Source of the DNA: Chromatiales bacterium | GTDB taxonomy: Bacteria; Pseudomonadota; Gammaproteobacteria; Xanthomonadales; SZUA-36 | Length of the DNA stretch: 63,798 nt | Direction of reading: 5' to 3' | NCBI GenBank assembly: GCA_024640025.1 | Contig: JAHEFT010000003.1 | Location: 1-63,798 of the forward strand | In this document: positions 1 through 63,798 of the stretch, in pieces | Layout of the letters: each line of letters opens with the position of its first letter | How positions within the stretch are numbered: the first letter of the stretch is position 1 | The notes under the pieces: generated by a model | What the model was told of the DNA's origin: nothing | What the model saw: only the letters and a program-made list of their open reading frames with translations | The model's database searches: none | Translations under genes and position numbers: made by a program

Positions 1-508
1 GCGGCAAAGTAGAGTCTGCAATTCCCAGCCGTTGACAAACGTGAGCAAAATCCTGTTGGAGGGTTTCGAACCGGCCGACGAAATCGACCAGGAGATTGCC
101 CTGGCTGTCATGCAGCATGTCATATTGGGGCATGACGTGCCGATACTTGTCGTCCCAACCCGGCCCGGGCAACTTGTTCAGCACAAAATCACGAAAACTG
201 CGATGCTGAAAATAATTCCTGTAACGGTATTCAGAAAGAATCCTGGCCCAGGGATTACGAACAAAACTGAATTTGAAAAAGCCCGTGAAATCCTCCCGGG
301 ATATATATCCGCACTCCACGTACTCCGATGCAGACAGGTGTGCGAGTTTTTCAGTCCCCTTTTCAGGGTCATCATTACCCTGCAGCAGAAGGGTTTCGCG
401 GTCCTGGTCCCAGTCCAGCCTTAGCAGGTCCATGAAAAACTGTTCGATGCTCTGCCCCGCAGTTTTCGGGACGTGGACAAAAAGGCAGTTGAATTCGCGG
501 CAGATCAT
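1..508 (-). CDS. Sulfotransferase family protein (3' part beyond the window edge)
   Basis: I translated the reverse strand from the ATG at 506-508 and it stays open to the window edge, giving 169 residues with no stop. Residues 10-20 read FVHVPKTAGQS, the 5'-phosphosulfate-binding loop of PAPS-dependent sulfotransferases (Sulfotransfer_2 type), and residues 81-87 (SFVRNPW) are the 3'-phosphate-binding Arg/Asn-Pro motif. Such enzymes move sulfate from PAPS to a sugar hydroxyl. The start lies 6 bases after the stop of the upstream methyltransferase, so the two are probably co-transcribed. The C-terminus is missing only because the window ends. Family call is firm; the acceptor is unknown. Confidence 0.85.
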   Translation of the reverse strand, partial: MICREFNCLFVHVPKTAGQSIEQFFMDLLRLDWDQDRETLLLQGNDDPEKGTEKLAHLSASEYVECGYISREDFTGFFKFSFVRNPWARILSEYRYRNYFQHRSFRDFVLNKLPGPGWDDKYRHVMPQYDMLHDSQGNLLVDFVGRFETLQQDFAHVCQRLGIADSTLP

Positions 509-514
509 CCGGCC

Positions 515-1192
515 CTATCTATGGATCAAAATCCATTTCTGCTTGTGGATCTTTTCACCCTTCAGCAACTCGACCGTCAGCCCGCGGCTTGCACAGGCTT
601 GCTGGATCCATTTGTAGCTGTGCCGGCAAATTCCCGCCTGGTCCGATTCGTGCGAACGGCCGACCCAACGATCACCCTTGTAGTCGGGTCGAAACAGGTG
701 GGGGGACTTGAATGAAGTCAGGAACCGGGCGCCGGGGCGGGTGAATGCGACGAAGCCGTCCAGCATCTTTTCAATATCTTTCTTGGGTGCATGCGTCCAG
801 ATCGAATGGGCGTGAAAGTAATCAAACGTTTCGCCGAAACCGGAAAAGTCATATTGGTCGTTGTGCAGAAACCTGGGTTTTTTCTCTTCGAACAAACCCG
901 CTTCGACCAGGTGTTCGACACCGGCGTTAAACATGAAGGTGTTGGGCTCGACACCGTGATAACAGCCGGGACGCAGGAAATTGATCATCCAGTATCCTCC
1001 ACAGAGCGCACCGCAACCGATGTCCAGCAGCTTGTCCCAGGGGTTGAGCCCGTGCCGGACCAGTGATTCAAGCTGGGCCCGGCCGGTCTTTTCAAAGCGC
1101 TTGATACCGCAACCAATCTGGGTCGTGACTTTATACAGTCTTTCACCCCGCTGCTGCAGGGAATCGTCAGGGTTTACCGGGGTCATGTTCAC
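515..1192 (-). CDS. Class I SAM-dependent methyltransferase
   Basis: A 225-residue protein with the Rossmann motif I LLDIGCGALCGG at residues 55-66, followed by an acidic residue at the expected position of strand 2 (GVEPN). This is the AdoMet-binding signature of class I methyltransferases. No signal peptide or membrane segment is visible, so it is likely cytoplasmic. It sits between a GT2 glycosyltransferase upstream (19 bases away) and a sulfotransferase downstream (6 bases), which suggests methylation of a sugar or lipid-linked glycan intermediate. That substrate is inferred from context only. Confidence 0.75.
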   Translation of the reverse strand: MNMTPVNPDDSLQQRGERLYKVTTQIGCGIKRFEKTGRAQLESLVRHGLNPWDKLLDIGCGALCGGYWMINFLRPGCYHGVEPNTFMFNAGVEHLVEAGLFEEKKPRFLHNDQYDFSGFGETFDYFHAHSIWTHAPKKDIEKMLDGFVAFTRPGARFLTSFKSPHLFRPDYKGDRWVGRSHESDQAGICRHSYKWIQQACASRGLTVELLKGEKIHKQKWILIHR

Positions 1193-1211
1193 CTGCGTTT
1201 ATCGTCCTGGA

Positions 1212-2168
1212 TCAGGATTTGAGTGTACCACTGAAGGCGCCGAGTTCGGGACGCTCTTTCCCGGCCAGTGATCCCGCCAGTTTGAAACGGTTGCGGCTCA
1301 GCCTGGGCAGGCCAAAACGGCTGTATAGATAGCTTTCCAACAAGCGTTTGCGTTCACCCAGGCTGAGTTTTTGCCGGCAGCGCGCCAGCTCCAGCCTGTT
1401 CTCTTCAGCCCTGGACTCCATGCGCCCGGCCATCACGGCCGGATGGGTGCCCTCGAAGCGGGCGAGAAACTGGCGCGGATAGTGCTGGTAGAAATAATTT
1501 TCGTCCGCCTGCACCGCAGTGCCGGTGCGGTGTACGGCGTCGCTGAACTTGCGGGCCTGTTGTTCCACCGAGTGGACATAGTCATAGCGGTACAGATCAA
1601 CCCCCGTATCAATCGAATTCGGGTAGCGGCCGCGGGTAGAAAAGCCATCAAAAACGGCAAAACTCATGCCGTCTCGTATGGAATACGTCCCAATATTGGG
1701 GCGAATGATGCGCGCCGTATATTTGAACCGCCGCGGGTATGCTGCCACGAAATGATCGTAGTCCGACCAGAAGGTGAGCCGCTCAACCAGCATGGCCTCG
1801 ACCGACTCGTTTTCAGCATGGACTTCCATCAGGCTACGCAGGTGCGGCAGGTCCTTTTCATGCAGGATTTCGTTGCCCTGCAGATACAGGCACCAGCGAC
1901 CGCGGCAAAAACCGAGACCAATGTTGGTTTGCTGGGCCAGCAGGCATTTTCGCGGCTTTACCAGGGGTGACCACTCGGTGTGAATGACCCGGATCCGGCC
2001 ATCGTTCAAGCCGGCAAGGTAATCCAGAGTCTCATCATCGCTGTCGCCAGCGACCACGATATATTCGTCACAAATTTCCAGGGCCGAACGAATCGCCTCG
2101 AGGAACGGATAATTCAGCCGAACCCCATTTCGGATGATCGTAAGTCCGGACACCAGGATATCGCTCAT
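1212..2168 (-). CDS. Glycosyltransferase family 2-like protein
   Basis: A 318-residue protein whose N-terminus (VSGLTIIRNG, then DEYIVVAGDSDDETLD) matches the nucleotide-binding beginning of GT-A fold family 2 glycosyltransferases. A typical DxD is not obvious, but acidic residues follow in the CRGRWCLYLQGNE stretch where the DxD-like site is expected. The C-terminal third is rich in Arg and Lys. It is the first gene of a minus-strand run (GT2, methyltransferase, sulfotransferase) and is divergent from a second sulfotransferase at 2256. A role in building a modified surface glycan is inferred. Confidence 0.7.
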   Translation of the reverse strand: MSDILVSGLTIIRNGVRLNYPFLEAIRSALEICDEYIVVAGDSDDETLDYLAGLNDGRIRVIHTEWSPLVKPRKCLLAQQTNIGLGFCRGRWCLYLQGNEILHEKDLPHLRSLMEVHAENESVEAMLVERLTFWSDYDHFVAAYPRRFKYTARIIRPNIGTYSIRDGMSFAVFDGFSTRGRYPNSIDTGVDLYRYDYVHSVEQQARKFSDAVHRTGTAVQADENYFYQHYPRQFLARFEGTHPAVMAGRMESRAEENRLELARCRQKLSLGERKRLLESYLYSRFGLPRLSRNRFKLAGSLAGKERPELGAFSGTLKS

Positions 2169-2240
2169 GCGCTGATTTTACCCCAATCCCCGGCTCCGGT
2201 TTTCCCGTTGTTATGCGGGAATTGAGCGTCTCTCCAATGT

Positions 2241-2246
2241 TATGAT
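2241..2246 (+). promoter_or_regulatory. Possible -10 box of a leaderless transcript
   Basis: TATGAT ends nine bases before the ATG at 2256, and the bases between contain no Shine-Dalgarno sequence. If used, transcription would begin about two or three bases before the start codon, giving an essentially leaderless mRNA. No good -35 is visible at 16-18 bases. Tentative. Confidence 0.35.
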
Positions 2247-2255
2247 ACGCACACG

Positions 2256-3197
2256 ATGCAAAAGCCGATTCGCTTCCCCGATTTTTTCGTTATTGGCGCC
2301 CCGCGCTGCGGAACGACGTCGCTTTGCCGGTACCTGGCACGCAACCCGCAGATTTGCTTTTCCAGGCCCAAGGAACCTCATTATTTCTCGCGGATCGACC
2401 ATTTGCCGTCACCGGATGAACTGCAACAGGATTATCTGGAACGTTGTTTTAGTCACCAGCAGGCATCGCACCGCGCAACAGGCGAGGGATCGGTTTCCTA
2501 CATATACCTGCCGGGAGCCGTGGAGCGGGTTCATCAACTCTACCCCGAATCACGATTCATCGTGCTGGTGCGCAACCCATTGTCCATGCTGCCGTCTTAC
2601 CACCTTCGGATGCAGTTCCTGCTGCAGGAAGATGAGCCTGATTTTGAAAAAGCATGGGAGCTTGAAGCTTCCAGAGCGCGGGGGGAAAACCTGCCGAAAA
2701 CCTGCATTGAGCCCCGCCTGTTGCTTTACAGCGAAGCCGCGAAATTTGGCGTGCAGGTTGAGCGCCTGTTCAATGTTGCAGGGCGTGAACGGTCACACGT
2801 GATTGTATTTGATGACTTAAAGGCCGATCCGTTGAGTGTTTATCAAAAAACGCTGGAGTTTCTCGGTGTAGATTACGATGGACAAACGGAGTTCGAAAGG
2901 CGCTATGCGAGCCAGATGTACCGCTTCCGCTGGCTGCAAAGACTGCTGTTTACGCCGGCCACGAGCGGGAGTAAAACTATCGATACTTTGCAGCGGCGCA
3001 GCAGAAAATACAACGAAGACGGCTCAAAACGCCCGAGCCTGATAAAAAAGATAACCAATCTGAACAAGAAGCCCATGCGACCAGCGCCACTCAAGCCGCA
3101 AATGGCTGACTCGCTGCGCGCGACACTGCGACAGGATGTGGAACACCTGTCCGGACTGATCGGTCGCGACCTCGGCTTCTGGTTTGATCGAGATTAG
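2256..3197 (+). CDS. Sulfotransferase family protein
   Basis: A 313-residue protein. Residues 10-23 (FFVIGAPRCGTTSL) form the 5'-PSB loop, and residues 101-113 (FIVLVRNPLSMLP) form the 3'-PB motif of PAPS-dependent sulfotransferases of the heparan-sulfate/Sulfotransfer_1 type. There is no signal peptide or membrane anchor. The gene is divergent from the GT2 gene and its stop overlaps the stop of the convergent radical SAM gene by four bases. With the partial sulfotransferase at 1-508 it suggests sulfation of a surface polysaccharide. No ribosome-binding site precedes the start. Confidence 0.85.
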   Translation: MQKPIRFPDFFVIGAPRCGTTSLCRYLARNPQICFSRPKEPHYFSRIDHLPSPDELQQDYLERCFSHQQASHRATGEGSVSYIYLPGAVERVHQLYPESRFIVLVRNPLSMLPSYHLRMQFLLQEDEPDFEKAWELEASRARGENLPKTCIEPRLLLYSEAAKFGVQVERLFNVAGRERSHVIVFDDLKADPLSVYQKTLEFLGVDYDGQTEFERRYASQMYRFRWLQRLLFTPATSGSKTIDTLQRRSRKYNEDGSKRPSLIKKITNLNKKPMRPAPLKPQMADSLRATLRQDVEHLSGLIGRDLGFWFDRD

Positions 3198-4432
3198 TGA
3201 ACGCTGGTACTCGTGCCCCTGGGGCAGGCCTGCAGGAAGCACCCGTAATCCTTGATTTCTTCCAGGCGGCAACTCCAGCGCAATTGTCCTTCGTGCACGG
3301 TCATGTCGGGACACCCGTCGCACATGCTGGCGCGCCCATCCGGCAGGATGTCGATGGGCTGGATGATCATAAAGGCCTGCATGTAAACCTTATCGAAAAG
3401 GGAGGACGGGTTCCTCAACACGCTCGACAGGTAACGCTTTCCGATCGACCGGGCCCCGCGGTCCACCAGTGACAACAGTGACATGGTGGTCCGGCCCATG
3501 CGGGTGCTCCGTGGGGGTGCATAACTCATCCAGGTACCCTTGATGAAATGGTGTCCGGCCTGGGCGGCTTCCATGGCTTTAGGACCCACGTAACCGAAGC
3601 CCTGTTTCTTGCTGGCAAGGCGGGCGGCCAACAGCCACTTGGTGGCGTCAGGGTCTTGATCACCGCTCAAATAGGCACAGGGTTGATAATCCGGGTCCAG
3701 TTCGTGAATCTTGGCAACCACGTGCTTTGCTTTCAACTGCTCAGCGCCGCCCCAGTCGGGTTTTTCATAGGTGGCGCCAAGGTCGACCGGCTTGCCATTG
3801 GCGTGAAATTCAAATTCACCGGTCAATTCCGGTGTCCTGAACAGGATAAACACCATGGTGTGGACGATATCCGGGTGCTGTTGGGCCCACTCCATGCTGT
3901 CCTTGACCTGGTCCAGCGTGTCGATACTGACCGTCTGGTTGAAAGAGCACGATAAACCGCCCTCCTTGGCCAGCATTTCGGCAAACTTCTGGCGTAACGC
4001 ATTGTGGCCTTTTTCAGTTTCAGCCTTTGAATCGGCCCGAACCTGGGTGGTGTCAATGTGGAACGTGAAGCCGTAAGCGCCGGCCTCCTTCAGCTTGTGC
4101 AAAAGTTTTCTGCCCAGGGCCAGCCCATTGGTGTTGATGATGGGTTTCCACCCTCCTTCCCGAACCATCCTGACGATTTCGATGATCTGTGGATGCACCA
4201 GCGGATCACCGCCGGCGATGCTCATGCAGTCACTTTTTCTTTGCCGTTTGAACACAGCCAGTTCTTCTGCAATCTGCGACAGGGACTTGTGGTTTTTCTT
4301 GTGCGGCCGGTAACAACCTTCGCATTCCAGGTTGCAGTCATCGGTGACTTCGAGCCAGGAAATGGCGTTATCCGTGAGTGTCCATGGCAAACGGTAATAT
4401 TCTCTGGGGCTAAGCTCAGTAACAGTATCCAT
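3194..4432 (-). CDS. Radical SAM protein with C-terminal cysteine-rich (SPASM-like) segment
   Basis: I place the start at the ATG ending at 4432 (412 residues), because the longer reading to 4543 would run into the neighbouring hydrolase gene and its first 37 residues look non-coding. Residues 33-40 carry CNLECEGC, the CxxxCxxC motif that binds the radical-generating 4Fe-4S cluster and AdoMet. A second cysteine group near the C-terminus (ASMCDGCPDM, then WSCRLEEIK, then CFLQACPRG) resembles an auxiliary-cluster SPASM region. SPASM enzymes often modify peptides, but I see no small peptide gene next to it. The substrate is unknown. Confidence 0.75.
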   Translation of the reverse strand: MDTVTELSPREYYRLPWTLTDNAISWLEVTDDCNLECEGCYRPHKKNHKSLSQIAEELAVFKRQRKSDCMSIAGGDPLVHPQIIEIVRMVREGGWKPIINTNGLALGRKLLHKLKEAGAYGFTFHIDTTQVRADSKAETEKGHNALRQKFAEMLAKEGGLSCSFNQTVSIDTLDQVKDSMEWAQQHPDIVHTMVFILFRTPELTGEFEFHANGKPVDLGATYEKPDWGGAEQLKAKHVVAKIHELDPDYQPCAYLSGDQDPDATKWLLAARLASKKQGFGYVGPKAMEAAQAGHHFIKGTWMSYAPPRSTRMGRTTMSLLSLVDRGARSIGKRYLSSVLRNPSSLFDKVYMQAFMIIQPIDILPDGRASMCDGCPDMTVHEGQLRWSCRLEEIKDYGCFLQACPRGTSTSVH

Positions 4433-4508
4433 ATTCCGTACCCTATCGGGAAAGCTGCAACATCTTAGCCCCTGTAGTGCCTGTAGCTGATGATTTACAT
4501 CAAAAGGC

Positions 4509-5987
4509 TCACTCTGCCTGATCCGCGGAACCGGCCAGGTCAAAGAATTTCAGTACTTTTTCCTCGAGAAACGGATAAAAGGGATTCGATCGCAAACGGA
4601 GCATCTCGGAAGCGGGAACCAGCAACACGCCCCGCTCGCCTCTGAAGGCGATCGCGCCCAGGTGCAGTCCTTTGCCGTCCGGCTTGTAGTTCAGGCCATA
4701 AAGGGGATCGTCGATCGAAAACGGCAATGCCACGTGCGAGAGTGAGTAGACGGCGTCCGGCCAGCTCAAATCCAGGTTCGTGTTGACGGCCGTGGTCCCG
4801 CCCTCGCCAAGCGTCGATATCATGGTTTCCGCACTGCTCGCGGACCGGTTGGTCAACAGGGTCAGGGCAAACGTTTTGCCCGTATTTTGCTGCAAGGCTC
4901 CTACCATGGTAGAGGGATTCCACTTCAGCATCTGTCCGATTTCAATTCGCCGGTTGATGTCAAACAGAACCAGTTCGTGCTGCCCGGGCAACAGGCGATC
5001 AAATAGTCCCTCGATCAGGGCTGGCGCAAAAACCGTTGCATCCACGATAGACGAAAAGGCCAGGATCGGTGGAGTGTCGATCAATTTTCCGCTTTTCTGC
5101 AACTCGTCCAGGCGTTTCTGTATCAGCAGGGTCATCTGGTAAGCGACGTTTCCGGCATTGATCGCAAATGATCCGTATTTGTAGGGATCATACTCGGGCA
5201 GAAGCCCGTTCCACTGGAGCTTTTCCAGCCCGGTCAGGTGTCCCAGCCTCTCCTGCCACTTCGCGAGAACGGCCACCTTGGTCAGCCCTATTTCGGGCGA
5301 AATGAGGGCGATGCTGTCAACTTTCGGCAGTGCTCCGTCCGTAATGGCCTCCAGTACATAGTTGGTTGCCAGCGCCCCTCCGTTTGAGTAACCCACGATG
5401 TGCACGGGTTGACCATTCGCCCTGGCCGCCACATACCGAAAGGCAATTTGCACTGCCGTTGTCATGTCCTCCCTGGTCACCGTGGTCAGACCGGAAGGCG
5501 CTGTACCGTGGCCTGGAACCCTCAGCCCGACAACATAAGCCCCGGCACGGTTCAGGCTTTGGGCCAGCGCCCTCAGGCTGTAGGGCGAATCGGACATTCC
5601 GTGAATCATCAGGACGCCCGCTCTCGGCTTGTCAACCGCCAACTCGTAGCTTCGGTTCCAGTTCTGGGTTTGCTGTTCAGGGTCAGACAGGCTGCCGCTG
5701 TTATAGCGATTGAACGGGGTCCTGTCGGTATTGGCGATCCTGGCGTAAACCTCTTCGTTCAACTGCCTGAACAAGCGGTCCTCAAGCGCCAGGTACTCTT
5801 CGAAGGTCTTGACATTGGAGTCTGCGGTGAACTCTTCATCCAGGTCCGCCAGGTGCCAGACACTGAGATCGGGACGGCTGTTCAGATACAGCACGAAAAT
5901 GACGACCAGGGTCAGTGCTGCCCCCAAGATCCCATACAGCCCAAACAAAATGACATGCCGGGCCAGGCTACTCAACTTTATTGCCAT
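4509..5987 (-). CDS. Membrane-anchored alpha/beta hydrolase
   Basis: A 492-residue protein with an N-terminal membrane helix at about residues 11-35, followed by an alpha/beta hydrolase domain. HGMSDSPYSLR at 129-139 supplies the oxyanion hole and GYSNGG around Ser201 is the nucleophile elbow. The HG-x-S-D-S-P pattern is typical of the monoacylglycerol lipase/serine aminopeptidase-like group, so an esterase, lipase or thioesterase acting at the periplasmic face is likely. It is upstream of the radical SAM gene by 76 bases and may share a transcript. The substrate is unknown. Confidence 0.75.
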   Translation of the reverse strand: MAIKLSSLARHVILFGLYGILGAALTLVVIFVLYLNSRPDLSVWHLADLDEEFTADSNVKTFEEYLALEDRLFRQLNEEVYARIANTDRTPFNRYNSGSLSDPEQQTQNWNRSYELAVDKPRAGVLMIHGMSDSPYSLRALAQSLNRAGAYVVGLRVPGHGTAPSGLTTVTREDMTTAVQIAFRYVAARANGQPVHIVGYSNGGALATNYVLEAITDGALPKVDSIALISPEIGLTKVAVLAKWQERLGHLTGLEKLQWNGLLPEYDPYKYGSFAINAGNVAYQMTLLIQKRLDELQKSGKLIDTPPILAFSSIVDATVFAPALIEGLFDRLLPGQHELVLFDINRRIEIGQMLKWNPSTMVGALQQNTGKTFALTLLTNRSASSAETMISTLGEGGTTAVNTNLDLSWPDAVYSLSHVALPFSIDDPLYGLNYKPDGKGLHLGAIAFRGERGVLLVPASEMLRLRSNPFYPFLEEKVLKFFDLAGSADQAE

Positions 5988-6097
5988 CGCTTTGAATTCA
6001 AATAATTGACATTACATATACTTTACTACGAATAGTGTGATTACCTGTTGATACGAATTCCATTACCATGACAGTCCACTTCTTTTATAGTCGTGAC

Positions 6098-7918
6098 ATG
6101 AACAAAATCATCGAATGCGTTCCCAACTTTTCCGAAGGTCGTGATCAGGATGTGATTCGGCAAATCACCGATGTGATTGAAAGCGTACGGGGTGTTCAGT
6201 TGCTGGACGTGGACCCCGGGGAGAGCACCAACCGGACCGTGGTTACCTTTATTGGTGAACCGGAACCGGTGAAAGAGGCCGCTTTCCGCGCTGTCCAAAA
6301 AGCAGCTGAGTTGATCGACATGTCGAACCACAAGGGCGAGCACGCCCGCTTCGGCGCAACGGACGTGTGCCCCTTCGTGCCGGTGGCCAACGCAACCATG
6401 GAGGAGTGTGCGGAAATCGCACGCCAGGTGGGAGAGCGCATCGGTAAGGAATTGGGAATCCCCGTCTATCTCTATGAAAACGCGGCAAGCACTCCACAGC
6501 GGCGGAACCTGGCCGACGTGCGTTCCGGGGAGTACGAGGGACTGGCGGCCAAACTGGCGAAACCGGAATGGAAACCGGACTTCGGCCCCGCAGTGTTCAA
6601 CCGGAAATCGGGGGCAACAGCCGTTGGCGCCCGCGAGTTCCTGATCGCCTACAACATCAACCTGAACACCACCGACCGGCGCTATGCCAACGAGATCGCT
6701 TACGAGATGCGTGAGCGCGGCCGTTGGAAACGCGTTGGAAACGTCGAGCCATTTTACTACAAGGGTGAAGTTGCCTATTTCGAAGAAGGGAAATACCCGG
6801 ACGGGAATTCCGATTTCGTGGCGGGTTCGTTTGAAGAACTCGCCGCACATTACCGGGAAAATTACGGAACGGACCTGGCCAAACGTTACCAGAGCCTCGG
6901 CCTTGACCCCGAAAACCTCGTTGGCAGCCCGGTATACAAGGATGGCATGTTCACCCACCTCAAGGGCATCGGCTGGGTGGTGGACGACTACCACTGCGCC
7001 CAGATCTCCCTGAACCTGACCAATTACAAGGTCACAGCACCCCATGAAGTGCTTGAAGCCGCGCGCGAACTGGCACGCCAACGGGGTATCGTGATCACCG
7101 GCTCCGAAGCCGTCGGCGTCGTGCCATTCGAAGCCATGCGGCAAGCCGGACACTTCTATCTTCGGCGCATGCAGAAGTCCACCGGCATCCCGGCCCGGGA
7201 TATCGTCACCACTGCAGTGCAGGCCATGGGCCTGAATGACGTCGCGGAATTTGACATCGGCAGGAAAGTGATTGGCATGCCGGTGGCTCAAGGCCCTCTG
7301 GTTGGCCTGGATGTTGCCGGGTTTGTCGATGAAGTCTCCCGTGACACGCCGGCTCCGGGCGGCGGCTCAATCGCAGCGCTGGCCGGCGCACTCGGATCTG
7401 CCCTTGCCTCCATGGTCGTGAATCTTTCCATCGGCAAAGGTGAGTACGACTCCAGGTACGAAGAACTGTGCGAACTTGCCGGGAAAGCCCAGGCGATCAA
7501 GGACGACCTGGTTCAAGCCATAGACGCAGACACCGAGGCGTTCAACGAGGTGCTCGCCGGGATTCGCATGCCCAGGGATACGCCGGAACAGATCGCCATA
7601 CGCTCAAAAACTATCCAGGCAGGCTATAAAGTCGCTGCAGAGGTTCCTTTACGAACCGCGGAACTCTGCCGGCAAGTGCTGGACCTGTGTCAGCAAGCTG
7701 CTGATATCGGCAACCAGGCCGTGATGAGTGATGCGGGCGTTGGCGCCCTGATGGCCTATGCCGGCGTGCAAGGCGCCATACATAATGTGCGCATCAACCT
7801 GCCCCATACGAAAGACGAGGCCTTCGTCACGAAGATGAAGGCCACATTGGGCTCCCTGCTCTCGGAGTCGAAAGAGGTCTGCGAATCCATCCAACAGCAG
7901 GTTGAGCGCAGTTATTAG
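6098..7918 (+). CDS. ftcD: Bifunctional glutamate formimidoyltransferase / formimidotetrahydrofolate cyclodeaminase
   Basis: This is an FTCD-type fusion of 606 residues starting at MNKIIECVPNFSEGR. An upstream ATG at 6068 would add ten residues; I prefer 6098 because family members start at this sequence. The first roughly 330 residues form the formiminotransferase domain, which moves the formimino group of N-formimino-glutamate to tetrahydrofolate. From about residue 395 a cyclodeaminase domain begins (TPAPGGGSIAALAGALGSAL region), which releases ammonia and yields 5,10-methenyl-THF. It belongs to histidine catabolism and one-carbon metabolism. No hutH, hutU or hutI gene is adjacent. It converges on ilvC with ten bases between the stops. 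Confidence 0.93.
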   Translation: MNKIIECVPNFSEGRDQDVIRQITDVIESVRGVQLLDVDPGESTNRTVVTFIGEPEPVKEAAFRAVQKAAELIDMSNHKGEHARFGATDVCPFVPVANATMEECAEIARQVGERIGKELGIPVYLYENAASTPQRRNLADVRSGEYEGLAAKLAKPEWKPDFGPAVFNRKSGATAVGAREFLIAYNINLNTTDRRYANEIAYEMRERGRWKRVGNVEPFYYKGEVAYFEEGKYPDGNSDFVAGSFEELAAHYRENYGTDLAKRYQSLGLDPENLVGSPVYKDGMFTHLKGIGWVVDDYHCAQISLNLTNYKVTAPHEVLEAARELARQRGIVITGSEAVGVVPFEAMRQAGHFYLRRMQKSTGIPARDIVTTAVQAMGLNDVAEFDIGRKVIGMPVAQGPLVGLDVAGFVDEVSRDTPAPGGGSIAALAGALGSALASMVVNLSIGKGEYDSRYEELCELAGKAQAIKDDLVQAIDADTEAFNEVLAGIRMPRDTPEQIAIRSKTIQAGYKVAAEVPLRTAELCRQVLDLCQQAADIGNQAVMSDAGVGALMAYAGVQGAIHNVRINLPHTKDEAFVTKMKATLGSLLSESKEVCESIQQQVERSY

Positions 7919-7928
7919 GCTGCTGGCT

Positions 7929-8978
<1,050 letters not shown>

Positions 8979-8994
8979 CTATAGTCGAAGATAT

Positions 8995-9046
8995 TTGTTG
9001 CGTAAAATGATATATATGCATTTTTAAAATGCGTTTTATGCAACAA
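8995..9046. promoter_or_regulatory. ilvY-ilvC intergenic operator (inverted repeat)
   Basis: The arms TTGTTGCGTAAA (8995-9006) and TTTATGCAACAA (9035-9046) are reverse complements with one mismatch. Between them lies a second, perfect palindrome, GCATTTT-T-AAAATGC at 9018-9032. The TTGC/GCAA half-sites have the dyad character of LysR-type operators. The element covers most of the space between the two start codons, so it probably controls both genes. Confidence 0.75.
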
Positions 9047-9054
9047 TTAGATGA

Positions 9055-9912
9055 ATGGATATACGTTCTCTCAAACAATTCATCTCGCTTGCGGTAAACC
9101 TGCATTTCGGCCGGGCCAGCGAGGTGAGTCATGTCAGTCCATCCGCACTGAGCCGGAGCATACGGCGACTCGAAGATGAACTGGGTGTCAGCCTGTTCGA
9201 GCGCAATAACCGCAACGTTGCGCTGACCCGCGCCGGTAAACTGTTTCTCACCTATGCGCGGGACTCACTCGGTCAATGGGACGCCATTCGTAACGAGTTG
9301 ATGGAAGAATCAGGAGAACTGCATGGCGAGATCAGCATGTATTGCTCGGTGACCGCAAGCTACAGTTTTTTGTTCGATATCCTGGCCCGTTTCCGGAACG
9401 ACCATCCCCGCGTCGAGATCAAGCTACACACGGGTGACCCGGAAGACGCCATCGCGCGCATTCTGGCGGGTGACGAAGACATCGCCATCGGCGCCAGGCC
9501 GGTACGGTTGCAGGCTGGCCTGGCTTTCAGACTGATCGAATTTTCCCCGCTGGTTTTCATCGCATCAAAAGATCAACCTCAGCAGAGCGCGGAGAACTGG
9601 GCGGAAATCCCCATGATTTTGTCAGAGCGCGGCCTGGCACGTCGAAGAGTGGATGAATGGTTCCGTGAACTCGGCGTACAACCCCGAATTTATGCCCAGG
9701 TGGCCGGCAACGAAGCCATCGTCAGCATGGTGAGCCTGGGTTTTGGCGTGGGGGTCGTTCCCCGTATCGTGCTGGACAACAGCCCCCTGTCCAACACGAT
9801 CCGGATACTGGATGTAAAACCTGCCCTTGACGATTACGAGGTTGGTCTGTTCGCACTCGAAAAGAAACTCTCCAGCCCGCTGGTGAATGCATTCTGGTCC
9901 CAGTTGAAATAA
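9055..9912 (+). CDS. ilvY: LysR-type transcriptional regulator, IlvY
   Basis: A 285-residue LysR-family protein. The N-terminal winged helix-turn-helix (residues 1-60, with VSPSALSRSIRRLEDELGVSLFER as its core) is followed by a LysR substrate-binding domain. Divergent position next to ilvC and overall similarity to IlvY support the name. IlvY of E. coli activates ilvC when bound to acetolactate or acetohydroxybutyrate and represses its own gene. I expect the same here from the shared operator region. Confidence 0.9.
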   Translation: MDIRSLKQFISLAVNLHFGRASEVSHVSPSALSRSIRRLEDELGVSLFERNNRNVALTRAGKLFLTYARDSLGQWDAIRNELMEESGELHGEISMYCSVTASYSFLFDILARFRNDHPRVEIKLHTGDPEDAIARILAGDEDIAIGARPVRLQAGLAFRLIEFSPLVFIASKDQPQQSAENWAEIPMILSERGLARRRVDEWFRELGVQPRIYAQVAGNEAIVSMVSLGFGVGVVPRIVLDNSPLSNTIRILDVKPALDDYEVGLFALEKKLSSPLVNAFWSQLK

Positions 9913-9933
9913 ATGAGTCCCGCTGCAGGAACC

Positions 9934-9962
9934 CTGACCCCCGAATAGCCTGACTGTATAAT
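9934..9962 (+). promoter_or_regulatory. Sigma-70 type promoter of pgi
   Basis: A perfect TATAAT (9957-9962) is preceded by CTGACC (9934-9939) with 17 bases between. The predicted transcription start near 9969 leaves a short leader holding the ribosome-binding site AAGGAG (9978-9983) before the pgi ATG at 9989. Confidence 0.65.
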
Positions 9963-9988
9963 TGCCCGCATTGTTCAAGGAGTTGAAT

Positions 9989-11626
9989 ATGAGCGCATTA
10001 ACCCAATCGCAGCAGTGGAAGGCCCTGGAATCACATGCTGAGGAAATGCAAAAAGTACAAATGCGTGATTTGTTCAACGACAATACCCGCTTTGAAAATA
10101 TGTCAATTGATAATCGCGATCTGCGGATCCTGCTCGATTACTCCAAGAATATCGCGACCCGGCAAACCCTCTCTCTCCTTCAGGAACTGGCCGAATTCTC
10201 CGGTGTGGCTGAAAAATCCGCCGCCATGTTTTCAGGAGAAAAAATCAACTGGACGGAAGACCGGGCCGTGTTGCATGTGGCCCTGCGGAACCGCTCCAAC
10301 GACCCGATCATGGTCGGCGGAGAAGATGTTATGCCGGGTATCAATAAGGTCCTCGGCAAAATGAAACGGTTTTCCGAAGACATCCGGAAGGGAACATGGA
10401 AAGGCGCCACCGGTAAACCCATCACCGATGTCGTCAACATCGGTATCGGCGGTTCGGACCTCGGGCCGGTCATGGTCTGCAAGGCCCTGCAACACTACGC
10501 CGATGGACCGGCCGTCCATTTTGTCTCAAACGTGGACAGCACGGACATGGCCGAAACCCTCAAAGTGCTGGCCCCGGAAACGACACTTTTCCTGGTGGCG
10601 TCAAAGACGTTCACGACCCAGGAAACCATGACCAATGCCCAAACGGCAAGAACCTGGCTGGTCAAAGCGCTGGGCGAAGCTGCCGTCACCCATCATTTTG
10701 TGGCACTTTCAACCAATAGCGCGGCCGTTTCTGCCTTCGGCATCAATACCGACAACATGTTCGAGTTTTGGGATTTTGTCGGCGGCCGCTACTCGCTATG
10801 GTCCGCAATAGGCCTGTCGATCGCCATTCGAATCGGTTTCGACCGTTTCGAGGAACTGCTGGAGGGCGCCCATGCGATGGACCGGCATTTTCTGAACAGC
10901 GATCCCGAAGAAAACCTGCCGTTAACCCTGGCCTTGCTGGGCGTCTGGTACAACAACTTTTTCGGAGCACAGACCCATGCCCTGCTCCCCTACGACCAGT
11001 ACCTGAGCCGGTTTGCCGCCTATTTCCAACAGGGCGACATGGAAAGCAACGGAAAAACGACAGACCGGGATGGCCGCCGTGTCGACTACGAAACCGGGCC
11101 TGTGATCTGGGGCGAACCGGGAACCAACGGACAACATGCCTTTTACCAATTGATTCACCAGGGGACCAAGCTGGTCCCGGCGGATTTTATCGGCTTCGTC
11201 AACACCTTGAACCCGGTGGGCGATCACCACGAAAAACTGATGGCCAATTTTTTTGCCCAGACCGAGGCGCTGGCGTTCGGCCTGGACGGCGAGACCGTTG
11301 AGGCCCAACTGCGGACGGCGAGTTATTCCGAAGAAAAGATCCGCTTATTGAAGGCGCACAAAACCTTTGAAGGAAACAGGCCTACCAACAGCATCCTGAT
11401 CGACAGGCTTACGCCCGCCACGCTCGGGTCACTCATTGCTCTTTATGAACACAAAATTTTTGTGCAGGGAGTGATCTGGAACATCAACAGCTTTGACCAG
11501 TGGGGTGTCGAGTTAGGGAAAGCACTGGCCGGCGTGATACTTTCCGAGTTGAAAGAAGGCGATGCGGCCGGTCATGACTGCTCGACGACCGGCCTTATTG
11601 CACACTTTATTTCACGACAGGGCTAA
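9989..11626 (+). CDS. pgi: Glucose-6-phosphate isomerase
   Basis: A 545-residue protein. I chose the ATG at 9989 because AAGGAG lies a few bases upstream; an in-frame TTG at 9962 would overlap the promoter -10 box. Family signatures are clear: [15 protein letters not shown] (sugar-phosphate binding), [14 protein letters not shown], and the C-terminal [14 protein letters not shown] region. It interconverts glucose 6-phosphate and fructose 6-phosphate in the cytoplasm. Fructose 6-phosphate is also an acceptor for the sucrose-phosphate synthase encoded at 36 kb. It converges on the RND pump gene with six bases between the stops. Confidence 0.97.
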
Positions 11627-11632
11627 ACCGCT

Positions 11633-14600
11633 CTAGCTGGTCTGATCCGCGATGGTTTTATCGGCCGCTGATTTCCGGCCATGGAACCAACTCACCATGC
11701 GCTTCCGGACCCTCGCCCTCAATGCTGTGATGTCCACACCGATGGCATACAAGGCGGGCACCATCAGCAGCGTTACGAAGAAAGCGACAAAAACGCCGGA
11801 CACCAGCGATACCACGATCGGAATCAGGAATTTGGCCTGGATGGACCGTTCCAGCATCATCGGCGTCAGGCCCAGGATGGTAGTGGCCGTCGTCAGCATG
11901 ATGGGGCGAAACCGGACTACGCCGGCTTCGACTACCGCCTCGAGCGGCGCCATGCCCTTTTCACGCAGTCGGTTGGTGTAGTCGATCAGCACAAGGTTGT
12001 CGTTGACCACCACGCCTGCTGCAGCCGCGATGCCGAAATAACTGAAAATCGCCATGGTCATGCCGAGTACGGCGTGGCCGTAGATGGCCCCGACATAAGC
12101 ATACGGCATGGCAACCAGGATCAGGATCGGTTGCCAGTAACTGCGAAAGGCTACGGCCAGCATGGCATACATGGCAAAAAAAGCGATCACGTACAACCCC
12201 AGCACTTCCTTGATGAAACGCGCTTCACCTTCGGCCTGGCCAACCGAACCCCGCTGAATCCCGGGGTAACGCTTCTCCCAGTCCGGGAAAAAGTTCTGTT
12301 CCAGGTCCTCCATGATTTCGTCCCGCACGTGTTTCTTGAGGTCGGCTGACACCCGCGCAGCCCGGTTGCCGTTCCAGCGCTGGATTCGCTTGATACCCGG
12401 CGCGTATTCAAGTTCGGCTACGGACAGCAACGGCACTTCACGACCATCCGCTGTCCGGACGCGGAAATGCTTCAGGCTCTCGATGGACCGCCTGGACTCC
12501 AGTGGGTAATGGACCATGACCTTCACATCCTGGCCCTCTCGGGGCAGGCGCTGAACCTCCTCACCGTAGTAGGCCTGGCGGACCTGGCGGGTCACGTCCG
12601 ACATCGTCAGACCCAGCTTGTGTGCGCCCGGCTTCAGGACAATTCGGATTTCTTCCGAGGCGCTTTCGAGATTGTTGCGAACGTCATAGAGGGTTTCATA
12701 GCTGTGTAGCTGGCTTTCGAGGTCGTTGACCGCGACGCGCAATACATCCAGATCCGGGTGGCGGATTGACAGTTCAAACCCGGGGCCGTCGTTGTTGTGG
12801 GTATATTCGACCGAAACCTCTTTGGCGTCGGGTACGTCCCCCATCAATTCGCGCAACCGGATCGCCGCTTCCTTGGCGCTCAAGTCACGCACTTCCGGCG
12901 GAGCCAGTTTTACAATGGCCATAACGCTGTCGCGGCGTGAACGGGTATACCAGTTTTCAATCAGCACGCCCTCGCCGCCGGTGCGCTGGTTGACCTCTTC
13001 TACCAGTTCACGCTCTGCGTTCTCCAATTGCGCGAGGATTTCCAAAGCACGGCTGTAGGGCGCACCTTCCGGCATCACCACGTTGACGATGACTTCATCG
13101 GACTCTATCTCCGGCATAAAGGCCTTCTTGACCCAGCCGGTAGTGAACAGCGCAAATCCGACCAGCAGCAACGTAATGAAGAAACTGAAAGTCAGGTATC
13201 GCCGGTCCACTGCAAACTGACCGATTTTGCGATACCTCTTGTGCGCAAAATGGATAATTCCATCCGAAATGTGCTTCTGAAAATGGCCGAACCAACCCAG
13301 CAACTCGTCCTTTCGGAGTTTCATTCCGGAGAGGTGGGAAGGAAGGATAAACAGGGCTTCGACCAGGGAGAACATCAGCGCCAGTATCACCACCCAGGTA
13401 ATATGGCGGGTGAACTCGCTGGTGGAACCACTCAGAAACAACCATGGCAGGAAGGCCATTATCGTTGTCAAAACACCGAATATGACGGGCTTTGCCACCA
13501 ACCGCGCACCCGAGATTACAGAGTCGATGCCACCGCCGATGCGATGCGCCTCGGAATGGATGCCTTCACCGACCACGATAGCGTCGTCGACCACGATGCC
13601 CAGCACCAACAGAAGGGCAAAAGTAGACAACATGTTCAGGGAAACACCAACTGACGGCAGAAATACAAAGGCTCCTGAATAAGCCGTGGCGATACCTACG
13701 GCGACCCAAAATGCCACGATAGGCCGCAGCGTGAGCACCAGGAAGACAAAAACCAGGATCAATCCAACGAATGCCGAACTGCCGATGGTCTTCATGCGAC
13801 CTTTGAAGTCCTCGGCATTGTCGGTCCACAAGGTCAGCCTGGCGCCTTCCGGCAAGGTCTCCTGGCGTTTATCGATCCATTCCCTGATCGACTCGGAAGC
13901 CTTGACGATATCCATGGTTTCGGTGGTCATCACCTGGATCAGAACCGCGGGTTCACCATTCAATGTCGCCTGAATGGGATCGTCCTCGAAACCGTCAATC
14001 ACGGTTGCAACGTCGCCGACGCGGACCGTGCCGCCATCGTCTGTCTGCCGGATAATGATGTTCTCGAATTCAGCCTGCGTGTCCGCCTGGCTGCGGACCT
14101 TGATCTGGTAGGTTCCTGTCTCAGTGCGAACAGAACCGGTTGACTGGTTAATCGAAGAATTTCGAATTGCAGTAGCCACTTCACTGAAGCTCAGGCCATA
14201 ACGACGCAATGCTTCCTCGCTGACTTCGACAGAGACTTCTTCGCGGCGCACGCCAAACAACTGAACGACTGAAACAGCCGGAAGCACTGCGGCTTCGAGG
14301 CGCAATTTTTCTGCCAGGCGTTTCAATTCACGTTCCGTCAAGTCGCCATGAACGGCGACCCTGATGAACTCATCGCGGTTAACCCATTGGCGAACCTGGG
14401 GAGGCTCGATGTCGCGAGGAAAGGAAGATATAGAGTCAACCCGGATTTTCACATCATTCATGAACTGCGTGAAATCGACCTGCTGCTCGGCCAGTATATA
14501 GACCCCTCCATAACCTTCGGCAGAGGTCGAACGAACCCACTCGATCGCATCCATGTCCCTGACCGATTCCTCGATCCGGGCGACGATTTGCTCTTCGACT

Positions 14601-14776
14601 TCCTGTGGTGCGGCGCCGGGCCAGGTCACTTCAATTTCCAGCCCGGGGAACCGCACCTGCGGATCCATTTCGCGTTCCAGGGAGGTAAAACCGATGATGC
14701 CGGAGACGAAAATTCCTACCATCAGCAGGTTGGCGGCGACCGAGTTACGCGCCCACCATTCGATCAGTTTATTCAT
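11633..14776 (-). CDS. RND family efflux transporter, inner-membrane pump (HAE1/AcrB-like)
   Basis: A 1047-residue protein of the usual length for AcrB/MMPL-type RND permeases. The first membrane helix follows MNKLIEWWARNSVAANLLMVG, two large periplasmic loops are present, and the transmembrane-4 relay motif GIVVDDAIVVGEG carries the paired aspartates used for proton coupling. It would export hydrophobic or amphiphilic compounds through an adaptor and an outer-membrane channel. The adaptor is encoded 12 bases upstream; no outer-membrane factor gene is in the window. The substrate range cannot be told from sequence. Confidence 0.93.
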   Translation of the reverse strand: MNKLIEWWARNSVAANLLMVGIFVSGIIGFTSLEREMDPQVRFPGLEIEVTWPGAAPQEVEEQIVARIEESVRDMDAIEWVRSTSAEGYGGVYILAEQQVDFTQFMNDVKIRVDSISSFPRDIEPPQVRQWVNRDEFIRVAVHGDLTERELKRLAEKLRLEAAVLPAVSVVQLFGVRREEVSVEVSEEALRRYGLSFSEVATAIRNSSINQSTGSVRTETGTYQIKVRSQADTQAEFENIIIRQTDDGGTVRVGDVATVIDGFEDDPIQATLNGEPAVLIQVMTTETMDIVKASESIREWIDKRQETLPEGARLTLWTDNAEDFKGRMKTIGSSAFVGLILVFVFLVLTLRPIVAFWVAVGIATAYSGAFVFLPSVGVSLNMLSTFALLLVLGIVVDDAIVVGEGIHSEAHRIGGGIDSVISGARLVAKPVIFGVLTTIMAFLPWLFLSGSTSEFTRHITWVVILALMFSLVEALFILPSHLSGMKLRKDELLGWFGHFQKHISDGIIHFAHKRYRKIGQFAVDRRYLTFSFFITLLLVGFALFTTGWVKKAFMPEIESDEVIVNVVMPEGAPYSRALEILAQLENAERELVEEVNQRTGGEGVLIENWYTRSRRDSVMAIVKLAPPEVRDLSAKEAAIRLRELMGDVPDAKEVSVEYTHNNDGPGFELSIRHPDLDVLRVAVNDLESQLHSYETLYDVRNNLESASEEIRIVLKPGAHKLGLTMSDVTRQVRQAYYGEEVQRLPREGQDVKVMVHYPLESRRSIESLKHFRVRTADGREVPLLSVAELEYAPGIKRIQRWNGNRAARVSADLKKHVRDEIMEDLEQNFFPDWEKRYPGIQRGSVGQAEGEARFIKEVLGLYVIAFFAMYAMLAVAFRSYWQPILILVAMPYAYVGAIYGHAVLGMTMAIFSYFGIAAAAGVVVNDNLVLIDYTNRLREKGMAPLEAVVEAGVVRFRPIMLTTATTILGLTPMMLERSIQAKFLIPIVVSLVSGVFVAFFVTLLMVPALYAIGVDITALRARVRKRMVSWFHGRKSAADKTIADQTS

Positions 14777-14788
14777 GTGTGATTATTC

Positions 14789-15961
14789 CTAACCGCTGGT
14801 CTTGCGAAAAACAGGTTCAACGTCCATCCCGTCTACCGCGTTGGGTAAAGTGGAAGTGACGACCTGCTCTCCCGTACTCACTCCGCTGGTCACCATGACC
14901 TGCTCTTCAGAGGTTGAGAGAACTTTCACCGTTCTGATTTCCAGCCGGTTCTCAGCGTTGATCACGTAAACCGTATCCTGGTTGCGTAAAGCCAGTCGGG
15001 GTATGACATAAGCTGGCAGTTCTGAGATACCCTCAATTTCTGCACTGACAAACATGCCAACCGCCAGCGGCATGCCCCCCGTGGCCCCAAGCCCGTAGGG
15101 ATCGACCACCTCTGCAGTTGCGTAAATAAGGCGTGTGTCCTGGTTGATGGCGGCATCGACCCTTACGATCCGGCCTTGCCAGAAAAAATCACGATTGCCC
15201 AGAGCAGACCTGAAACTGACCTGTGGCGCGTCAAGCAAATCTTCCGCCCGGTAGCCGAGGGGCAAATTGAGTTCGACCAACTGGCCGTCGGTCAGCGGCA
15301 GGCGAACCTCGGCGGTGTCAATCGAAAAAACCCGTCCGACTTTGGAACCGGCCGAGACGTACTGGCCAATACCGGCGTAACGTTCACGAACCCGGCCGAA
15401 AAAAGGTACCTTGATCTCAGTGCGTTCCAGGTCAAGCCGCGCCTCGCTCAAATCAGCCCTGGCGGCGAGCAGCTTGGCCTCGGCCTCAGCTACCTGGGTC
15501 AGGTTAAGGGAGAATGGAGTAGGTTCCTGGCCTTTGCGTCCGTCACGCCACTCTTCTTCTTTCAGTTTGGCCGTCGCCTGCTGACGCTCCAGGGCTGTCT
15601 GTGCCTCGGCCACTTGCGCCTCGGCCCTGATCACCGCCACTCTGTATTCGGTATCCTCAATCTTCAATAACATGCTGTCAGGAGTAAATTCAGCACCCTC
15701 GTTGAAACTCTCCGACATGGCCACGATACGCCCGGACACCTGCGGGATAAGGTCGATCTCCGTCTTTGGCCTGACTTCGCCCTGGGTATGGACTGAAATC
15801 GTAACTTGCTCGGACTTTACTTCATCCACGTAAAGTGAAATCGGTCGCGCTTCATCGTCCTTTTTTTCCGGCTCGGGTTTTGCTGCAATCAGTATCTGGA
15901 CGATGCCGATCCCTGCAGCCAGTACCAGCACAGGCGCTGCAATTCTGAAGAATTTTTTCAC
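14789..15961 (-). CDS. RND efflux periplasmic adaptor (membrane fusion protein)
   Basis: I place the start at the GTG ending at 15961 (390 residues), because AGAGG lies eight bases upstream and the sequence then opens with VKKFFRIAAPVLVLAAGIGIVQ, a proper membrane anchor. A longer reading to 16039 adds 26 unlikely residues. The order is N-terminal anchor, lipoyl half-motif (SGRIVAMSESFNEGAEF), alpha-hairpin coiled coil (about 110-190), second lipoyl half, then beta-barrel and membrane-proximal domains, as in HlyD/AcrA-type adaptors. It links the pump encoded downstream to an outer-membrane channel. Confidence 0.9.
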   Translation of the reverse strand: MKKFFRIAAPVLVLAAGIGIVQILIAAKPEPEKKDDEARPISLYVDEVKSEQVTISVHTQGEVRPKTEIDLIPQVSGRIVAMSESFNEGAEFTPDSMLLKIEDTEYRVAVIRAEAQVAEAQTALERQQATAKLKEEEWRDGRKGQEPTPFSLNLTQVAEAEAKLLAARADLSEARLDLERTEIKVPFFGRVRERYAGIGQYVSAGSKVGRVFSIDTAEVRLPLTDGQLVELNLPLGYRAEDLLDAPQVSFRSALGNRDFFWQGRIVRVDAAINQDTRLIYATAEVVDPYGLGATGGMPLAVGMFVSAEIEGISELPAYVIPRLALRNQDTVYVINAENRLEIRTVKVLSTSEEQVMVTSGVSTGEQVVTSTLPNAVDGMDVEPVFRKTSG

Positions 15962-16339
15962 TGGAAAACCTCTATCTTGCTTTCTACCCAATTCCAGCAC
16001 ACGTGATGCGCGTATGCATGAGCCAAAAGTAAGGCCCATTTATTACCTAGACGTGCCAAACCTCCTTTTGGTTGCACTCATTCTCACCATCCGTTTTTTA
16101 CAGGGCTCTGCAGTAGTCCACACCCATCGATATTTTGTCGATTCGGACACCATTTGCTGAGCGTGAAATTTCCAAGCTTTTTGTCAATCTGGGGCGCCCG
16201 GTCATCCTGGCACTGCTTTACCTGGCGGCGCTGTCGGCGTAACGACTAATGCTGATGATCCTGCATGGCTGGTACCAGGGGAATTAAAAACCCCCGCCGC
16301 ACAGGCGGCAGGGGTTTGCAAAGCACTAACAGGTTTGGG
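15962..16339. other. Intergenic region upstream of the RND adaptor
   Basis: This 378-base stretch separates the minus-strand adaptor gene from pntB. It must hold the efflux operon promoter, but I see no convincing -35/-10 pair. Its right end contains the pntB terminator (16286-16317). A short TTG-initiated reading of 35 codons on the plus strand near 16135-16245 ends in a hydrophobic tail; I do not call it a gene. Confidence 0.5.
16286..16317 (-). terminator. Rho-independent terminator of pntAB
   Basis: On the minus strand the sequence folds into a GC-rich hairpin (AAACCCCTGCCGCC, short loop, GGCGGGGGTTT) followed by a run of Ts. It begins 22 bases after the pntB stop codon. Confidence 0.8.
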
Positions 16340-17743
16340 CTAAAGCGCCTTGAACACCGCTTCCAGTGTTTCCCTGGCGTCGCCAAACAGCATGCGCGTA
16401 TTATCCAGGAAAAACAGCGGGTTCTGAACGCCGGCATAACCGGTCGCCATGCTGCGTTTGAGCACGATCGTGGTCTTGCCTTCCCAGCATTCCAGCACCG
16501 GCATGCCGCCGATCGGGCCTTCCGGATCCGTCAGCGCTGAAGGGTTGACGATATCATTGGCCCCGATAACGATGGAGACATCGACTTTCGGGAAATCGTC
16601 GTTGATTTCATCCATTTCGAAAACGATGTCGTAGGGAACCTTGGCCTCGGCCAGCAGCACGTTCATATGGCCCGGCATACGCCCCGCAACCGGGTGAATG
16701 CCAAAACGGACATTGATTTTTTTGTTGCGCAGAGTACCCGTGATCTCATTGACGATATGCTGCGCCTGGGCAACTGCCATGCCGTATCCGGGAATGATCA
16801 TCACTTCCTTGGAGTCGTTGAGCAGTTCGGCCGTCTCTTCAGCCGATATCGGCACAACCTCACCCTGGTCTTCGCCGCCGGCGACGACGGTGCCTTCAGA
16901 AGTACCGAAGCCGCCTGCTATTACCGAGAGGAATTTGCGATTCATGGCGCGGCACATGATGTAACTCAGGATCGCGCCGCTGGAACCGACCAATGCACCG
17001 GTAACGATCAGCAGATCGTTGCCCAGCATGAACCCGGTCGCTGACGCCGCCCAACCCGAATAGCTGTTGAGCATGGAGACCACTACCGGCATGTCCGCTC
17101 CGCCGATGGCCATCACCATGTGAATACCGAACACCAGGGCGATGACGGTCATGATGATGAGCGGCTGCATGCCTCCACCCGCCGCCGACTGCACAACGAA
17201 CTCGTAGGCAAACCATATGGCGGCCAGCAGGAGCAGTAAGTTGAACCAGTGCCTTCCGGGCAGGGTCAGGGGCTTGCCGCCGATTCGGCCGGACAACTTG
17301 CCGAATGCGATGACGGAACCCGAAAACGTGACCGCGCCGATCAGCACACCGAGATAGGTCTCGATATCATGGATGGTCAGTTCGACGCCCGCATAATGGG
17401 CCAGCCGCTCCGGATCCATGAAGTTGGCGAATCCGACGGCTACCGCCGCGGCGCCCACCAGGCTGTGCAGTATGGCAACGAGTTCCGGCATCTGGGTCAT
17501 CTGTACACGGCGGGCAGCAATGAGCCCGATCGTGCCGCCGACGACCAGCGCGACCAGAATATATTCGTAATGCTGTGTGACGACGCCCATCACCGTTGCG
17601 ATCAGCGCGATCGTCATGCCGATGATGCCGTACCAGTTGCCCCGCCTGGCCGTTTCCTGGTTGGAAAGCCCGCCGAGGGCGAGGATGAAAAGGATGGTCG
17701 CAAGGATATACGACATGGCAATTATTCCAGTGTTGGTAATCAT
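16340..17743 (-). CDS. pntB: NAD(P) transhydrogenase subunit beta
   Basis: I place the start at the ATG ending at 17743 (467 residues), seven bases after the pntA stop and with an AGG ribosome-binding site; this also matches the E. coli PntB N-terminus. The first half is a set of membrane helices forming the proton channel. The C-terminal half (from about [15 protein letters not shown]) is domain III, which binds NADP(H), with [11 protein letters not shown] as the dinucleotide-binding loop. The enzyme uses the proton gradient to reduce NADP+ with NADH. Translation is probably coupled to pntA. Confidence 0.96.
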
Positions 17744-17750
17744 GACGGCC

Positions 17751-19283
17751 TCACTTCCTGAACATTTCAAGCATACGGCGGGTGACTGCAAAACCACCGA
17801 AGATGTTGATACTGGCAATTCCCACGGTTACGACCGCGATCCACATGATCAGCTCGTTATCCGAACTGACCTGTATCAGGGCACCGATAATGATGATGCT
17901 TGATATCGCGTTGGTTACGCTCATCAGCGGCGTGTGCAAAGCAGCCGTCACGTTCCAGATCACCATGTAACCGACGAAGCAGGCCAGCACAAACACCGTG
18001 AAATGCGCCATGAACGATGCCGGCGCCACCGCGCCCAGTCCCAGCAGCGCGAGGCCGGCGATCACCATGCCGATGATGGGGCCCATCACCGATGGCTTTT
18101 TCTTCTCGACGACTGGCGCGGGTGCTGGTTTGGCCTTCTTCGGGGCCGCGGACAATTTTGGCGCCGGTGGCGGCCAGGTGGTTTCACCATCCTTGCAAAC
18201 CGTTGCGCCCCGGAATACCTCGTCTTCCATATCGACCACGATCTGGCCATCTTTCTCAGGGGTCAGGTCGGTCAGCAGGTGCCGCAGGTTGGTCGCGTAT
18301 AGCTGGCTGGATTGTGCTGCCAGACGGCTGGGCAAGTCAGTGTAGCCGATCAGGGTCACGCCCTTATGCACGGCGACTTTCCCGGGCTCCGTCAGCTCAC
18401 AGTTGCCGCCCTGTTCTGCGGCCAGGTCGACGATGACGCTTCCGTCCTTCATTGACTCGACCATTTCCGCAGTAATCAGGCGCGGTGCGGGCCGGCCGGG
18501 TATCAGCGCGGTGGTGATGATGATGTCCACGTCTTTGGCCTGCTCGGCAAACAATTCCATCTCGGCCTTGATGAATTCGTCACTCATGACTTTGGCGTAG
18601 CCGCCTTCACCCGAGCCGTCTTCATCCGCGAAGTCCAGCATCAGGAACTCGGCGCCCATGCTTTCGATTTGTTCTTTGACTTCAGGACGGGTATCGAAAG
18701 AGCGAACAATTGCGCCCATGCTCTGCGCGGCGCCAATCGCGGCGAGACCGGCGACACCGGCGCCGATCACCAGGACCTTGGCGGGCGGTACTTTGCCGGC
18801 GGCCGTTATCTGCCCGGTGAAAAAGCGGCCGAAATGCTGGGCCGCTTCGATCACAGCCCGGTATCCGGCGATGTTCGCCATGGAACTGAGCGCATCCACT
18901 TTCTGGGCGCGCGAAATGCGCGGCACACTGTCCATCGCCATGGCGGTTACGCCGCGGTCGGTAAGTTGCTGAAGCAGTTCAGGATTTTGCGCAGGCCACA
19001 GGAAGCTGATCAGCGTCTGGCCGGACTTGAGCCGCGCCGCCTCTTCGTCGTCGGGGCCGCGGACTTTGAGAATAATGTCTGAATTGCCCCAGATATCCCC
19101 TGCTGTTGCTGCGACCGTACAACCGGCCGATTCATAAGCCGCGTCGGAATAATTCGCAGCGGCACCCGCATTGGACTCAACTGCAACTTCAAAACCCAGC
19201 TTGATTAACTGGGCGGCCACATCCGGGGTCGTGGCGACGCGCTTTTCACCCGCAAATATCTCCCTCGGTACGCCGATTCTCAT
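17751..19283 (-). CDS. pntA: NAD(P) transhydrogenase subunit alpha
   Basis: A 510-residue, full-length E. coli-type alpha subunit. Domain I (about residues 1-370) is homologous to alanine dehydrogenase: it opens [20 protein letters not shown] and has the NAD-binding loop [20 protein letters not shown] Pro/Lys/Ala-rich linker at about 375-395 leads to membrane helices at the C-terminus. In many alphaproteobacteria this subunit is split in two; here it is not. The start has GGAG nine bases upstream. It is co-transcribed with pntB and supplies NADPH for biosynthesis. Confidence 0.96.
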
Positions 19284-19394
19284 AAGAAATCTCCAAATGA
19301 AATGTCATTGACTAAATCAAAGGTGAGCATACCGGCAAAATGAGCCAACGAGTAGATTTAGGTCAATAAAATGAACTTTTTTGCATGATTTGCG

Positions 19395-20345
19395 CTAAGA
19401 CGTAAATTTACCGCGGCGGATACGTTCCGCTTCCATCTGCTCAACTTCACGTGAACCTGAAATAACGATGTCTGGATCCGGCACGAAGTCCAGGTCGTAA
19501 TTACCCCGTTCGTACGGCACCGAGTTGAGGATGACACGAAGTGAATTCAGTCGCGCTTCGTGTTTGTTGTTTGAGCGGATAACCGTCCAGGGCGCATGGT
19601 TTGAATGCGTACGTTTTAACATCTCATACTTCTGGGTGGTAAAATCATCCCAGCGTTCCTGGGCCTGCAAATCCACTTCGCTCAATTTCCACTGGCGCAG
19701 GGGGTCATTCTGGCGACGGTCGAAACGCTGCGCCTGCTCTCCCTTTGTCACACTGAAATACAACTTGACCAGAATGGTGCCCTGTCGAACCAGGTCCCGT
19801 TCAAAGCCGACCACTCCTTTCATGAAGACCTGGTACTCCTCCGGTGTGCAGAAACCGAAAATCGGCTCCACGATTGCCCGGTTATACCAACTACGATCAA
19901 ACAAAACCGCTTCACCACCGCGCGGAAAGTGTTCGACATAGCGCTGGAAAAACCATTGCGTGCGCATCGCGTCCGTCGGCTTGCCCAGCGCAACTACCCG
20001 GTAATGTTTTTCATTCATGTACCGGGCTACCCGGCGAATCGTTCCGCCTTTTCCGGAAGCGTCGCGGCCTTCGAATAAAATGATCATGCGGCGCTTGGTT
20101 TCTTCCAGGTATTTCTGCATCAGGATGAGTTCGGCCTGGAATGGCTTCAGACTTCTTTCATTTTCGGCTTTCTGCAGGGTATTGAGAATCTTTTTGGCAC
20201 CATACCCCTGAATGGCGTCCCGTAGCGGTTGGCTTTCGCTCAGGATGTCTTCGGCCGTTGCCGTATTTTCGGGTTCTGAACCGGGATCGGAATCGATGGA
20301 TGTTTGTGCCAATTCGGGTTCGGGCTTTTGCACTGGTGTCGTCAC
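19395..20345 (-). CDS. ppk2: Polyphosphate kinase 2 family protein
   Basis: A 316-residue protein with a GTG start and GAGG about ten bases upstream. The PPK2 core begins near residue 75: Walker A FEGRDASGKGG at 91-101, RTQWFFQRYVEHFPRGGE at 128-145, Walker B VLFDRSWYNRAIVEP at 147-161, and a lid region rich in Arg and Lys. PPK2 enzymes transfer phosphate between polyphosphate and nucleotides (ADP/GDP or AMP). The first 40 residues are acidic and low-complexity. A second PPK2 is encoded at 21253; the unknown gene at 20443 lies between. The nucleotide preference (class I, II or III) cannot be fixed by eye. Confidence 0.93.
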   Translation of the reverse strand: MTTPVQKPEPELAQTSIDSDPGSEPENTATAEDILSESQPLRDAIQGYGAKKILNTLQKAENERSLKPFQAELILMQKYLEETKRRMIILFEGRDASGKGGTIRRVARYMNEKHYRVVALGKPTDAMRTQWFFQRYVEHFPRGGEAVLFDRSWYNRAIVEPIFGFCTPEEYQVFMKGVVGFERDLVRQGTILVKLYFSVTKGEQAQRFDRRQNDPLRQWKLSEVDLQAQERWDDFTTQKYEMLKRTHSNHAPWTVIRSNNKHEARLNSLRVILNSVPYERGNYDLDFVPDPDIVISGSREVEQMEAERIRRGKFTS

Positions 20346-20442
20346 TTTAAAAAAACCTCTGTTTCGCCGGGCTGGTTATAGTATCAACTACGCCCATCCC
20401 AGTCAGGGTAAATCCGGCGCCTGTCATGAGGCACGTCAATTT

Positions 20443-21132
20443 TCATGCGTTGGAACGGAACGTCTGCCCCTTGCCAAGCGGCCCGAACCACAACATCGAA
20501 CAAATCATGTCGAAACTGCGAACCTTTTCAGGCTTGCCCTCACTACCCCTGGCGGTATCAGCCTCGAAATGCCAAATCAACCCCGGCGCGTCCTTGAAGG
20601 GACCGGACCTGAGGTCGTCTTCGTACAGGCGGTGTAAAACATCGGAATCCGACAAACCAAAGGACAATATGCGAATCAACCAGGGAGCCGTTGCGGCAGC
20701 CAGGGCGGTCGATCCCGCTTCGGAAAGCGCCTGCACGGTAAATTTCAAGCGCAACGCATCGGGTGTTCCGTAGCGGTTTGGAAAGGCCTGGTGGAGCAGC
20801 ACTACGGCAATAAAAAGTCCGCGCTGCTGCTCGACCGTGGCGAAGTCATCCCAGGGGCTTGTTTCCTGCAAATCATCTACCAGGTTTTGCCGCACTCCCG
20901 ACCGCATGGCGTCGCCAAATATAATCTCCAACACCAGTTCTCCGGCGGCCTGGTTGCCGAGATCCTGCAAGGCCATCAGCGCCATCTCCAGCAGGTCGGA
21001 CTCGACTATACTTTTCGCATCGTCGATCTCCGCTTTTACCAGCAATTGCCGCAACGCCTCAGCAGGCCAAATGCCGGGCAGAGAGTGAACCTCCTCTGCG
21101 GAAAGTATGCTCACCTCAAAAGGACTCGTCAT
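20443..21132 (-). CDS. Conserved-looking protein of unknown function between two PPK2 genes
   Basis: A 229-residue protein with a good ribosome-binding site (AGGAG nine bases before the ATG at 21132). No signal peptide or membrane segment is seen; the sequence looks mainly alpha-helical. I do not recognise a family. It precedes the ppk2 gene at 19395 in the same direction with 97 bases between, and is divergent from the other ppk2 at 21253. That placement suggests a link to polyphosphate or nucleotide metabolism, but no motif supports a reaction. Confidence 0.65.
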   Translation of the reverse strand: MTSPFEVSILSAEEVHSLPGIWPAEALRQLLVKAEIDDAKSIVESDLLEMALMALQDLGNQAAGELVLEIIFGDAMRSGVRQNLVDDLQETSPWDDFATVEQQRGLFIAVVLLHQAFPNRYGTPDALRLKFTVQALSEAGSTALAAATAPWLIRILSFGLSDSDVLHRLYEDDLRSGPFKDAPGLIWHFEADTARGSEGKPEKVRSFDMICSMLWFGPLGKGQTFRSNA

Positions 21133-21237
21133 GGCGCTCCTGTTCCGGAATTGATATTTTGGCTGTAATTGTAACCCTATGGTCAGTGAATCAAGCTTAG
21201 ATGCGGAGGCCTTGTTCGAGCTGACCGGTTAAAACCT

Positions 21238-21243
21238 TATAAT
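21238..21243 (+). promoter_or_regulatory. -10 box immediately upstream of the second ppk2 start
   Basis: A perfect TATAAT ends nine bases before the ATG at 21253. Transcription would start around 21250, making the mRNA nearly leaderless, although GAGGG (21244-21248) lies between. A -35 is unclear (TTGTTC at 21212 gives a 20-base spacer). Confidence 0.45.
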
Positions 21244-21252
21244 GAGGGCCTG

Positions 21253-22176
21253 ATGAGCGACCACAAAACAGAAGACCTTGACGGTTCGGACTGGCTTGAA
21301 GCCGAGTTGCAGGACACGCTGGACGAAGACTTCGAACTGGAGATGTCCGAACCGGCTCTGTCCCTGGAATTGCGACGGATCTATAACCGTAAACACCCCG
21401 AAACTCTTAACCGTGCGGTCTACTTCCGGTCGCTGATCAAGCTGCAGTCTGAATTGATCAAGCTTCAGGACTGGGTCGAGCATACCGGAGCAAAAATAGC
21501 TGTTGTGTTCGAGGGCCGCGACTCAGCCGGCAAAGGCGGGGTAATCAAGCGCATCACTCAGCGACTGAATCCCCGCGTCTGCCGTGTGGTTGCCTTGCAG
21601 AAGCCCAGCGACCGGGAGCGCACCCAATGGTATTTCCAGCGCTACGTGCCGCACCTGCCCGCGGGCGGTGAGATCGTGCTGTTCGACCGCTCCTGGTACA
21701 ACCGGTCCGGGGTCGAAAAAGTGATGGGCTTTGCCTCGCCGGAGCAGGTTGAGCAGTTTTTCCAGGACGTACCGGAATTCGAGAAGATGCTGGTGCGCTC
21801 GGGTGTCCGGCTGATCAAGTACTGGTTCTCGATATCCGACGAGGAACAGCAATTGCGCTTCCTGATGCGTATCCACGATCCCCTGAAACAGTGGAAACTG
21901 AGCCCGATGGATCTGCAGTCGCGGGTTCGCTGGGAGCAATACACCAAGGCCAAGGAAGTCACCTTCCGGCGAACCAATTTTCCCGAGTCGCCCTGGTACA
22001 TCGTTGAAGCCAACGACAAGAAACGCGCCCGCCTGAATTGCATTCATCACCTGCTGGACCAGATTCCTTACTGCGAAGTACCGCACGAAGACGTCGCATT
22101 GCCGGACCGCGTGTTCAACGAGGATTATGAGCGCGCCGTTCTGCCACCGGAGTTGTATGTCCCAAGCCGGTATTGA
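21253..22176 (+). CDS. ppk2: Polyphosphate kinase 2 family protein (second copy)
   Basis: A 307-residue PPK2. Walker A is FEGRDSAGKGG at residues 86-96; RTQWYFQRYVPHLPAGGE and the Walker B-type VLFDRSWYNRSGVE follow, then the lid and the LKQWKLSPMDLQSR segment typical of PPK2. The N-terminal 35 residues are strongly acidic. It differs enough from the protein encoded at 19395 to suggest an old duplication or a different nucleotide preference rather than a recent copy. It probably transfers phosphate between polyphosphate and nucleoside di- or monophosphates in the cytoplasm. Confidence 0.93.
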   Translation: MSDHKTEDLDGSDWLEAELQDTLDEDFELEMSEPALSLELRRIYNRKHPETLNRAVYFRSLIKLQSELIKLQDWVEHTGAKIAVVFEGRDSAGKGGVIKRITQRLNPRVCRVVALQKPSDRERTQWYFQRYVPHLPAGGEIVLFDRSWYNRSGVEKVMGFASPEQVEQFFQDVPEFEKMLVRSGVRLIKYWFSISDEEQQLRFLMRIHDPLKQWKLSPMDLQSRVRWEQYTKAKEVTFRRTNFPESPWYIVEANDKKRARLNCIHHLLDQIPYCEVPHEDVALPDRVFNEDYERAVLPPELYVPSRY

Positions 22177-22208
22177 GGATATCGCTTTTTCCCGGCACAG
22201 CGGAAACC

Positions 22209-22248
22209 AAAAAAACGGGGCCAGGGAAAGTTCAACTCCCTGGCCCCG
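22209..22248 (-). terminator. Rho-independent terminator of the arylsulfatase gene
   Basis: Twelve-base perfect arms (22216-22227 and 22237-22248) with a nine-base loop are followed, on the minus strand, by seven Ts. It ends the sulfatase transcript. On the plus strand there is no T-run, so termination of ppk2 is less certain. Confidence 0.85.
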
Positions 22249-22267
22249 CCGTGTCTCGCCCGGGAGA

Positions 22268-24763
22268 CTATTCGCTGGATGAATTGTTGCGGGATGCTGC
22301 TTGCAGTTTCTCGATGTCGGCGGCTGACAGCTGTGGCCGGTCAACCTTGATCGTCAGTTTGTCGAGCTTGGCGGTCAGGGTGAATGGCGGCAGGTAATCA
22401 GCGTCGTTCACGCCGGTCAGCGTGTCGGAACCAATGTCGAAGGATTCGTCCCATTGCAGAATCATCGGCAGGGTCTTTTTCATCTCCTTCGAGTCAACGA
22501 CCTGGCCATCGACCTTCAGCGTGCCGGTCCCTGGTTGCGCCAGGCCGCTCATGTCGTTGTACATGAGAGTTCCTACTCCGAGGCCGTTATATTTGAAGTC
22601 AAACTCGACCGTGTGCCTGCCCGCAGCGAGGGCTTCTGGGCCTTCCCACTTGATCCGCTCCAGGTCGATCATATTCCACAGGAACACAGGTTTGCCTTTG
22701 AGCAGGTAAAAACCATAGCCGGCGAAACGGCCGCCTGAGGTCAGGATCATGCCTTCGGCTCCGCCTTCAGGAACGTCAATTTCGGCCGTGATGGTGTAGG
22801 AGGTGTTCAGCAGCAGCGGGGAATCACCCTGTGGCAGGCCGGTCATCGGCAGAGTATAGACAAACTCCGTCCGGCCGGCCGTGATGTTCGGCCGGGGGGC
22901 AATGATTCGTGCTGCCACCGAAGCGTCCATCGGGAATACGTGGTACTTCTTCGCTTCCTCGATGAACATCTTCTTCATGTCCTTGACCTTGTCCGGGTTC
23001 GCATCAGCCACGTTGTTCGACTGGCTGAAGTCGGTGGTCAGGTCATAAAGTTCCAGCACCTGGTTGTTGAGCGGGTCTGGGTTGGCCTTGCCGAATGCTT
23101 CCCACGGGGCCCGGTTCACCTTGGTGCTCAGCAGCCAGCCCTCGTGGTAAAGGGCCCACTGGCCCATCATCTCGAAGTATTGGGTCTTGTGTTGTGAAGG
23201 CGCCTTGGCGTTGGCCGCGTCGAAGGTATAGGCGAAGCTGGTGCCCTCGATCGGCGCCTGCTTGATGCCGTCCACGTATTCAGGAGCCGGGATTCCCGCA
23301 ACCTCGAGCAGGGTCGGCACCACGTCGATCACGTGCATGAACTGATCCCGCAGGCCACCCTTGTCCTTGATCCGCGCAGGCCATGATACCGCCATGTTCT
23401 GGCGGATTCCGCCGAGCTTCGAGGCGTTCTGCTTGAACCAGGTAAACGGCGTATCGAAGGCCCACGACCAGCCAGCCGACATGTGGTTATAGGTCTGTTC
23501 GGTACCCCAGACGTCGTACCAATTCATCTGTGTCTCGACCGGCATCATGTTGACGCCGTTGAAGAATGCGACCTCATTGGGCGTGCCCAGGGGGCCGCCC
23601 TCGGCGCTGGTGCCGTTGTCGCCGTTTATGTAGATGATCAGCGTATTATCCAGCTTGCCTATGTCCTCGATGGCCTGGACGATACGGCCCATTTCATGGT
23701 CGTTATACGTCGCATAGGCAGCGAACACCTCCACCTGGCGGATAAACAGCTTTTTCTCCTCAGCGGTCAGTTCGTCCCAGGGCTTGAGAACTTCCTTTGG
23801 CCAGGGTTCCAACTGGGTGTCGGCCGGAATCACACCAAGACGTTTCTGGTTTTCGAAAATTCGTTCACGCAGTTTTTCATAACCGTCATCGAACAGGTGC
23901 ATGGCTTGAATCTGTTCCACCCACTCTTTCGTGGGGTGATGCGGCGCGTGCGTGGCACCGGGCGCGTACTTGACGAAAAACGGCTTGCCCGGATCGATCT
24001 GGTTGATCCGGTTCAGGTACTCGATCGCTTCATCCGCCATTCCGGTGATCAGGTTCCAGTCGGGGTCGCCGGCAAACGGATAAATTTGCGTGGTGTTGCG
24101 GAACAGGTTGGGTTGCCACTGGTTCGCGTCACCGCCGACAAAGCCATAGAAGTACTCGAAACCCATACCGGTTGGCCACTGGTCAAACGGACCGACCTGG
24201 CTGGCGGCGTAGGCCGGCGTGTTGTGGTCCTTGCCAAACCAGGAGGTCGCGTAACCGTTGTCCAGCAGGATACGGCCGATGGTCGCCTTGTCTTCTGCGA
24301 TGATGCTGTCATAGCCGGGGAAACCGGTCGACTGCTCGGTGATTACACCAAAGCCTGCCGAATGGTGATTGCGCCCGGTGATCAGCGCGGCGCGCGTCGG
24401 TGAACACAGCGCCGTGGAGTGGATGTTGTTGTAGCGCAAGCCCTCGTTGGCTATACGGTCCATGGTCGGTGTCGGGATGACGCCGCCAAAGGTGCTGGGC
24501 ACGCCGAAACCTGCATCGTCGGTGATGATCAGCAGGATGTTAGGAGCCTGGGCAGGCGGCACGATACGTGGCGGCCACCAGGGCTTGGATTGCAGGGCGT
24601 CGTTCTTGATCACGCCGCCGAATTCCGGGGGAGGCGCCGGCAGTTGCTTGCCGCTGATGGTCGTAGTAGCGCTGGGCGAGCCCGGCGTGCCGGTGGTTTC
24701 AACAGCCACCACGTTGCTTGTAGCCAGCAATGTTGCTATTGAAAGCATCAATAAAAATTTCAT
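22268..24763 (-). CDS. Arylsulfatase (type I sulfatase), exported
   Basis: An 831-residue protein with an N-terminal signal peptide (about 1-20) and a strong ribosome-binding site (AGGAG). APNILLIITDDAGFG at 73-87 holds the two metal-binding aspartates, and CSPTR at 120-124 is the C-x-P-x-R site whose cysteine becomes the catalytic formylglycine. The maturation enzyme is not encoded here. After the sulfatase domain a C-terminal beta-rich part (from about residue 640) may be a lectin-like or substrate-binding domain. It would hydrolyse sulfate esters in the periplasm or outside. An AraC-type regulator is divergent 262 bases upstream and may control it. Confidence 0.93.
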   Translation of the reverse strand: MKFLLMLSIATLLATSNVVAVETTGTPGSPSATTTISGKQLPAPPPEFGGVIKNDALQSKPWWPPRIVPPAQAPNILLIITDDAGFGVPSTFGGVIPTPTMDRIANEGLRYNNIHSTALCSPTRAALITGRNHHSAGFGVITEQSTGFPGYDSIIAEDKATIGRILLDNGYATSWFGKDHNTPAYAASQVGPFDQWPTGMGFEYFYGFVGGDANQWQPNLFRNTTQIYPFAGDPDWNLITGMADEAIEYLNRINQIDPGKPFFVKYAPGATHAPHHPTKEWVEQIQAMHLFDDGYEKLRERIFENQKRLGVIPADTQLEPWPKEVLKPWDELTAEEKKLFIRQVEVFAAYATYNDHEMGRIVQAIEDIGKLDNTLIIYINGDNGTSAEGGPLGTPNEVAFFNGVNMMPVETQMNWYDVWGTEQTYNHMSAGWSWAFDTPFTWFKQNASKLGGIRQNMAVSWPARIKDKGGLRDQFMHVIDVVPTLLEVAGIPAPEYVDGIKQAPIEGTSFAYTFDAANAKAPSQHKTQYFEMMGQWALYHEGWLLSTKVNRAPWEAFGKANPDPLNNQVLELYDLTTDFSQSNNVADANPDKVKDMKKMFIEEAKKYHVFPMDASVAARIIAPRPNITAGRTEFVYTLPMTGLPQGDSPLLLNTSYTITAEIDVPEGGAEGMILTSGGRFAGYGFYLLKGKPVFLWNMIDLERIKWEGPEALAAGRHTVEFDFKYNGLGVGTLMYNDMSGLAQPGTGTLKVDGQVVDSKEMKKTLPMILQWDESFDIGSDTLTGVNDADYLPPFTLTAKLDKLTIKVDRPQLSAADIEKLQAASRNNSSSE

Positions 24764-25025
24764 CTTATTTTTCTCCTTCTGAGGTTCAAACTATCTGCCA
24801 GGACGGGAATGGAACGAACCAATACAAAGCCCGGCGATTTTTCAAATCGTTCATTTGACCGAGTCCTTTTGTCTCTATTAGTTTACTCTTGCGGTTTTAT
24901 TATTTCTTTGCAATTCCGGCAATTTTCTGTCAGCCTGAAACGGCAGACGAACAACTCACAATTGCTGTAATTATCACCATAGAAGTGTGACAACATCGTG
25001 AATCAACCACTAACGGATCGGTCGC

Positions 25026-26114
25026 ATGGTCACGCCACGGACTGAACCATCGGCCAGGCGGCCTCAACGCATTTTCAATGACCGGCGACTACCCGCCATG
25101 GTAGAGGTAAGCGCCGAGGACAACGTCCGTATCGGTCCTTTCATGGCTCTACCAATGGCGTTGGAAAAAATCGGGGTGTCGCCATCACTCGCCTTCCGGA
25201 AAGCTGGAGTAAGCCTTAAGTATTTCAACAACCCCGATAACCGCCTCAAGCACGAGGCAATCGACCGGTTATTTTGCGTTTGTGCTGCTCTCAGCCAGCG
25301 CGACGATCTTGGCCTTTTGGTGGGTGAACAGTTCTCGCTCGCTGATTTTGGAACCCTTGGGACGCTGATGCGAATTGCGGCAACGGTGGACGAAGCGCTA
25401 CAGACCCTTGTTTTACATTTCCGATACCAGGATCGGGCTGGAGTACCAATAGTCCTGCGATTGGATAAAAGAAATGCATTTCTTGGGTATTCACTACAAT
25501 ATCCGGCTTTGCCCGGCACCCCCCATATTTATGATCTTTCCATTGCCATTGCGCAAAATATTCTCAAGGAACTCTGCGGATCCGCCTGGCAACCTGAGTC
25601 AGTGCAGCTGTCCCACCGCCGGCACACGGAAATTGCCCATTCCCGCCGGGTCTTCGGCTCTCACGTCCGGTTCGATGCGGGACTGTCGGGGGTTACTTTT
25701 CCGGCAACATGGCTGGACCACCGAGTCACTGACGCCTGTCCAGTTCGTTTTGCACGGTTGAACCAGGCGTTATTGAAAGAAGAGTCGCGCAGGCCAATGA
25801 GCTTCACTGAACAAGTGCAGTCGATCGTGCACCAGCAACTGATGACTGGTGCGTGCTCCGCGGAACGGGTAGCTCGTCTTCTTTCAATCAGCGAAAGGAC
25901 TCTGCGGCACAGGCTTAAGTCGGAAGGGATGAGTCTGCAGCAAATCTTGAGTGAAATTCGATTCGATCTGGCCCGGCATTTTTTGCAAAACACTGGACTT
26001 TCCATGTCGGAAATTGCGGCCGTCCTGTGCTTTTCAGACGCGGCCGTCTTTTCACGGGCGTTTCGTCACTGGGCTGGCGCCAGTCCGAGGCAGTGGCGAA
26101 AGCTCGGTTTCTAG
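25026..26114 (+). CDS. AraC family transcriptional regulator
   Basis: A 362-residue protein. The N-terminal two-thirds match the arabinose-binding-type domain of OruR/ArgR-like AraC regulators (MALPMALEKIGVSPSLAFRKAG onward). The last 100 residues contain the two helix-turn-helix motifs, including SAERVARLLSISERTLRHRL and the second-helix signature SEIAAVLCFSDAAVFSRAFRHWAGASPRQWR. It is divergent from the arylsulfatase, so control of that gene is a reasonable inference. The start codon is uncertain; an ATG at 25098 would remove 24 residues, and neither has a clear ribosome-binding site. Confidence 0.88.
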   Translation: MVTPRTEPSARRPQRIFNDRRLPAMVEVSAEDNVRIGPFMALPMALEKIGVSPSLAFRKAGVSLKYFNNPDNRLKHEAIDRLFCVCAALSQRDDLGLLVGEQFSLADFGTLGTLMRIAATVDEALQTLVLHFRYQDRAGVPIVLRLDKRNAFLGYSLQYPALPGTPHIYDLSIAIAQNILKELCGSAWQPESVQLSHRRHTEIAHSRRVFGSHVRFDAGLSGVTFPATWLDHRVTDACPVRFARLNQALLKEESRRPMSFTEQVQSIVHQQLMTGACSAERVARLLSISERTLRHRLKSEGMSLQQILSEIRFDLARHFLQNTGLSMSEIAAVLCFSDAAVFSRAFRHWAGASPRQWRKLGF

Positions 26115-26169
26115 GAGCTATCGAGATAGAAACTTATCGCCCGGTCGGCTGGGCGGATACAATGGAGCC

Positions 26170-28008
26170 GTGAACGAAGCACTCATTTACCTGGATCCCG
26201 AGAGCAGTCTGAGCCTGCAAACCCAGATTCGGCAGCGGCTGGTCGACGCTATTCTCAAGGGAGCTTTCCCGCGTGGTTCACGCCTGCCTTCTTCAAGAAA
26301 GCTGGCCGAACAACTCGGGGTTTCACGCAACACCGTGATCCTGGCTTATGAACAGCTGATCGAAGAAGACTACCTGGAAAGCCGCCAGCGCAGCGGTATT
26401 TTCGTCAATGAACACATACGGATGAATCGTGTCGGATCACACGAAACTCCAGAGATCGAGGCCGCAACAGACGGATTATGGTCCCGGCGGATCCGGATCA
26501 AAACCGCACAGAAAAGCGAGTTTCAGTGGCCTGCGAACTGGCAACAGAACCCGTTTCCATTTATTGACGGCTACTTCGACTCCTCCCTTTACCCGACTGC
26601 CCAGTGGCGCGAGGCCAGCCGCCTGGCCCTGGGAACACGCCTGTTAAACGAAGGCACCGTGACCGAGGGTGATGCAGACGATTCGGCGCTGATCGAGGAA
26701 ATCCGGACCAAGATGTTGCCGCGCAGGGGGATCACCGCGGCGCCGGATGAAATTCTGATCACGATTGGCGAACAGAACGCCCTCTACCTGCTGACCCGCC
26801 TGCTCGCTGATGCGTCTGTAACGGTTGCGATGGAGGAGCCCGGCAATCCGCGCATGCGGCAATTGCTGAAACAGTCGGGTTCCAGAATCATCCACCAGCC
26901 GGTAGATGAGCACGGCATGGTGATCAATTCAAACCTGGATAGCGCCGGGGTTATCTATGTGACTCCCAGTCACCAGGTGCCGACGGCGGTTACCATGCCC
27001 AACCAGCGCCGCGAGGCGTTGCTTAAAAAGGCATGCCATCTGGACCAGGTACTGATTGAAGACGACTTTGAGCACGAAAGCAATTACCTCGGCCAGCCAC
27101 ATCCGGCGCTGCGCGGAATGGACAAAGAGAACCGCGTGGTCTACGTTTCGGCTTTACCCAAGGTCCTTGCCCCGGGTTTGCGCATCGGGTTCATCGTCGC
27201 CGCACCGCCGCTGATAAGGGCCGCGCGCAGCCTGCGCCAGCAAGTGATCGGCAGGCCCTCACTGATCAACCAGCGCACCGCCGCTTACTTCCTGTCACTG
27301 GGCCACTACGACGCCTTCATGGCCCGGCTCCATCAGGAAATGCAGTTACGCTGGCACGCCTTGCGCGATGCGCTGAACCACTATCGGCCCAATTCCATCG
27401 TCACCATTCCCAACCAGGGCGGAACGGTCATTTCGGTAAGAGGTCCGGAGGACATCGACGTCGATATCCTGGCCCGGGAAGCGGCCAAACGCGGCATTCT
27501 GATAGAGTCGGATACTCACTACTTTGCGCACCGGAAATCGGCCAGGAAATGCTTTCGCATGGGTGTAACCAGCATACCGACCCAACGTATCCGCGAGGGC
27601 GTAGAACGCTTGCGCGAACTGATGTGGGACCTCAGCAAGGTGGAAGGTGTGATGCTGGCCGAAGACGATCCCCACCTGCTGAAGGGATCCGAATTGAAAC
27701 GGGCGCTCAGTGGAGCCAGCATTATCTACCGGACCGTCTACAGTGACCCTTGCGTGCTCAGGCTGCTCGAAGACGGCCGCATGCAAGGCACGGCAGGCCA
27801 CGCCAACGAGGACCGGGATAAAGGGCGCTGGTGGTGTGAAGGCGACCTCTGGTATCGCCAGTGGAACCGTTGGGCCTATGCTGAAGCCTCCGGCTATCAT
27901 GTGACCCTGGATGGCCAGCATATACGCTGGTATAACCAGTCCGGGCACCTGGTTGATGACGCCATTCTCGATCGCCCGGGGGAAGATTCCTGGCCTGCTG
28001 ACAAGTGA
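26170..28008 (+). CDS. MocR-type GntR/aminotransferase regulator with an extra C-terminal domain
   Basis: I use the GTG at 26170 (612 residues); longer readings overlap the AraC gene. Residues 1-75 are a GntR winged helix (SRKLAEQLGVSRNTVILAYEQL). Residues of about 110-480 are a class I aminotransferase-like domain; the PLP lysine is kept in SALPKVLAPGLRIGF. Beyond this, where MocR proteins normally end (about 450-500 residues), there is a further segment of about 110 residues rich in Trp, Gly and Tyr (around 27650-28005), with GRWWCEGDLWYRQWNRWAY as its core. That part resembles small exported-protein beta-sandwich repeats more than a regulator domain. It is followed by a nitrilase-family gene it may control. 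Confidence 0.85.
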   Translation: MNEALIYLDPESSLSLQTQIRQRLVDAILKGAFPRGSRLPSSRKLAEQLGVSRNTVILAYEQLIEEDYLESRQRSGIFVNEHIRMNRVGSHETPEIEAATDGLWSRRIRIKTAQKSEFQWPANWQQNPFPFIDGYFDSSLYPTAQWREASRLALGTRLLNEGTVTEGDADDSALIEEIRTKMLPRRGITAAPDEILITIGEQNALYLLTRLLADASVTVAMEEPGNPRMRQLLKQSGSRIIHQPVDEHGMVINSNLDSAGVIYVTPSHQVPTAVTMPNQRREALLKKACHLDQVLIEDDFEHESNYLGQPHPALRGMDKENRVVYVSALPKVLAPGLRIGFIVAAPPLIRAARSLRQQVIGRPSLINQRTAAYFLSLGHYDAFMARLHQEMQLRWHALRDALNHYRPNSIVTIPNQGGTVISVRGPEDIDVDILAREAAKRGILIESDTHYFAHRKSARKCFRMGVTSIPTQRIREGVERLRELMWDLSKVEGVMLAEDDPHLLKGSELKRALSGASIIYRTVYSDPCVLRLLEDGRMQGTAGHANEDRDKGRWWCEGDLWYRQWNRWAYAEASGYHVTLDGQHIRWYNQSGHLVDDAILDRPGEDSWPADK

Positions 28009-28091
28009 CTGGTCTTATCACGAGGCCTTAACTGGTTCTATAGCGCCAACGCGGGTGCGTTTAGGATTCAACCAGAATTCCGGAGAATCCT

Positions 28092-28946
28092 ATGGGTCAC
28101 CTGGCCGTTGCCGCATTACAACTGGCGCTCAAAAACGAGGACAACCTGTCGCTGATTGAAAGCGAAATCGCCCGTACACGAAAGCGCTACCCCTGGATCC
28201 AGATGATCGTGCTGCCCGAGTTGAGCACGTTTGGGCCGAACCCCAAACTGGCGGTCAAGATGCCCGGCGAAGTGGAAAACTGTTTTCGTGAAGCGGCGCG
28301 CAAGAATGATGTCTGGCTGATCCCCGGCTCGATTTTCGAGCGCGACGGCGATCGAGTCTACAACACCTCACCGGTCATCAATCCTGCCGGCGAGGTTGTG
28401 GCGCGGCACCGAAAGTTATTTCCATTCGCACCCTACGAGCAGGGGGTGGATATGGGTGACCGCTTCGTCGTGTTCGACGTGCCGGGCGCCGGGCGCGTCG
28501 GACTGTTGATCTGCTACGACATGTGGTTTCCGGAAGCGGTTCGCACGCTTGCCTGGATGGGCGCGGAGGCCATCATTTGCCCCACCATGACCACGACGAT
28601 CGACCGCGACGTAGAATTGGCCATTGCCCGCAGTAATGCCGCCACCAATCAGCTCTGGTTTCTCAACGTCAATACCGCCGGCGACCTGGGTTTCGGCCGC
28701 TCCACCGTCATCGCCCCGGACGGCACGGTGATCTATACCGCCGGCTCCATGCGCGAAATCATCACCGTGGAACTGGACTTCAACCAGGTTCGAAGGGTTC
28801 GCGAACGCGGGCTGTTCGGCCAGTGCCAGGCGCTGAAGAGTTTCCGCGATCGCGCGGTCCAGTTTCCGCAATACCAGGAGGGCGCCGGGGGCGGTGCTTT
28901 CGATCAACTCGGTAAATTGGAAGTCCCAATAAAATCAAACGATTAA
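28092..28946 (+). CDS. Carbon-nitrogen hydrolase (nitrilase superfamily)
   Basis: A 284-residue protein with a ribosome-binding site CGGAGAA before the ATG. The nitrilase-fold catalytic set is visible: Glu43 in VLPELS, Lys108 in RHRKLFPF, and Cys141 in LLICYDMWFPE. The family hydrolyses amides, N-carbamoyl compounds or nitriles. It follows the MocR regulator by 83 bases and precedes a TonB-dependent receptor by 29 bases, so the three may form one uptake and degradation unit for an amide-containing compound. The exact substrate is unknown. Confidence 0.9.
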   Translation: MGHLAVAALQLALKNEDNLSLIESEIARTRKRYPWIQMIVLPELSTFGPNPKLAVKMPGEVENCFREAARKNDVWLIPGSIFERDGDRVYNTSPVINPAGEVVARHRKLFPFAPYEQGVDMGDRFVVFDVPGAGRVGLLICYDMWFPEAVRTLAWMGAEAIICPTMTTTIDRDVELAIARSNAATNQLWFLNVNTAGDLGFGRSTVIAPDGTVIYTAGSMREIITVELDFNQVRRVRERGLFGQCQALKSFRDRAVQFPQYQEGAGGGAFDQLGKLEVPIKSND

Positions 28947-28975
28947 AACAGTCATCAACCATTCGGAGTGTATCT

Positions 28976-31351
28976 ATGAAATCCAATCGCCAGATTAAAA
29001 GAAATGCACTGACTATCGCCATTACCTCTGCCCTGTTGGCGACCGCCCAGGCGCCGGTGGCACTGGCACAGGACCAGGCCGGCGAAGAAACCATGGAAGA
29101 AATCATTGTCACGGCACAGCGCCGCGAACAAAACCTGGTCGATATCCCCTATAACATTTCAGCGGTCAGCGGCACCTTCATCGATAAGGGATTGATCCTG
29201 ACCACCGCTGAATTGTTGCGTAACGTGCCCGGCGCTTCTGTTGTCGACATGGGCAACCGCAACACCGGCGTGGTCAACACCATCCGGATACGCGGCCTGA
29301 CCGTGGACAGCAACATCGTCGGCGATTACGCGCTCTCGACCGTGCCGACGGTCTCAACGTATCTCAACGATACGCCAATCTACGCCAACATGATCCTGAA
29401 AGACCTGACCCGGGTGGAAGTCCTGCGGGGCCCACAGGGAACCCTCTATGGTTCCGGTTCCCTGGGCGGTACGGTTCGGTACATCGCCAACCGGCCGGTT
29501 TTAGGTGAATTCGAGGGGTATGTCGAGGGCCGCACCAGCGTGACCGCCGGTTCCAGTGGCTGGAACTGGGGTGTGGATACCGTTCTGAACATTCCCCTGG
29601 GCGATACGGTTGCCGCCCGCATCGTGGCCGGCTACGTGGATGACGCCGGTGTCATTGATTTGCCCAACGCCTACGTGGTCGATAGCAACGATATCCCGGT
29701 AGCGCCGGACGGAGTGCTTTCCGACACGGCCGAATACCAGTACATCAAGGATGCCGATTCGGCCCGGATCGATTACATCCGGGCTTCTGTGCTGTTCGAA
29801 CCGAATGACCAATTCGATGCCCTGCTTACCTACGCGCACCAGCGCGACAAGGTTGACGGGCGCATGCAGCCCACGCCCGGAAGTGACGGCTGGGGTGACC
29901 CCTACGGCAAGTACCAGAATGGATCGATCCAGCGCGAGCCGAGTGAGCGGACAGTCAACATGGCCAGCCTGGAGATGAGCTACGACATGGGCTTCGCCAC
30001 CCTGGTCAGCAGCACGTCCACCTACAAGCATGACGGATCGTCTACCAGCGAAAACACCGGCTTCTACGCCCAACTCGGCTGGCTGGGCGCGTTTTACTAC
30101 AACTACCCGCGGCCAATGGCCTCCGCAGTCAGAAGCTATGACAACAAGGCCTTCATCCAGGAGCTTCGCCTGGTGTCCAGGGGCGGCGAGAAGTTCGACT
30201 GGGTAGCCGGCCTTTTTTACCAGGATGAAGACCAGAACGCGACGCAGGACAGCTATTTGCGTGGTTTCTACAACTGGGCACAGGCTGCCTGGGGCTGCTG
30301 CGTCCTGAATGACAACGACTTCGCCTATAACCGTGACGAGAATTTCAAGGATTTCGCGGTTTTCGGTGAATTGACCTGGAACGTGACCGACCGTTTTCAC
30401 CTGACCGGCGGGTTCCGCTGGTATGACAACAAGTTCAAGAACGACACGCACATGGAAGTCGGGCTTTACGACTCCTTCCACTTTGTGGATGACGCAAGTT
30501 ACAAGGATGACGACGATGGAACGCTGTGGAAGTTCAACGCGTCTTATGACCTCGAGAACAATATGATGCTGTATGGCACGATTTCCGAAGGTTACCGGCG
30601 TGGCGGCACCAATGCCGTTCCACTTTCCGGCGTTTTTGCGGAAGATCCGGTTTGGCAGAGGTATGACTCAGACTCGGTGACCAACTACGAGATCGGCATC
30701 AAGGGAACGACCGGGCGCGGGTTCTTCAACGTGGACTTCTTCTACGTCGACTGGAAGGACATCCAGCTCAACACGGCCACCACCAACTGGGCTTTTTTTG
30801 CGGCGCAGAATGGCGGCAAGGCACATACCACCGGTATCGAGGCCGAGTATGACCTGTTCTTCGGCGAGGGCTGGCATGTCAACGCAGGTTACGCCTATAT
30901 AGACGGCGAACTGGACGATGCGCTCTATTCGCCGACCGACCCGGACGAAATGTTCCCGATTGCCCCGGACGGCACTCCTCTGCCGGGCCTGGCCAAGAAC
31001 ACGCTTAACGTGACGCTGGATAATACGTTTACACTGGCGAATGGCTGGGACTGGACCAACCGCGTGAGCGGTTACTGGCAATCGTCCATGGAGAATTCCA
31101 TCCTCCAGTCGCCCAGCTTCGCTTACAAGCTGGATGGCTTCACCCTGTGGGATTTCAACTCGACCCTGGTCTCCGACAACTGGGCCGTCACCCTGTTCGT
31201 CAAGAATATGTTTAACGAGAAAGGCGTCGTCGGTATATTCAAGGAGCAGTACATGGGTACCGATCCCGCGCAGAATTACTATGGCAATGGCAGCAAGGAA
31301 TACATTGCCCGGCCGCGCACGATCGGTTTGAACGTCCGTTATAATTTCTAG
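28976..31351 (+). CDS. TonB-dependent outer-membrane receptor
   Basis: A 791-residue protein with a signal peptide (about 1-31, ending near PVALAQ). The plug domain starts with EEIIVTAQRREQNLVDIPYNISAVSG, and LRGPQGTLYGSGSLGGTVRYI is the classic plug end. A long beta-barrel follows and the chain ends in an aromatic residue (NVRYNF), as expected for BamA-dependent assembly. It takes up a large or scarce ligand using TonB energy. It lies between a nitrilase-family gene and a TPR-sulfotransferase gene. The ligand is unknown. Confidence 0.95.
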   Translation: MKSNRQIKRNALTIAITSALLATAQAPVALAQDQAGEETMEEIIVTAQRREQNLVDIPYNISAVSGTFIDKGLILTTAELLRNVPGASVVDMGNRNTGVVNTIRIRGLTVDSNIVGDYALSTVPTVSTYLNDTPIYANMILKDLTRVEVLRGPQGTLYGSGSLGGTVRYIANRPVLGEFEGYVEGRTSVTAGSSGWNWGVDTVLNIPLGDTVAARIVAGYVDDAGVIDLPNAYVVDSNDIPVAPDGVLSDTAEYQYIKDADSARIDYIRASVLFEPNDQFDALLTYAHQRDKVDGRMQPTPGSDGWGDPYGKYQNGSIQREPSERTVNMASLEMSYDMGFATLVSSTSTYKHDGSSTSENTGFYAQLGWLGAFYYNYPRPMASAVRSYDNKAFIQELRLVSRGGEKFDWVAGLFYQDEDQNATQDSYLRGFYNWAQAAWGCCVLNDNDFAYNRDENFKDFAVFGELTWNVTDRFHLTGGFRWYDNKFKNDTHMEVGLYDSFHFVDDASYKDDDDGTLWKFNASYDLENNMMLYGTISEGYRRGGTNAVPLSGVFAEDPVWQRYDSDSVTNYEIGIKGTTGRGFFNVDFFYVDWKDIQLNTATTNWAFFAAQNGGKAHTTGIEAEYDLFFGEGWHVNAGYAYIDGELDDALYSPTDPDEMFPIAPDGTPLPGLAKNTLNVTLDNTFTLANGWDWTNRVSGYWQSSMENSILQSPSFAYKLDGFTLWDFNSTLVSDNWAVTLFVKNMFNEKGVVGIFKEQYMGTDPAQNYYGNGSKEYIARPRTIGLNVRYNF

Positions 31352-31372
31352 ACCGGGAGTAAATCTATCGAA

Positions 31373-32854
31373 GTGGTAACCGCCGCCGAATGGCTGGAAC
31401 GAAGCCGGGCGGCACAGCAAGCCGGAGATTTCGACGGCTTGCTGGAGGCTGCCCGCCAGGCGAAGCGTCTTTCACCGGAGGACACCTCGGTGTCCTTGCG
31501 CCTGGCCGAGGCCTTATTGCTTTGCGGCCAGGTGCGGGAGTCCCTGCAGTTACTCGAAGAACTGGAGCGCAGCGCCAATGCCGATCACCTGCTGCTGCAG
31601 CAAATTGGTGAACGGTACACCCAGTGCTCCCAGTTTACGCAGGCCAATCGGTGCTACCGCAAGGCCGTCGGGTTGCACCCCGGCGATGCCTCTGCCTGCT
31701 ATAACCTTGCTGCTTCCTGCATTGCCATGGGGCAGATCGATGAAGCCGAACAGCTGCTGACGGAAGTGATCCGTCTGGCACCTGCCGATTACGATGCCTG
31801 GCAAAACCGCAGCACTCTGCGCCGGCAGACACCGGAAAGCAACCATGTCCGGGAACTGATGTTCGTGCTCGGCCGCCTGGGGCAGGACGATCCGGGGCGG
31901 GTGCCGGTTTGTTTCGCCCTGGCCAAGGAACTGGAAGACTTGCAGCGCTTTGATGAGTCTTTTCAATACCTGCAGCAAGGTGCAGCAGGCCGGCGCCGAC
32001 GCATGGACTACGATGTCGAACAGGACATTGCAGCGATGCAATTAATCGAGCAGACGTTTACCCCGGAGTTACTTCAATCCAGGCCGGAGGGCCACGATTC
32101 CAACCGCCCGGTTTTCATCCTCGGCCTGCCGCGCAGCGGCACAACCCTGGTCGACCGTATTATCAGCGCACACAGCCAGGCATCCAGCCTCGGTGAAATC
32201 AACACTCTGGCGTTCGCGCTGATGCGCACAGCGGCCGAAACGGGAGGTACCCCGTCCACCGCACAAACGAAAGCGGACCTGATCAGGCGCTCGGCAAAGG
32301 TCGATTTCCCGTGCCTTGGATCCCGTTACACGGATTCTGTCGCCCAGTACGGACTGGAAACCAGCCGCCTGATTGACAAAACACCGCTCAATTTCCTCTA
32401 CATTGGCCTGATCCACCTGTCCATGCCCAATGCCCGCATCATTCATCTGCGTCGCAACCCCGTAGACAGTTGCTATGCAATGTACAAAACCCTGTTTCGC
32501 ATGGGTTATCCGTTCACTTACAGCCTGCAGGATGTAGGCCGGTACTACATCGCCTACCACCGCCTGATGGCCCATTGGCGCAAGGCAGCCCCGGGTTCGT
32601 TTCTTGATGTGGACTATGAACAGCTGGTCAATCACCAGGAAATTGAGAGCCGACGGATTCTGGAATGGTGCAGTCTCGAGTGGGAAGAAGCCTGCCTGGA
32701 CTTCCACCGTTCTTCCGGGCCGGCCGCCACAGCCAGCGCAGCACAGGTTCGTCAGCCGATATATACCTCCTCTGTGAATATTTGGCGCAATTATGAGAAG
32801 CAATTGGCTCCGTTCGTTTTGAAGTTGCAAGAGCATGGCATCGAGATTGAATGA
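31373..32854 (+). CDS. TPR-repeat sulfotransferase
   Basis: A 493-residue protein with a GTG start 21 bases after the TonB receptor stop. Residues 1-200 form several tetratricopeptide repeats (for example YNLAASCIAMGQIDEAEQLL). Residues 246-260 (PVFILGLPRSGTTLV) form the 5'-PSB PAPS-binding loop, and IIHLRRNPVDSCYAMYKTLF is the 3'-PB motif. TPR-sulfotransferases are often found next to TonB-dependent receptors in marine proteobacteria, but their targets are not generally known. The gene overlaps the next by 20 bases. Confidence 0.9.
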   Translation: MVTAAEWLERSRAAQQAGDFDGLLEAARQAKRLSPEDTSVSLRLAEALLLCGQVRESLQLLEELERSANADHLLLQQIGERYTQCSQFTQANRCYRKAVGLHPGDASACYNLAASCIAMGQIDEAEQLLTEVIRLAPADYDAWQNRSTLRRQTPESNHVRELMFVLGRLGQDDPGRVPVCFALAKELEDLQRFDESFQYLQQGAAGRRRRMDYDVEQDIAAMQLIEQTFTPELLQSRPEGHDSNRPVFILGLPRSGTTLVDRIISAHSQASSLGEINTLAFALMRTAAETGGTPSTAQTKADLIRRSAKVDFPCLGSRYTDSVAQYGLETSRLIDKTPLNFLYIGLIHLSMPNARIIHLRRNPVDSCYAMYKTLFRMGYPFTYSLQDVGRYYIAYHRLMAHWRKAAPGSFLDVDYEQLVNHQEIESRRILEWCSLEWEEACLDFHRSSGPAATASAAQVRQPIYTSSVNIWRNYEKQLAPFVLKLQEHGIEIE

Positions 32855-34619
32855 GCCAGTCAGTGCGGGTTGGTTTTCATGGCTGCTGGGGCCGGCTGTC
32901 TTGATGCTGCTGACTGCCTGCGAGCCCGTACAGGAGCCAGCGGCCAATGAAACTGAGGCCCGCGAGTACCTGGCCAGCGCCTTTCTGCTCGGCTCGGATG
33001 ACATGCCTGAACCGGCGCCGACAGTTGCCTATGTTCCACAGCTATCCGGAGCTCCTTCCAACCGGTTTGAAGGACGTTTGACGATCGAAGGCAGCGATTC
33101 TGCTGGACACCTGGAAATCGTCACCGACATGTTCGGGTTGTCCTCGCAGGCGAAGCTTAATCTCGACACCCTGCCGCGCTTCGACTTCGAGTTCGTGCAA
33201 TCCGGAAATGATCTCATCCCGATACAGCGCGGCCGGCAACGCCGCGATCACCCGCACTGGGAAATCATCGTTGAACCCGGCAAGGTATGGGACGAGCCGG
33301 GTGACGGCGAGTGGACCCGGGCATCGCTTCCGTTTGCAATGGCGGAGCGCAACGCCAACTGCACCCATAATGGCTTGATGAGCTTCCTGTTCAAGGACGA
33401 CGGGAATGTGTCACAGATTGCTTTCCAGGTAGGCAGTGAGTCCTGTTACTACTTGCAATTCAATTTATGGGGCATCGCACCTGCCCGCTACCAACCGCAG
33501 GTTGTCGCAGGGAAAGACTCCGTCATAAATAGCTTTGAAGAAGAACTCGCAGCAAGACTTCCCGTAAAGCAGATTTCGCAACTGGCCGAAGATTTCCCGC
33601 AGGCCGATATCAGCCAATTTGCTTTGCATGACACTGCAGAAGTCAGCACCTACGGGTTCGTTATCGATGGGGTTCGTTACTCGGGTGGCTGCCCAACCCG
33701 ATTTGGACTCTACCCGTATTGCGACCGCATGGTCCTGCCGTCCTATTCGCTGGCCAAGACCATTTTTGCAGCATCTGCATTCATGCAACTGGAGCAACAC
33801 TTTCCCGGGGCCGGCGGCTTACTGGTTACGGACTACGTACCGGCATGCCGGCTGGACGGGCGTTGGGAGGGTGTGACACTGAATCACCTGCTGGATATGA
33901 GTAGCGGCAATTTCGAATCGACGGTCGACCAGGAAGACGAGTTCTTTTCCTATAATGGCGCCCTGTTCGGCCGGGACAACCATGCTGCAAAGATCGCGGA
34001 TGCATGCAGCCTGTTTCCCAGGCGGGCAGAACCCGGTTCGACCTGGGTTTACCACACGTCTGAAACCTACATCGCCGGCACCCTGATGAATGCCTTTTGG
34101 CGCGAACAAACGGGCGAGGCCAGCGACATTTTTACAGACCTGATGGTAGAGAACCTGCTCGAACCTCTGAAATTCAGCCCTGTTTTGCAGGATACGGTTC
34201 GCAGCTACGACGAGGCAGCCCAGCCGTTCACTGGCTACGGGCTGACCTTGCTGCCGGACGATATCGCCCGCTTTGGCCTGTTTCTGTTACAAAGCGATGG
34301 CGCGGTCAACCAGGCCCAGGTGCTGAATCGCAGACAACTCGATGCTGCTCTGCAAAGAGATTCAGAAGACCCTGGCATGACCGTTGATGCGGGCAATATG
34401 CGTTACAACAATGGCCTGTGGGCAGCACAGATATTGCCGCCGGATGCTTGTCCTGACCCGGTCTGGATACCCTTCATGTCGGGCTATGGCGGAATTTCCG
34501 TTGTCCTGATGCCGAACGATTCGGTGTACTACGTCTTTTCCGACGGCGGTCATTTCAAGTGGGCCCAGGCTGCTGTCCAATCCCATAAACTGAAATCCTT
34601 TTGCGGGGAACAACCATGA
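32835..34619 (+). CDS. Serine hydrolase lipoprotein (class C beta-lactamase fold)
   Basis: A 594-residue protein with an N-terminal signal and lipobox LTAC (Cys29). The first 250 residues are a domain I do not recognise. From about residue 285 a beta-lactamase-related domain begins; the nucleophile motif S-x-x-K is SLAK at 305-308 in SYSLAKTIFA, and MSGYGG near the C-terminus is the likely third motif. Such enzymes act as esterases, peptidases or lactamases outside the cytoplasm. The start overlaps the TPR-sulfotransferase and its stop overlaps the MFS start (ATGA), so it is translationally coupled on both sides. Confidence 0.78.
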   Translation: MASRLNEPVSAGWFSWLLGPAVLMLLTACEPVQEPAANETEAREYLASAFLLGSDDMPEPAPTVAYVPQLSGAPSNRFEGRLTIEGSDSAGHLEIVTDMFGLSSQAKLNLDTLPRFDFEFVQSGNDLIPIQRGRQRRDHPHWEIIVEPGKVWDEPGDGEWTRASLPFAMAERNANCTHNGLMSFLFKDDGNVSQIAFQVGSESCYYLQFNLWGIAPARYQPQVVAGKDSVINSFEEELAARLPVKQISQLAEDFPQADISQFALHDTAEVSTYGFVIDGVRYSGGCPTRFGLYPYCDRMVLPSYSLAKTIFAASAFMQLEQHFPGAGGLLVTDYVPACRLDGRWEGVTLNHLLDMSSGNFESTVDQEDEFFSYNGALFGRDNHAAKIADACSLFPRRAEPGSTWVYHTSETYIAGTLMNAFWREQTGEASDIFTDLMVENLLEPLKFSPVLQDTVRSYDEAAQPFTGYGLTLLPDDIARFGLFLLQSDGAVNQAQVLNRRQLDAALQRDSEDPGMTVDAGNMRYNNGLWAAQILPPDACPDPVWIPFMSGYGGISVVLMPNDSVYYVFSDGGHFKWAQAAVQSHKLKSFCGEQP

Positions 34620-35791
34620 TTTTTGACAATTTTCCCAAGGTTTCCCCATCGGGTATGACGGTTCGAATATTTCTCGCCTTTCTCGCCACGGCCGGACTGT
34701 TTTACGTCAACATCATGCCCGCCATTGTAAACGGGCTGATCCAGGCGCTGGGTTTCAGCAACCAGCAAGCCGGTGCCGTGGCTTCCGCCAACGTTTATGG
34801 CGCCGCCATGGGCGCCTTGCTGATTGTTTTTCTGATCAGGTACATCAACTGGCGCTTTGCATCGTTGCTGTTCCTGGGCGCCCTGATCAGTATCGACCTT
34901 GCTTCGCTTTATGTTTCAGCTCCGGAATCCCTGGTCGCCATCCGCTTCCTGCATGGTTTCGTCGGCGGAATGCTGGTCGGGACCGGCTTTTCCGTCATTG
35001 CCCGCACGATCCAGCCCGACCGGACTTTCGGTGTTTTGTTATTTGTGCAATTCGGCCTGGGTGGCCTGGGCGTCATGCTCATTCCCGGGTTGGTTCCACA
35101 ATTCGGCACCAGCATCCTGTTTCTTTCGCTGGTCGCCTTCAGCACAGTCACGTTGATCATGCTTCCGTTTCTTCCGGCATTTGAAATCAGCAAGCCGGAA
35201 AGCCACGATGCTGTCGCTGCACAAATCCGCTGGGTGCCCTTGTGTCTGACCCTGATCGCGGTGTTCCTGTTCCAGGCAGCCAACATGGGGCTGTACGCCT
35301 ACATTATCGGCCTCGGAGAGTTCTACGGCTTGTCGCAGGATTACATCACCAATACTTTGGGCGTATCGGCCTGGCTTGGGCTCCTGGGCGCCGGGTTGGT
35401 CATCCTGGTTTCCGACAGGTTCGGCTATTTCAAGTCACTGCTGGGCGGAATCGGCCTGACCGTTGTGGCTAACTGGGCTCTGCAGTTCAGCGATATCCCG
35501 TTTGTTTTTCTCGCGGCGAACATACTGGTCGGTATCACCTGGGCGTACAGCATTTCCTACCTGTTGGGACTTGCATCACGTTTCGATACCCGGGGCCAGA
35601 TGGCTGCATTGGCCGGCTTTGCCTCCAAGATGGGTCTTGCGTCGGGACCTGCAATTGCCGCAATGATCATGGCGGAAAGCAATTACCAATTGATTATTAT
35701 GGTAGCTGTGGGTGCATTGGTCCTTGGTATGTCGATCGTTGTCTTCCCCGCGCTTTCACAGGACAGGCGCGCTCAGAAACACCTGCGGTAG
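34616..35791 (+). CDS. MFS transporter
   Basis: A 391-residue protein beginning at the ATG that overlaps the previous stop (ATGA), with GGGGAA upstream; a TTG at 34601 would add five residues. About 12 membrane helices are visible, with an arginine-bearing loop after helix 2 (RYINWRFASLLF) as in the major facilitator family. The substrate is unknown. Coupling to the serine hydrolase lipoprotein suggests import or export of that enzyme's product. Confidence 0.82.
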   Translation: MIFDNFPKVSPSGMTVRIFLAFLATAGLFYVNIMPAIVNGLIQALGFSNQQAGAVASANVYGAAMGALLIVFLIRYINWRFASLLFLGALISIDLASLYVSAPESLVAIRFLHGFVGGMLVGTGFSVIARTIQPDRTFGVLLFVQFGLGGLGVMLIPGLVPQFGTSILFLSLVAFSTVTLIMLPFLPAFEISKPESHDAVAAQIRWVPLCLTLIAVFLFQAANMGLYAYIIGLGEFYGLSQDYITNTLGVSAWLGLLGAGLVILVSDRFGYFKSLLGGIGLTVVANWALQFSDIPFVFLAANILVGITWAYSISYLLGLASRFDTRGQMAALAGFASKMGLASGPAIAAMIMAESNYQLIIMVAVGALVLGMSIVVFPALSQDRRAQKHLR

Positions 35792-35799
35792 CTTACGAT

Positions 35800-36015
35800 A
35801 TGACCACGTCAACAATTTTGCGACTCGGTGTGATGCTGGTTGGCCTGTTGCTTCTTTATGAAGTCATCAGAGCCTTGTTTACCGGGTACACTCACGGGTA
35901 CTACAAATCAAATGTCTTTGCTAAGTCCGATCGGCCCGGCAGCTTCTATTTCTGGCTCACGCTTCGGACAATCATCGCGATCATGATGATTTCAGCGGCC
36001 TGGTGGTTAGGTTAA
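35800..36015 (+). CDS. Small membrane protein of unknown function
   Basis: A 71-residue protein eight bases after the MFS stop. Two hydrophobic helices (about residues 5-27 and 50-70) flank a short polar loop with TGYTHGYYKSN. I do not recognise a family. It may be an accessory of the MFS transporter or the end of that operon. The sucrose-phosphate synthase gene starts 54 bases later. Confidence 0.6.
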   Translation: MTTSTILRLGVMLVGLLLLYEVIRALFTGYTHGYYKSNVFAKSDRPGSFYFWLTLRTIIAIMMISAAWWLG

Positions 36016-36069
36016 CGGCTGTTCGGGGTGTGACATCAGGCTGGCATTCCGCTAGGATGGTGGGCTGTT

Positions 36070-38214
36070 ATGTCATCTGAAAATCCCAAGCTTTATATCC
36101 TGTTGATAAGCATTCATGGCCTGATCCGCGGTCATGATCTCGAACTTGGCCGCGACGCCGATACCGGCGGCCAGACTCTTTATGTTGTGGAATTGGCACG
36201 CGCGCTGGGTGAGCGGGACGATGTAGAACGCGTAGATCTTGTGACGCGACGCGTCGTGGACCCTGCTGTCAGCGAGGACTATGCTCAAACGGAAGAAACC
36301 CTTTCCGGCAAAACCCGCATCGTGCGCATAGACGCTGGCCCTGAAGAGTACATCCCCAAGGAACAGCTATGGGACCACCTCGACAGTTTTACCGATAACC
36401 TGGTGAAGTGGGTACGCGAACAGCCACGCGTGCCGGATGTCGTGCACAGTCATTATGCGGATGCTGCCTATGTCGGTGTAAGGCTGGCTAACCTGGCAGC
36501 CATTCCGCTGGTCCACACCGGGCATTCACTGGGCAGGGACAAGCGCAAACAGTTGCTGGCCAAGGGGCTGTCCAGCGAAGAAATAGAGACCACCTACCAT
36601 ATGAGCCGCCGCATCCATGCGGAAGAGGAACTGCTGGCCAACGCCGACCTGGTCATCACCAGTACCCGCAACGAGATAGAATCGCAGTACGGGCTGTACA
36701 ATTATTACGACCCGGCCTGCATGACCGTTATTCCTCCCGGAACCGATCTGGAACGTTATCATCCCGCGGCCGAAGGCGAGATTTCCGAATATCCCGAAAA
36801 GCTTAAGCCTTTTCTTACCAATCCCAAAAAGCCGATGGTCCTGGCGCTGTCACGTCCGGACGAGCGTAAGAACATACCGGTGTTACTGGAAGCGTTTCAT
36901 CATTCAGCACGCTTGCGGGAAATGGCCAACCTGGTGCTTATCGCAGGTAACCGTGATGATGTGCGCGATCTCGATTCGGGAGCGCAGTCGGTCCTGACAA
37001 AAATTCTGTTGGATATCGATGCCTACGACCTTTACGGCCTGGTGGCCATACCCAAGCACCACAGTGGGGATGAAATTCCCGGTGTATATCGCGCCATCGC
37101 CGCTTCGGGCGGGGTTTTCATCAACCCGGCGTTGACGGAGCCATTCGGCCTGACGCTGCTGGAGGCTGCGGCCAGCGGCGTGCCGCTGGTGGCGACCGAG
37201 AACGGCGGACCAGTGGATATCATTTCCAACTGCCAGAACGGCATACTGGTTGACCCGCTCGATGCTCCGGCAATCGCGGATGCTCTGCTCAGCCTGCTGT
37301 CCGATCAGTCGAAGTGGCAGCAGGCCGCACAAAATGGGCTGAAGGGCGTGCGCCGGTACTACACCTGGCAGGCGCATGCGGCTACCTACATGGACAAGTT
37401 GCACAGTTTATGCAGCAGTCCGCGCAGAGAGCCGGAAGCCTGGCTGGCCAGCCGTTCCGCCCGTTATCGCGATCGTGCGCTGTTCACCGACATTGACCAG
37501 ACACTGATGGGGGACGCCGAAGCCCTCCAGACCCTGACGGAGCTTCTGCGCCGTTACCATCGTCGAGTCATCTTCGGCATCGTTTCCGGGCGGCGTTATG
37601 AATCTGCGCTCAGCATTTTGAAGAAGCATGGCGTACCGGTGCCTGATGTACTGATCAGCAGCCTTGGGACCCGTATTCATTATGGTTCAAACCTGACTGA
37701 GGACAGTCATTGGGCCAACCACATCGATCATGACTGGAACCTGCCACGCATTCGCCGCGCCCTGGACGATTTACCCGGGCTGAAATTGCAACCAAGGAAC
37801 AAGCAAAGCCGCTTCAAACTTTCCTACTTTTACGATCCCGACATGGCGCCCACCGCGGAGGACATCAGAAAGCGTCTGCACCGGGATGAACTCAACGCAA
37901 ACGTCATCGTGTCTTTCGGCCAGTTCCTGGATATTGTTCCTACCCGGGCATCCAAAGGCCAGGCGCTTCGCTACGCGGCTCTGCGGTTGGAAATCCCCCT
38001 GGAGCAGATCCTGGTGGCCGGCGGCTCCGGCGCCGACGAGGATATGATCCGCGGAAACACATTGGGCGTCGTAGTGGCGAACCGGCACGAGGAAGAACTT
38101 TCCGGGCTGGTCGATATCGAGCGTGTCTATTTTGCTGACAAACCCTACGCAGCCGGTTTGCTGGATGCTATTGAACACTACGGCTTTCTTGATGATGTAT
38201 CTGCGGACGGGTAA
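36070..38214 (+). CDS. sps: Sucrose-phosphate synthase with C-terminal HAD phosphatase-like domain
   Basis: A 714-residue protein. The N-terminal GT-B part (about 1-455) has GRDADTGGQTLYVVELARAL, the SPS/sucrose synthase signature, and the GT4 donor-site motif EPFGLTLLEAAASGVPLVATENGGP. A HAD-IIB domain follows (from about residue 470) with DIDQT in FTDIDQTLMG, so the DxDxT catalytic motif is retained. The enzyme makes sucrose 6-phosphate from UDP- or ADP-glucose and fructose 6-phosphate. It heads an operon of spp, fruK and ams with overlapping start and stop codons, the same order as described for sucrose synthesis in halotolerant methanotrophs such as Methylotuvimicrobium alcaliphilum. Confidence 0.92.
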   Translation: MSSENPKLYILLISIHGLIRGHDLELGRDADTGGQTLYVVELARALGERDDVERVDLVTRRVVDPAVSEDYAQTEETLSGKTRIVRIDAGPEEYIPKEQLWDHLDSFTDNLVKWVREQPRVPDVVHSHYADAAYVGVRLANLAAIPLVHTGHSLGRDKRKQLLAKGLSSEEIETTYHMSRRIHAEEELLANADLVITSTRNEIESQYGLYNYYDPACMTVIPPGTDLERYHPAAEGEISEYPEKLKPFLTNPKKPMVLALSRPDERKNIPVLLEAFHHSARLREMANLVLIAGNRDDVRDLDSGAQSVLTKILLDIDAYDLYGLVAIPKHHSGDEIPGVYRAIAASGGVFINPALTEPFGLTLLEAAASGVPLVATENGGPVDIISNCQNGILVDPLDAPAIADALLSLLSDQSKWQQAAQNGLKGVRRYYTWQAHAATYMDKLHSLCSSPRREPEAWLASRSARYRDRALFTDIDQTLMGDAEALQTLTELLRRYHRRVIFGIVSGRRYESALSILKKHGVPVPDVLISSLGTRIHYGSNLTEDSHWANHIDHDWNLPRIRRALDDLPGLKLQPRNKQSRFKLSYFYDPDMAPTAEDIRKRLHRDELNANVIVSFGQFLDIVPTRASKGQALRYAALRLEIPLEQILVAGGSGADEDMIRGNTLGVVVANRHEEELSGLVDIERVYFADKPYAAGLLDAIEHYGFLDDVSADG

Positions 38215-39089
38215 TGCAGAATAAATACCTGATCTGCACCGACCTGGACCGCACGCTCATTCCCAATGGTCCGGCCTCTGAATCAGCTGCTGCTGAACGG
38301 CTTTTTGCGGCTTTTACAGAGCAAGCGGGGGTGACTCTGGCCTACGTCAGCGGCCGACATCGGGCCCTGGTCGAAGCGGCCATGACGGAGTATCGTTTGC
38401 CGCTGCCCGATTTCGTGCTGGGAGATGTCGGCACCACCATTTACCGCGTGGGGCCGGAACGGAACTGGCAACGATACGAGCCCTGGGAACGCGCGATCGC
38501 GCAAGACTGGTGTGGTCTCGGGCACAGCGACCTGGAGAATATACTGTCAGACCTGTCCGGTTTACGCCTGCAGGAACATTCCAAACAGAACCGCTTCAAG
38601 CTCAGCTATTACCTCAATGCTGATGAGGATGTTGCAGCGCTGATCAACGCCATGTCCAGCCGGCTTGAAAGTGCGGGAGTTAACGCGCGCCTGGTTTCAA
38701 GCCGGGATGACATCACTGGCCAGGGATTGCTGGACGTGCTGCCGGCCAGGGCATCAAAACGCCACGCCATCGAGGCGCTGATGGAACTGGAGGGTTTCAC
38801 CTTGCAACAGACCGTCTTCTGTGGCGACAGCGGGAACGACCTCGAGGTGCTGGCGAGCCCGATTCCGGCGGTACTGGTGGCGAATGCCCGCCCGGAGATC
38901 AAGCAGCAAGCTGCAGCGCTGGCAGAACAGTCGAATTACCCAGACCAACTGTATATTGCCGACGGTAATTTCCTGGGCATGAACGGGAACTACCGGGGAG
39001 GTATGCTGGAGGGTATCGCCCACTATCATTCGTCCATTCGCGATTGGCTGACCAGCTCAGTGGCCGAACTCCATGGAGTAACTGCATGA
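38214..39089 (+). CDS. spp: Sucrose-6-phosphate phosphatase (HAD-IIB)
   Basis: A 291-residue protein whose ATG shares a base with the sps stop (TAATG). The HAD motif DxDxT is DLDRT at residues 10-14; GRHRALVEAAMTEYRLPLPDFVLGDVGTTIY and VFCGDSGNDLEVL are the further HAD motifs (the latter binds Mg). It removes phosphate from sucrose 6-phosphate to give sucrose, a compatible solute. Since SPS carries its own HAD domain with intact DxDxT, this organism may have two phosphatase centres for the same step. Confidence 0.92.
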   Translation: MQNKYLICTDLDRTLIPNGPASESAAAERLFAAFTEQAGVTLAYVSGRHRALVEAAMTEYRLPLPDFVLGDVGTTIYRVGPERNWQRYEPWERAIAQDWCGLGHSDLENILSDLSGLRLQEHSKQNRFKLSYYLNADEDVAALINAMSSRLESAGVNARLVSSRDDITGQGLLDVLPARASKRHAIEALMELEGFTLQQTVFCGDSGNDLEVLASPIPAVLVANARPEIKQQAAALAEQSNYPDQLYIADGNFLGMNGNYRGGMLEGIAHYHSSIRDWLTSSVAELHGVTA

Positions 39090-40015
39090 TCGGCCGGCCA
39101 TGCATTTTCGGTGAGGTACTGTTTGACCATTTCCCGGACGGAAGACGCATACTGGGCGGCGCCCCCTTTAACGTGGCCTGGCATCTGCAGGCTTTTGGCG
39201 CAGCACCCTTCCTGGTAAGCCGGGTGGGCTCCGATGAAGATGGGGCTGCCGTGCAGACTGCCATGACCGGGTGGGGGATGGATGCAGGGGGCCTTGCCGT
39301 CGACGCTTCATTACCCACCGGGCAGGTTCGCGTCCATATTGAGCACAACGAGCCCACCTACGACATTGTCCACCCTGCCGCCTGGGACGCCATCGAACTG
39401 CCGGCCCGTTTGCCCGAATTTGCCCTTCTGTATCAAGGCAGCCTGGCGCTGCGCAACCCGGAATCCGGCTACTCTTGTAAAAAATTGCGGGAAAAGGCGG
39501 CAGTCCGGGGAGCGAAGATTTTCCTGGATGTGAATCTGCGTTCACCCTGGTGGAACCCTGCTGTGGTGCTGGAGTCCATGCAAGGCGCCGATTGGGTGAA
39601 GCTCAATGGCGATGAACTGGATTTGTTGGCGCCGGCCGGTGGCAAACCTGAACAGCGCGCCAGGACATTGCTGCAAAGATTCGGCCTGGAAGGCTTACTA
39701 TTGACTAATGGGTCCCGCGGCGCCGTTCTTCTGACAGCTGACGGTGGGCGGCGGGTCACCCGGCCGCAGGCGGGAATCGAAATCATAGATACAGTGGGTG
39801 CGGGGGACGCCATGGCTTCCGTGATGATCCTTGGTCTGTTAAAAGGCTGGAACTTACAAATCAGCCTGGATCGGGCGCAGGCTTTGGCTTCAGCCATCGT
39901 CAGCCGCCGGGGCGCCACCGTGGCGGAGCCAGCTTTTTATCAGCAAATTACCCGCGCCTGGTCGTCCAGCGAGGCTTCCGACACACAGCAACAGTTAAGA
40001 GAAGATAAGGAATAA
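39086..40015 (+). CDS. fruK: Fructokinase, PfkB family
   Basis: A 309-residue protein starting at the ATG that overlaps the spp stop (ATGA). The PfkB (ribokinase-like) family is shown by GGAPFNVAWHLQAFG near the N-terminus and the C-terminal ATP-site motif DTVGAGDAMAS, which holds the catalytic aspartate. In this operon it would phosphorylate fructose released by amylosucrase, returning it to fructose 6-phosphate for SPS or glycolysis. The name follows the homologous sps-spp-fruK-ams operon. Confidence 0.9.
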   Translation: MIGRPCIFGEVLFDHFPDGRRILGGAPFNVAWHLQAFGAAPFLVSRVGSDEDGAAVQTAMTGWGMDAGGLAVDASLPTGQVRVHIEHNEPTYDIVHPAAWDAIELPARLPEFALLYQGSLALRNPESGYSCKKLREKAAVRGAKIFLDVNLRSPWWNPAVVLESMQGADWVKLNGDELDLLAPAGGKPEQRARTLLQRFGLEGLLLTNGSRGAVLLTADGGRRVTRPQAGIEIIDTVGAGDAMASVMILGLLKGWNLQISLDRAQALASAIVSRRGATVAEPAFYQQITRAWSSSEASDTQQQLREDKE

Positions 40016-41973
40016 TGTACGAACAAGTCTCTCATTCGCTCCTGAACCAGATTCTGGACAATCTCAAGCCGGAAATCCGGAAGAAGGATCTGCGCCATTT
40101 CTATACGCGGCTCGGAGCCAACTTCTACGCCATCTATTCGCTTTTCCATAGGCTTTATGGAAAACGCGACGATTTCGAAATGCAAATACAGCGACTGGCC
40201 GAGGTGCTTGCTGTCAATTACATCAGGCGCAGCAAAGAGTTGAAGATGCTCGACATCGAGCGTGAGCACGACCACAACTGGTTTCTCAGCCAGGAGTGGG
40301 TCGGCATGGCGCTGTATGCCAATGCCTTTGCGGATGATCTCGAGGGCGTCGGAAAGCGCCTGGGATATCTGCAGGAACTGGGCGTGAACATGCTTCACGT
40401 CATGCCCATCCTGAAGTGCCCCCCGGGGGCCAGTGACGGCGGCTATGCAGTCAGCGATTACCGCAACGTGGACGAACGCGTAGGCAGCCTGCAGGATGTG
40501 AATGACTTGTCCGCCAAACTGCGTGCACGCGACATGTTGCTGATCCTCGACGTGGTGGTGAACCACGTTTCGGATCAGCATGAATGGGCGAACCGGGCGC
40601 GTGACGGCGACCCCGTTTACCAGGACTATTTTTACGCTTTTCCCAGTCGTGACATCCCGGACATGTTCGAGGAGACGATGCCGGAGGTTTTCCCCGAGAC
40701 ATCACCCGGCAACTTCACCTGGGATGAGCGCATGGGCCGCTGGGTGATGACGGTCTTCAATGATTACCAGTGGGATCTCAACTACGGTAACCCGGCTGTC
40801 TTGATTGAGATGCTGGATATCCTGTTGTTCTGGGCCAACCAGGGCGCAGATATACTGCGCCTGGATGCCGTTGCTTTTCTTTGGAAGAAAATCGGGACGG
40901 TTTGCCAGAACGAGCACGAGGCGCACCTGATCCTGCAGTTGCTGAAGGATTGTTGCCAGGTAACCGCCCCCGGTGTGCTGTTTATTGCCGAAGCCATCGT
41001 CGCGCCGGTGGAAATCATCAAGTACTTTGGCGAGGACGCGGTGATAGCAAAAGAGTGTGAAATAGCCTACAACGCAACGTTCATGGCTTTGCTATGGGAT
41101 GCCGTTGCAACCAAGAATACCAAGCTGCTGGAACAGGGAATTCGCAGCCTGCCCAATAAACTGGACCGGGCTACCTGGCTGAATTACATCCGCTGCCATG
41201 ATGACATCGGGCTTGGGTTCGACGACGCCGATGTCGTCAGCGCCGGTTACGAGCCACGCTCACACCGGAAGTTTCTGCTCGACTACTTCACCGGCAAATA
41301 CGATGACTCGCTGTCGCGCGGGCAGCCATTTGGACGCGATGAGAAGAGCGGCGACGCTCGTATATCCGGTTCACTGGCCTCGCTGGTGGGGCTGGAAGCG
41401 GCGCTGGAACGTAACGATGACAAGGCCATCCAGGACTGTGTCGATTTAATCCTGGTTCTGCATGGCATGATCATGTCCTTCGGGGGCATTCCTCTGCTTT
41501 ATTATGGTGATGAAATTGGCATGCTCAACGATTTTTCCTTCATGGAGGACGAGGAAAAGGTTCACGACACGCGTTGGATTCACCGTCCGGTGATTGACTG
41601 GAATAAGGCCGAACGACGCCATCAACACGGGACTCCGGAACAGCAGCTGTTCGAAGGGATCGCGCGCATGATCTCAGTGCGCAAAAATACAGCTGCATTT
41701 GCTGACTTCAACAACCGTGAATTGATTGCAACAAACAATCCCCACCTGTTCGCCTTCATGCGCAGCAATACGTTTGAACTGGGAGATCACGTCCTGGTCG
41801 TGGCCAATTTCGATGCATCACCCCAATCCCTGTCTTTGAGCGACCTGGGCAATCGCGGCCAGTTCGAACTCGGCCGGCTGCGCGACCTGTACAGCGGTGA
41901 GGCGCCCAGCCTGTTCAAGGATCAGCTGGTGATTCCGCCGTTTCGTTTTTACTGGTTGACTTCAAACGTTTAA
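40015..41973 (+). CDS. ams: Amylosucrase (GH13)
   Basis: A 652-residue protein whose ATG shares a base with the fruK stop (TAATG). It has the amylosucrase-type N-terminal helical domain, then the GH13 barrel. GADILRLDAVAFLWKK carries the catalytic nucleophile Asp, VLFIAEAIVAP the acid/base Glu, and IRCHDDIGLGF the transition-state His-Asp. Amylosucrase cleaves sucrose and builds an alpha-1,4-glucan from the glucose, releasing fructose. Placed last in a sucrose operon, it likely recycles sucrose into glycogen plus fructose when osmotic stress falls. Confidence 0.93.
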   Translation: MYEQVSHSLLNQILDNLKPEIRKKDLRHFYTRLGANFYAIYSLFHRLYGKRDDFEMQIQRLAEVLAVNYIRRSKELKMLDIEREHDHNWFLSQEWVGMALYANAFADDLEGVGKRLGYLQELGVNMLHVMPILKCPPGASDGGYAVSDYRNVDERVGSLQDVNDLSAKLRARDMLLILDVVVNHVSDQHEWANRARDGDPVYQDYFYAFPSRDIPDMFEETMPEVFPETSPGNFTWDERMGRWVMTVFNDYQWDLNYGNPAVLIEMLDILLFWANQGADILRLDAVAFLWKKIGTVCQNEHEAHLILQLLKDCCQVTAPGVLFIAEAIVAPVEIIKYFGEDAVIAKECEIAYNATFMALLWDAVATKNTKLLEQGIRSLPNKLDRATWLNYIRCHDDIGLGFDDADVVSAGYEPRSHRKFLLDYFTGKYDDSLSRGQPFGRDEKSGDARISGSLASLVGLEAALERNDDKAIQDCVDLILVLHGMIMSFGGIPLLYYGDEIGMLNDFSFMEDEEKVHDTRWIHRPVIDWNKAERRHQHGTPEQQLFEGIARMISVRKNTAAFADFNNRELIATNNPHLFAFMRSNTFELGDHVLVVANFDASPQSLSLSDLGNRGQFELGRLRDLYSGEAPSLFKDQLVIPPFRFYWLTSNV

Positions 41974-42016
41974 AAACGGGAAATAGAAAAGCCCCGCCCT
42001 TTCAAATCAATAAAGG

Positions 42017-42034
42017 CCCTGATGTTTTTCAGGG
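42017..42034 (+). terminator. Possible weak terminator after the sucrose operon
   Basis: CCCTGA and TCAGGG form a six-base stem around a TGTTTT loop, 44 bases after the ams stop. The following bases (AATTTG) are not a clean T-run, so the call is tentative. Confidence 0.35.
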
Positions 42035-42229
42035 AATTTGAGTCCACGATTGTAACCAACTCATTTCCTGCAAGTAGCCGGGATCAATTTTTTTATCAGG
42101 TTTTGCCAGGACTGGTTTTTTCTGCATTCAACCAGTCATTCAGTCCGCTTGAATCAAACAGCAACACTTGCCTGAATCAGGCTACTTGTGTTCTATTCGT
42201 CCATTACTTCAGAAATAGGAAAATAGCCT

Positions 42230-43090
42230 GTGGCGACCCCTCACTTCCTGGACCAGTTTTCTCTCGGGCAGTTATTTTTGATAGTGCTTTTTGCCATGCT
42301 GCTGTTCATCGAAATCGGATTCCGACTGGGTCAGCGCAGCAAGAATAATGCGGCGAAGGCGCAAGCGTCCCAGGTGCGGTCGATCATGGGCGCTTTGCTG
42401 GGTTTGCTGGCCTTTATGCTGGCGTTCTCCTTCGCTGCCGGTCAGTCACACTTCGAGCTTCGGACCCAGGACATGGTCGAAGAAGCACGCCTGGCCCGTA
42501 ACATTCACTACCAGGCGGAATTTCTGTCCGAACCCTATGCTACTGAAACGCGGCAGATCATTCGAAAGTATATCAACGACCGAATCCTTATAGAGCGATT
42601 AGCCAGCGAAGAAAAAGTTGCGGAGATTCTCGAGCTGATCGAGCAATCAGAGCACATGCAACAGGAGCTTTGGCGTATTGCAGCGGCAAACGAAGCGCAG
42701 TCGCGTGCTTCGGAAAGTATCGAACCAGCTAGAAACCGCTTCACGGAGCTGGTCGCAGGTTTGATCGATATCCATGCTCAGCGCCTGCAAGCCACCCTGA
42801 TGAACCGCATCCCCGATGTTATCTGGTCGACACTCTACTTTTGCGCTTTCCTGTCGATGCTGGTGATGGGCTACCAGGCCGGCCTGGTCGGTCGGCGCAG
42901 CCCCATCGCTACGGCCAGCCTCGCCGTGGCATTCTCAGGCATCATGATGTTGATCACGGACCTTGACCGGCCCATGACCAACCTGTTTCACATGGACAAC
43001 CACATCATGATGGAAGTCCTGCAGCTGATGGATGTTGAACAAGCGGCCTTGTCCGGAACTACCGCGGGGGCTTTGGTGGAGACTGAATAA
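42230..43090 (+). CDS. Membrane protein with DUF4239 (bestrophin-like) domain
   Basis: A 286-residue protein with a GTG start and AGGA nine bases upstream. Two N-terminal helices (about 12-31 and 50-68), a charged helical middle and two C-terminal helices (about 200-240) match the DUF4239 family layout, including the MGALLGLLAFMLAFSFA segment. The family is described as bestrophin-like (possible anion channel), but its function is not established. It stands between the sucrose operon and an mscS gene, which hints at osmotic or ion homeostasis. That is inference. Confidence 0.72.
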   Translation: MATPHFLDQFSLGQLFLIVLFAMLLFIEIGFRLGQRSKNNAAKAQASQVRSIMGALLGLLAFMLAFSFAAGQSHFELRTQDMVEEARLARNIHYQAEFLSEPYATETRQIIRKYINDRILIERLASEEKVAEILELIEQSEHMQQELWRIAAANEAQSRASESIEPARNRFTELVAGLIDIHAQRLQATLMNRIPDVIWSTLYFCAFLSMLVMGYQAGLVGRRSPIATASLAVAFSGIMMLITDLDRPMTNLFHMDNHIMMEVLQLMDVEQAALSGTTAGALVETE

Positions 43091-43302
43091 GTCGGGCCCC
43101 TCTGATCAAGCAGGATGAGACGGCAAACTCTGCTGGTTAGCAAGGGAACAAACACGTTTTGTGAGCGCCTGTCATGACGTTTCAATGCTTTCTCGTTTTG
43201 CCGCTGAATTCGCAATTGTCGATTTCGTCAGAATTTTCGTCAACTCAAACTCGATCGGGTGTCCGGGTTGTTGTATATTTTCCGGGGCACTGAGAGAGAA
43301 CC

Positions 43303-44532
43303 ATGGAAGAACTGCTGAAAACACTCGAAGAAATCCTGGCTGGCTGGTTGGGCGGAGCCGTTCTGGCCCAAACGGCCTCCAAGTTATTACTGATCGGCCT
43401 AACAGGCCTGGTGTTCGGAATTCTTTGGATGGCAGTCGGAAGATTCTCTCGCTTTTTCGAGCATAAAGCAGACGTGTGGTGCGGCTCCCGGACCGGCGGG
43501 CTGAAAATCCAGCGACAGAAAATATTCACCGAAGAAGATATCAGCCGTCTGATGCATGGGACAATCAAATGGGTCCGACGGGCGCTGAAAGCCGTTCTAG
43601 TGCTTTCCTTCATCAACGTCATTTTCGTATTTTTCACCTGGTCGCGCCAGGCGGCGATCGCCGTGATCGGCGGCGCAGCAGCAGCTATCGAGAAGTTACT
43701 GATCAACCTGATCGAATATCTTCCAGACCTGATGGTGATCATCGCAGTAATCCTGCTGGCACGCCTGCTGGTACACCTGATGAAAATCGTCTTCGATGGC
43801 ATCGGGGCGAAACGCATCCGCCTTGCCGGTTTCTATCCCGAGTGGGCCGGGACCAGCTATAACCTGCTGCGTATCCTTATCATCGCCCTGACGCTGATCA
43901 TTATCTTCCCATATCTGCCGGGATCGGGCTCCCCTGCTTTTCAGGGTGTATCCATTTTTCTCGGGGTGTTGCTGTCTTTGGGTTCGACCTCCGCGGTGGC
44001 CAACGTAGTGGCCGGCATCGTCATCACCTACACACGCGCTTTCAAGATCGGCGACCGTGTGAAGATATCCAATACGGAGGGCGATGTGATGGAACGCAGC
44101 ACTTTCGTCACTCGTATCCGCACACCCAAAAACGTTGATGTTTCGATACCGAATGCCTCGGTGCTGAGTAATCACATTATCAATTTCAGCACACAGGCCA
44201 AGCAAGCCGGGCTAACCTTACATACTTCGGTAACCATCGGCTACGACGTTCCCTGGCCGAAAGTCCATGAACTTCTGCTTGAAGCCGCAGTTCAAACAGA
44301 CCGAATTGAGAAAAAGCCGCCGCCTTACGTTCTGCAAACAGCCCTGAGCGACTTCTACGTGGAATACGAACTGAACGCCACCACCCGTGACGCCGGTGAA
44401 AAACAGCGGATTTATTCCGACCTGCATGCCAACATCCTGAACGCGTTCCACGCGGCCGGAATCGAAATCATGTCGCCGCACTACAAAGCGCAACGCGACG
44501 GATCGGTGCCTGCGATACCGACGGCTGAATGA
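43303..44532 (+). CDS. MscS family mechanosensitive ion channel
   Basis: A 409-residue protein with about four membrane helices before the MscS domain. The pore-lining helix and gate are LGVLLSLGSTSAVANVVAGIVITYTRAFKIGDRVKI, followed by the beta domain and a C-terminal alpha/beta domain. MscS channels open under membrane tension to release solutes on osmotic downshock. It lies 1.3 kb after an operon that makes the osmolyte sucrose, which fits an osmotic island. Confidence 0.92.
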   Translation: MEELLKTLEEILAGWLGGAVLAQTASKLLLIGLTGLVFGILWMAVGRFSRFFEHKADVWCGSRTGGLKIQRQKIFTEEDISRLMHGTIKWVRRALKAVLVLSFINVIFVFFTWSRQAAIAVIGGAAAAIEKLLINLIEYLPDLMVIIAVILLARLLVHLMKIVFDGIGAKRIRLAGFYPEWAGTSYNLLRILIIALTLIIIFPYLPGSGSPAFQGVSIFLGVLLSLGSTSAVANVVAGIVITYTRAFKIGDRVKISNTEGDVMERSTFVTRIRTPKNVDVSIPNASVLSNHIINFSTQAKQAGLTLHTSVTIGYDVPWPKVHELLLEAAVQTDRIEKKPPPYVLQTALSDFYVEYELNATTRDAGEKQRIYSDLHANILNAFHAAGIEIMSPHYKAQRDGSVPAIPTAE

Positions 44533-44609
44533 AGGCAGGGCGAAAACGCCAAAATGTAAAGGCTCCGGTAACAGGCCGATACCGGAGACAACGACAGGAC
44601 ACTTGCCGG

Positions 44610-45410
44610 ATGAAAAGGGGGCTCATTCTTTTAGTGATGGTCTGTGCGGGGTCAGCGAATGCCGTACCCCCGCCCGCATTCCAGTTGACGGCCGACTGCA
44701 ATGCCCCTGTATACGCCAGCGACTCGCTCGTATGTGAAGACCCCGACTTACAAATCCTGGACGCGCTGCTGGCCTCGAGTATTGCTGAGAGGGGGAACAC
44801 GGACTCTGCTCCCGAAGAACAGGGAGATGATGAAGACTGGTTTCGTCGTAGCCGCCTTTGCGCTTTCGAACCGGATCACCGCGACTGTCTCGTCTCCGCC
44901 TATTGTCTGCGACTGGCCCTTGTTGCAGATCCCGGTTTGTTGATTGGGACCGAATGCGTTGTGCCGGACAGCGACTACATCGCCGCATCGACCATCAGCA
45001 AGTCCGGATTTGCCCGAAAGGAGGCAGCGTCGGACCTGAATCGGGAAATCATGTTATCGGGGTTCGTTGACCATCAGAACCTGTTCGGAGATGAGAGCGC
45101 CAGAAAACTCCTCGGGGAACGGTGGGGAGGATATGGCCCGGATGCTTTGACCTGGCAATTCAATTTGAAAGCAAAGAAAGACGATCCCCCGGGCCAGTCT
45201 TTCGCAATCCTCGTCCCGAACGATATATTACGGGACGATCTGCTCCGTATATTCCTGCGGGATGCCCGGGAACGCAGCCCGACGAGAGTTTACCTGAAAG
45301 GACTAATCAGTACATTCTATGCGCCAATCAATGCCTCGACCCTGCATGGACTGAGGGTCGAGGTGCGTGCTACCCGGGATATCAGGCCGGATTCGCAAGT
45401 GCCGGAATGA
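44610..45410 (+). CDS. Exported protein of unknown function, LprI-like N-terminus
   Basis: I choose the ATG at 44610 (266 residues) because it begins a proper signal peptide (MKRGLILLVMVCAGSANA, cleavage after ANA). The mature N-terminus has DCNAPVYASDSLVCEDPDLQILD, which resembles the cysteine-containing LprI-type motif (Cys, then C-x-DP-x-L-x-x-LD) of lysozyme-inhibitor-like exported proteins. The remaining 200 residues are not recognised. Two further cysteines pairs (CAFEPDHRDC, CVVPDSD) suggest disulfides in the periplasm. It follows the mscS gene. Confidence 0.65.
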   Translation: MKRGLILLVMVCAGSANAVPPPAFQLTADCNAPVYASDSLVCEDPDLQILDALLASSIAERGNTDSAPEEQGDDEDWFRRSRLCAFEPDHRDCLVSAYCLRLALVADPGLLIGTECVVPDSDYIAASTISKSGFARKEAASDLNREIMLSGFVDHQNLFGDESARKLLGERWGGYGPDALTWQFNLKAKKDDPPGQSFAILVPNDILRDDLLRIFLRDARERSPTRVYLKGLISTFYAPINASTLHGLRVEVRATRDIRPDSQVPE

Positions 45411-45436
45411 GCGGCCAAAACCGGCCGCCGCCCATC

Positions 45437-45793
45437 TCAGACGGCGATCAGCGTAATCAGAAAGCCAATAATGGCAATGGCCGCAGCGGCGAACAGGGCG
45501 CCTTTGAAACCTTCCACCGTGAGTCCCTTGAGTATTTTGCCGCAAGCCAGAATGACGAGCGCAGAGACGACGAGCTGAACTGCGAATCCAACGGCACCGC
45601 CGAAGTCCTTGACGAAATGGTTGGCGATATTGGTGAGAATTCCAATCAACACGCCGGCCAGCATGGCCCAGCCAAAATTTTTGACTGTCAAGCCGACGTT
45701 CAGCTTGCCAACCAGCCAGATGATGACGCCGGAAAAAACCGCGGCGATGAGAATTCCAATGATCGCACCAACCAAGACTCCCGTAGATTCCAT
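45437..45793 (-). CDS. Small membrane protein, phage-holin-4-like, built of two repeats
   Basis: A 118-residue protein with four hydrophobic helices. The pattern GL-T-V-x-x-F-x-x-A (VGLTVKNFGWAMLAGVLIGI and KGLTVEGFKGALFAAAAIAI) occurs twice, so the protein looks like an internal duplication. The pattern resembles the phage_holin_4_2 family of small bacterial membrane proteins, whose function is not known. A related protein is encoded at 61412. Confidence 0.6.
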   Translation of the reverse strand: MESTGVLVGAIIGILIAAVFSGVIIWLVGKLNVGLTVKNFGWAMLAGVLIGILTNIANHFVKDFGGAVGFAVQLVVSALVILACGKILKGLTVEGFKGALFAAAAIAIIGFLITLIAV

Positions 45794-45871
45794 ATTGCTC
45801 TCCCTATTCTGATTTGTTTCAGTGAAAACTTTCTGCCCGGAATAATGGCGAAAATTCCGTTTTCCGTCAAC

Positions 45872-47371
45872 TCACCTGTCAAGCCCTCCATCCGGATGCG
45901 GCTCATCCGCATCGGAAGAAATCAATGAGTCAACAGCTGTTGAACCGGACTTCCGGGGTTTTGGCGCGGGCGTTTTTACATACAGGTTGACATCCCGTTG
46001 CGGGAACGGAATGCCAATATCCGCCTCGTCGAAACGCAGCTTGACCTGCCGGGTGACATCCCAGTAGACGTCCCAGTAGTCCGCCGGCGCTGTCCACGGC
46101 CGGCAGATAAAGTTGATGGATGAATCGCCCAGCGACATCAGCTTGATGGTCGGCGCGGGGTCCTTGAGCACCTTGGGATGGCTGGTGACGATCTCTTCCA
46201 GGATGGCCGCCGCCTGGTCCATGTCGTCGTCATAGCCGATCCCAAACTCGAGATCGACCCTCCGCTGGGTGACGTCGGTGGCGTTGGTAATCACGTCGCT
46301 CCAAATGCGGGAATTGGGAACGACCATGATCTTGTTGTCGAACGTTTTGATCGTGGTTGACACCAGGTTCAGCGATTCGATCTTGCCGGAAACGCCGCCG
46401 GCCTCGACAACGTCATTCATGTCGAAAGGCCGGAAAAAAAGAATCATCAAGCCGCTGGCCACGTTGGACAAGGAGTCCTGCATGGCCAGGGCGACAACCA
46501 GGCCGGCAGCGCCCAACATGGTGAGAATGGGCGCCATGCTAAGCTGCAGCACCGTCATGGACCAGACGAAGCCGATGATCAAAGTCACCCAGGTGATCCC
46601 GCGGGCCACAAAATCTGCCTGCAGCAGGCTCAGATTGGTTCGCCGGGTTCCGAGCCGGGCCAGGTAACCGAGCAGCCGGGCCAGCAGCCAGACGAAAACC
46701 AGGAAACCGAGAAATTTCGACAGGTTCGCGGCCCAGCGTAAACCACCCTGTTTGGACAAGACCCACCCTTTCACGGTGACCCAGGTCGAAGTGGTGTCAG
46801 ACACGTCCACGTGAATGCCGGAAACCGCTCGCAGGTAAAGCCGGTGATTGAGAATAATCGACTGGGTATCCTTGTCGTCGTTATCGGTTTTGGTCACCAA
46901 CTCGTCCAGGATGGCTTTCATGTTGTCGATCAGCAGCGTGCGTTCTTCCCGAAGCCGGGTTTGCTGCTCCAGCAAGGCTGCTTTTTCAGTATCGATTTCC
47001 TCGACCGCCTTCTCGATTACCGACTCGGCCGCAAGTTTAGTGGCATCACCCGAACTATCCGGCGACGGTTCCTTGGCCTGTTCGGTCGCTATTTTCTTAT
47101 TGTCTCGAAGTACCTGCAAATCTGCTGCGGCGATTTCGGTCGCCTTGGCCTGGACGAATACCTGCATATCGTCCGCGGCTTTCAGCAGTTGTTCCTGCGT
47201 CAGCGGTTCCAGCAGCAACGTCAATTCATCCGTCGGCATCATCGGGTTGGAAAGGACAGAATCTGCGGCAAATACCGGCGCATTGGCCAGTAGGCCTAAA
47301 GTGAATGCAATTACTGCTGCATGGAGTTTTCCAAAAGAAAGGGTGCGGCGTTTAAGCTCAACTTTTTTCAA
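45872..47371 (-). CDS. MscS family mechanosensitive channel with long periplasmic N-terminus
   Basis: A 499-residue protein with a signal peptide (about 1-35, cleavage near VFAADS), a Lys/Glu-rich coiled-coil region (about 95-160), then membrane helices. The pore helix is MLGAAGLVVALAMQDSLSNVASGLMILFFRPFDMNDVVE, followed by the MscS beta domain with VVPNSRIWSDVITNATD. The extra N-terminal part resembles the periplasmic extensions of larger MscS relatives. It is the second MscS channel within 4 kb. Confidence 0.9.
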   Translation of the reverse strand: MKKVELKRRTLSFGKLHAAVIAFTLGLLANAPVFAADSVLSNPMMPTDELTLLLEPLTQEQLLKAADDMQVFVQAKATEIAAADLQVLRDNKKIATEQAKEPSPDSSGDATKLAAESVIEKAVEEIDTEKAALLEQQTRLREERTLLIDNMKAILDELVTKTDNDDKDTQSIILNHRLYLRAVSGIHVDVSDTTSTWVTVKGWVLSKQGGLRWAANLSKFLGFLVFVWLLARLLGYLARLGTRRTNLSLLQADFVARGITWVTLIIGFVWSMTVLQLSMAPILTMLGAAGLVVALAMQDSLSNVASGLMILFFRPFDMNDVVEAGGVSGKIESLNLVSTTIKTFDNKIMVVPNSRIWSDVITNATDVTQRRVDLEFGIGYDDDMDQAAAILEEIVTSHPKVLKDPAPTIKLMSLGDSSINFICRPWTAPADYWDVYWDVTRQVKLRFDEADIGIPFPQRDVNLYVKTPAPKPRKSGSTAVDSLISSDADEPHPDGGLDR

Positions 47372-47514
47372 CAGGGAGTTCCTCTTAACCGGGCACTTCG
47401 AAGGCGCGGTAATGACAGGTTTTTATATCCAGCAAGATGGTACAGGAAAAACGAGGGCGCCTTCCACCAGCCAAAGCCGGCAAACGACCGCTGCAACGGC
47501 CGGGCTGCGGTCCC

Positions 47515-47814
47515 TCAGGGAGTGTGGTTGGTCACATCAATCCCACCTTCGTGGCTGACCTTGACCCGGTACACTTCTCCGCTGGTGCAAGTGACCTTGT
47601 AATCAAGTTCACCGATTTTCTCAAATGACTGAACAGTGCCACAAGCCTGGTCATGCAGGTCCAGGATGGCTTCGAATTCGGCAGCGACGATTTCCTCGTG
47701 CGAAGGCCTGGCCTCATCGCGGGAACAGCCGCCGGACCAGGGGCTCAATAGTATCGCCAGAACGACAGGCGCGCAGTTTTTCCAAAGCAACGATTTCGGC
47801 TTGAATACGGTCAT
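47515..47814 (-). CDS. Small lipoprotein of unknown function
   Basis: A 99-residue protein with a signal sequence and a lipobox-like SGGC (Cys30). The mature part has a pair of cysteines (QACGTV and VTCTSG) that could form a disulfide. Its ATG overlaps the stop of the upstream gene (47811-48257), so the two are coupled. No family is recognised. Confidence 0.6.
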   Translation of the reverse strand: MTVFKPKSLLWKNCAPVVLAILLSPWSGGCSRDEARPSHEEIVAAEFEAILDLHDQACGTVQSFEKIGELDYKVTCTSGEVYRVKVSHEGGIDVTNHTP

Positions 47815-48257
47815 CCGGAAAATTTCTCCCTGAATCGGCCGCTGTTCTCCAGATCCATCCAGATCAGCAGCCAGGCGTTACACAACTGCTGGTGAAGGGC
47901 CTGGTCCTTGTGCTGGATGTGCGAAGCGATCCGCATCAGCAGGACATTGTATTGTTCTTCGAGTTGCTCCAGCGAATGATCCCGGCGTCCGTCGTGGTAC
48001 GCCGCCATCCGTTTCAAAAGGTCGTCGATACTGCTTTTCAGCTTGATCTTCTCCAGTAAGCCCACGGCATTCGAGCCTCGCAGGGCTGCACCCAGCATTT
48101 CCAGGTCGACGATTTCATCTTCCACGGAAGGACACTGCTGCAGGGCGACCGCAGAGGTTGCCGTGGATGCACTTGTAATGGTTGCGCTCAGCAGCAAAAT
48201 GAAAATACCGATGGCCAGGCTACCCAACCCAAGCTGAATTTTAGTCAATCGAAGCAT
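47811..48257 (-). CDS. Exported helical protein of unknown function
   Basis: I choose the ATG ending at 48257 (148 residues), which gives a signal peptide MLRLTKIQLGLGSLAIGIFI followed by a Ser/Thr/Ala stretch. The mature part is predicted alpha-helical (EMLGAALRGSNAVGLLEKIKLKSSIDDLLKRM) with two cysteines (QQCPS and QLCNAW). A longer start to 48323 adds 22 unlikely residues. No family is recognised. It is coupled to the small lipoprotein gene downstream by a four-base overlap. Confidence 0.6.
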   Translation of the reverse strand: MLRLTKIQLGLGSLAIGIFILLLSATITSASTATSAVALQQCPSVEDEIVDLEMLGAALRGSNAVGLLEKIKLKSSIDDLLKRMAAYHDGRRDHSLEQLEEQYNVLLMRIASHIQHKDQALHQQLCNAWLLIWMDLENSGRFREKFSG

Positions 48258-48344
48258 TGAGTTGATCGACGGAGTTCGCCTGGTCACTGGGCCCAGGGAC
48301 CAGGCTAATCGCGCAATTCTCAAGATTACCTTTGGACTTGAATC

Positions 48345-49172
48345 TCAACGACAAGTCGGGTGCTGCCCGATTTCGCTGATGTCCAGCGCTTTGCCATCGG
48401 CAACGGTCATTTGCAGGCACTGGCTGGTTGATCCGTTGTACCAGATTGTGTATGAGGTTGATGCGACTTTGAAGCCATCAACATTACGGAAGCCGCGATT
48501 CTCCAGTTCATTGTCGGCGCTGGAAGCACGGGCCCCTTCCAGGTCCGAGTATGAAACAGTTTGCCTGTAACCCCGATCGTTCCGGCCGGAATGCTCACGG
48601 TATGAAGTGTTATGATCCCGCTGCTCTACGCCTGAGTTGTAGCCATCAGAATACGATGAAGCACCATTGAAATTGTCATAATGGTGATTGTGCAGACCGT
48701 CACGGTAACCCCGCTCGAATTCCTGCTCGCTGTCCTGGTCCGAATAATGCTGCCCGTCATCGTGGTTATGTGATTTGTGAGATGAAGACAACGCGGCGAT
48801 TAATGCCACAGCGCCGATAGCCAGCGCCGCGCCGGCAGCATTATCTTCGTCATTGTCGCTGTAGGAGGTATGGTAGGCGTCCTGATTACAGTCGGCTGGA
48901 GGGGAAGAAGTGATCGCTTTGACGCGCCCGTGTTCGTATGCGACGGTCGCGCATTCCCTGTGTGACGGACTCCACCACATTCCCCAGGAGTTATTCTTGC
49001 CGCCTCTCTGCGTGTCGATATGGACGTATCCCCGTCTCTGAATCTGGGGGTCCGCATGGCTGGCTTTTTCGCCGACGAGATCGTTCAGGTCGCGTGGCGT
49101 GCTGGCCGACACGGCCGTGGCGAACAGACAAGCCGCCACGATCAGAGCGACGGATAAAATTTTTGAATTCAT
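48345..49172 (-). CDS. Exported protein with two copies of a DLxG-type repeat domain
   Basis: A 275-residue protein starting MNSKILSVALIV (signal peptide ending near VSAS). Two units of about 65 residues are present. Unit 1 starts DLNDLVGEKASHADPQIQRR and ends near ITSSPPADC; unit 2 starts SYSDLEGARASSADNELENR and ends GQHPTC. Both have a DL-x-G start, an RG-[YF] turn, aromatic residues, and a closing C-x-x-V...C pattern. Between them are a hydrophobic glycine/alanine segment and a His/Asp/Tyr-rich linker. The same unit occurs twice in the protein at 62091. The function is unknown; a periplasmic location is likely. Confidence 0.7.
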   Translation of the reverse strand: MNSKILSVALIVAACLFATAVSASTPRDLNDLVGEKASHADPQIQRRGYVHIDTQRGGKNNSWGMWWSPSHRECATVAYEHGRVKAITSSPPADCNQDAYHTSYSDNDEDNAAGAALAIGAVALIAALSSSHKSHNHDDGQHYSDQDSEQEFERGYRDGLHNHHYDNFNGASSYSDGYNSGVEQRDHNTSYREHSGRNDRGYRQTVSYSDLEGARASSADNELENRGFRNVDGFKVASTSYTIWYNGSTSQCLQMTVADGKALDISEIGQHPTCR

Positions 49173-49285
49173 TACGAGTCTCTCCATGTTGTTACAACTT
49201 TGGACGGAAAAATATAGATTAACTGGCCTTCAAATGTAAAGCGTCATCCCGATTTTTTGGTTCGTTGCAGAATTCGCATCCCACC

Positions 49286-49313
49286 TTGAAGCGGGTCGCG
49301 GGTATGGGATAAT
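49286..49313 (+). promoter_or_regulatory. Promoter of the exported kinase-like/dikinase operon
   Basis: TTGAAG (49286-49291) and GATAAT (49308-49313) are separated by 16 bases. Transcription would begin near 49320, about 40 bases before the ATG at 49361. Confidence 0.6.
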
Positions 49314-49360
49314 CTCGTATTCTTTTTTCAAGCCTCACTTTGAACAATGGACACCATAGA

Positions 49361-50842
49361 ATGATTTCCAACTCCAGAGTCTTGCTGCCCCGATTCAGGT
49401 GGCGCCTGCTATCCCCGTGGCTTGCTGGGTCTGCACTGGCGCTGGCTGCCGGTGTGCTTTCCGCTGCCCCGGTAGAGGGCGAAGTATCGGAGTTTCCGCT
49501 GGACAACGGCTTGATCGAGCGTTGTATCCGCATCGCCGACTTCCCCGGCGCGCATTATTCAAAACATGATCACAAGCAGGAAAAAACCTATTGCTCACTA
49601 GATTTTTCGCAACTCGCCCTGTGTCCCAAGCTGTGGAGCACCAGTCCCGGAACCATCGTCTACGATATTGATGTTGCCGCGTATGGGGGAGACTATGCCC
49701 AGTTCGAGCGCCAGCATTGCGCCGAAGGGCATCATGCGCGCGAAGCGGCCCGGCACAAGCCCGGCACGTTCAAGATTTCGGTCAATGCCCGCGACACCAG
49801 TGCGACTTACGCGCCTTCTGCGTGGGTCTACTACCACTTTTCCCGCTACTTCCACACCGGCATCCACGTTCCCGTGGCAGTGTACCGAAGCATGGACGTA
49901 AAAAAGCATAATGTCCGCGTGACCAAACCGGCGCTTGAAATCGTCGCCAACCGGCACGGCCTGGGTATGTTAAAGGCCGGCTGGCGTTTCCTCGATGCGA
50001 TTGAGACGGGTAACGAAAAGGGCAGCGGCGCGGCGGCCGCGCTCACCGACGATGGCCGACAGGTTTTCGGCGTGTTGCTGGACAACGAGGGTGACCGTTA
50101 CGGCGCGGAGTTCAATGGCACCCGTGAATCCGGGTGGGGCGCCGGGCAAAACAACGACTTTCAACAGACTGCTCCGTACCTGGCCCTGCGCAGTGGCGAT
50201 CCCGTACCGGAAGCCGCGCGTGAAGCCATCCACGAAGCCCGCAAAAATCCGAAGATGGCCAGTGCCCTGGCGGCGAATACGCCGGTAGAGCAGGTGATAT
50301 TCTGGATGCAGGACGTGCTCGAAATCACGCTGCTCGACTACATTCTGGGGCAGCAGGACCGCATCGGGAATATCGACTACAACTGGCGTTGGTACTGGGT
50401 CGAGGATGGCAAGCTGAAGTCCAGACACGCGCATGATTCGAACGTTCCCGCCGAGTTAGCGTCTTTCAACCCGCAACGTCTGAAGCAATCGGCCATTAAC
50501 GACAACGATGCCGGCGTGCGCCCGGGCTATGCTGATTTCGCCGCGAAAACCCACATGCTCGACGGATTGCGGCACTATCATGCGGGCCTGTACCAGCGCC
50601 TTGGCCGCCTGGCGGCAGACCTGGGCGACAAGGGCCCTGCGTGGCTCTGGATGACGGAAAATGCGGGTCTCAGCAACCGGGAAGCGGAGGCCATCGCCAA
50701 TCGGACCATGACCGCATTTGCACTGCTGCAATCCGACTGCCGGAGCGGCGCTTTGAGGCTGGATCTGGATCCAATGATGGTGCTGTTGCCGGGGGCCGCC
50801 AATAACCCGGAAGCTGCGGCCTCCTGCGAACTTGACCCTTGA
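49361..50842 (+). CDS. Exported protein with atypical-kinase-like catalytic loop
   Basis: I use the ATG at 49361 (493 residues); a TTG at 49340 would add seven. A basic start (RVLLPRFRWRLL) and a hydrophobic stretch ending near GVLSAAPVEG form a signal peptide. In the middle, LDYILGQQDRIGN (Asp333, Asn337) followed 22 residues later by HAHDSN (Asp359) resembles the catalytic loop and metal-binding Asp of HipA/Fam20-type atypical kinases (GN-x-DRH-x-x-N ... D). An earlier PGTFKIS (Lys138) could be the ATP-binding lysine. I do not recognise a named family. It is followed, with overlapping codons, by a phosphoesterase. Confidence 0.65.
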   Translation: MISNSRVLLPRFRWRLLSPWLAGSALALAAGVLSAAPVEGEVSEFPLDNGLIERCIRIADFPGAHYSKHDHKQEKTYCSLDFSQLALCPKLWSTSPGTIVYDIDVAAYGGDYAQFERQHCAEGHHAREAARHKPGTFKISVNARDTSATYAPSAWVYYHFSRYFHTGIHVPVAVYRSMDVKKHNVRVTKPALEIVANRHGLGMLKAGWRFLDAIETGNEKGSGAAAALTDDGRQVFGVLLDNEGDRYGAEFNGTRESGWGAGQNNDFQQTAPYLALRSGDPVPEAAREAIHEARKNPKMASALAANTPVEQVIFWMQDVLEITLLDYILGQQDRIGNIDYNWRWYWVEDGKLKSRHAHDSNVPAELASFNPQRLKQSAINDNDAGVRPGYADFAAKTHMLDGLRHYHAGLYQRLGRLAADLGDKGPAWLWMTENAGLSNREAEAIANRTMTAFALLQSDCRSGALRLDLDPMMVLLPGAANNPEAAASCELDP

Positions 50843-51810
50843 TCCTTTCGCGTTTTTTCAGCCTGTTACTGCTGCTCTTGAGCAGCAATCTCCCGGCCCA
50901 GTCGATCGCATTGATCTCTGACCTGAACGGCCGCTATGGCAGCACATCCTATGACAGCCGGGTCAGTGAAGCCATCGATGCCGTGATACGCATCCGGCCG
51001 GACCTCGTTATCTCGACCGGCGATATGGTGGCGGGCCAGAAACAGCCAGGCCTCGACCAGGAACGGCTCGACCGGATGTGGGCCGGATTCAACCTGGCCG
51101 TGACCGACCCGCTGGACCGTGCCGGGATCCCGTTCCTGGTGACACCCGGCAACCATGACGGCTCGGGTTATCCCGAATTTGCACTGGAACAAAAACGCTT
51201 CGAGGCGCAGTGGGCCTCGCGGATTCCTGAAATCAGCCTCATGCCGGGCAGCGAGTGGCCGCGGCGCTATGTGGCGCGCATGGGCGGAGTACTGATGGTG
51301 GCGTTCGACGGGACACGGCCAGGCGCATTGCCGGAAACCGAGTTTGTCTTTGTCGAACGCATGCTGCGCGCCTATGGGACCTCGGCCGAAGTCACCCTGG
51401 CCTTTTCACACCTGCCAATGTGGCCGCTGGCGCAGCAGCGCGAGCACGAAATTCTCGACGATCCCGCCCTGCTTGAACTGCTCCACGAAAATGGTGTGGA
51501 TGCCTACATCAGCGGCCACCACCATGTATTCTATGCCGGCATCGACTCGGCCGGCATGGTTCACCTTGGCGTGGGCGCCCTGGGCGGCAACGCCCGCAAG
51601 GTCGTCGGCGAAAGGACGCGGCAACCCTTCAGTTTTGCCGTGCTGGATTTATCGAACGGCCTCGTCGACGTGCGCTCGCTGGCGAATCCGGGCTTCACCG
51701 GTGGAGTGCCTCTTGATCTGCAGCCAGAGTCGATCAGCGGGCCTCTGGGTGTGCTGCACCGGCTGGATGCCCCGGCCCAATTGCGGCAAATCAAATCGGT
51801 GGATGACTGA
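50839..51810 (+). CDS. Exported metallophosphoesterase (calcineurin fold)
   Basis: A 323-residue protein with a TTG start overlapping the previous stop (TTGA). A signal peptide (about 1-21, ending NLPAQS) precedes the phosphoesterase motifs: SDLNG at 27-31, GDMV at 61-64, GNHD at 104-107, SHLP at 190-193 and GHHH at 226-229. The first motif is normally D-x-H; here it is D-L-N, with Asn in place of the metal-ligand His. The rest of the site is intact. Its place between a kinase-like gene and a dikinase-like gene suggests it removes phosphate that these add, in the periplasm. That is inference. Confidence 0.85.
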   Translation: MILSRFFSLLLLLLSSNLPAQSIALISDLNGRYGSTSYDSRVSEAIDAVIRIRPDLVISTGDMVAGQKQPGLDQERLDRMWAGFNLAVTDPLDRAGIPFLVTPGNHDGSGYPEFALEQKRFEAQWASRIPEISLMPGSEWPRRYVARMGGVLMVAFDGTRPGALPETEFVFVERMLRAYGTSAEVTLAFSHLPMWPLAQQREHEILDDPALLELLHENGVDAYISGHHHVFYAGIDSAGMVHLGVGALGGNARKVVGERTRQPFSFAVLDLSNGLVDVRSLANPGFTGGVPLDLQPESISGPLGVLHRLDAPAQLRQIKSVDD

Positions 51811-51847
51811 CGTCAAAAATTAAGTATCCTAATGCGATGAATCAACA

Positions 51848-54820
51848 ATGGAAAATCCTATGCCCCAGCTGAAACGCTCCAACCGGGACCGCGCCATGCG
51901 CTTTTACCTGGTTGTATTTTTATCCGCGCTTTTCCTTTCGACTTCGCTGTATTCCGCTGAAAGCCGGGAGACTGCAGACCTCCAGAAATACCGCGGATGG
52001 ATAGAAGCAATGAAAACGGAGGAACGCGGGCCTTTCTCGCGGATCCGCTGGTTCTGCGATGACGGCTCTGTGTTGCCACCCAAAGCCTACGCTTGCGAAA
52101 GCCATGGAGGCGGCTACCAGCATGGCGAATGGAACGAGTACACCAAGGACCTTAGGGCGCAGGGCTACTGGGTAGCCAACCTGCTGGCCGGCACGGACGC
52201 CGATGCATTCCTGGCCGACCCGCAATTCGATGACCGCTTCGCGCAGATCGTGATCGAACGCTACCTGGTCAGCGCTGACGATGGCTGGATTCTCAGGCAT
52301 GCGCTGTTCTATCGCGGCGCCATCCAGGAAGAGGACGAACGGGAAGCCGCGCGGGCATTGTTGACTGAAATGGCTTCCCGCCCCGAATGGATTGGGGCAG
52401 GATTCACCACCCTGCGCACCGGTGTGCGCATGCTACCGCACGGCGCCAACAGCGCTTCGGTGCAAAAAGTCCGGCAACTGTCTGCCTCGCTGTCCGACCG
52501 GGACGATGGCTTCAAACCACTGCGGGCCAAGATTCACGGGGCGCCTGGGGCCGAAGATGCGGAACGCGTGCGGGAATACGCGAACGCTCTCAGCAATGAG
52601 GCTGCGCGCCAGCCTTACCTTGAACTGGCGAACGAGATTGACCTGATCTTCCAATCGGCCCCCCTCGATGACGAACTTGAACAACTGTCGGCAAAATACA
52701 CCGCCGCCCCCTGGTTGCAGGAAATGCTGGCCGGCGCGGCAACCGGCCTTCGTGCCGATGCGTCGGCGGCAAACCGTTACACGATAACCGGTATCCTGCT
52801 CGCCGACCTGCGCCGTTCGCTGCCTCGCGTCAAGTCCGCCACAGCACGGCTCGAACTGCTGGACCTGGGCCTGCGCGTGGAGAGCACCAATTTCCGCACC
52901 GCTTCGGAGTTACGCGCCAGCCTTGCGGAACAGACACGCCTGCAGCGGCTTGAATACCTGGAGGCGGCCGGCCAGGCTGCCTTCGGCACAGGTGTGATCA
53001 ACGAACGCCTGCTGGATGAGCTGATGAAAACCCTGGAGTCACTGACCATTGAGCCGCTGATCCTGGACCGCTACCTGGACGGCCTCAATTACCTGGGGCG
53101 GGCTCCGGGCTGGGGTACGCAAGACCTGCGCATGCCGTTCTACAGCTCGATGGAAAAAATGGCCGAGATCGAGCCAATGGCCATGCTTTTCATCCAGGAC
53201 CAGCTTCGCGGCAGCCCGCTGCTGTTTTTCTCCAACGTCCTGGACGGGCTGTCGCGCGACGCCAACCGCCTGGCTGGAGTTAAACACGGCCTGTTTGGAC
53301 AATCCGTGGGTGTAGGCTTCACCGCTCTCAACCCTGGATTGGCGACTGGCGTTTTGTACGTTGAACCCGACCTGAGCAACCTGGAAAATTTCAAAGCTGA
53401 CGGCATCTACGTGCTGCCCGAAACCGTGTCGGACCTGCCGCCGGTAGCCGGCATCCTGACTGAAGGCGAGGGCAACCCTTTGTCCCACGTGCAGTTGCTC
53501 GCTCGAAACCTCGGCATTCCCAACGTCACTGTGGATAGTTCCCTGGGCCCGGTGTTGGCGGCACACAGCGGCGAACGCGTGGTGTTGGCCGTGAGCAAGT
53601 CGGGGTTGGTCGAGCTGTCCGCCTGGGACGATGGCTGGAGCGATATATTTGCCGAAGCCGGCGCTGGCCAGGGCGTGCAGATCAACCCCGATCTGGACAA
53701 GCTCGATCTGTCGGTGCAGCGCTTCATACCGCTGGACGATCTGCGTGCCTCGGATTCCGGCCGCATCGTCGGGCCCAAGGCTGCCAAGCTTGGCGAATTG
53801 CGCAAGCACTACCCGGGCCATGTTTCCCGCGGTGTCGCAATCCCTTTTGGCATGTTCCGCCAGGAGGCGCTGGAGCAACCCCACGCCGGGGGTGAAGGAA
53901 CGGTGTTTGACTGGATGGTCAAAAGCTACCAGCAACTGGCCGAAATTCCGCTGGACGACCCGCGCCGCGCCGGAATGGTCGAGGCTTTCCGCTCGGAGTT
54001 GTATGACATTATCGTCAACACGCGTCCCAGCGACGAATTTCAGCAACAGCTGAAAGTGGCCATGAATGACGCTTTTGGATCGGCTAATCCGCCCGGGGTA
54101 TTCGTTCGTTCAGACACCAACGTGGAAGACCTGGCAGGATTCACCGGCGCCGGGTTAAACCTGACGCTGCCGAACGTGGTGGGCTTTGATAACCTGCTCA
54201 AGAGCATTGCCGAAGTCTGGGCCTCACCTTTTACCGCCCGGGCGTTTGCCTGGCGGCAGTCCCACATGACACGGCCCGAGCACGTATACACGTCCATCCT
54301 GCTGCTGGAGTCGGTAGCGTCTGACAAGTCAGGCGTCCTGGTGACCCAGGACATCGATACCGGCAACCGGGATGTGATCTCGGTTGCAGTCAATGAAGGC
54401 CTCGGCGGCGCCGTCGACGGCCAGGCCGCGGAATCGTTGCGCATCGCCCTTGACGGTTCCTACGTGCGCGTTCTGGCAACCGCGACAGCCCCATGGCGGC
54501 GGGTCCCGGACCCGCAAGGTGACCTGCAGTTCCTGCCCAGCAGCGGCAGCAATGTCGTCCTGCAGCCCGGTGAGATCGCGCAGTTGATCGACTTCGCCAG
54601 TGGCCTGCCAAAAAATTTCCCGCCGATTACGGACGATGAGGGTAATCCGGCACCGGCGGATGTAGAATTTGGTTTTCTTGACGGCGATCTTCGATTGTTC
54701 CAGCTCAGGCCCTTTCTTGAAAGCAAGATGGCGCGTGGTATCGGGTACCTGCATGAAATGGAAGCAAGGCTCGCGGACACCGCCAGCATCACGGTTGACC
54801 TGAATGGAGTTCCGCAATGA
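51848..54820 (+). CDS. Exported dikinase-like protein (phosphohistidine domain plus ATP-grasp domain)
   Basis: A 990-residue reading; the true start may be the ATG at 51860 or 51896, the last giving the signal peptide MRFYLVVFLSALFLSTSLYS directly. The first 490 residues are a helical region I do not recognise. Then comes a phosphohistidine (PEP-utilising mobile) domain with GNPLSHVQLLARNLGIPN, His547 being the predicted phosphate carrier. The C-terminal third is a PPDK-N type ATP-grasp domain: GPKAAKLGEL, VFVRSDTNVEDLAGFTGAG (Arg754), then DVEFGFLDGDLRLFQLRPF (Glu940, Gln952, Arg954). The order His-domain then ATP-grasp, and the VEDLAGFTGAG and EVWASPFT wording, recall glucan-water dikinases more than PEP synthase. 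Confidence 0.8.
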   Translation: MENPMPQLKRSNRDRAMRFYLVVFLSALFLSTSLYSAESRETADLQKYRGWIEAMKTEERGPFSRIRWFCDDGSVLPPKAYACESHGGGYQHGEWNEYTKDLRAQGYWVANLLAGTDADAFLADPQFDDRFAQIVIERYLVSADDGWILRHALFYRGAIQEEDEREAARALLTEMASRPEWIGAGFTTLRTGVRMLPHGANSASVQKVRQLSASLSDRDDGFKPLRAKIHGAPGAEDAERVREYANALSNEAARQPYLELANEIDLIFQSAPLDDELEQLSAKYTAAPWLQEMLAGAATGLRADASAANRYTITGILLADLRRSLPRVKSATARLELLDLGLRVESTNFRTASELRASLAEQTRLQRLEYLEAAGQAAFGTGVINERLLDELMKTLESLTIEPLILDRYLDGLNYLGRAPGWGTQDLRMPFYSSMEKMAEIEPMAMLFIQDQLRGSPLLFFSNVLDGLSRDANRLAGVKHGLFGQSVGVGFTALNPGLATGVLYVEPDLSNLENFKADGIYVLPETVSDLPPVAGILTEGEGNPLSHVQLLARNLGIPNVTVDSSLGPVLAAHSGERVVLAVSKSGLVELSAWDDGWSDIFAEAGAGQGVQINPDLDKLDLSVQRFIPLDDLRASDSGRIVGPKAAKLGELRKHYPGHVSRGVAIPFGMFRQEALEQPHAGGEGTVFDWMVKSYQQLAEIPLDDPRRAGMVEAFRSELYDIIVNTRPSDEFQQQLKVAMNDAFGSANPPGVFVRSDTNVEDLAGFTGAGLNLTLPNVVGFDNLLKSIAEVWASPFTARAFAWRQSHMTRPEHVYTSILLLESVASDKSGVLVTQDIDTGNRDVISVAVNEGLGGAVDGQAAESLRIALDGSYVRVLATATAPWRRVPDPQGDLQFLPSSGSNVVLQPGEIAQLIDFASGLPKNFPPITDDEGNPAPADVEFGFLDGDLRLFQLRPFLESKMARGIGYLHEMEARLADTASITVDLNGVPQ

Positions 54821-56097
54821 AGGCTTCATGGAATGTGAAAGGCGTCAGCCTGTTTCTCACAATCTTTCTAACGTGTTCCGGGACCCTGATGGCGTATCCG
54901 CTGGACGGCTACGAGGAGACCGGAATTCGGCGCGTCGAAGGCGCCAGGCTGGCCAACGAAGGTCGCGCCATCGGTGGATTTCAGCCGCCCGGCGCCATGT
55001 TGACCACCGAACAGGTGGATTTGCGGCTGCTCGATCACCGCGACCTGGTCCTGCCTGCCCCGGACCCGGAATTCACAGCCAGGGTGACCGCGTTGCTGGG
55101 TGAAGACAAGAACGCCTACGGGGTTGCCGTGCTTGATCTCACAGATCCGGACCATCCGCTGTTTGCGGAATACCGCGGCGATTACAGACAAAATGTCGGC
55201 AGTGTCGGCAAACTGCTTGCCGCGCTCGGTCTGTTCCAGGCGCTGGCCGACGCCTGGCCGGAAGATTTCGACCGCCGCAAGCAGATTTTACGCGACACGG
55301 TCATCACCGCCGACGACTTTGCCCACCGTGACCACCACTCGGTTCGGTTCTTCAACGTCGAAACCCGCGAACTGACCCGGCGCACCATCCAGGACGGGGA
55401 CCAGGGCAGTTTGTGGGAATACCTGGACTGGATGCTGTCGGTCAGTTCGAACTCCGCGGCGGCCATGGTGATGCGTGACGCGATGCTGCTGCGCCACTTC
55501 GGCCAGGCCTACCCGGTGTCCGAGGATCAAATCGACGCCTTTTTCCGCGATACATCGCGCGCGGACCTGACCCGGCTTTTTCAACGGACCTTCTGGGAGC
55601 CGGTAACGCGCAACGGCTTGTCACTCGACCAGATCCGGCAGGGCAGCTTTTTCACCGCCCAGGGCAAGAAAAACGTCAACGGCGGCGGCAACAGCTATGC
55701 AACGGCAGAAAGCCTGCTGCAGCTCGTGCTGATGATAGAGGAAGGCAAGCTGGTAGACGAATGGAGCAGCCGTCAATTGAAACGCCTGCTGTACATGACT
55801 GAACGGCGTATCAGGTACGCCTCCTCGCCTGCCCTGAACGAAGCGGCGGTGTATTTCAAATCCGGCTCGCTCTACAAGTGCAAGGAAGAAGAGGGCTTCA
55901 AGTGCTCCGCCTACCACGGCAACGTCATCAATTACATGAATTCGGTGGCCATTGTTGAGCAGGAGGTAGACGGCGTGAAACTGCATTATGCCGTGATCGT
56001 GATCTCGAACGTTTTGCGCAAGAATTCCGCTGAGAAGCACCAGGCCCTGGGCACGGAGATACACCGGTTGATCAAGCAAATGCACGGCCTTGAGTGA
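54817..56097 (+). CDS. Exported serine hydrolase (class A beta-lactamase/transpeptidase fold)
   Basis: A 426-residue protein whose ATG overlaps the dikinase stop (ATGA). It has a signal peptide (about 1-26). The penicillin-interacting enzyme motifs are in order: S-x-x-K as SVGK at 129-132, S-x-N as SSN at 210-212, and K-S-G at 348-350. Cysteines in KCKEEEGFKC near the C-terminus could form a disulfide. It could be a D,D-peptidase, lactamase or esterase in the periplasm. Coupling to the dikinase-like gene implies a joint role. Confidence 0.82.
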   Translation: MKASWNVKGVSLFLTIFLTCSGTLMAYPLDGYEETGIRRVEGARLANEGRAIGGFQPPGAMLTTEQVDLRLLDHRDLVLPAPDPEFTARVTALLGEDKNAYGVAVLDLTDPDHPLFAEYRGDYRQNVGSVGKLLAALGLFQALADAWPEDFDRRKQILRDTVITADDFAHRDHHSVRFFNVETRELTRRTIQDGDQGSLWEYLDWMLSVSSNSAAAMVMRDAMLLRHFGQAYPVSEDQIDAFFRDTSRADLTRLFQRTFWEPVTRNGLSLDQIRQGSFFTAQGKKNVNGGGNSYATAESLLQLVLMIEEGKLVDEWSSRQLKRLLYMTERRIRYASSPALNEAAVYFKSGSLYKCKEEEGFKCSAYHGNVINYMNSVAIVEQEVDGVKLHYAVIVISNVLRKNSAEKHQALGTEIHRLIKQMHGLE

Positions 56098-56151
56098 AGT
56101 CCGACGCCAATCCGGCGGAACATCGCGAACTGTAAAGGAGCCTTCTTAAAA

Positions 56152-56805
56152 ATGAACAAATGGATGTTAGTTACCGTCGCCGCAGCTGCATCGTGGATCA
56201 ATGCATGTTCCGCGGACTCCACCGAGGCGCGGTGTGATATTTATCCCGCCGGTGACGACCGGGCCAGTGCCATGCTGCCCTGCACATTCAGCCAGCGCCA
56301 GGGGTACGTGACCATTTACCGCAACGACGGTGTCACGTACGACCTTTCTCCAGTGGGAGAAGATCCTGGAAACTATGTCGACCAGCATGGAAACGCGGCC
56401 TATCGGCAAAGCGGAATGGGGGACCAGGGGCTCATTTTCCGCATGAAAGACGAATCCGTGTGGGTCTACTGGAGCACCGCCGGTTTGTACCCGCGGGACG
56501 AGGACAACGCCACCTGGCCTTTCACAACAGCCGACTATGACGCCACCACGCTCCTGAACTGTCGCGCGGCAGGCGACTCCGAATTCGGCAATTGCCCGGC
56601 TGGCGTCCTCCGCATGGAAGACAACCAGGCTTCGGTCACGGTTCAGAACCAGCTGGGTGAACAGTTCACTATCAACTTCATGACCGATTACGTCAATGCG
56701 GCCAATCGTGAAGTAAAGGCCGTTCTCAAAGACGATACCTGGACCGTTACCGTGAACAATGGCGAGGTCTACGAAGTCCCATTGGGCCTTATCGAGGGTG
56801 GCTAA
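56152..56805 (+). CDS. Exported protein of unknown function, probable lipoprotein
   Basis: A 217-residue protein with AAGGAG before the ATG and a signal sequence ending WINAC, where Cys19 could be lipidated. The mature part is beta-rich and Trp/Tyr-containing, with cysteines (RCDIYP, LPCTFS, NCRAAG, NCPAGV) likely in disulfides. No family is recognised. It lies 54 bases after the serine hydrolase and may be the fifth gene of that transcript. Confidence 0.6.
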   Translation: MNKWMLVTVAAAASWINACSADSTEARCDIYPAGDDRASAMLPCTFSQRQGYVTIYRNDGVTYDLSPVGEDPGNYVDQHGNAAYRQSGMGDQGLIFRMKDESVWVYWSTAGLYPRDEDNATWPFTTADYDATTLLNCRAAGDSEFGNCPAGVLRMEDNQASVTVQNQLGEQFTINFMTDYVNAANREVKAVLKDDTWTVTVNNGEVYEVPLGLIEGG

Positions 56806-56824
56806 CACCGGGAGAGAAATTTCC

Positions 56825-57874
56825 ATGAAATACATGAAACAGGTTTTAGCGGTAGCACCATTGCTACTGTTCGTCATTTTAACGACTGGCTGTTCACCGG
56901 AAGGCGGAAGTCGGCAACCCGCGGCAAACGCTGGGGCTGAACCGGCAGTGGCGGTTGTTGAAGAGCAAGCCCGGGAAAGCGAAGCGGTTTCTGCGCTGAC
57001 GGGGACTTCGTGGCGGCTGGTGCAAATCATGGGTATGGATGACAGCGTCGCTGAGCCGGAAGATCGTTCGCTCTACACGCTGGAATTCAACGCAGACGGA
57101 CAAGCTGCCGTGCGCGCGGATTGCAACCGGGGGATGGGATCCTGGACCTCGGAGTCTGCAGGGCAGCTGCAGTTTGGCCCGATCGCCACGACCCGGGCCA
57201 TGTGCCCGCCCGGTTCAATCTCTGACAAATACCTGGCCCAGTTCGAGTGGGTGCGCAGCTACGTGATGAAGGACGGCCACCTGTTTCTGGCCACCATGGC
57301 CGATGGAGCGATCATCGAGTTTGAACCGGCGCCAACGACGCCACCGGATGCGGTTGTGCTGGGTGAGGAGGTTCGCACGACGGACGCCGACGAAATGCAG
57401 CAGGTCATCATCACCCGCCTGTTTGATCAGTATGCGGCCGAGCGCGGCATCGAGGCGGCGGACGAAGAAATCGAAGCATTCGTGCAAAATATGCGCCGTG
57501 GAATGGCCGCGCAGGGAATGTTGGATGCGGAAAACGACCTGACAGCAGAGGAATTGGTGCAGGTAGAGACCATGCGGCGGGACATAGCCCGATCAATCAT
57601 CCGCCAATGGAAACTGAACCGGGCGCTCTACGGCCAGTACGGCGGCCGAATCATTTACCAGCAACTCGGTCCTGAACCACTGGACGCCTACCGGGTATTC
57701 CTCGAGGAACGTCAGCAATCCGGCGATTTCAGGATCGAAGACTCAGCGTTTGAAGAAGAATTCTGGCGCTATTTCACCGATGAATCGAAACACGATTTCA
57801 TGGCGCCGGGCAGCGCTGATGAGAACCGGGCCTTTGCCATACCACCCTGGGAGCAAACGGATGAAAGCTCCTGA
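56825..57874 (+). CDS. META-domain lipoprotein with an extra C-terminal helical domain
   Basis: I choose the ATG at 56825 (349 residues) because GGGAGAG precedes it and a lipobox LTTGC (Cys23) follows. Residues of about 60-170 form a META (HslJ-like) domain: LTGTSWRLVQIMG, then CNRGMGSWT, then ATTRAMCPPG. A C-terminal part of about 165 residues is strongly helical and acidic (ITRLFDQYAAERGIEAADEEIEAFVQ), resembling the N-terminal helical part of SurA-type chaperones, though I cannot confirm that. META domains occur in heat-shock or envelope-stress lipoproteins. Confidence 0.72.
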   Translation: MKYMKQVLAVAPLLLFVILTTGCSPEGGSRQPAANAGAEPAVAVVEEQARESEAVSALTGTSWRLVQIMGMDDSVAEPEDRSLYTLEFNADGQAAVRADCNRGMGSWTSESAGQLQFGPIATTRAMCPPGSISDKYLAQFEWVRSYVMKDGHLFLATMADGAIIEFEPAPTTPPDAVVLGEEVRTTDADEMQQVIITRLFDQYAAERGIEAADEEIEAFVQNMRRGMAAQGMLDAENDLTAEELVQVETMRRDIARSIIRQWKLNRALYGQYGGRIIYQQLGPEPLDAYRVFLEERQQSGDFRIEDSAFEEEFWRYFTDESKHDFMAPGSADENRAFAIPPWEQTDESS

Positions 57875-57911
57875 ACAATCGAGGCAGAGCAGCCATTCAG
57901 TGTCCGGCCGC

Positions 57912-60128
57912 TCAGTCCCCCCATCCCAACATGTTTCGCATGATGGACCATCTCGGTTCGGTATTCTCGATACCCTGCCCGGTCACCCAGTAATCAAACT
58001 TGCGGTCGACCAGGCCGATGTTTTCCGCATAAATGATCCATTCGTTGATGACCTGGACGAGATCATCTGCGCCGGGGGCAACACCAAAGCCCGTTGAAAT
58101 TTTCACCGGGTCCGGTTGCGGCACCACAACGGTGAATTCGGGGTGCAGCAGGCTCCAGGCGGATGCGTGTTCAGCCGGCAGGAGGAAAGCGTCGACTTCC
58201 GGGTGTTGCCCTTCGAAGTAGGCATTCCAGAACTCGATGGGTACGAACTCGGCGTCGGTACCTCCGAAATAGTGTTCGATGCTGTACCCGATTTGGGTCA
58301 AGTCCAGCGGCACGCCAACCTTCAGGCCCTGTTGCCGCCGAATCTTTTCCAGCGTATCGAATTCGTGGCGGCGTTCATCGTGCACGGCCAGGCCCGCGGT
58401 AGCCGTGTAATACGGATCGGACAGCATGAGCGACTGGAACCAGAAGGGTCGGTACCACATTCCAGGCATGATATCGATATCGCCGTCCGCCAGCATGCGG
58501 GGCAGTTCAGACCAGTCCACGGGAACAAACTCGGCGCGCAGATCCAACGCCATCGACAATTCTTCGGCCAACTCGACATCGAAGCCCACCAACTGGCCAT
58601 CGGCATTGAAGAAACTCATGGGCAGGTTGTTCGGGTCATACCCGATGCGCAGCGATCCGCGCGCGCGCGCGTCGGCCAATGAACCTTTCCTGCGCTCTTC
58701 GCTGTCGTCCCGGAAGAACAGGTCGCGGTGCACCACGGTCTCTGCAGACAGAGTGGTCTGGTGCATGTTTTTCATGGCTTCGTCGAGCGTGTAGCCGGTA
58801 TCGATTGTGAAGGCGAAGAGTATTCGCAAGGCGACCACGGACAGCGCCACGCTTCCAAGAATTCCAACCGCGGCCCGCAGCAGACGCGCCCGTTTAAAGA
58901 CCAGGAACCCGCTCAGCGCTCCGGCCCCGAGCAGGGCGAAGACCAGCAGGTTCATCGCCGTCACCAGTGAATCAAATTTTCCGGTGATGATGGTCGTGGG
59001 TATGTAGAGTTGGAACAAATCCTGTGGCAGGCCAAAAAGGTCGAGCAGGAAGGGCAGTGCAATCTGCGCCTTGGCAAAATAGCTTGGTATACCGGCCGCC
59101 ATCAGCGAGCCGTAATCTCCACCGGCCAGCGGAGCGCCGGCCAGCCAGGCTGCAAAGGGTATGAACAGCAACGTCAATAATTTGCCGGCGTTGGGGAAGT
59201 TGAACAGTACCGGTATCAGTACCTCGGCGGCCGAGTCGGCATTGTCGTCCAGCAGGCCATGCTGCTCCAGCAGTTGCTTCGACCGGGACACCAGGATAGG
59301 CAACACGATAAAGGCGCTGTTGGCGACGAAGGCAGTCAATAGAGCGTCACGGGCTATCCCTGCTACCTCACGATACCGGAAGGGGGTCACCGCAGTGACC
59401 AGGAATGGCAGGATGATGAAGGCCAGCAACAACGACGCCACGGAAAAAACAATGAAATAAACTTCGAGCCGCGAAATGGTCTCCGGGTCCATGGTGCCGG
59501 CGGTGACCGCGCCAATTGCGAACACGCCATAGGGTGTCAGGTCGATCACGAAACCGGTGATGCGCACGATCGCCTGGTTCCAGGTACGCAACGGGGCGAT
59601 CAGTCGTTCTTTATCCTCAAGCCCGATCAGACCGATACCGATCAGGCAGCTGAACAGCACCACGGCGGGCACGACGTTCTGCGACAGCGAGGCAAAGGGG
59701 TTCGAAGTGAAATAAATCTCCGTCAGGGAAATGTCATTCCGCTGCTCAACCAGCGAATGGCTGAAAAACGAGGCGCTGTCGAAAACCGGGAAGGTCAACG
59801 GCATGAGCACAAGCACCAGGATGGTCAATGCCCAAACAATGAGCAGCAGGATGCCGCCGCGCAGCGCCAGCCGCTTCGCCTCGCCAACGTCCAGCTGGCC
59901 AAAACCGACTACCAGCGATGTGATCAGGTAAGGCAGGACCGTCATCTGCATCAGGCGGATATAGATATCGGCGACCGGCTGCAAAACCCCGGCAGGCTCG
60001 CCAAAAAAGAGGCCGGTAAAAATTCCGAGCCCCAGGCCTATCATGATGCGCGCGGAAAGGCTCAGGCCAGACCAGCCGGTAATCAATTTCTGTAAGGTAG
60101 TTCGGGATTGATTGGCCGTTTCTGTCAT
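57912..60128 (-). CDS. Fusion of an SDF dicarboxylate/amino-acid symporter with a solute-binding protein domain
   Basis: A 738-residue protein. The first roughly 430 residues are a DctA/GltP-type cation symporter (SDF family) with FIVLPILVSRSKQLLEQHG and the substrate-site region VLFNFPNAGKLLTLLF. After two further helices (about 425-465) comes an SBP_bac_3 domain from about residue 510 (GSLRIGYDPNNLPMSFFNADGQLVGFDVELAEELSMALD), as in periplasmic amino-acid-binding proteins. So a secondary transporter carries its own binding protein at the C-terminus, on the periplasmic face if the helix count is right. Such combinations are uncommon. Ligands are probably dicarboxylates or acidic amino acids. 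Confidence 0.88.
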   Translation of the reverse strand: MTETANQSRTTLQKLITGWSGLSLSARIMIGLGLGIFTGLFFGEPAGVLQPVADIYIRLMQMTVLPYLITSLVVGFGQLDVGEAKRLALRGGILLLIVWALTILVLVLMPLTFPVFDSASFFSHSLVEQRNDISLTEIYFTSNPFASLSQNVVPAVVLFSCLIGIGLIGLEDKERLIAPLRTWNQAIVRITGFVIDLTPYGVFAIGAVTAGTMDPETISRLEVYFIVFSVASLLLAFIILPFLVTAVTPFRYREVAGIARDALLTAFVANSAFIVLPILVSRSKQLLEQHGLLDDNADSAAEVLIPVLFNFPNAGKLLTLLFIPFAAWLAGAPLAGGDYGSLMAAGIPSYFAKAQIALPFLLDLFGLPQDLFQLYIPTTIITGKFDSLVTAMNLLVFALLGAGALSGFLVFKRARLLRAAVGILGSVALSVVALRILFAFTIDTGYTLDEAMKNMHQTTLSAETVVHRDLFFRDDSEERRKGSLADARARGSLRIGYDPNNLPMSFFNADGQLVGFDVELAEELSMALDLRAEFVPVDWSELPRMLADGDIDIMPGMWYRPFWFQSLMLSDPYYTATAGLAVHDERRHEFDTLEKIRRQQGLKVGVPLDLTQIGYSIEHYFGGTDAEFVPIEFWNAYFEGQHPEVDAFLLPAEHASAWSLLHPEFTVVVPQPDPVKISTGFGVAPGADDLVQVINEWIIYAENIGLVDRKFDYWVTGQGIENTEPRWSIMRNMLGWGD

Positions 60129-60398
60129 GCGTTCAGGTCTACCCTAACTCAGTTTTTCCCGCCGGCTACAGCCATTTGGGCTTTGGGGGAATATACCTGC
60201 TTTTTCCGTGCGATTCATCCGGCTGATCAGGCGACATTCGCATACAGGATAATTGCGGAATTTGCTGGTATTATCGTCAGGGAGTGTACTCTGCACGTCA
60301 AGTCCGCCCCTCTTGCTCTTTCGGTTCTCTCGTCAATGACGGAAACTGTGGGGGAGCGAAGTGGCTTAGTAATGATTGTTTATAGGAGAAAACCTGAA

Positions 60399-61199
60399 AT
60401 GAGAAGTACGAAAGTAATGCAAGTTCCTGTTCTGGCCGGTGCCGTTCTGGCCCTGGGCGGATTGGCAACCGCTACCCCCGTATGGGCCGACAGCCCCGTC
60501 CCTGAAGGTCAGATGCAGAAGTATTGCATGGGCATGGCGTCCGAGGAACTGGGTGAAAACCCGCAATACATTTCGACCGAGCCCGTGCAAAAAAGGGGCA
60601 AGGAATTCGTTGTTAATGGTCAAACCGCGGGGGGCGGGGGGCGTGACGGCACGCACTTCGAATGCCTTTTTGGAAAACGCGGCATGTTCAAAGGAGTGAC
60701 CGTGACCGGTAGTTCGTATCACTCAGGTGGAAACTCGTCCAGCGATTCAGTGCCCGAATACCAGATGCAGAAGTATTGCATGGGTATGGCGTCCGAGGAA
60801 CTGGGTGAGAACCCGCAATACATTTCGACCGAGCCCGTGCAACGAAGGGGCAGTGATTATGTCGTCTATGGTCAGACACCCCAGAGCGGATATGACGTGA
60901 CGAAATTCGAGTGTGTGTTCGGAAGCCGTGGTGATTACAGGGGCGTCAACGTGACGAGCAGAGGCAACTCCAACAGCGGCGGCAACTCATACGGCGGCGG
61001 AAACGACAGCAACGAAATTCCCTGGTCAGCAAAAAACAAGTGCCTCGAAATGTTTGCTGATAGAGCCGAAATCACCGATATCAGTCCGCTTCGCCCCGGC
61101 TATTGGGAAGTGATCATGCAAAGTAAAGACAGCCCGCGAGCGGTTGCCTGCACGGTCTCGAGTAATGACACGATCGAAGACTGGATTGAATTAAACTGA
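60399..61199 (+). CDS. Exported repeat protein (84-residue units)
   Basis: I choose the ATG at 60399 (266 residues) because AGGAG lies ten bases upstream and it begins a signal peptide ending near PVWADS. Two units start QMQKYCMGMASEELGENPQY and end near GVTVTG and GVNVTSRG; each has two cysteines. A Ser/Gly/Asn-rich linker leads to a third, divergent unit (AKNKCLEMFADRAEITDIS). The two first units share an 81-base stretch that is 79/81 identical, so the duplication is recent. The function is unknown. Confidence 0.7.
   Translation: MRSTKVMQVPVLAGAVLALGGLATATPVWADSPVPEGQMQKYCMGMASEELGENPQYISTEPVQKRGKEFVVNGQTAGGGGRDGTHFECLFGKRGMFKGVTVTGSSYHSGGNSSSDSVPEYQMQKYCMGMASEELGENPQYISTEPVQRRGSDYVVYGQTPQSGYDVTKFECVFGSRGDYRGVNVTSRGNSNSGGNSYGGGNDSNEIPWSAKNKCLEMFADRAEITDISPLRPGYWEVIMQSKDSPRAVACTVSSNDTIEDWIELN
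60510..60590 (+). repeat. Intragenic direct repeat, copy 1
   Basis: This 81-base stretch differs at two positions from 60762-60842, offset 252 bases (84 codons). It is the DNA trace of the duplicated protein unit. Confidence 0.9.
60762..60842 (+). repeat. Intragenic direct repeat, copy 2
   Basis: Second copy of the 81-base unit; the two differences from copy 1 are both silent third-position changes (GGC/GGT and GAA/GAG). Confidence 0.9.
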
Positions 61200-61256
61200 T
61201 CTGTTGAAGTCATTGGTGTCCGGAATTCGCATTCCCCCATCCCGGACTGAAAATAA

Positions 61257-61279
61257 GGCGGGCGCGAACAGCGCCCGCC
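61257..61279 (+). terminator. Hairpin after the repeat-protein gene
   Basis: GGCGGGCGC and GCGCCCGCC form a perfect nine-base stem with a GAACA loop, 58 bases after the stop. The following CTGGAATCTTT is only weakly T-rich, so it may be a terminator or a transcript-stabilising hairpin. Confidence 0.55.
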
Positions 61280-61411
61280 CTGGAATCTTTCCCACTACCT
61301 ACCTGGCGGCGTTCTGGTTTCTGAGCTGGATCCGCGAAGGATTTGCTATCTTCGGATAGTGGGTCATAACCCTCAAATCCAGTAACCGCAATCATTGAAA
61401 GGAATTGATAC

Positions 61412-61819
61412 ATGAACTTCACGGGACTCGCCATCGGCGTTGGATTTTCTGCCTTGTTCTCGGGCATCCTGATCTGGTTCGTCGGCATGTTTGGCCTGGG
61501 ACTGGAAGTCGATGGCCTCGGAACCGCATTCATCGCCGGCCTGGCCATTGCGCTTGTGGGTGGCGTGATCACATCGCTGTTACTTTTGAGGGAACTCAAG
61601 ATCAGCAATGGACTGTTGCGCTTTTTCGTCAATGCCCTGTTGGGCGCGGTCGTATTGTTGATTACAGCACGGTTCCTGCCTGGCCTGACTGTTAATGGTT
61701 TCCTCGGCGCCTCCGTGGCTTCCGTGGCCATCGGCATCATCGCCGGGCTGCTGAGCCTTCCCCTGAAACGGATCAACCAGAACGCGGAACGGCAACAGGA
61801 CCTCGACCAAATGCCGTGA
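61412..61819 (+). CDS. Small membrane protein, phage-holin-4-like
   Basis: A 135-residue protein with four hydrophobic helices and a polar C-terminus (KRINQNAERQQDLDQMP). LPGLTVNGFLGASVASVAIGIIAGLL carries the GL-T-V-x-G-F-x-G-A pattern of the phage_holin_4_2 group and of the protein at 45437. The N-terminal half (GLGLEVDGLGTAFIAGLAIAL) shows a weaker copy of the same pattern, so this protein too looks internally duplicated. The function is unknown. Confidence 0.65.
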   Translation: MNFTGLAIGVGFSALFSGILIWFVGMFGLGLEVDGLGTAFIAGLAIALVGGVITSLLLLRELKISNGLLRFFVNALLGAVVLLITARFLPGLTVNGFLGASVASVAIGIIAGLLSLPLKRINQNAERQQDLDQMP

Positions 61820-61937
61820 CGGTACTTGGTCTTTTCTCCTCAGCCGACGCACCATACTCGTCAGTCATTAGTGCGGCAGTTTACGGTGCGGAAACGCAGC
61901 CATCCCAATTGTAACTAACCGGCCCATTCTTTCTTAC

Positions 61938-61970
61938 GACGCATCGAAGACCGGATAGAATTTAACAGAG
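61938..61970 (+). pseudogene. Relic resembling the 3' end of the repeat-protein gene
   Basis: ATCGAAGACCGGATAGAATT and flanking bases match 27 of 34 positions of the end of the gene at 60399 (61167-61200), but without an open frame or stop in the same place. It looks like a leftover of a duplicated paralog. Confidence 0.4.
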
Positions 61971-62005
61971 TCGGGAAATCCGGTTGTCTGACCATTAAGA
62001 AGCAT

Positions 62006-62031
62006 GGGCGCCCCTGCAATAGGGGCGGCCC
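62006..62031 (-). terminator. GC-rich hairpin downstream of the DLxG repeat gene
   Basis: GGGCGCCCCT and AGGGGCGGCCC pair with one bulge around a five-base loop, 60 bases after the stop of the minus-strand gene at 62091. The T-run is poor (ATGCTTCTT), so termination is only possible. Confidence 0.4.
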
Positions 62032-62090
62032 AGTAAAAACTGTGCTACTCCTGATTCTCTTTCATCGCGTTCCAGAGATTGCCTGCGACA

Positions 62091-62618
62091 TTATCGGCAG
62101 TAAGCGTTCTCGGACGGATTGATCGAGATTACCTCGTTGTCCAGGATTTCGGCCATGACGCATTGGCGAGTCGCGCTGTTGAAATAGGTCTTGAAGGTTT
62201 CCTCGCCGCTCTGATTAGCATCGACGATTCCGAAACCACGTTGGGAAAATTTTTCGTCGCCATGGCGCTCGGTGCTGCCGACGATGTCTGAAACGTTCAC
62301 TCCGCCAGACGAAGCGGCCTTGGCGTTGTCATTCCCCTGGCCGCAGTTGGCGTTCTCGGATGGGTTGATCGAGATTACCTGGTTGTCCAGGATTTCGGCC
62401 ATGACGCATTGGCGAGTCTCGCTGTTGTAGTAGGTCTTGAAGGATTCCTCGCCGCTCTGCTGGCCGTCGACGAGCTCGAAGCCGCGTTTGTAAAATTCAT
62501 TGTCGGCGCCGTTCTCTGTGCTGCCGACAATGTCCGAAATCTTGACGTTGGCGAAGGCAGGGGCAGTCAGGATGGCCAAGGCGACGGAAACGATTGTGAG
62601 TCTAAAGGTATTTTTCAT
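62091..62618 (-). CDS. Exported protein of two DLxG-type repeat domains
   Basis: A 175-residue protein with a signal peptide (about 1-23, ending APAFAN). Two units follow: the first starts KISDIVGSTENGADNEFYKR and ends NPSENANC, the second starts NVSDIVGSTERHGDEKFSQR and ends NPSENAYC. They are very alike (both carry QSGEE[ST]FKTY and TRQCVMAEILDN), so the duplication is young; the DNA copies are offset by about 246 bases. The unit matches the two units of the protein at 48345 in its D-[IL]-x-G start, RG-F turn and C...C end. The function is unknown. Confidence 0.7.
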   Translation of the reverse strand: MKNTFRLTIVSVALAILTAPAFANVKISDIVGSTENGADNEFYKRGFELVDGQQSGEESFKTYYNSETRQCVMAEILDNQVISINPSENANCGQGNDNAKAASSGGVNVSDIVGSTERHGDEKFSQRGFGIVDANQSGEETFKTYFNSATRQCVMAEILDNEVISINPSENAYCR

Positions 62619-62907
62619 TGGAGATGTTCTCTGCGGGTTGCGGGATAAAAACTGACATGAATGGGAAATTCAGCGTCAGCGTCTTAATATAGCCGATTAG
62701 CAGGAAGGCCATGAACTTTTTCTCTCAGGTATATCCACACCTTCCTTTGGTGTATTTCACTGTAGCATTTGTTGCAAATTACAGTTATCGAATTTCATAA
62801 CCAGTAGCTACTCCCCGAGGCACTTTGCTTTGAATAAAGCGCTCTAAAGCAGCTCCACACGTTTCAACGCAAACAGATAATCGCGGTGGTTTTCTAATGC
62901 CCAGATA

Positions 62908-62941
62908 AAGCCCCCCGATCTGAAAATTCAGACCGGGGCTT
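62908..62941 (-). terminator. Terminator of the gene at 62979
   Basis: On the minus strand AAGCCCCGGTCTGAA pairs with TTCAGATCGGGGGGCTT, with two unpaired bases, followed by TTTATCT. It begins 38 bases after the stop codon. Confidence 0.6.
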
Positions 62942-62945
62942 CCAA

Positions 62946-62960
62946 TTTGGCGCCTGGCAG
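62946..62960 (-). repeat. Copy of the 5S rRNA 3'-end sequence
   Basis: TTTGGCGCCTGGCAG is identical to 63679-63693, where it forms the 3' end of 5S rRNA and its flank. Here it lies just outside the stop-codon side of the gene at 62979. Confidence 0.75.
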
Positions 62961-62978
62961 CACCTGTAGCTCAGTCCA

Positions 62979-63473
62979 TCAGTCCAGCAGGAAGACCAGG
63001 AAGATTGCCTGGTCGGTCTCCTGGCGCCGGGCAGCCACAAGGAGACCCGACATGGCGCCGCCATCGCCCAGGGTAAAGACGGCCAGTTCGGACACGGCGG
63101 GATCGTCAAAGGCGGTGGCTAGGGCGGCTTCCCCTCCCTCGACATCCAGCACCATGGACACCGACATCGCAGCACCGCGATCTTCGAGGGCGCGCAACTC
63201 AGCGGCGATATCACCTCTGCTGCTGACCGGCCTCGAATACACTTGTCGCCATGGACCCATCCAGGCATCTTCGCCATAGCGGTCCCAGAGCTTGCCGGTG
63301 AAAAACCGATACCGCTCAAGAGCCGCATGTTCCAGGCTAACCGTCGATGGCAGCGGTTCACAGAAAACAGCACTACCAAATGCCGCCTGGCTGGGCGCGC
63401 CATAAGCAGCCTCCAGTGCGGCTGCATATTCCGGCCGGATTGCGCCGGACTTCCCGGCTGATTGGTCTGTCAT
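62979..63473 (-). CDS. Hypothetical cytoplasmic protein next to the rRNA operon
   Basis: I choose the ATG ending at 63473 (164 residues), preceded by AGAGGAA nine bases away; a longer reading to 63557 would run into a structured repeat. No signal peptide or membrane helix is seen. The sequence is an alpha/beta mixture (FFTGKLWDRYGEDAWMGPWRQVY; SVSMVLDVEGGEAALATAF) that I do not recognise. The gene is bracketed by direct repeats of the 5S rRNA end, in the same direction as the rRNA operon. Confidence 0.6.
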   Translation of the reverse strand: MTDQSAGKSGAIRPEYAAALEAAYGAPSQAAFGSAVFCEPLPSTVSLEHAALERYRFFTGKLWDRYGEDAWMGPWRQVYSRPVSSRGDIAAELRALEDRGAAMSVSMVLDVEGGEAALATAFDDPAVSELAVFTLGDGGAMSGLLVAARRQETDQAIFLVFLLD

Positions 63474-63528
63474 TTCGGTATTCCTCTGTTTATTAGCAGC
63501 CACGTCCACATTCATGATGGCCGGAATT

Positions 63529-63636
63529 GGCGCCTGGCAGCGCCTGCGAAGCAGCATTGCGGTTTGCGCGTGAGCGCAAGAAGCGGTGCTGCGTAGCAGA
63601 TCAGCGCGTGACCGTTAGGGAACTGCCAGGCGCCAA
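63529..63636. repeat. Palindromic structured element between the 5S gene and the gene at 62979
   Basis: GGCGCCTGGCAG at 63529-63540 and CTGCCAGGCGCC at about 63623-63634 are inverted copies that close a stretch of about 105 bases. Inside, a long imperfect hairpin (GCAGCATTGCGGTTTGCGC and GCGCAAGAAGCGGTGCTGC, with a GTGA loop) fills the space. The outer arms are copies of the 5S rRNA 3' end. Confidence 0.65.
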
Positions 63637-63639
63637 ACG

Positions 63640-63676
63640 AAAAAAAAGGCCCCACCCATAAGGGTGAGGCCTTTTC
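63640..63676 (-). terminator. rRNA operon terminator
   Basis: On the minus strand GGCCTCACCC, loop TTAT, GGGTGGGGCC, then eight Ts: a standard rho-independent terminator just after the 5S gene. The flanks extend the stem further, because ACTGCCAGGCGCCAAACGAA to its left pairs with the 5S end to its right. Confidence 0.88.
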
Positions 63677-63681
63677 GTTTG

Positions 63682-63798
63682 GCGCCTGGCAGTGACCTAC
63701 TCTCACACGGGAACTCCCGCACTACCATCGGCGATGCATCGTTTCACTGCTGAGTTCGGGATGGGATCAGGTGGTTCCAATGCTCTATTGCCGCCAGG
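63682..63798 (-). rRNA. rrf: 5S ribosomal RNA (5' end cut by window edge)
   Basis: The reverse complement begins CCTGGCGGC, contains CCGAACTCAG followed by CAGTGAAAC and GCCGATGGTAGT, and ends with CACTGCCAGG. These are the invariant parts of bacterial 5S rRNA, and the ends pair to form helix I. About two bases of the 5' end lie beyond the window. The 16S and 23S genes should lie further to the right. Confidence 0.95.

Follow-up and report, generated by a model that had tools for sequence, protein, structure and literature searches.

An exported dikinase-like protein and NTT-family carrier candidates at linked gammaproteobacterial loci: a possible ATP-energised phosphotransfer system of the periplasm

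The route by which ATP might pass from the cytosol to the periplasm was called unclear in the excerpted text of a 2020 review, which also states that no ATP-ADP translocase homolog is known to be encoded by Gram-negative bacteria (PMC7432876). The lumen of the endoplasmic reticulum has no ATP of its own and is, according to an excerpt of another study, fed by the ATP/ADP exchanger SLC35B1/AXER (PMC12267056). NTT/TLC carriers (PF03219), known from Chlamydia, Rickettsia and plastids, are described in parts of a third paper as widespread in free-living bacteria, where their role is unknown, and its main text never mentions kinase, periplasm or export (PMC5381601). Among the enzymes, PEP synthase, PPDK and rifampin phosphotransferase combine an ATP-grasp domain with a mobile phosphohistidine domain that carries the catalytic histidine. 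In the plant glucan, water dikinase (GWD), the phosphohistidine domain is followed by a C-terminal ATP-grasp domain, and the kinase Fam20C has a secretory location. Here, we describe a gene set, part of which lies in a 63,798-nucleotide stretch of DNA from a Chromatiales bacterium (the window), and which points to a possible supply of ATP by these bacteria to enzymes outside the cytoplasm. The gene set is widespread and undescribed; no description of such a system was found in the open-licence PMC literature.

The window contains four consecutive genes on the forward strand. They encode a kinase-like protein of 493 amino acids (A; 49361..50842, ATG start), a calcineurin-fold metallophosphoesterase of 323 amino acids (B; 50839..51810, with a TTG start that forms a TTGA overlap with the stop codon of A), a dikinase-like protein of 990 amino acids (C; 51848..54820, beginning 37 bases past B and assigned by Pfam and predicted structure) and an SxxK serine hydrolase of the beta-lactamase/PBP-type family of 426 amino acids (D; 54817..56097, with an ATGA overlap with C), all predicted to be exported. 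The re-derived gene coordinates agree with the layout given in the original prediction, and its domain calls are supported, by Pfam for B, C and D and by the predicted structure for A. The promoter that it placed ahead of the genes fared less well: one forward-strand sigma-70-like site with nine of 12 matches is present at 49286-49313, but the region contains three such sites where 2.4 are expected by chance. Signal peptides, claimed for each of the proteins, were evaluated with a home-made rule for Sec signals, and frames that had no anchor or were truncated were left out (2/11 for A, 5/11 for B, 9/82 for C and 42/74 for D). All four window proteins satisfy this rule, as do, counting the window and its relatives together, 8 of the 9 testable frames of A, 6/6 of B, 69/73 of C and 32/32 of D. 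By comparison, the rule selected none of the 15 testable control PEP synthases (19 loci), for which start codons were picked by a similar rule, and 39 of 276 other recurrent neighbour open reading frames of at least 250 amino acids. In the alignments, all four proteins keep their catalytic residues without exception, and cysteine pairs are conserved in A, C and D. The invariance of these putative catalytic residues agrees with the phosphoryl-transfer chemistry that had been predicted for the set.

C is predicted to consist of a signal peptide, a helical N-terminal region (residues 43-476), a phosphohistidine domain (about 479-594) and an ATP-grasp domain (622-963; 53711..54736 on the forward strand); Met17 at position 51896 is an alternative start. 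Pfam PPDK_N was matched at residues 640-958 (2.8e-24) and the PEP-utilizers mobile domain, which holds the histidine, at residues 524-560 (1.6e-4), the latter at 21.6 bits, just short of the gathering score (23.1). In the structure comparison with VIA-align, the ATP-grasp domain gave Z scores of 33.3 to rifampin phosphotransferase (5hv1), 30.9 to PEP synthase (2ols) and 22.3 to PPDK, and the phosphohistidine domain matched the fold of rifampin phosphotransferase (5fbu) with a Z score of 9.9. His547, the predicted phosphohistidine in the motif GEGNPLSH (codon 53486..53488 on the forward strand), is conserved in 82/82 sequences, a number that is partly pattern-selected since the motif was one of two search patterns for the relatives. 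Also conserved are K644 (82/82), R754 (81/81), E940 (78/78) and Q952 (78/78), which we take to be ATP-site residues by analogy with PPDK, as well as Cys70 (77/78) and Cys83 (77/77).

C thus shares with PEP synthase, PPDK and rifampin phosphotransferase an ATP-grasp domain with the presumed ATP-site residues and a phosphohistidine domain with the catalytic histidine. It differs from them in that it carries an export signal, has the histidine domain before the ATP-grasp domain, and has a helical N-terminal region in place of the PEP/pyruvate domain. While the ATP-grasp domain aligns from residue 1 in rifampin phosphotransferase, it is C-terminal in C. No PEP/pyruvate-binding barrel was detected by Pfam, which gave no match (E<=0.1) beyond PPDK_N and the histidine domain, the remainder being helical in the model; the helical N-terminal region itself had no convincing fold match in the structure comparison. 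Identity with rifampin phosphotransferase was rejected at 67.8 bits against an equivalog cut-off of 999, and the export signal, the domain order and the absent barrel argue against C being a standard cytosolic enzyme of the PEP synthase or rifampin phosphotransferase type. The domain order is that of GWD, but C has neither a Pfam carbohydrate-binding domain nor a match to the GWD model, and it is a bacterial exported protein rather than a plastidic one. Spread of C by plasmids was also rejected: 71 plasmid records were matched, all with less than 60% identity and none spanning 80% of the protein.

D matches Pfam Beta-lactamase2 (6.6e-7) and contains S129 (55201-55203) and K132 of the SxxK motif, SxN at residues 210-212, K(S/T)G at residues 348-350, and Cys355 and Cys363. 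The three motifs are conserved in 74/74, 73/73 and 68/68 sequences, respectively. A second SxxK hydrolase, D2, is encoded at related loci; its SxxK, SxN and KSG motifs are invariant in 23 sequences (Pfam 6e-20). Both D and D2 hence carry the motifs of the Beta-lactamase2 and SxxK hydrolase family, and profile searches against PDB were weak, with best values of 0.29 for D and 0.005 for D2.

For A, the one line of evidence that suggests a kinase fold is the predicted structure (mean pLDDT 62.6), which matched Fam20C with a VIA Z score of 11.5 over 267 residues at 4.4 A, PI4KIIalpha with 10.1, CtkA with 9.1 and HipA with 7.3; the Foldseek E-value was just 0.6. While the model thus appears similar in fold to Fam20C and the PI4K/HipA-fold kinases, and the export-like N-terminus of A recalls the secretory location of Fam20C, A has no Pfam or NCBIfam family match at all, and sequence searches of PDB found only the phosphorylase kinase gamma subunit (E 0.004), over residues away from the candidate active site, and nothing from this group. 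The candidate catalytic or metal-binding residues are D333 (in QQDRxGN, codon at 50357) and D383 (in DNDAG, codon at 50507). D333, N337 and D383 are conserved in 11/11 rows, as read from the alignment rather than from a residue-by-residue superposition on Fam20, and the six cysteines at positions 55, 78, 88, 120, 460 and 489 are conserved wherever the column is present (10 or 11 rows). B is a member of the calcineurin-like phosphoesterases by its match to Pfam Metallophos (9.5e-17) and by seven putative metal-site residues, presumably the metal ligands, that are kept in 11/11 sequences. By profile, its nearest relatives in PDB are purple acid phosphatases (3.2e-6). The analysis thereby brings out two uncharacterised families of putatively exported proteins, A and C.

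Gene neighbourhoods were compared across 81 C loci (the search for relatives having retained the best 80 of 94), to which all counts on C loci refer unless a second sample is named. D is located directly downstream of C at 68 of the 74 loci where 600 bases or more follow C, the remaining seven being excluded from this count. Thirty-nine loci have flanks of 5 kb or more in both directions; of these, 33 contain D2 and 25 contain T, a candidate carrier of the NTT/TLC family, long-form T proteins included. In contrast to the co-occurrence of all four families that the original prediction anticipated, A-B was linked to C-D at 7/81 loci, so that the two pairs do occur together but not as one conserved unit; a single A-B-C-D unit is rejected on this count and on the presence of C in 23 and A in 2 of 232 gammaproteobacterial genomes. 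On the evidence of gene order, the set is composed of two modules, A-B and C-D, the latter being the conserved one. The linkage of the two exceeds chance: at one further locus (L042, genome G008), A-B-C-D again follow one another in this order on the same strand, B and C being about 1.2 kb apart; five more loci have A-B with C-D in other arrangements, and A-B-T are contiguous in three.

In a second sample, drawn by profile and comprising 19 C loci, D was present in 18, D2 in 13 and T in 13. Since four of its loci (L175-L178) repeat contigs of the first sample and the T of L187, which is below the PF03219 cut-off, is better classified as an MFS protein, the counts were restated on the 15 new loci, where D was found in 14, D2 in 12 and T in 12. 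The 20 PEP-synthase control loci were free of A, B, D, D2, T and the symporter gene G (see below); 19 of these loci are from genomes without a full-length C, and the control therefore tests chance neighbourhood, not neighbourhood within C-carrying genomes. Judged from these neighbourhoods, the conserved partners of C-D are D2 and T, neither of which is present on the contig of the window. Linked T is absent at 14 of the 39 well-flanked loci, the window included. In 13 of these, the genome holds a T of more than 350 bits elsewhere, and no T was found in the genome of L063. The best T in the genome of the window is on another contig (C131) and matches PF03219 with 39 bits, which misses E<=1e-6 in the genome-wide search. 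A phage origin of A-D is rejected, as the window proteins had no PHROGs match, and so is anti-phage defence, as PADLOC was silent on A-D of the window, T of L051 and D2 of L114.

By profile, T belongs to the NTT/TLC family. PF03219 was matched by 28 of 32 T representatives at E<=0.001 and not by the other four, and the T profile found solved ATP/ADP carriers as by far its best relatives in PDB (9j3n, 1.2e-40; 9j3j, 8.4e-36). Nucleotide transport by T is nevertheless not certain, because single T proteins match PF03219 with just 20-68 bits, 16 of the 32 also match MFS_1, and the first T member, with 36.7 bits, falls far short of the curated cut-off of TIGR00769 (387 bits). Lysines at positions 51 and 383 of the L116 protein, which we assume to be among the charged residues that matter in the carrier, are invariant in 32 rows, and an AKxxID-type motif is retained. 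The glutamic acid of AELWGS, present in both solved carriers, is replaced by Gly or Asp in short T proteins and by Ala, Ser, Thr or Gly in the long forms. HEAT repeats in 5/32 representatives recall the NTT-HEAT fusions, and, as far as the excerpted text goes, characterised NTTs import nucleotides for parasites or plastids (PMC5381601), whereas T adjoins genes for putatively exported enzymes that use ATP, cultured marine bacteria included. The linked T genes occupy at least four separate, well-supported clades, which suggests that T joined these loci repeatedly.

The association extends to whole genomes. With a PF03219 cut-off of E<=1e-6, set before the class-wide search of 232 gammaproteobacterial genomes, a match was obtained in 17 of the 23 genomes that carry C and in 9 of the 209 others (p 9.8e-15); put differently, C is present in 17 of the 26 PF03219-positive genomes. 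The A7 profile detected T in 21/23 C carriers and 4/209 others. The linked T proteins were themselves the source of A7, which biases this result, and we relied on the Pfam test instead. NTT-family proteins of Gammaproteobacteria are thereby tied to predicted exported, ATP-using enzymes.

The original prediction had left the supply of ATP outside the cytoplasm as a problem, and T is a candidate answer because it lies beside the same genes in other genomes. From sequence, we consider it almost as likely as not that the window contains one part of a periplasmic phosphotransfer system energised by ATP. More tentatively, and with a probability that we place somewhat short of even, we propose that an NTT-family carrier of free-living bacteria exports cytosolic ATP to exported phosphotransfer enzymes, namely the dikinase and the Fam20-like kinase, resembling the ATP-fed ER/Golgi lumen. 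The comparison with the ER and SLC35B1/AXER is a functional analogy only, drawn from a eukaryotic organelle, and we take the family of that carrier to be unrelated to T. In the proposed mechanism, T in the inner membrane would swap cytosolic ATP for periplasmic ADP or AMP, and the ATP-grasp domain of C would use the exported ATP to phosphorylate its own His547, yielding AMP and phosphate as in dikinases. The histidine domain would then pass the phosphoryl group to, or activate, an envelope substrate held by the helical N-terminal domain, and both SxxK hydrolases would act on the same substrate. Where A-B is present, A would phosphorylate and B dephosphorylate a second exported target. That this substrate is peptide- or peptidoglycan-like is a guess, preferred for no other reason than the linkage of two SxxK enzymes, and the glycan or peptidoglycan part named in the original prediction is likewise a guess. 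Periplasmic ATP supply and the role of NTTs in free-living bacteria are both directly testable in cultured marine strains; locus L051 of the cultured Aestuariicella albida HHU G3-2 combines A-B-T-C-D with D2 and G, and L066 of Agaribacterium haliotis has the order D2-C-D-T.

Nucleotide salvage is an unlikely alternative, in which T would import ATP/ADP or another nucleotide while the exported C, A and B process external nucleotides or phosphorylated compounds. The characterised NTTs, in the excerpted text, are all from parasites or endosymbiotic organelles and have uptake roles (PMC5381601). An exported metallophosphoesterase also suits scavenging, as does G, a sodium:dicarboxylate symporter fused to a family-3 solute-binding domain (57912..60128 on the reverse strand; Pfam SDF 4.8e-46, SBP_bac_3 2.2e-18), which is only occasional near C-D (15/81 loci). 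Yet salvage requires phosphatases, not the invariant active site of a dikinase or a kinase fold, Pfam detects in C no PEP/pyruvate domain by which ATP could be formed from PEP, and two SxxK hydrolases would be left without a role, although D2 is found at 33 of 39 loci. We also doubt that the genes serve maintenance or detoxification of wall or peptides without periplasmic ATP, with D and D2 acting as PBP- or beta-lactamase-like enzymes, C binding or sensing with the help of trace or external ATP, and T carrying another substrate, its link to ATP being coincidental. The retained motifs of D2, the MFS_1 matches and the divergence of T at one acidic position all fit such a role, whereas C keeps the residues that ATP use would require unchanged across 78-82 sequences and most T representatives match TLC, with ATP/ADP carriers as their best solved relatives by far. 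It is very improbable that A and C are effectors secreted into a host, prey or neighbour that supplies the ATP, with T stealing it: although CtkA, a Helicobacter kinase titled "proinflammatory", is among the structural neighbours of A and NTTs are often taken as a hallmark of intracellular life (excerpted text of PMC5381601), the carriers of the genes include cultured marine Parahaliea, Halioglobus, Aestuariicella and Agaribacterium with genomes of 3.4-5.1 Mb, and no secretion-system part was seen among the recurrent neighbours identified by Pfam, which are some of the neighbours only.

Returning to the proposed exported phosphotransfer system, its A-B module was also followed among 61 relative genomes. 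PF03219 at E<=1e-3 matches 30 of these, a set that was not used for association because its 19-30-bit matches resemble MFS cross-matches. The genomes G011 and G017 carry A but lack C, and the A of G123 and of G389 is a distant one that adjoins neither B nor C nor D. Among the 61 relatives, C was present in 7 of the 9 A carriers against 4 of the 52 other genomes (p 2.4e-5).

The positions of all four plus-strand genes, the TTGA and ATGA overlaps that join them and the 37-base gap were exactly as given in the original prediction of an exported phosphotransfer operon. The Pfam search assigned the metallophosphoesterase (B) to Metallophos, the dikinase-like protein (C) to PPDK_N and the PEP-utilising mobile domain, and the SxxK serine hydrolase (D) to Beta-lactamase2, and found no family for the kinase-like protein (A). 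The window represents contig C109 of a 2.9-Mb assembly of 155 contigs that is 82% complete. A second copy of C, 56% identical to that of the window, is located on contig C62 of the same genome (L003, 2722-5766, minus strand), with a convergent gene for a second SxxK hydrolase (D2) and no adjoining D. In the window, D is followed by two small genes for exported, lipoprotein-like products (56152-57874, plus strand); the second contains a META domain and the first has a 66.5% identical relative near the locus in genome G008 (L033, the same as L042).

Relatives of C were collected from one genome per species, and the best 80 of 94 loci were kept. These 80 loci are mostly from Gammaproteobacteria, with some Desulfobacterota by title, and include the cultured genera Parahaliea, Halioglobus, Aestuariicella and Agaribacterium. 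The predicted operon was retained in part: of the 74 loci with room for it, 68 have D directly after C in the same orientation and five of the other six have it within 6 kb, but A and B are found near C-D in only seven of the 81 loci that include the window. Clustering of the neighboring genes identified three further recurrent families, namely D2 (Beta-lactamase2, 6e-20), an ATP/ADP-carrier-family (TLC) protein, T (PF03219, 2.7e-11), and a fusion of a dicarboxylate symporter with a solute-binding domain, G. Of the 39 loci where C has a flank of at least 5 kb on each side, 33 contain D2, 25 contain T or its long form, seven contain G, and four contain A and B; the corresponding numbers for D2, T and G in all 81 loci are 55, 44 and 15. 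In the 25 well-flanked loci with T, the linked protein scores at least 401 bits against the T profiles. A second sample of 19 loci came from a profile search of genomes sampled evenly across the class and contained D in 18, D2 in 13 and T in 13. Four of these loci lie on contigs already present in the first sample, and one counted T is better described as an MFS protein; the 15 new loci contained D in 14, D2 in 12 and T in 12. Genes A, B, D, D2, T and G were all absent from 20 PEP-synthase control loci of similar length.

In one group of C-D loci (L086, L091, L094-L099, L103-L105), a Lon protease, a response regulator-Ser/Thr protein kinase fusion and an AFG1-type ATPase recur nearby, which is probably plain synteny. 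Records titled “Klebsiella pneumoniae” (L103) and “Halobacteria archaeon” (L081) are probably mislabelled bins: the T protein of the former groups with gammaproteobacterial metagenome sequences in the tree, and the C protein of the latter is 61% identical to that of the window.

A home-made signal-peptide rule, which combines a positive residue, an 11-residue uncharged hydrophobic stretch and a small-x-small site, bore out the predicted signal peptides in the testable frames of the window and its relatives (A 8/9, B 6/6, C 69/73, D 32/32). D2 passed in 52/53 frames and PEP synthases in 0/15. With a slightly different start rule, the passes were 59/78 for C, 55/67 for D, 47/57 for D2, 7/7 for B and 4/7 for A, as compared to 0/11 for Lon, 0/8 for ZapE-like proteins, 0/8 for the response-regulator kinase and 39/276 for other recurrent neighbor ORFs. 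Conserved cysteines lend independent sequence-based support to the export of A, C and D: there are six in A and a single pair in each of C and D, which fits exported proteins that carry disulfides.

The predicted structure of C is a good model (mean pLDDT 85.6). Its ATP-grasp region (residues 622-963) aligns with the corresponding domains of rifampin phosphotransferase (Z 33.3), PEP synthase (Z 30.9) and PPDK (Z 22.3), and residues 479-594 align with the phosphohistidine domain in 5fbu (Z 9.9). The His domain also precedes the ATP-grasp domain in plant glucan, water dikinase, which thus has the same domain order as C. No PEP/pyruvate barrel was found in C by Pfam. The residues expected in the active site (His, Lys, Arg, Glu and Gln) show no variation across 78-82 sequences, with the His located in the pattern used to collect part of these sequences. 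The model of A is moderate (mean pLDDT 62.6), and from residue 271 onwards most ten-residue blocks have a pLDDT of 73-93, with dips to 45. Its best structural neighbors are Fam20C (Z 11.5, 267 residues, 4.4 Å), PI4KIIalpha, CtkA and HipA, with a best Foldseek E-value of 0.6, and sequence searches with A found no member of this group. Residues D333, N337 and D383 are invariant in 11/11 sequences. The moderate model suggests that A is a kinase.

PF03219 matches 28 of 32 T representatives. Of the 32, 16 also match MFS_1, five have HEAT repeats and 25 match the NTP/NDP exchange transporter model, with the first member far under the curated cut-off. The best solved relatives of the T profile are the ADP,ATP carriers 9j3n and 9j3j. 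Adenine nucleotides are the presumed cargo of T, but individual T proteins have modest PF03219 scores (20-68 bits), and at one position the acidic residue of the solved carriers is substituted. The linked T proteins fall into at least four well-supported, deep clades of a 78-sequence tree, and different NTT subfamilies therefore seem to have joined C-D more than once; with only 11 unlinked rows and flagged long branches, the tree gives no firm count of such events. Among 232 Gammaproteobacteria, PF03219 was identified at E≤1e-6 in 17/23 carriers of C versus 9/209 others (Fisher p 9.8e-15). The genome of the window is one of the six carriers that miss this cut; its T is more distant (39 bits for PF03219) and unlinked to C-D, and is encoded on contig C131, where the T-family gene overlaps a DcuC-type C4-dicarboxylate carrier gene (L142, 5936-8675, minus strand). 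No linked T is present in 14 of the 39 well-flanked loci, and nine of the ten such genomes searched have a T of >350 bits elsewhere, while none was found in the genome of L063. The other four loci without a linked T, namely the window, L071 (G034), L114 (G027) and L089 (G117), likewise have a T above 350 bits elsewhere in the genome.

The supply of ATP outside the cytoplasm was the open problem of the original prediction. Since an enzyme that is exported with its ATP site intact requires ATP at its place of action, and an ATP/ADP-carrier-family gene recurs nearby, T is a candidate periplasmic ATP source. The most economical reading of the observed export-like signals, conservation and linkage is that T would move ATP into the periplasm and take back ADP or AMP, that C, and A where present, would consume this ATP for phosphotransfer, and that B, D and D2 may process the same or related targets, with transport, its direction, phosphotransfer and the substrate all inferred. 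A periplasm fed in this manner would resemble the ER lumen, which is described as being fed by the exchanger SLC35B1 (PMC12267056). No system of this kind came up in literature searches with partial coverage, and the main text of PMC5381601 does not contain the words kinase, export or periplasm; the system appears novel as far as these sources reach.

Where the A-B module occurs near C-D, three arrangements are seen: it lies upstream in the same orientation (the window, L042 and L051 of Aestuariicella albida HHU G3-2), downstream and convergent (L053, L071, L114), or downstream on the same strand (L116). A, B and T are contiguous in L051, L053 and L116. Among 61 relatives, C is also present in 7/9 carriers of A versus 4/52 others (p 2.4e-5; within the family alone, p 9e-4). 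A is rare, with 2/232 in the class sample and 2/249 in the phylum sample, the genome of the window being counted in both. In 12 of the 14 genomes where A was seen, B is its same-strand neighbor, the exceptions being G123 and G389, which have a distant A with no adjoining B. A phospholipase-D-family gene (PLDc_2, 2.6e-42; L132, 7179-8753, plus strand) in G004, a genome of the same genus as the window, overlaps the start of A and is possibly a further member of the A-B operon. The distant A in G123 adjoins a gene that encodes LRR, Roc-COR and TIR domains (contig C19; L172, 4053-8264).
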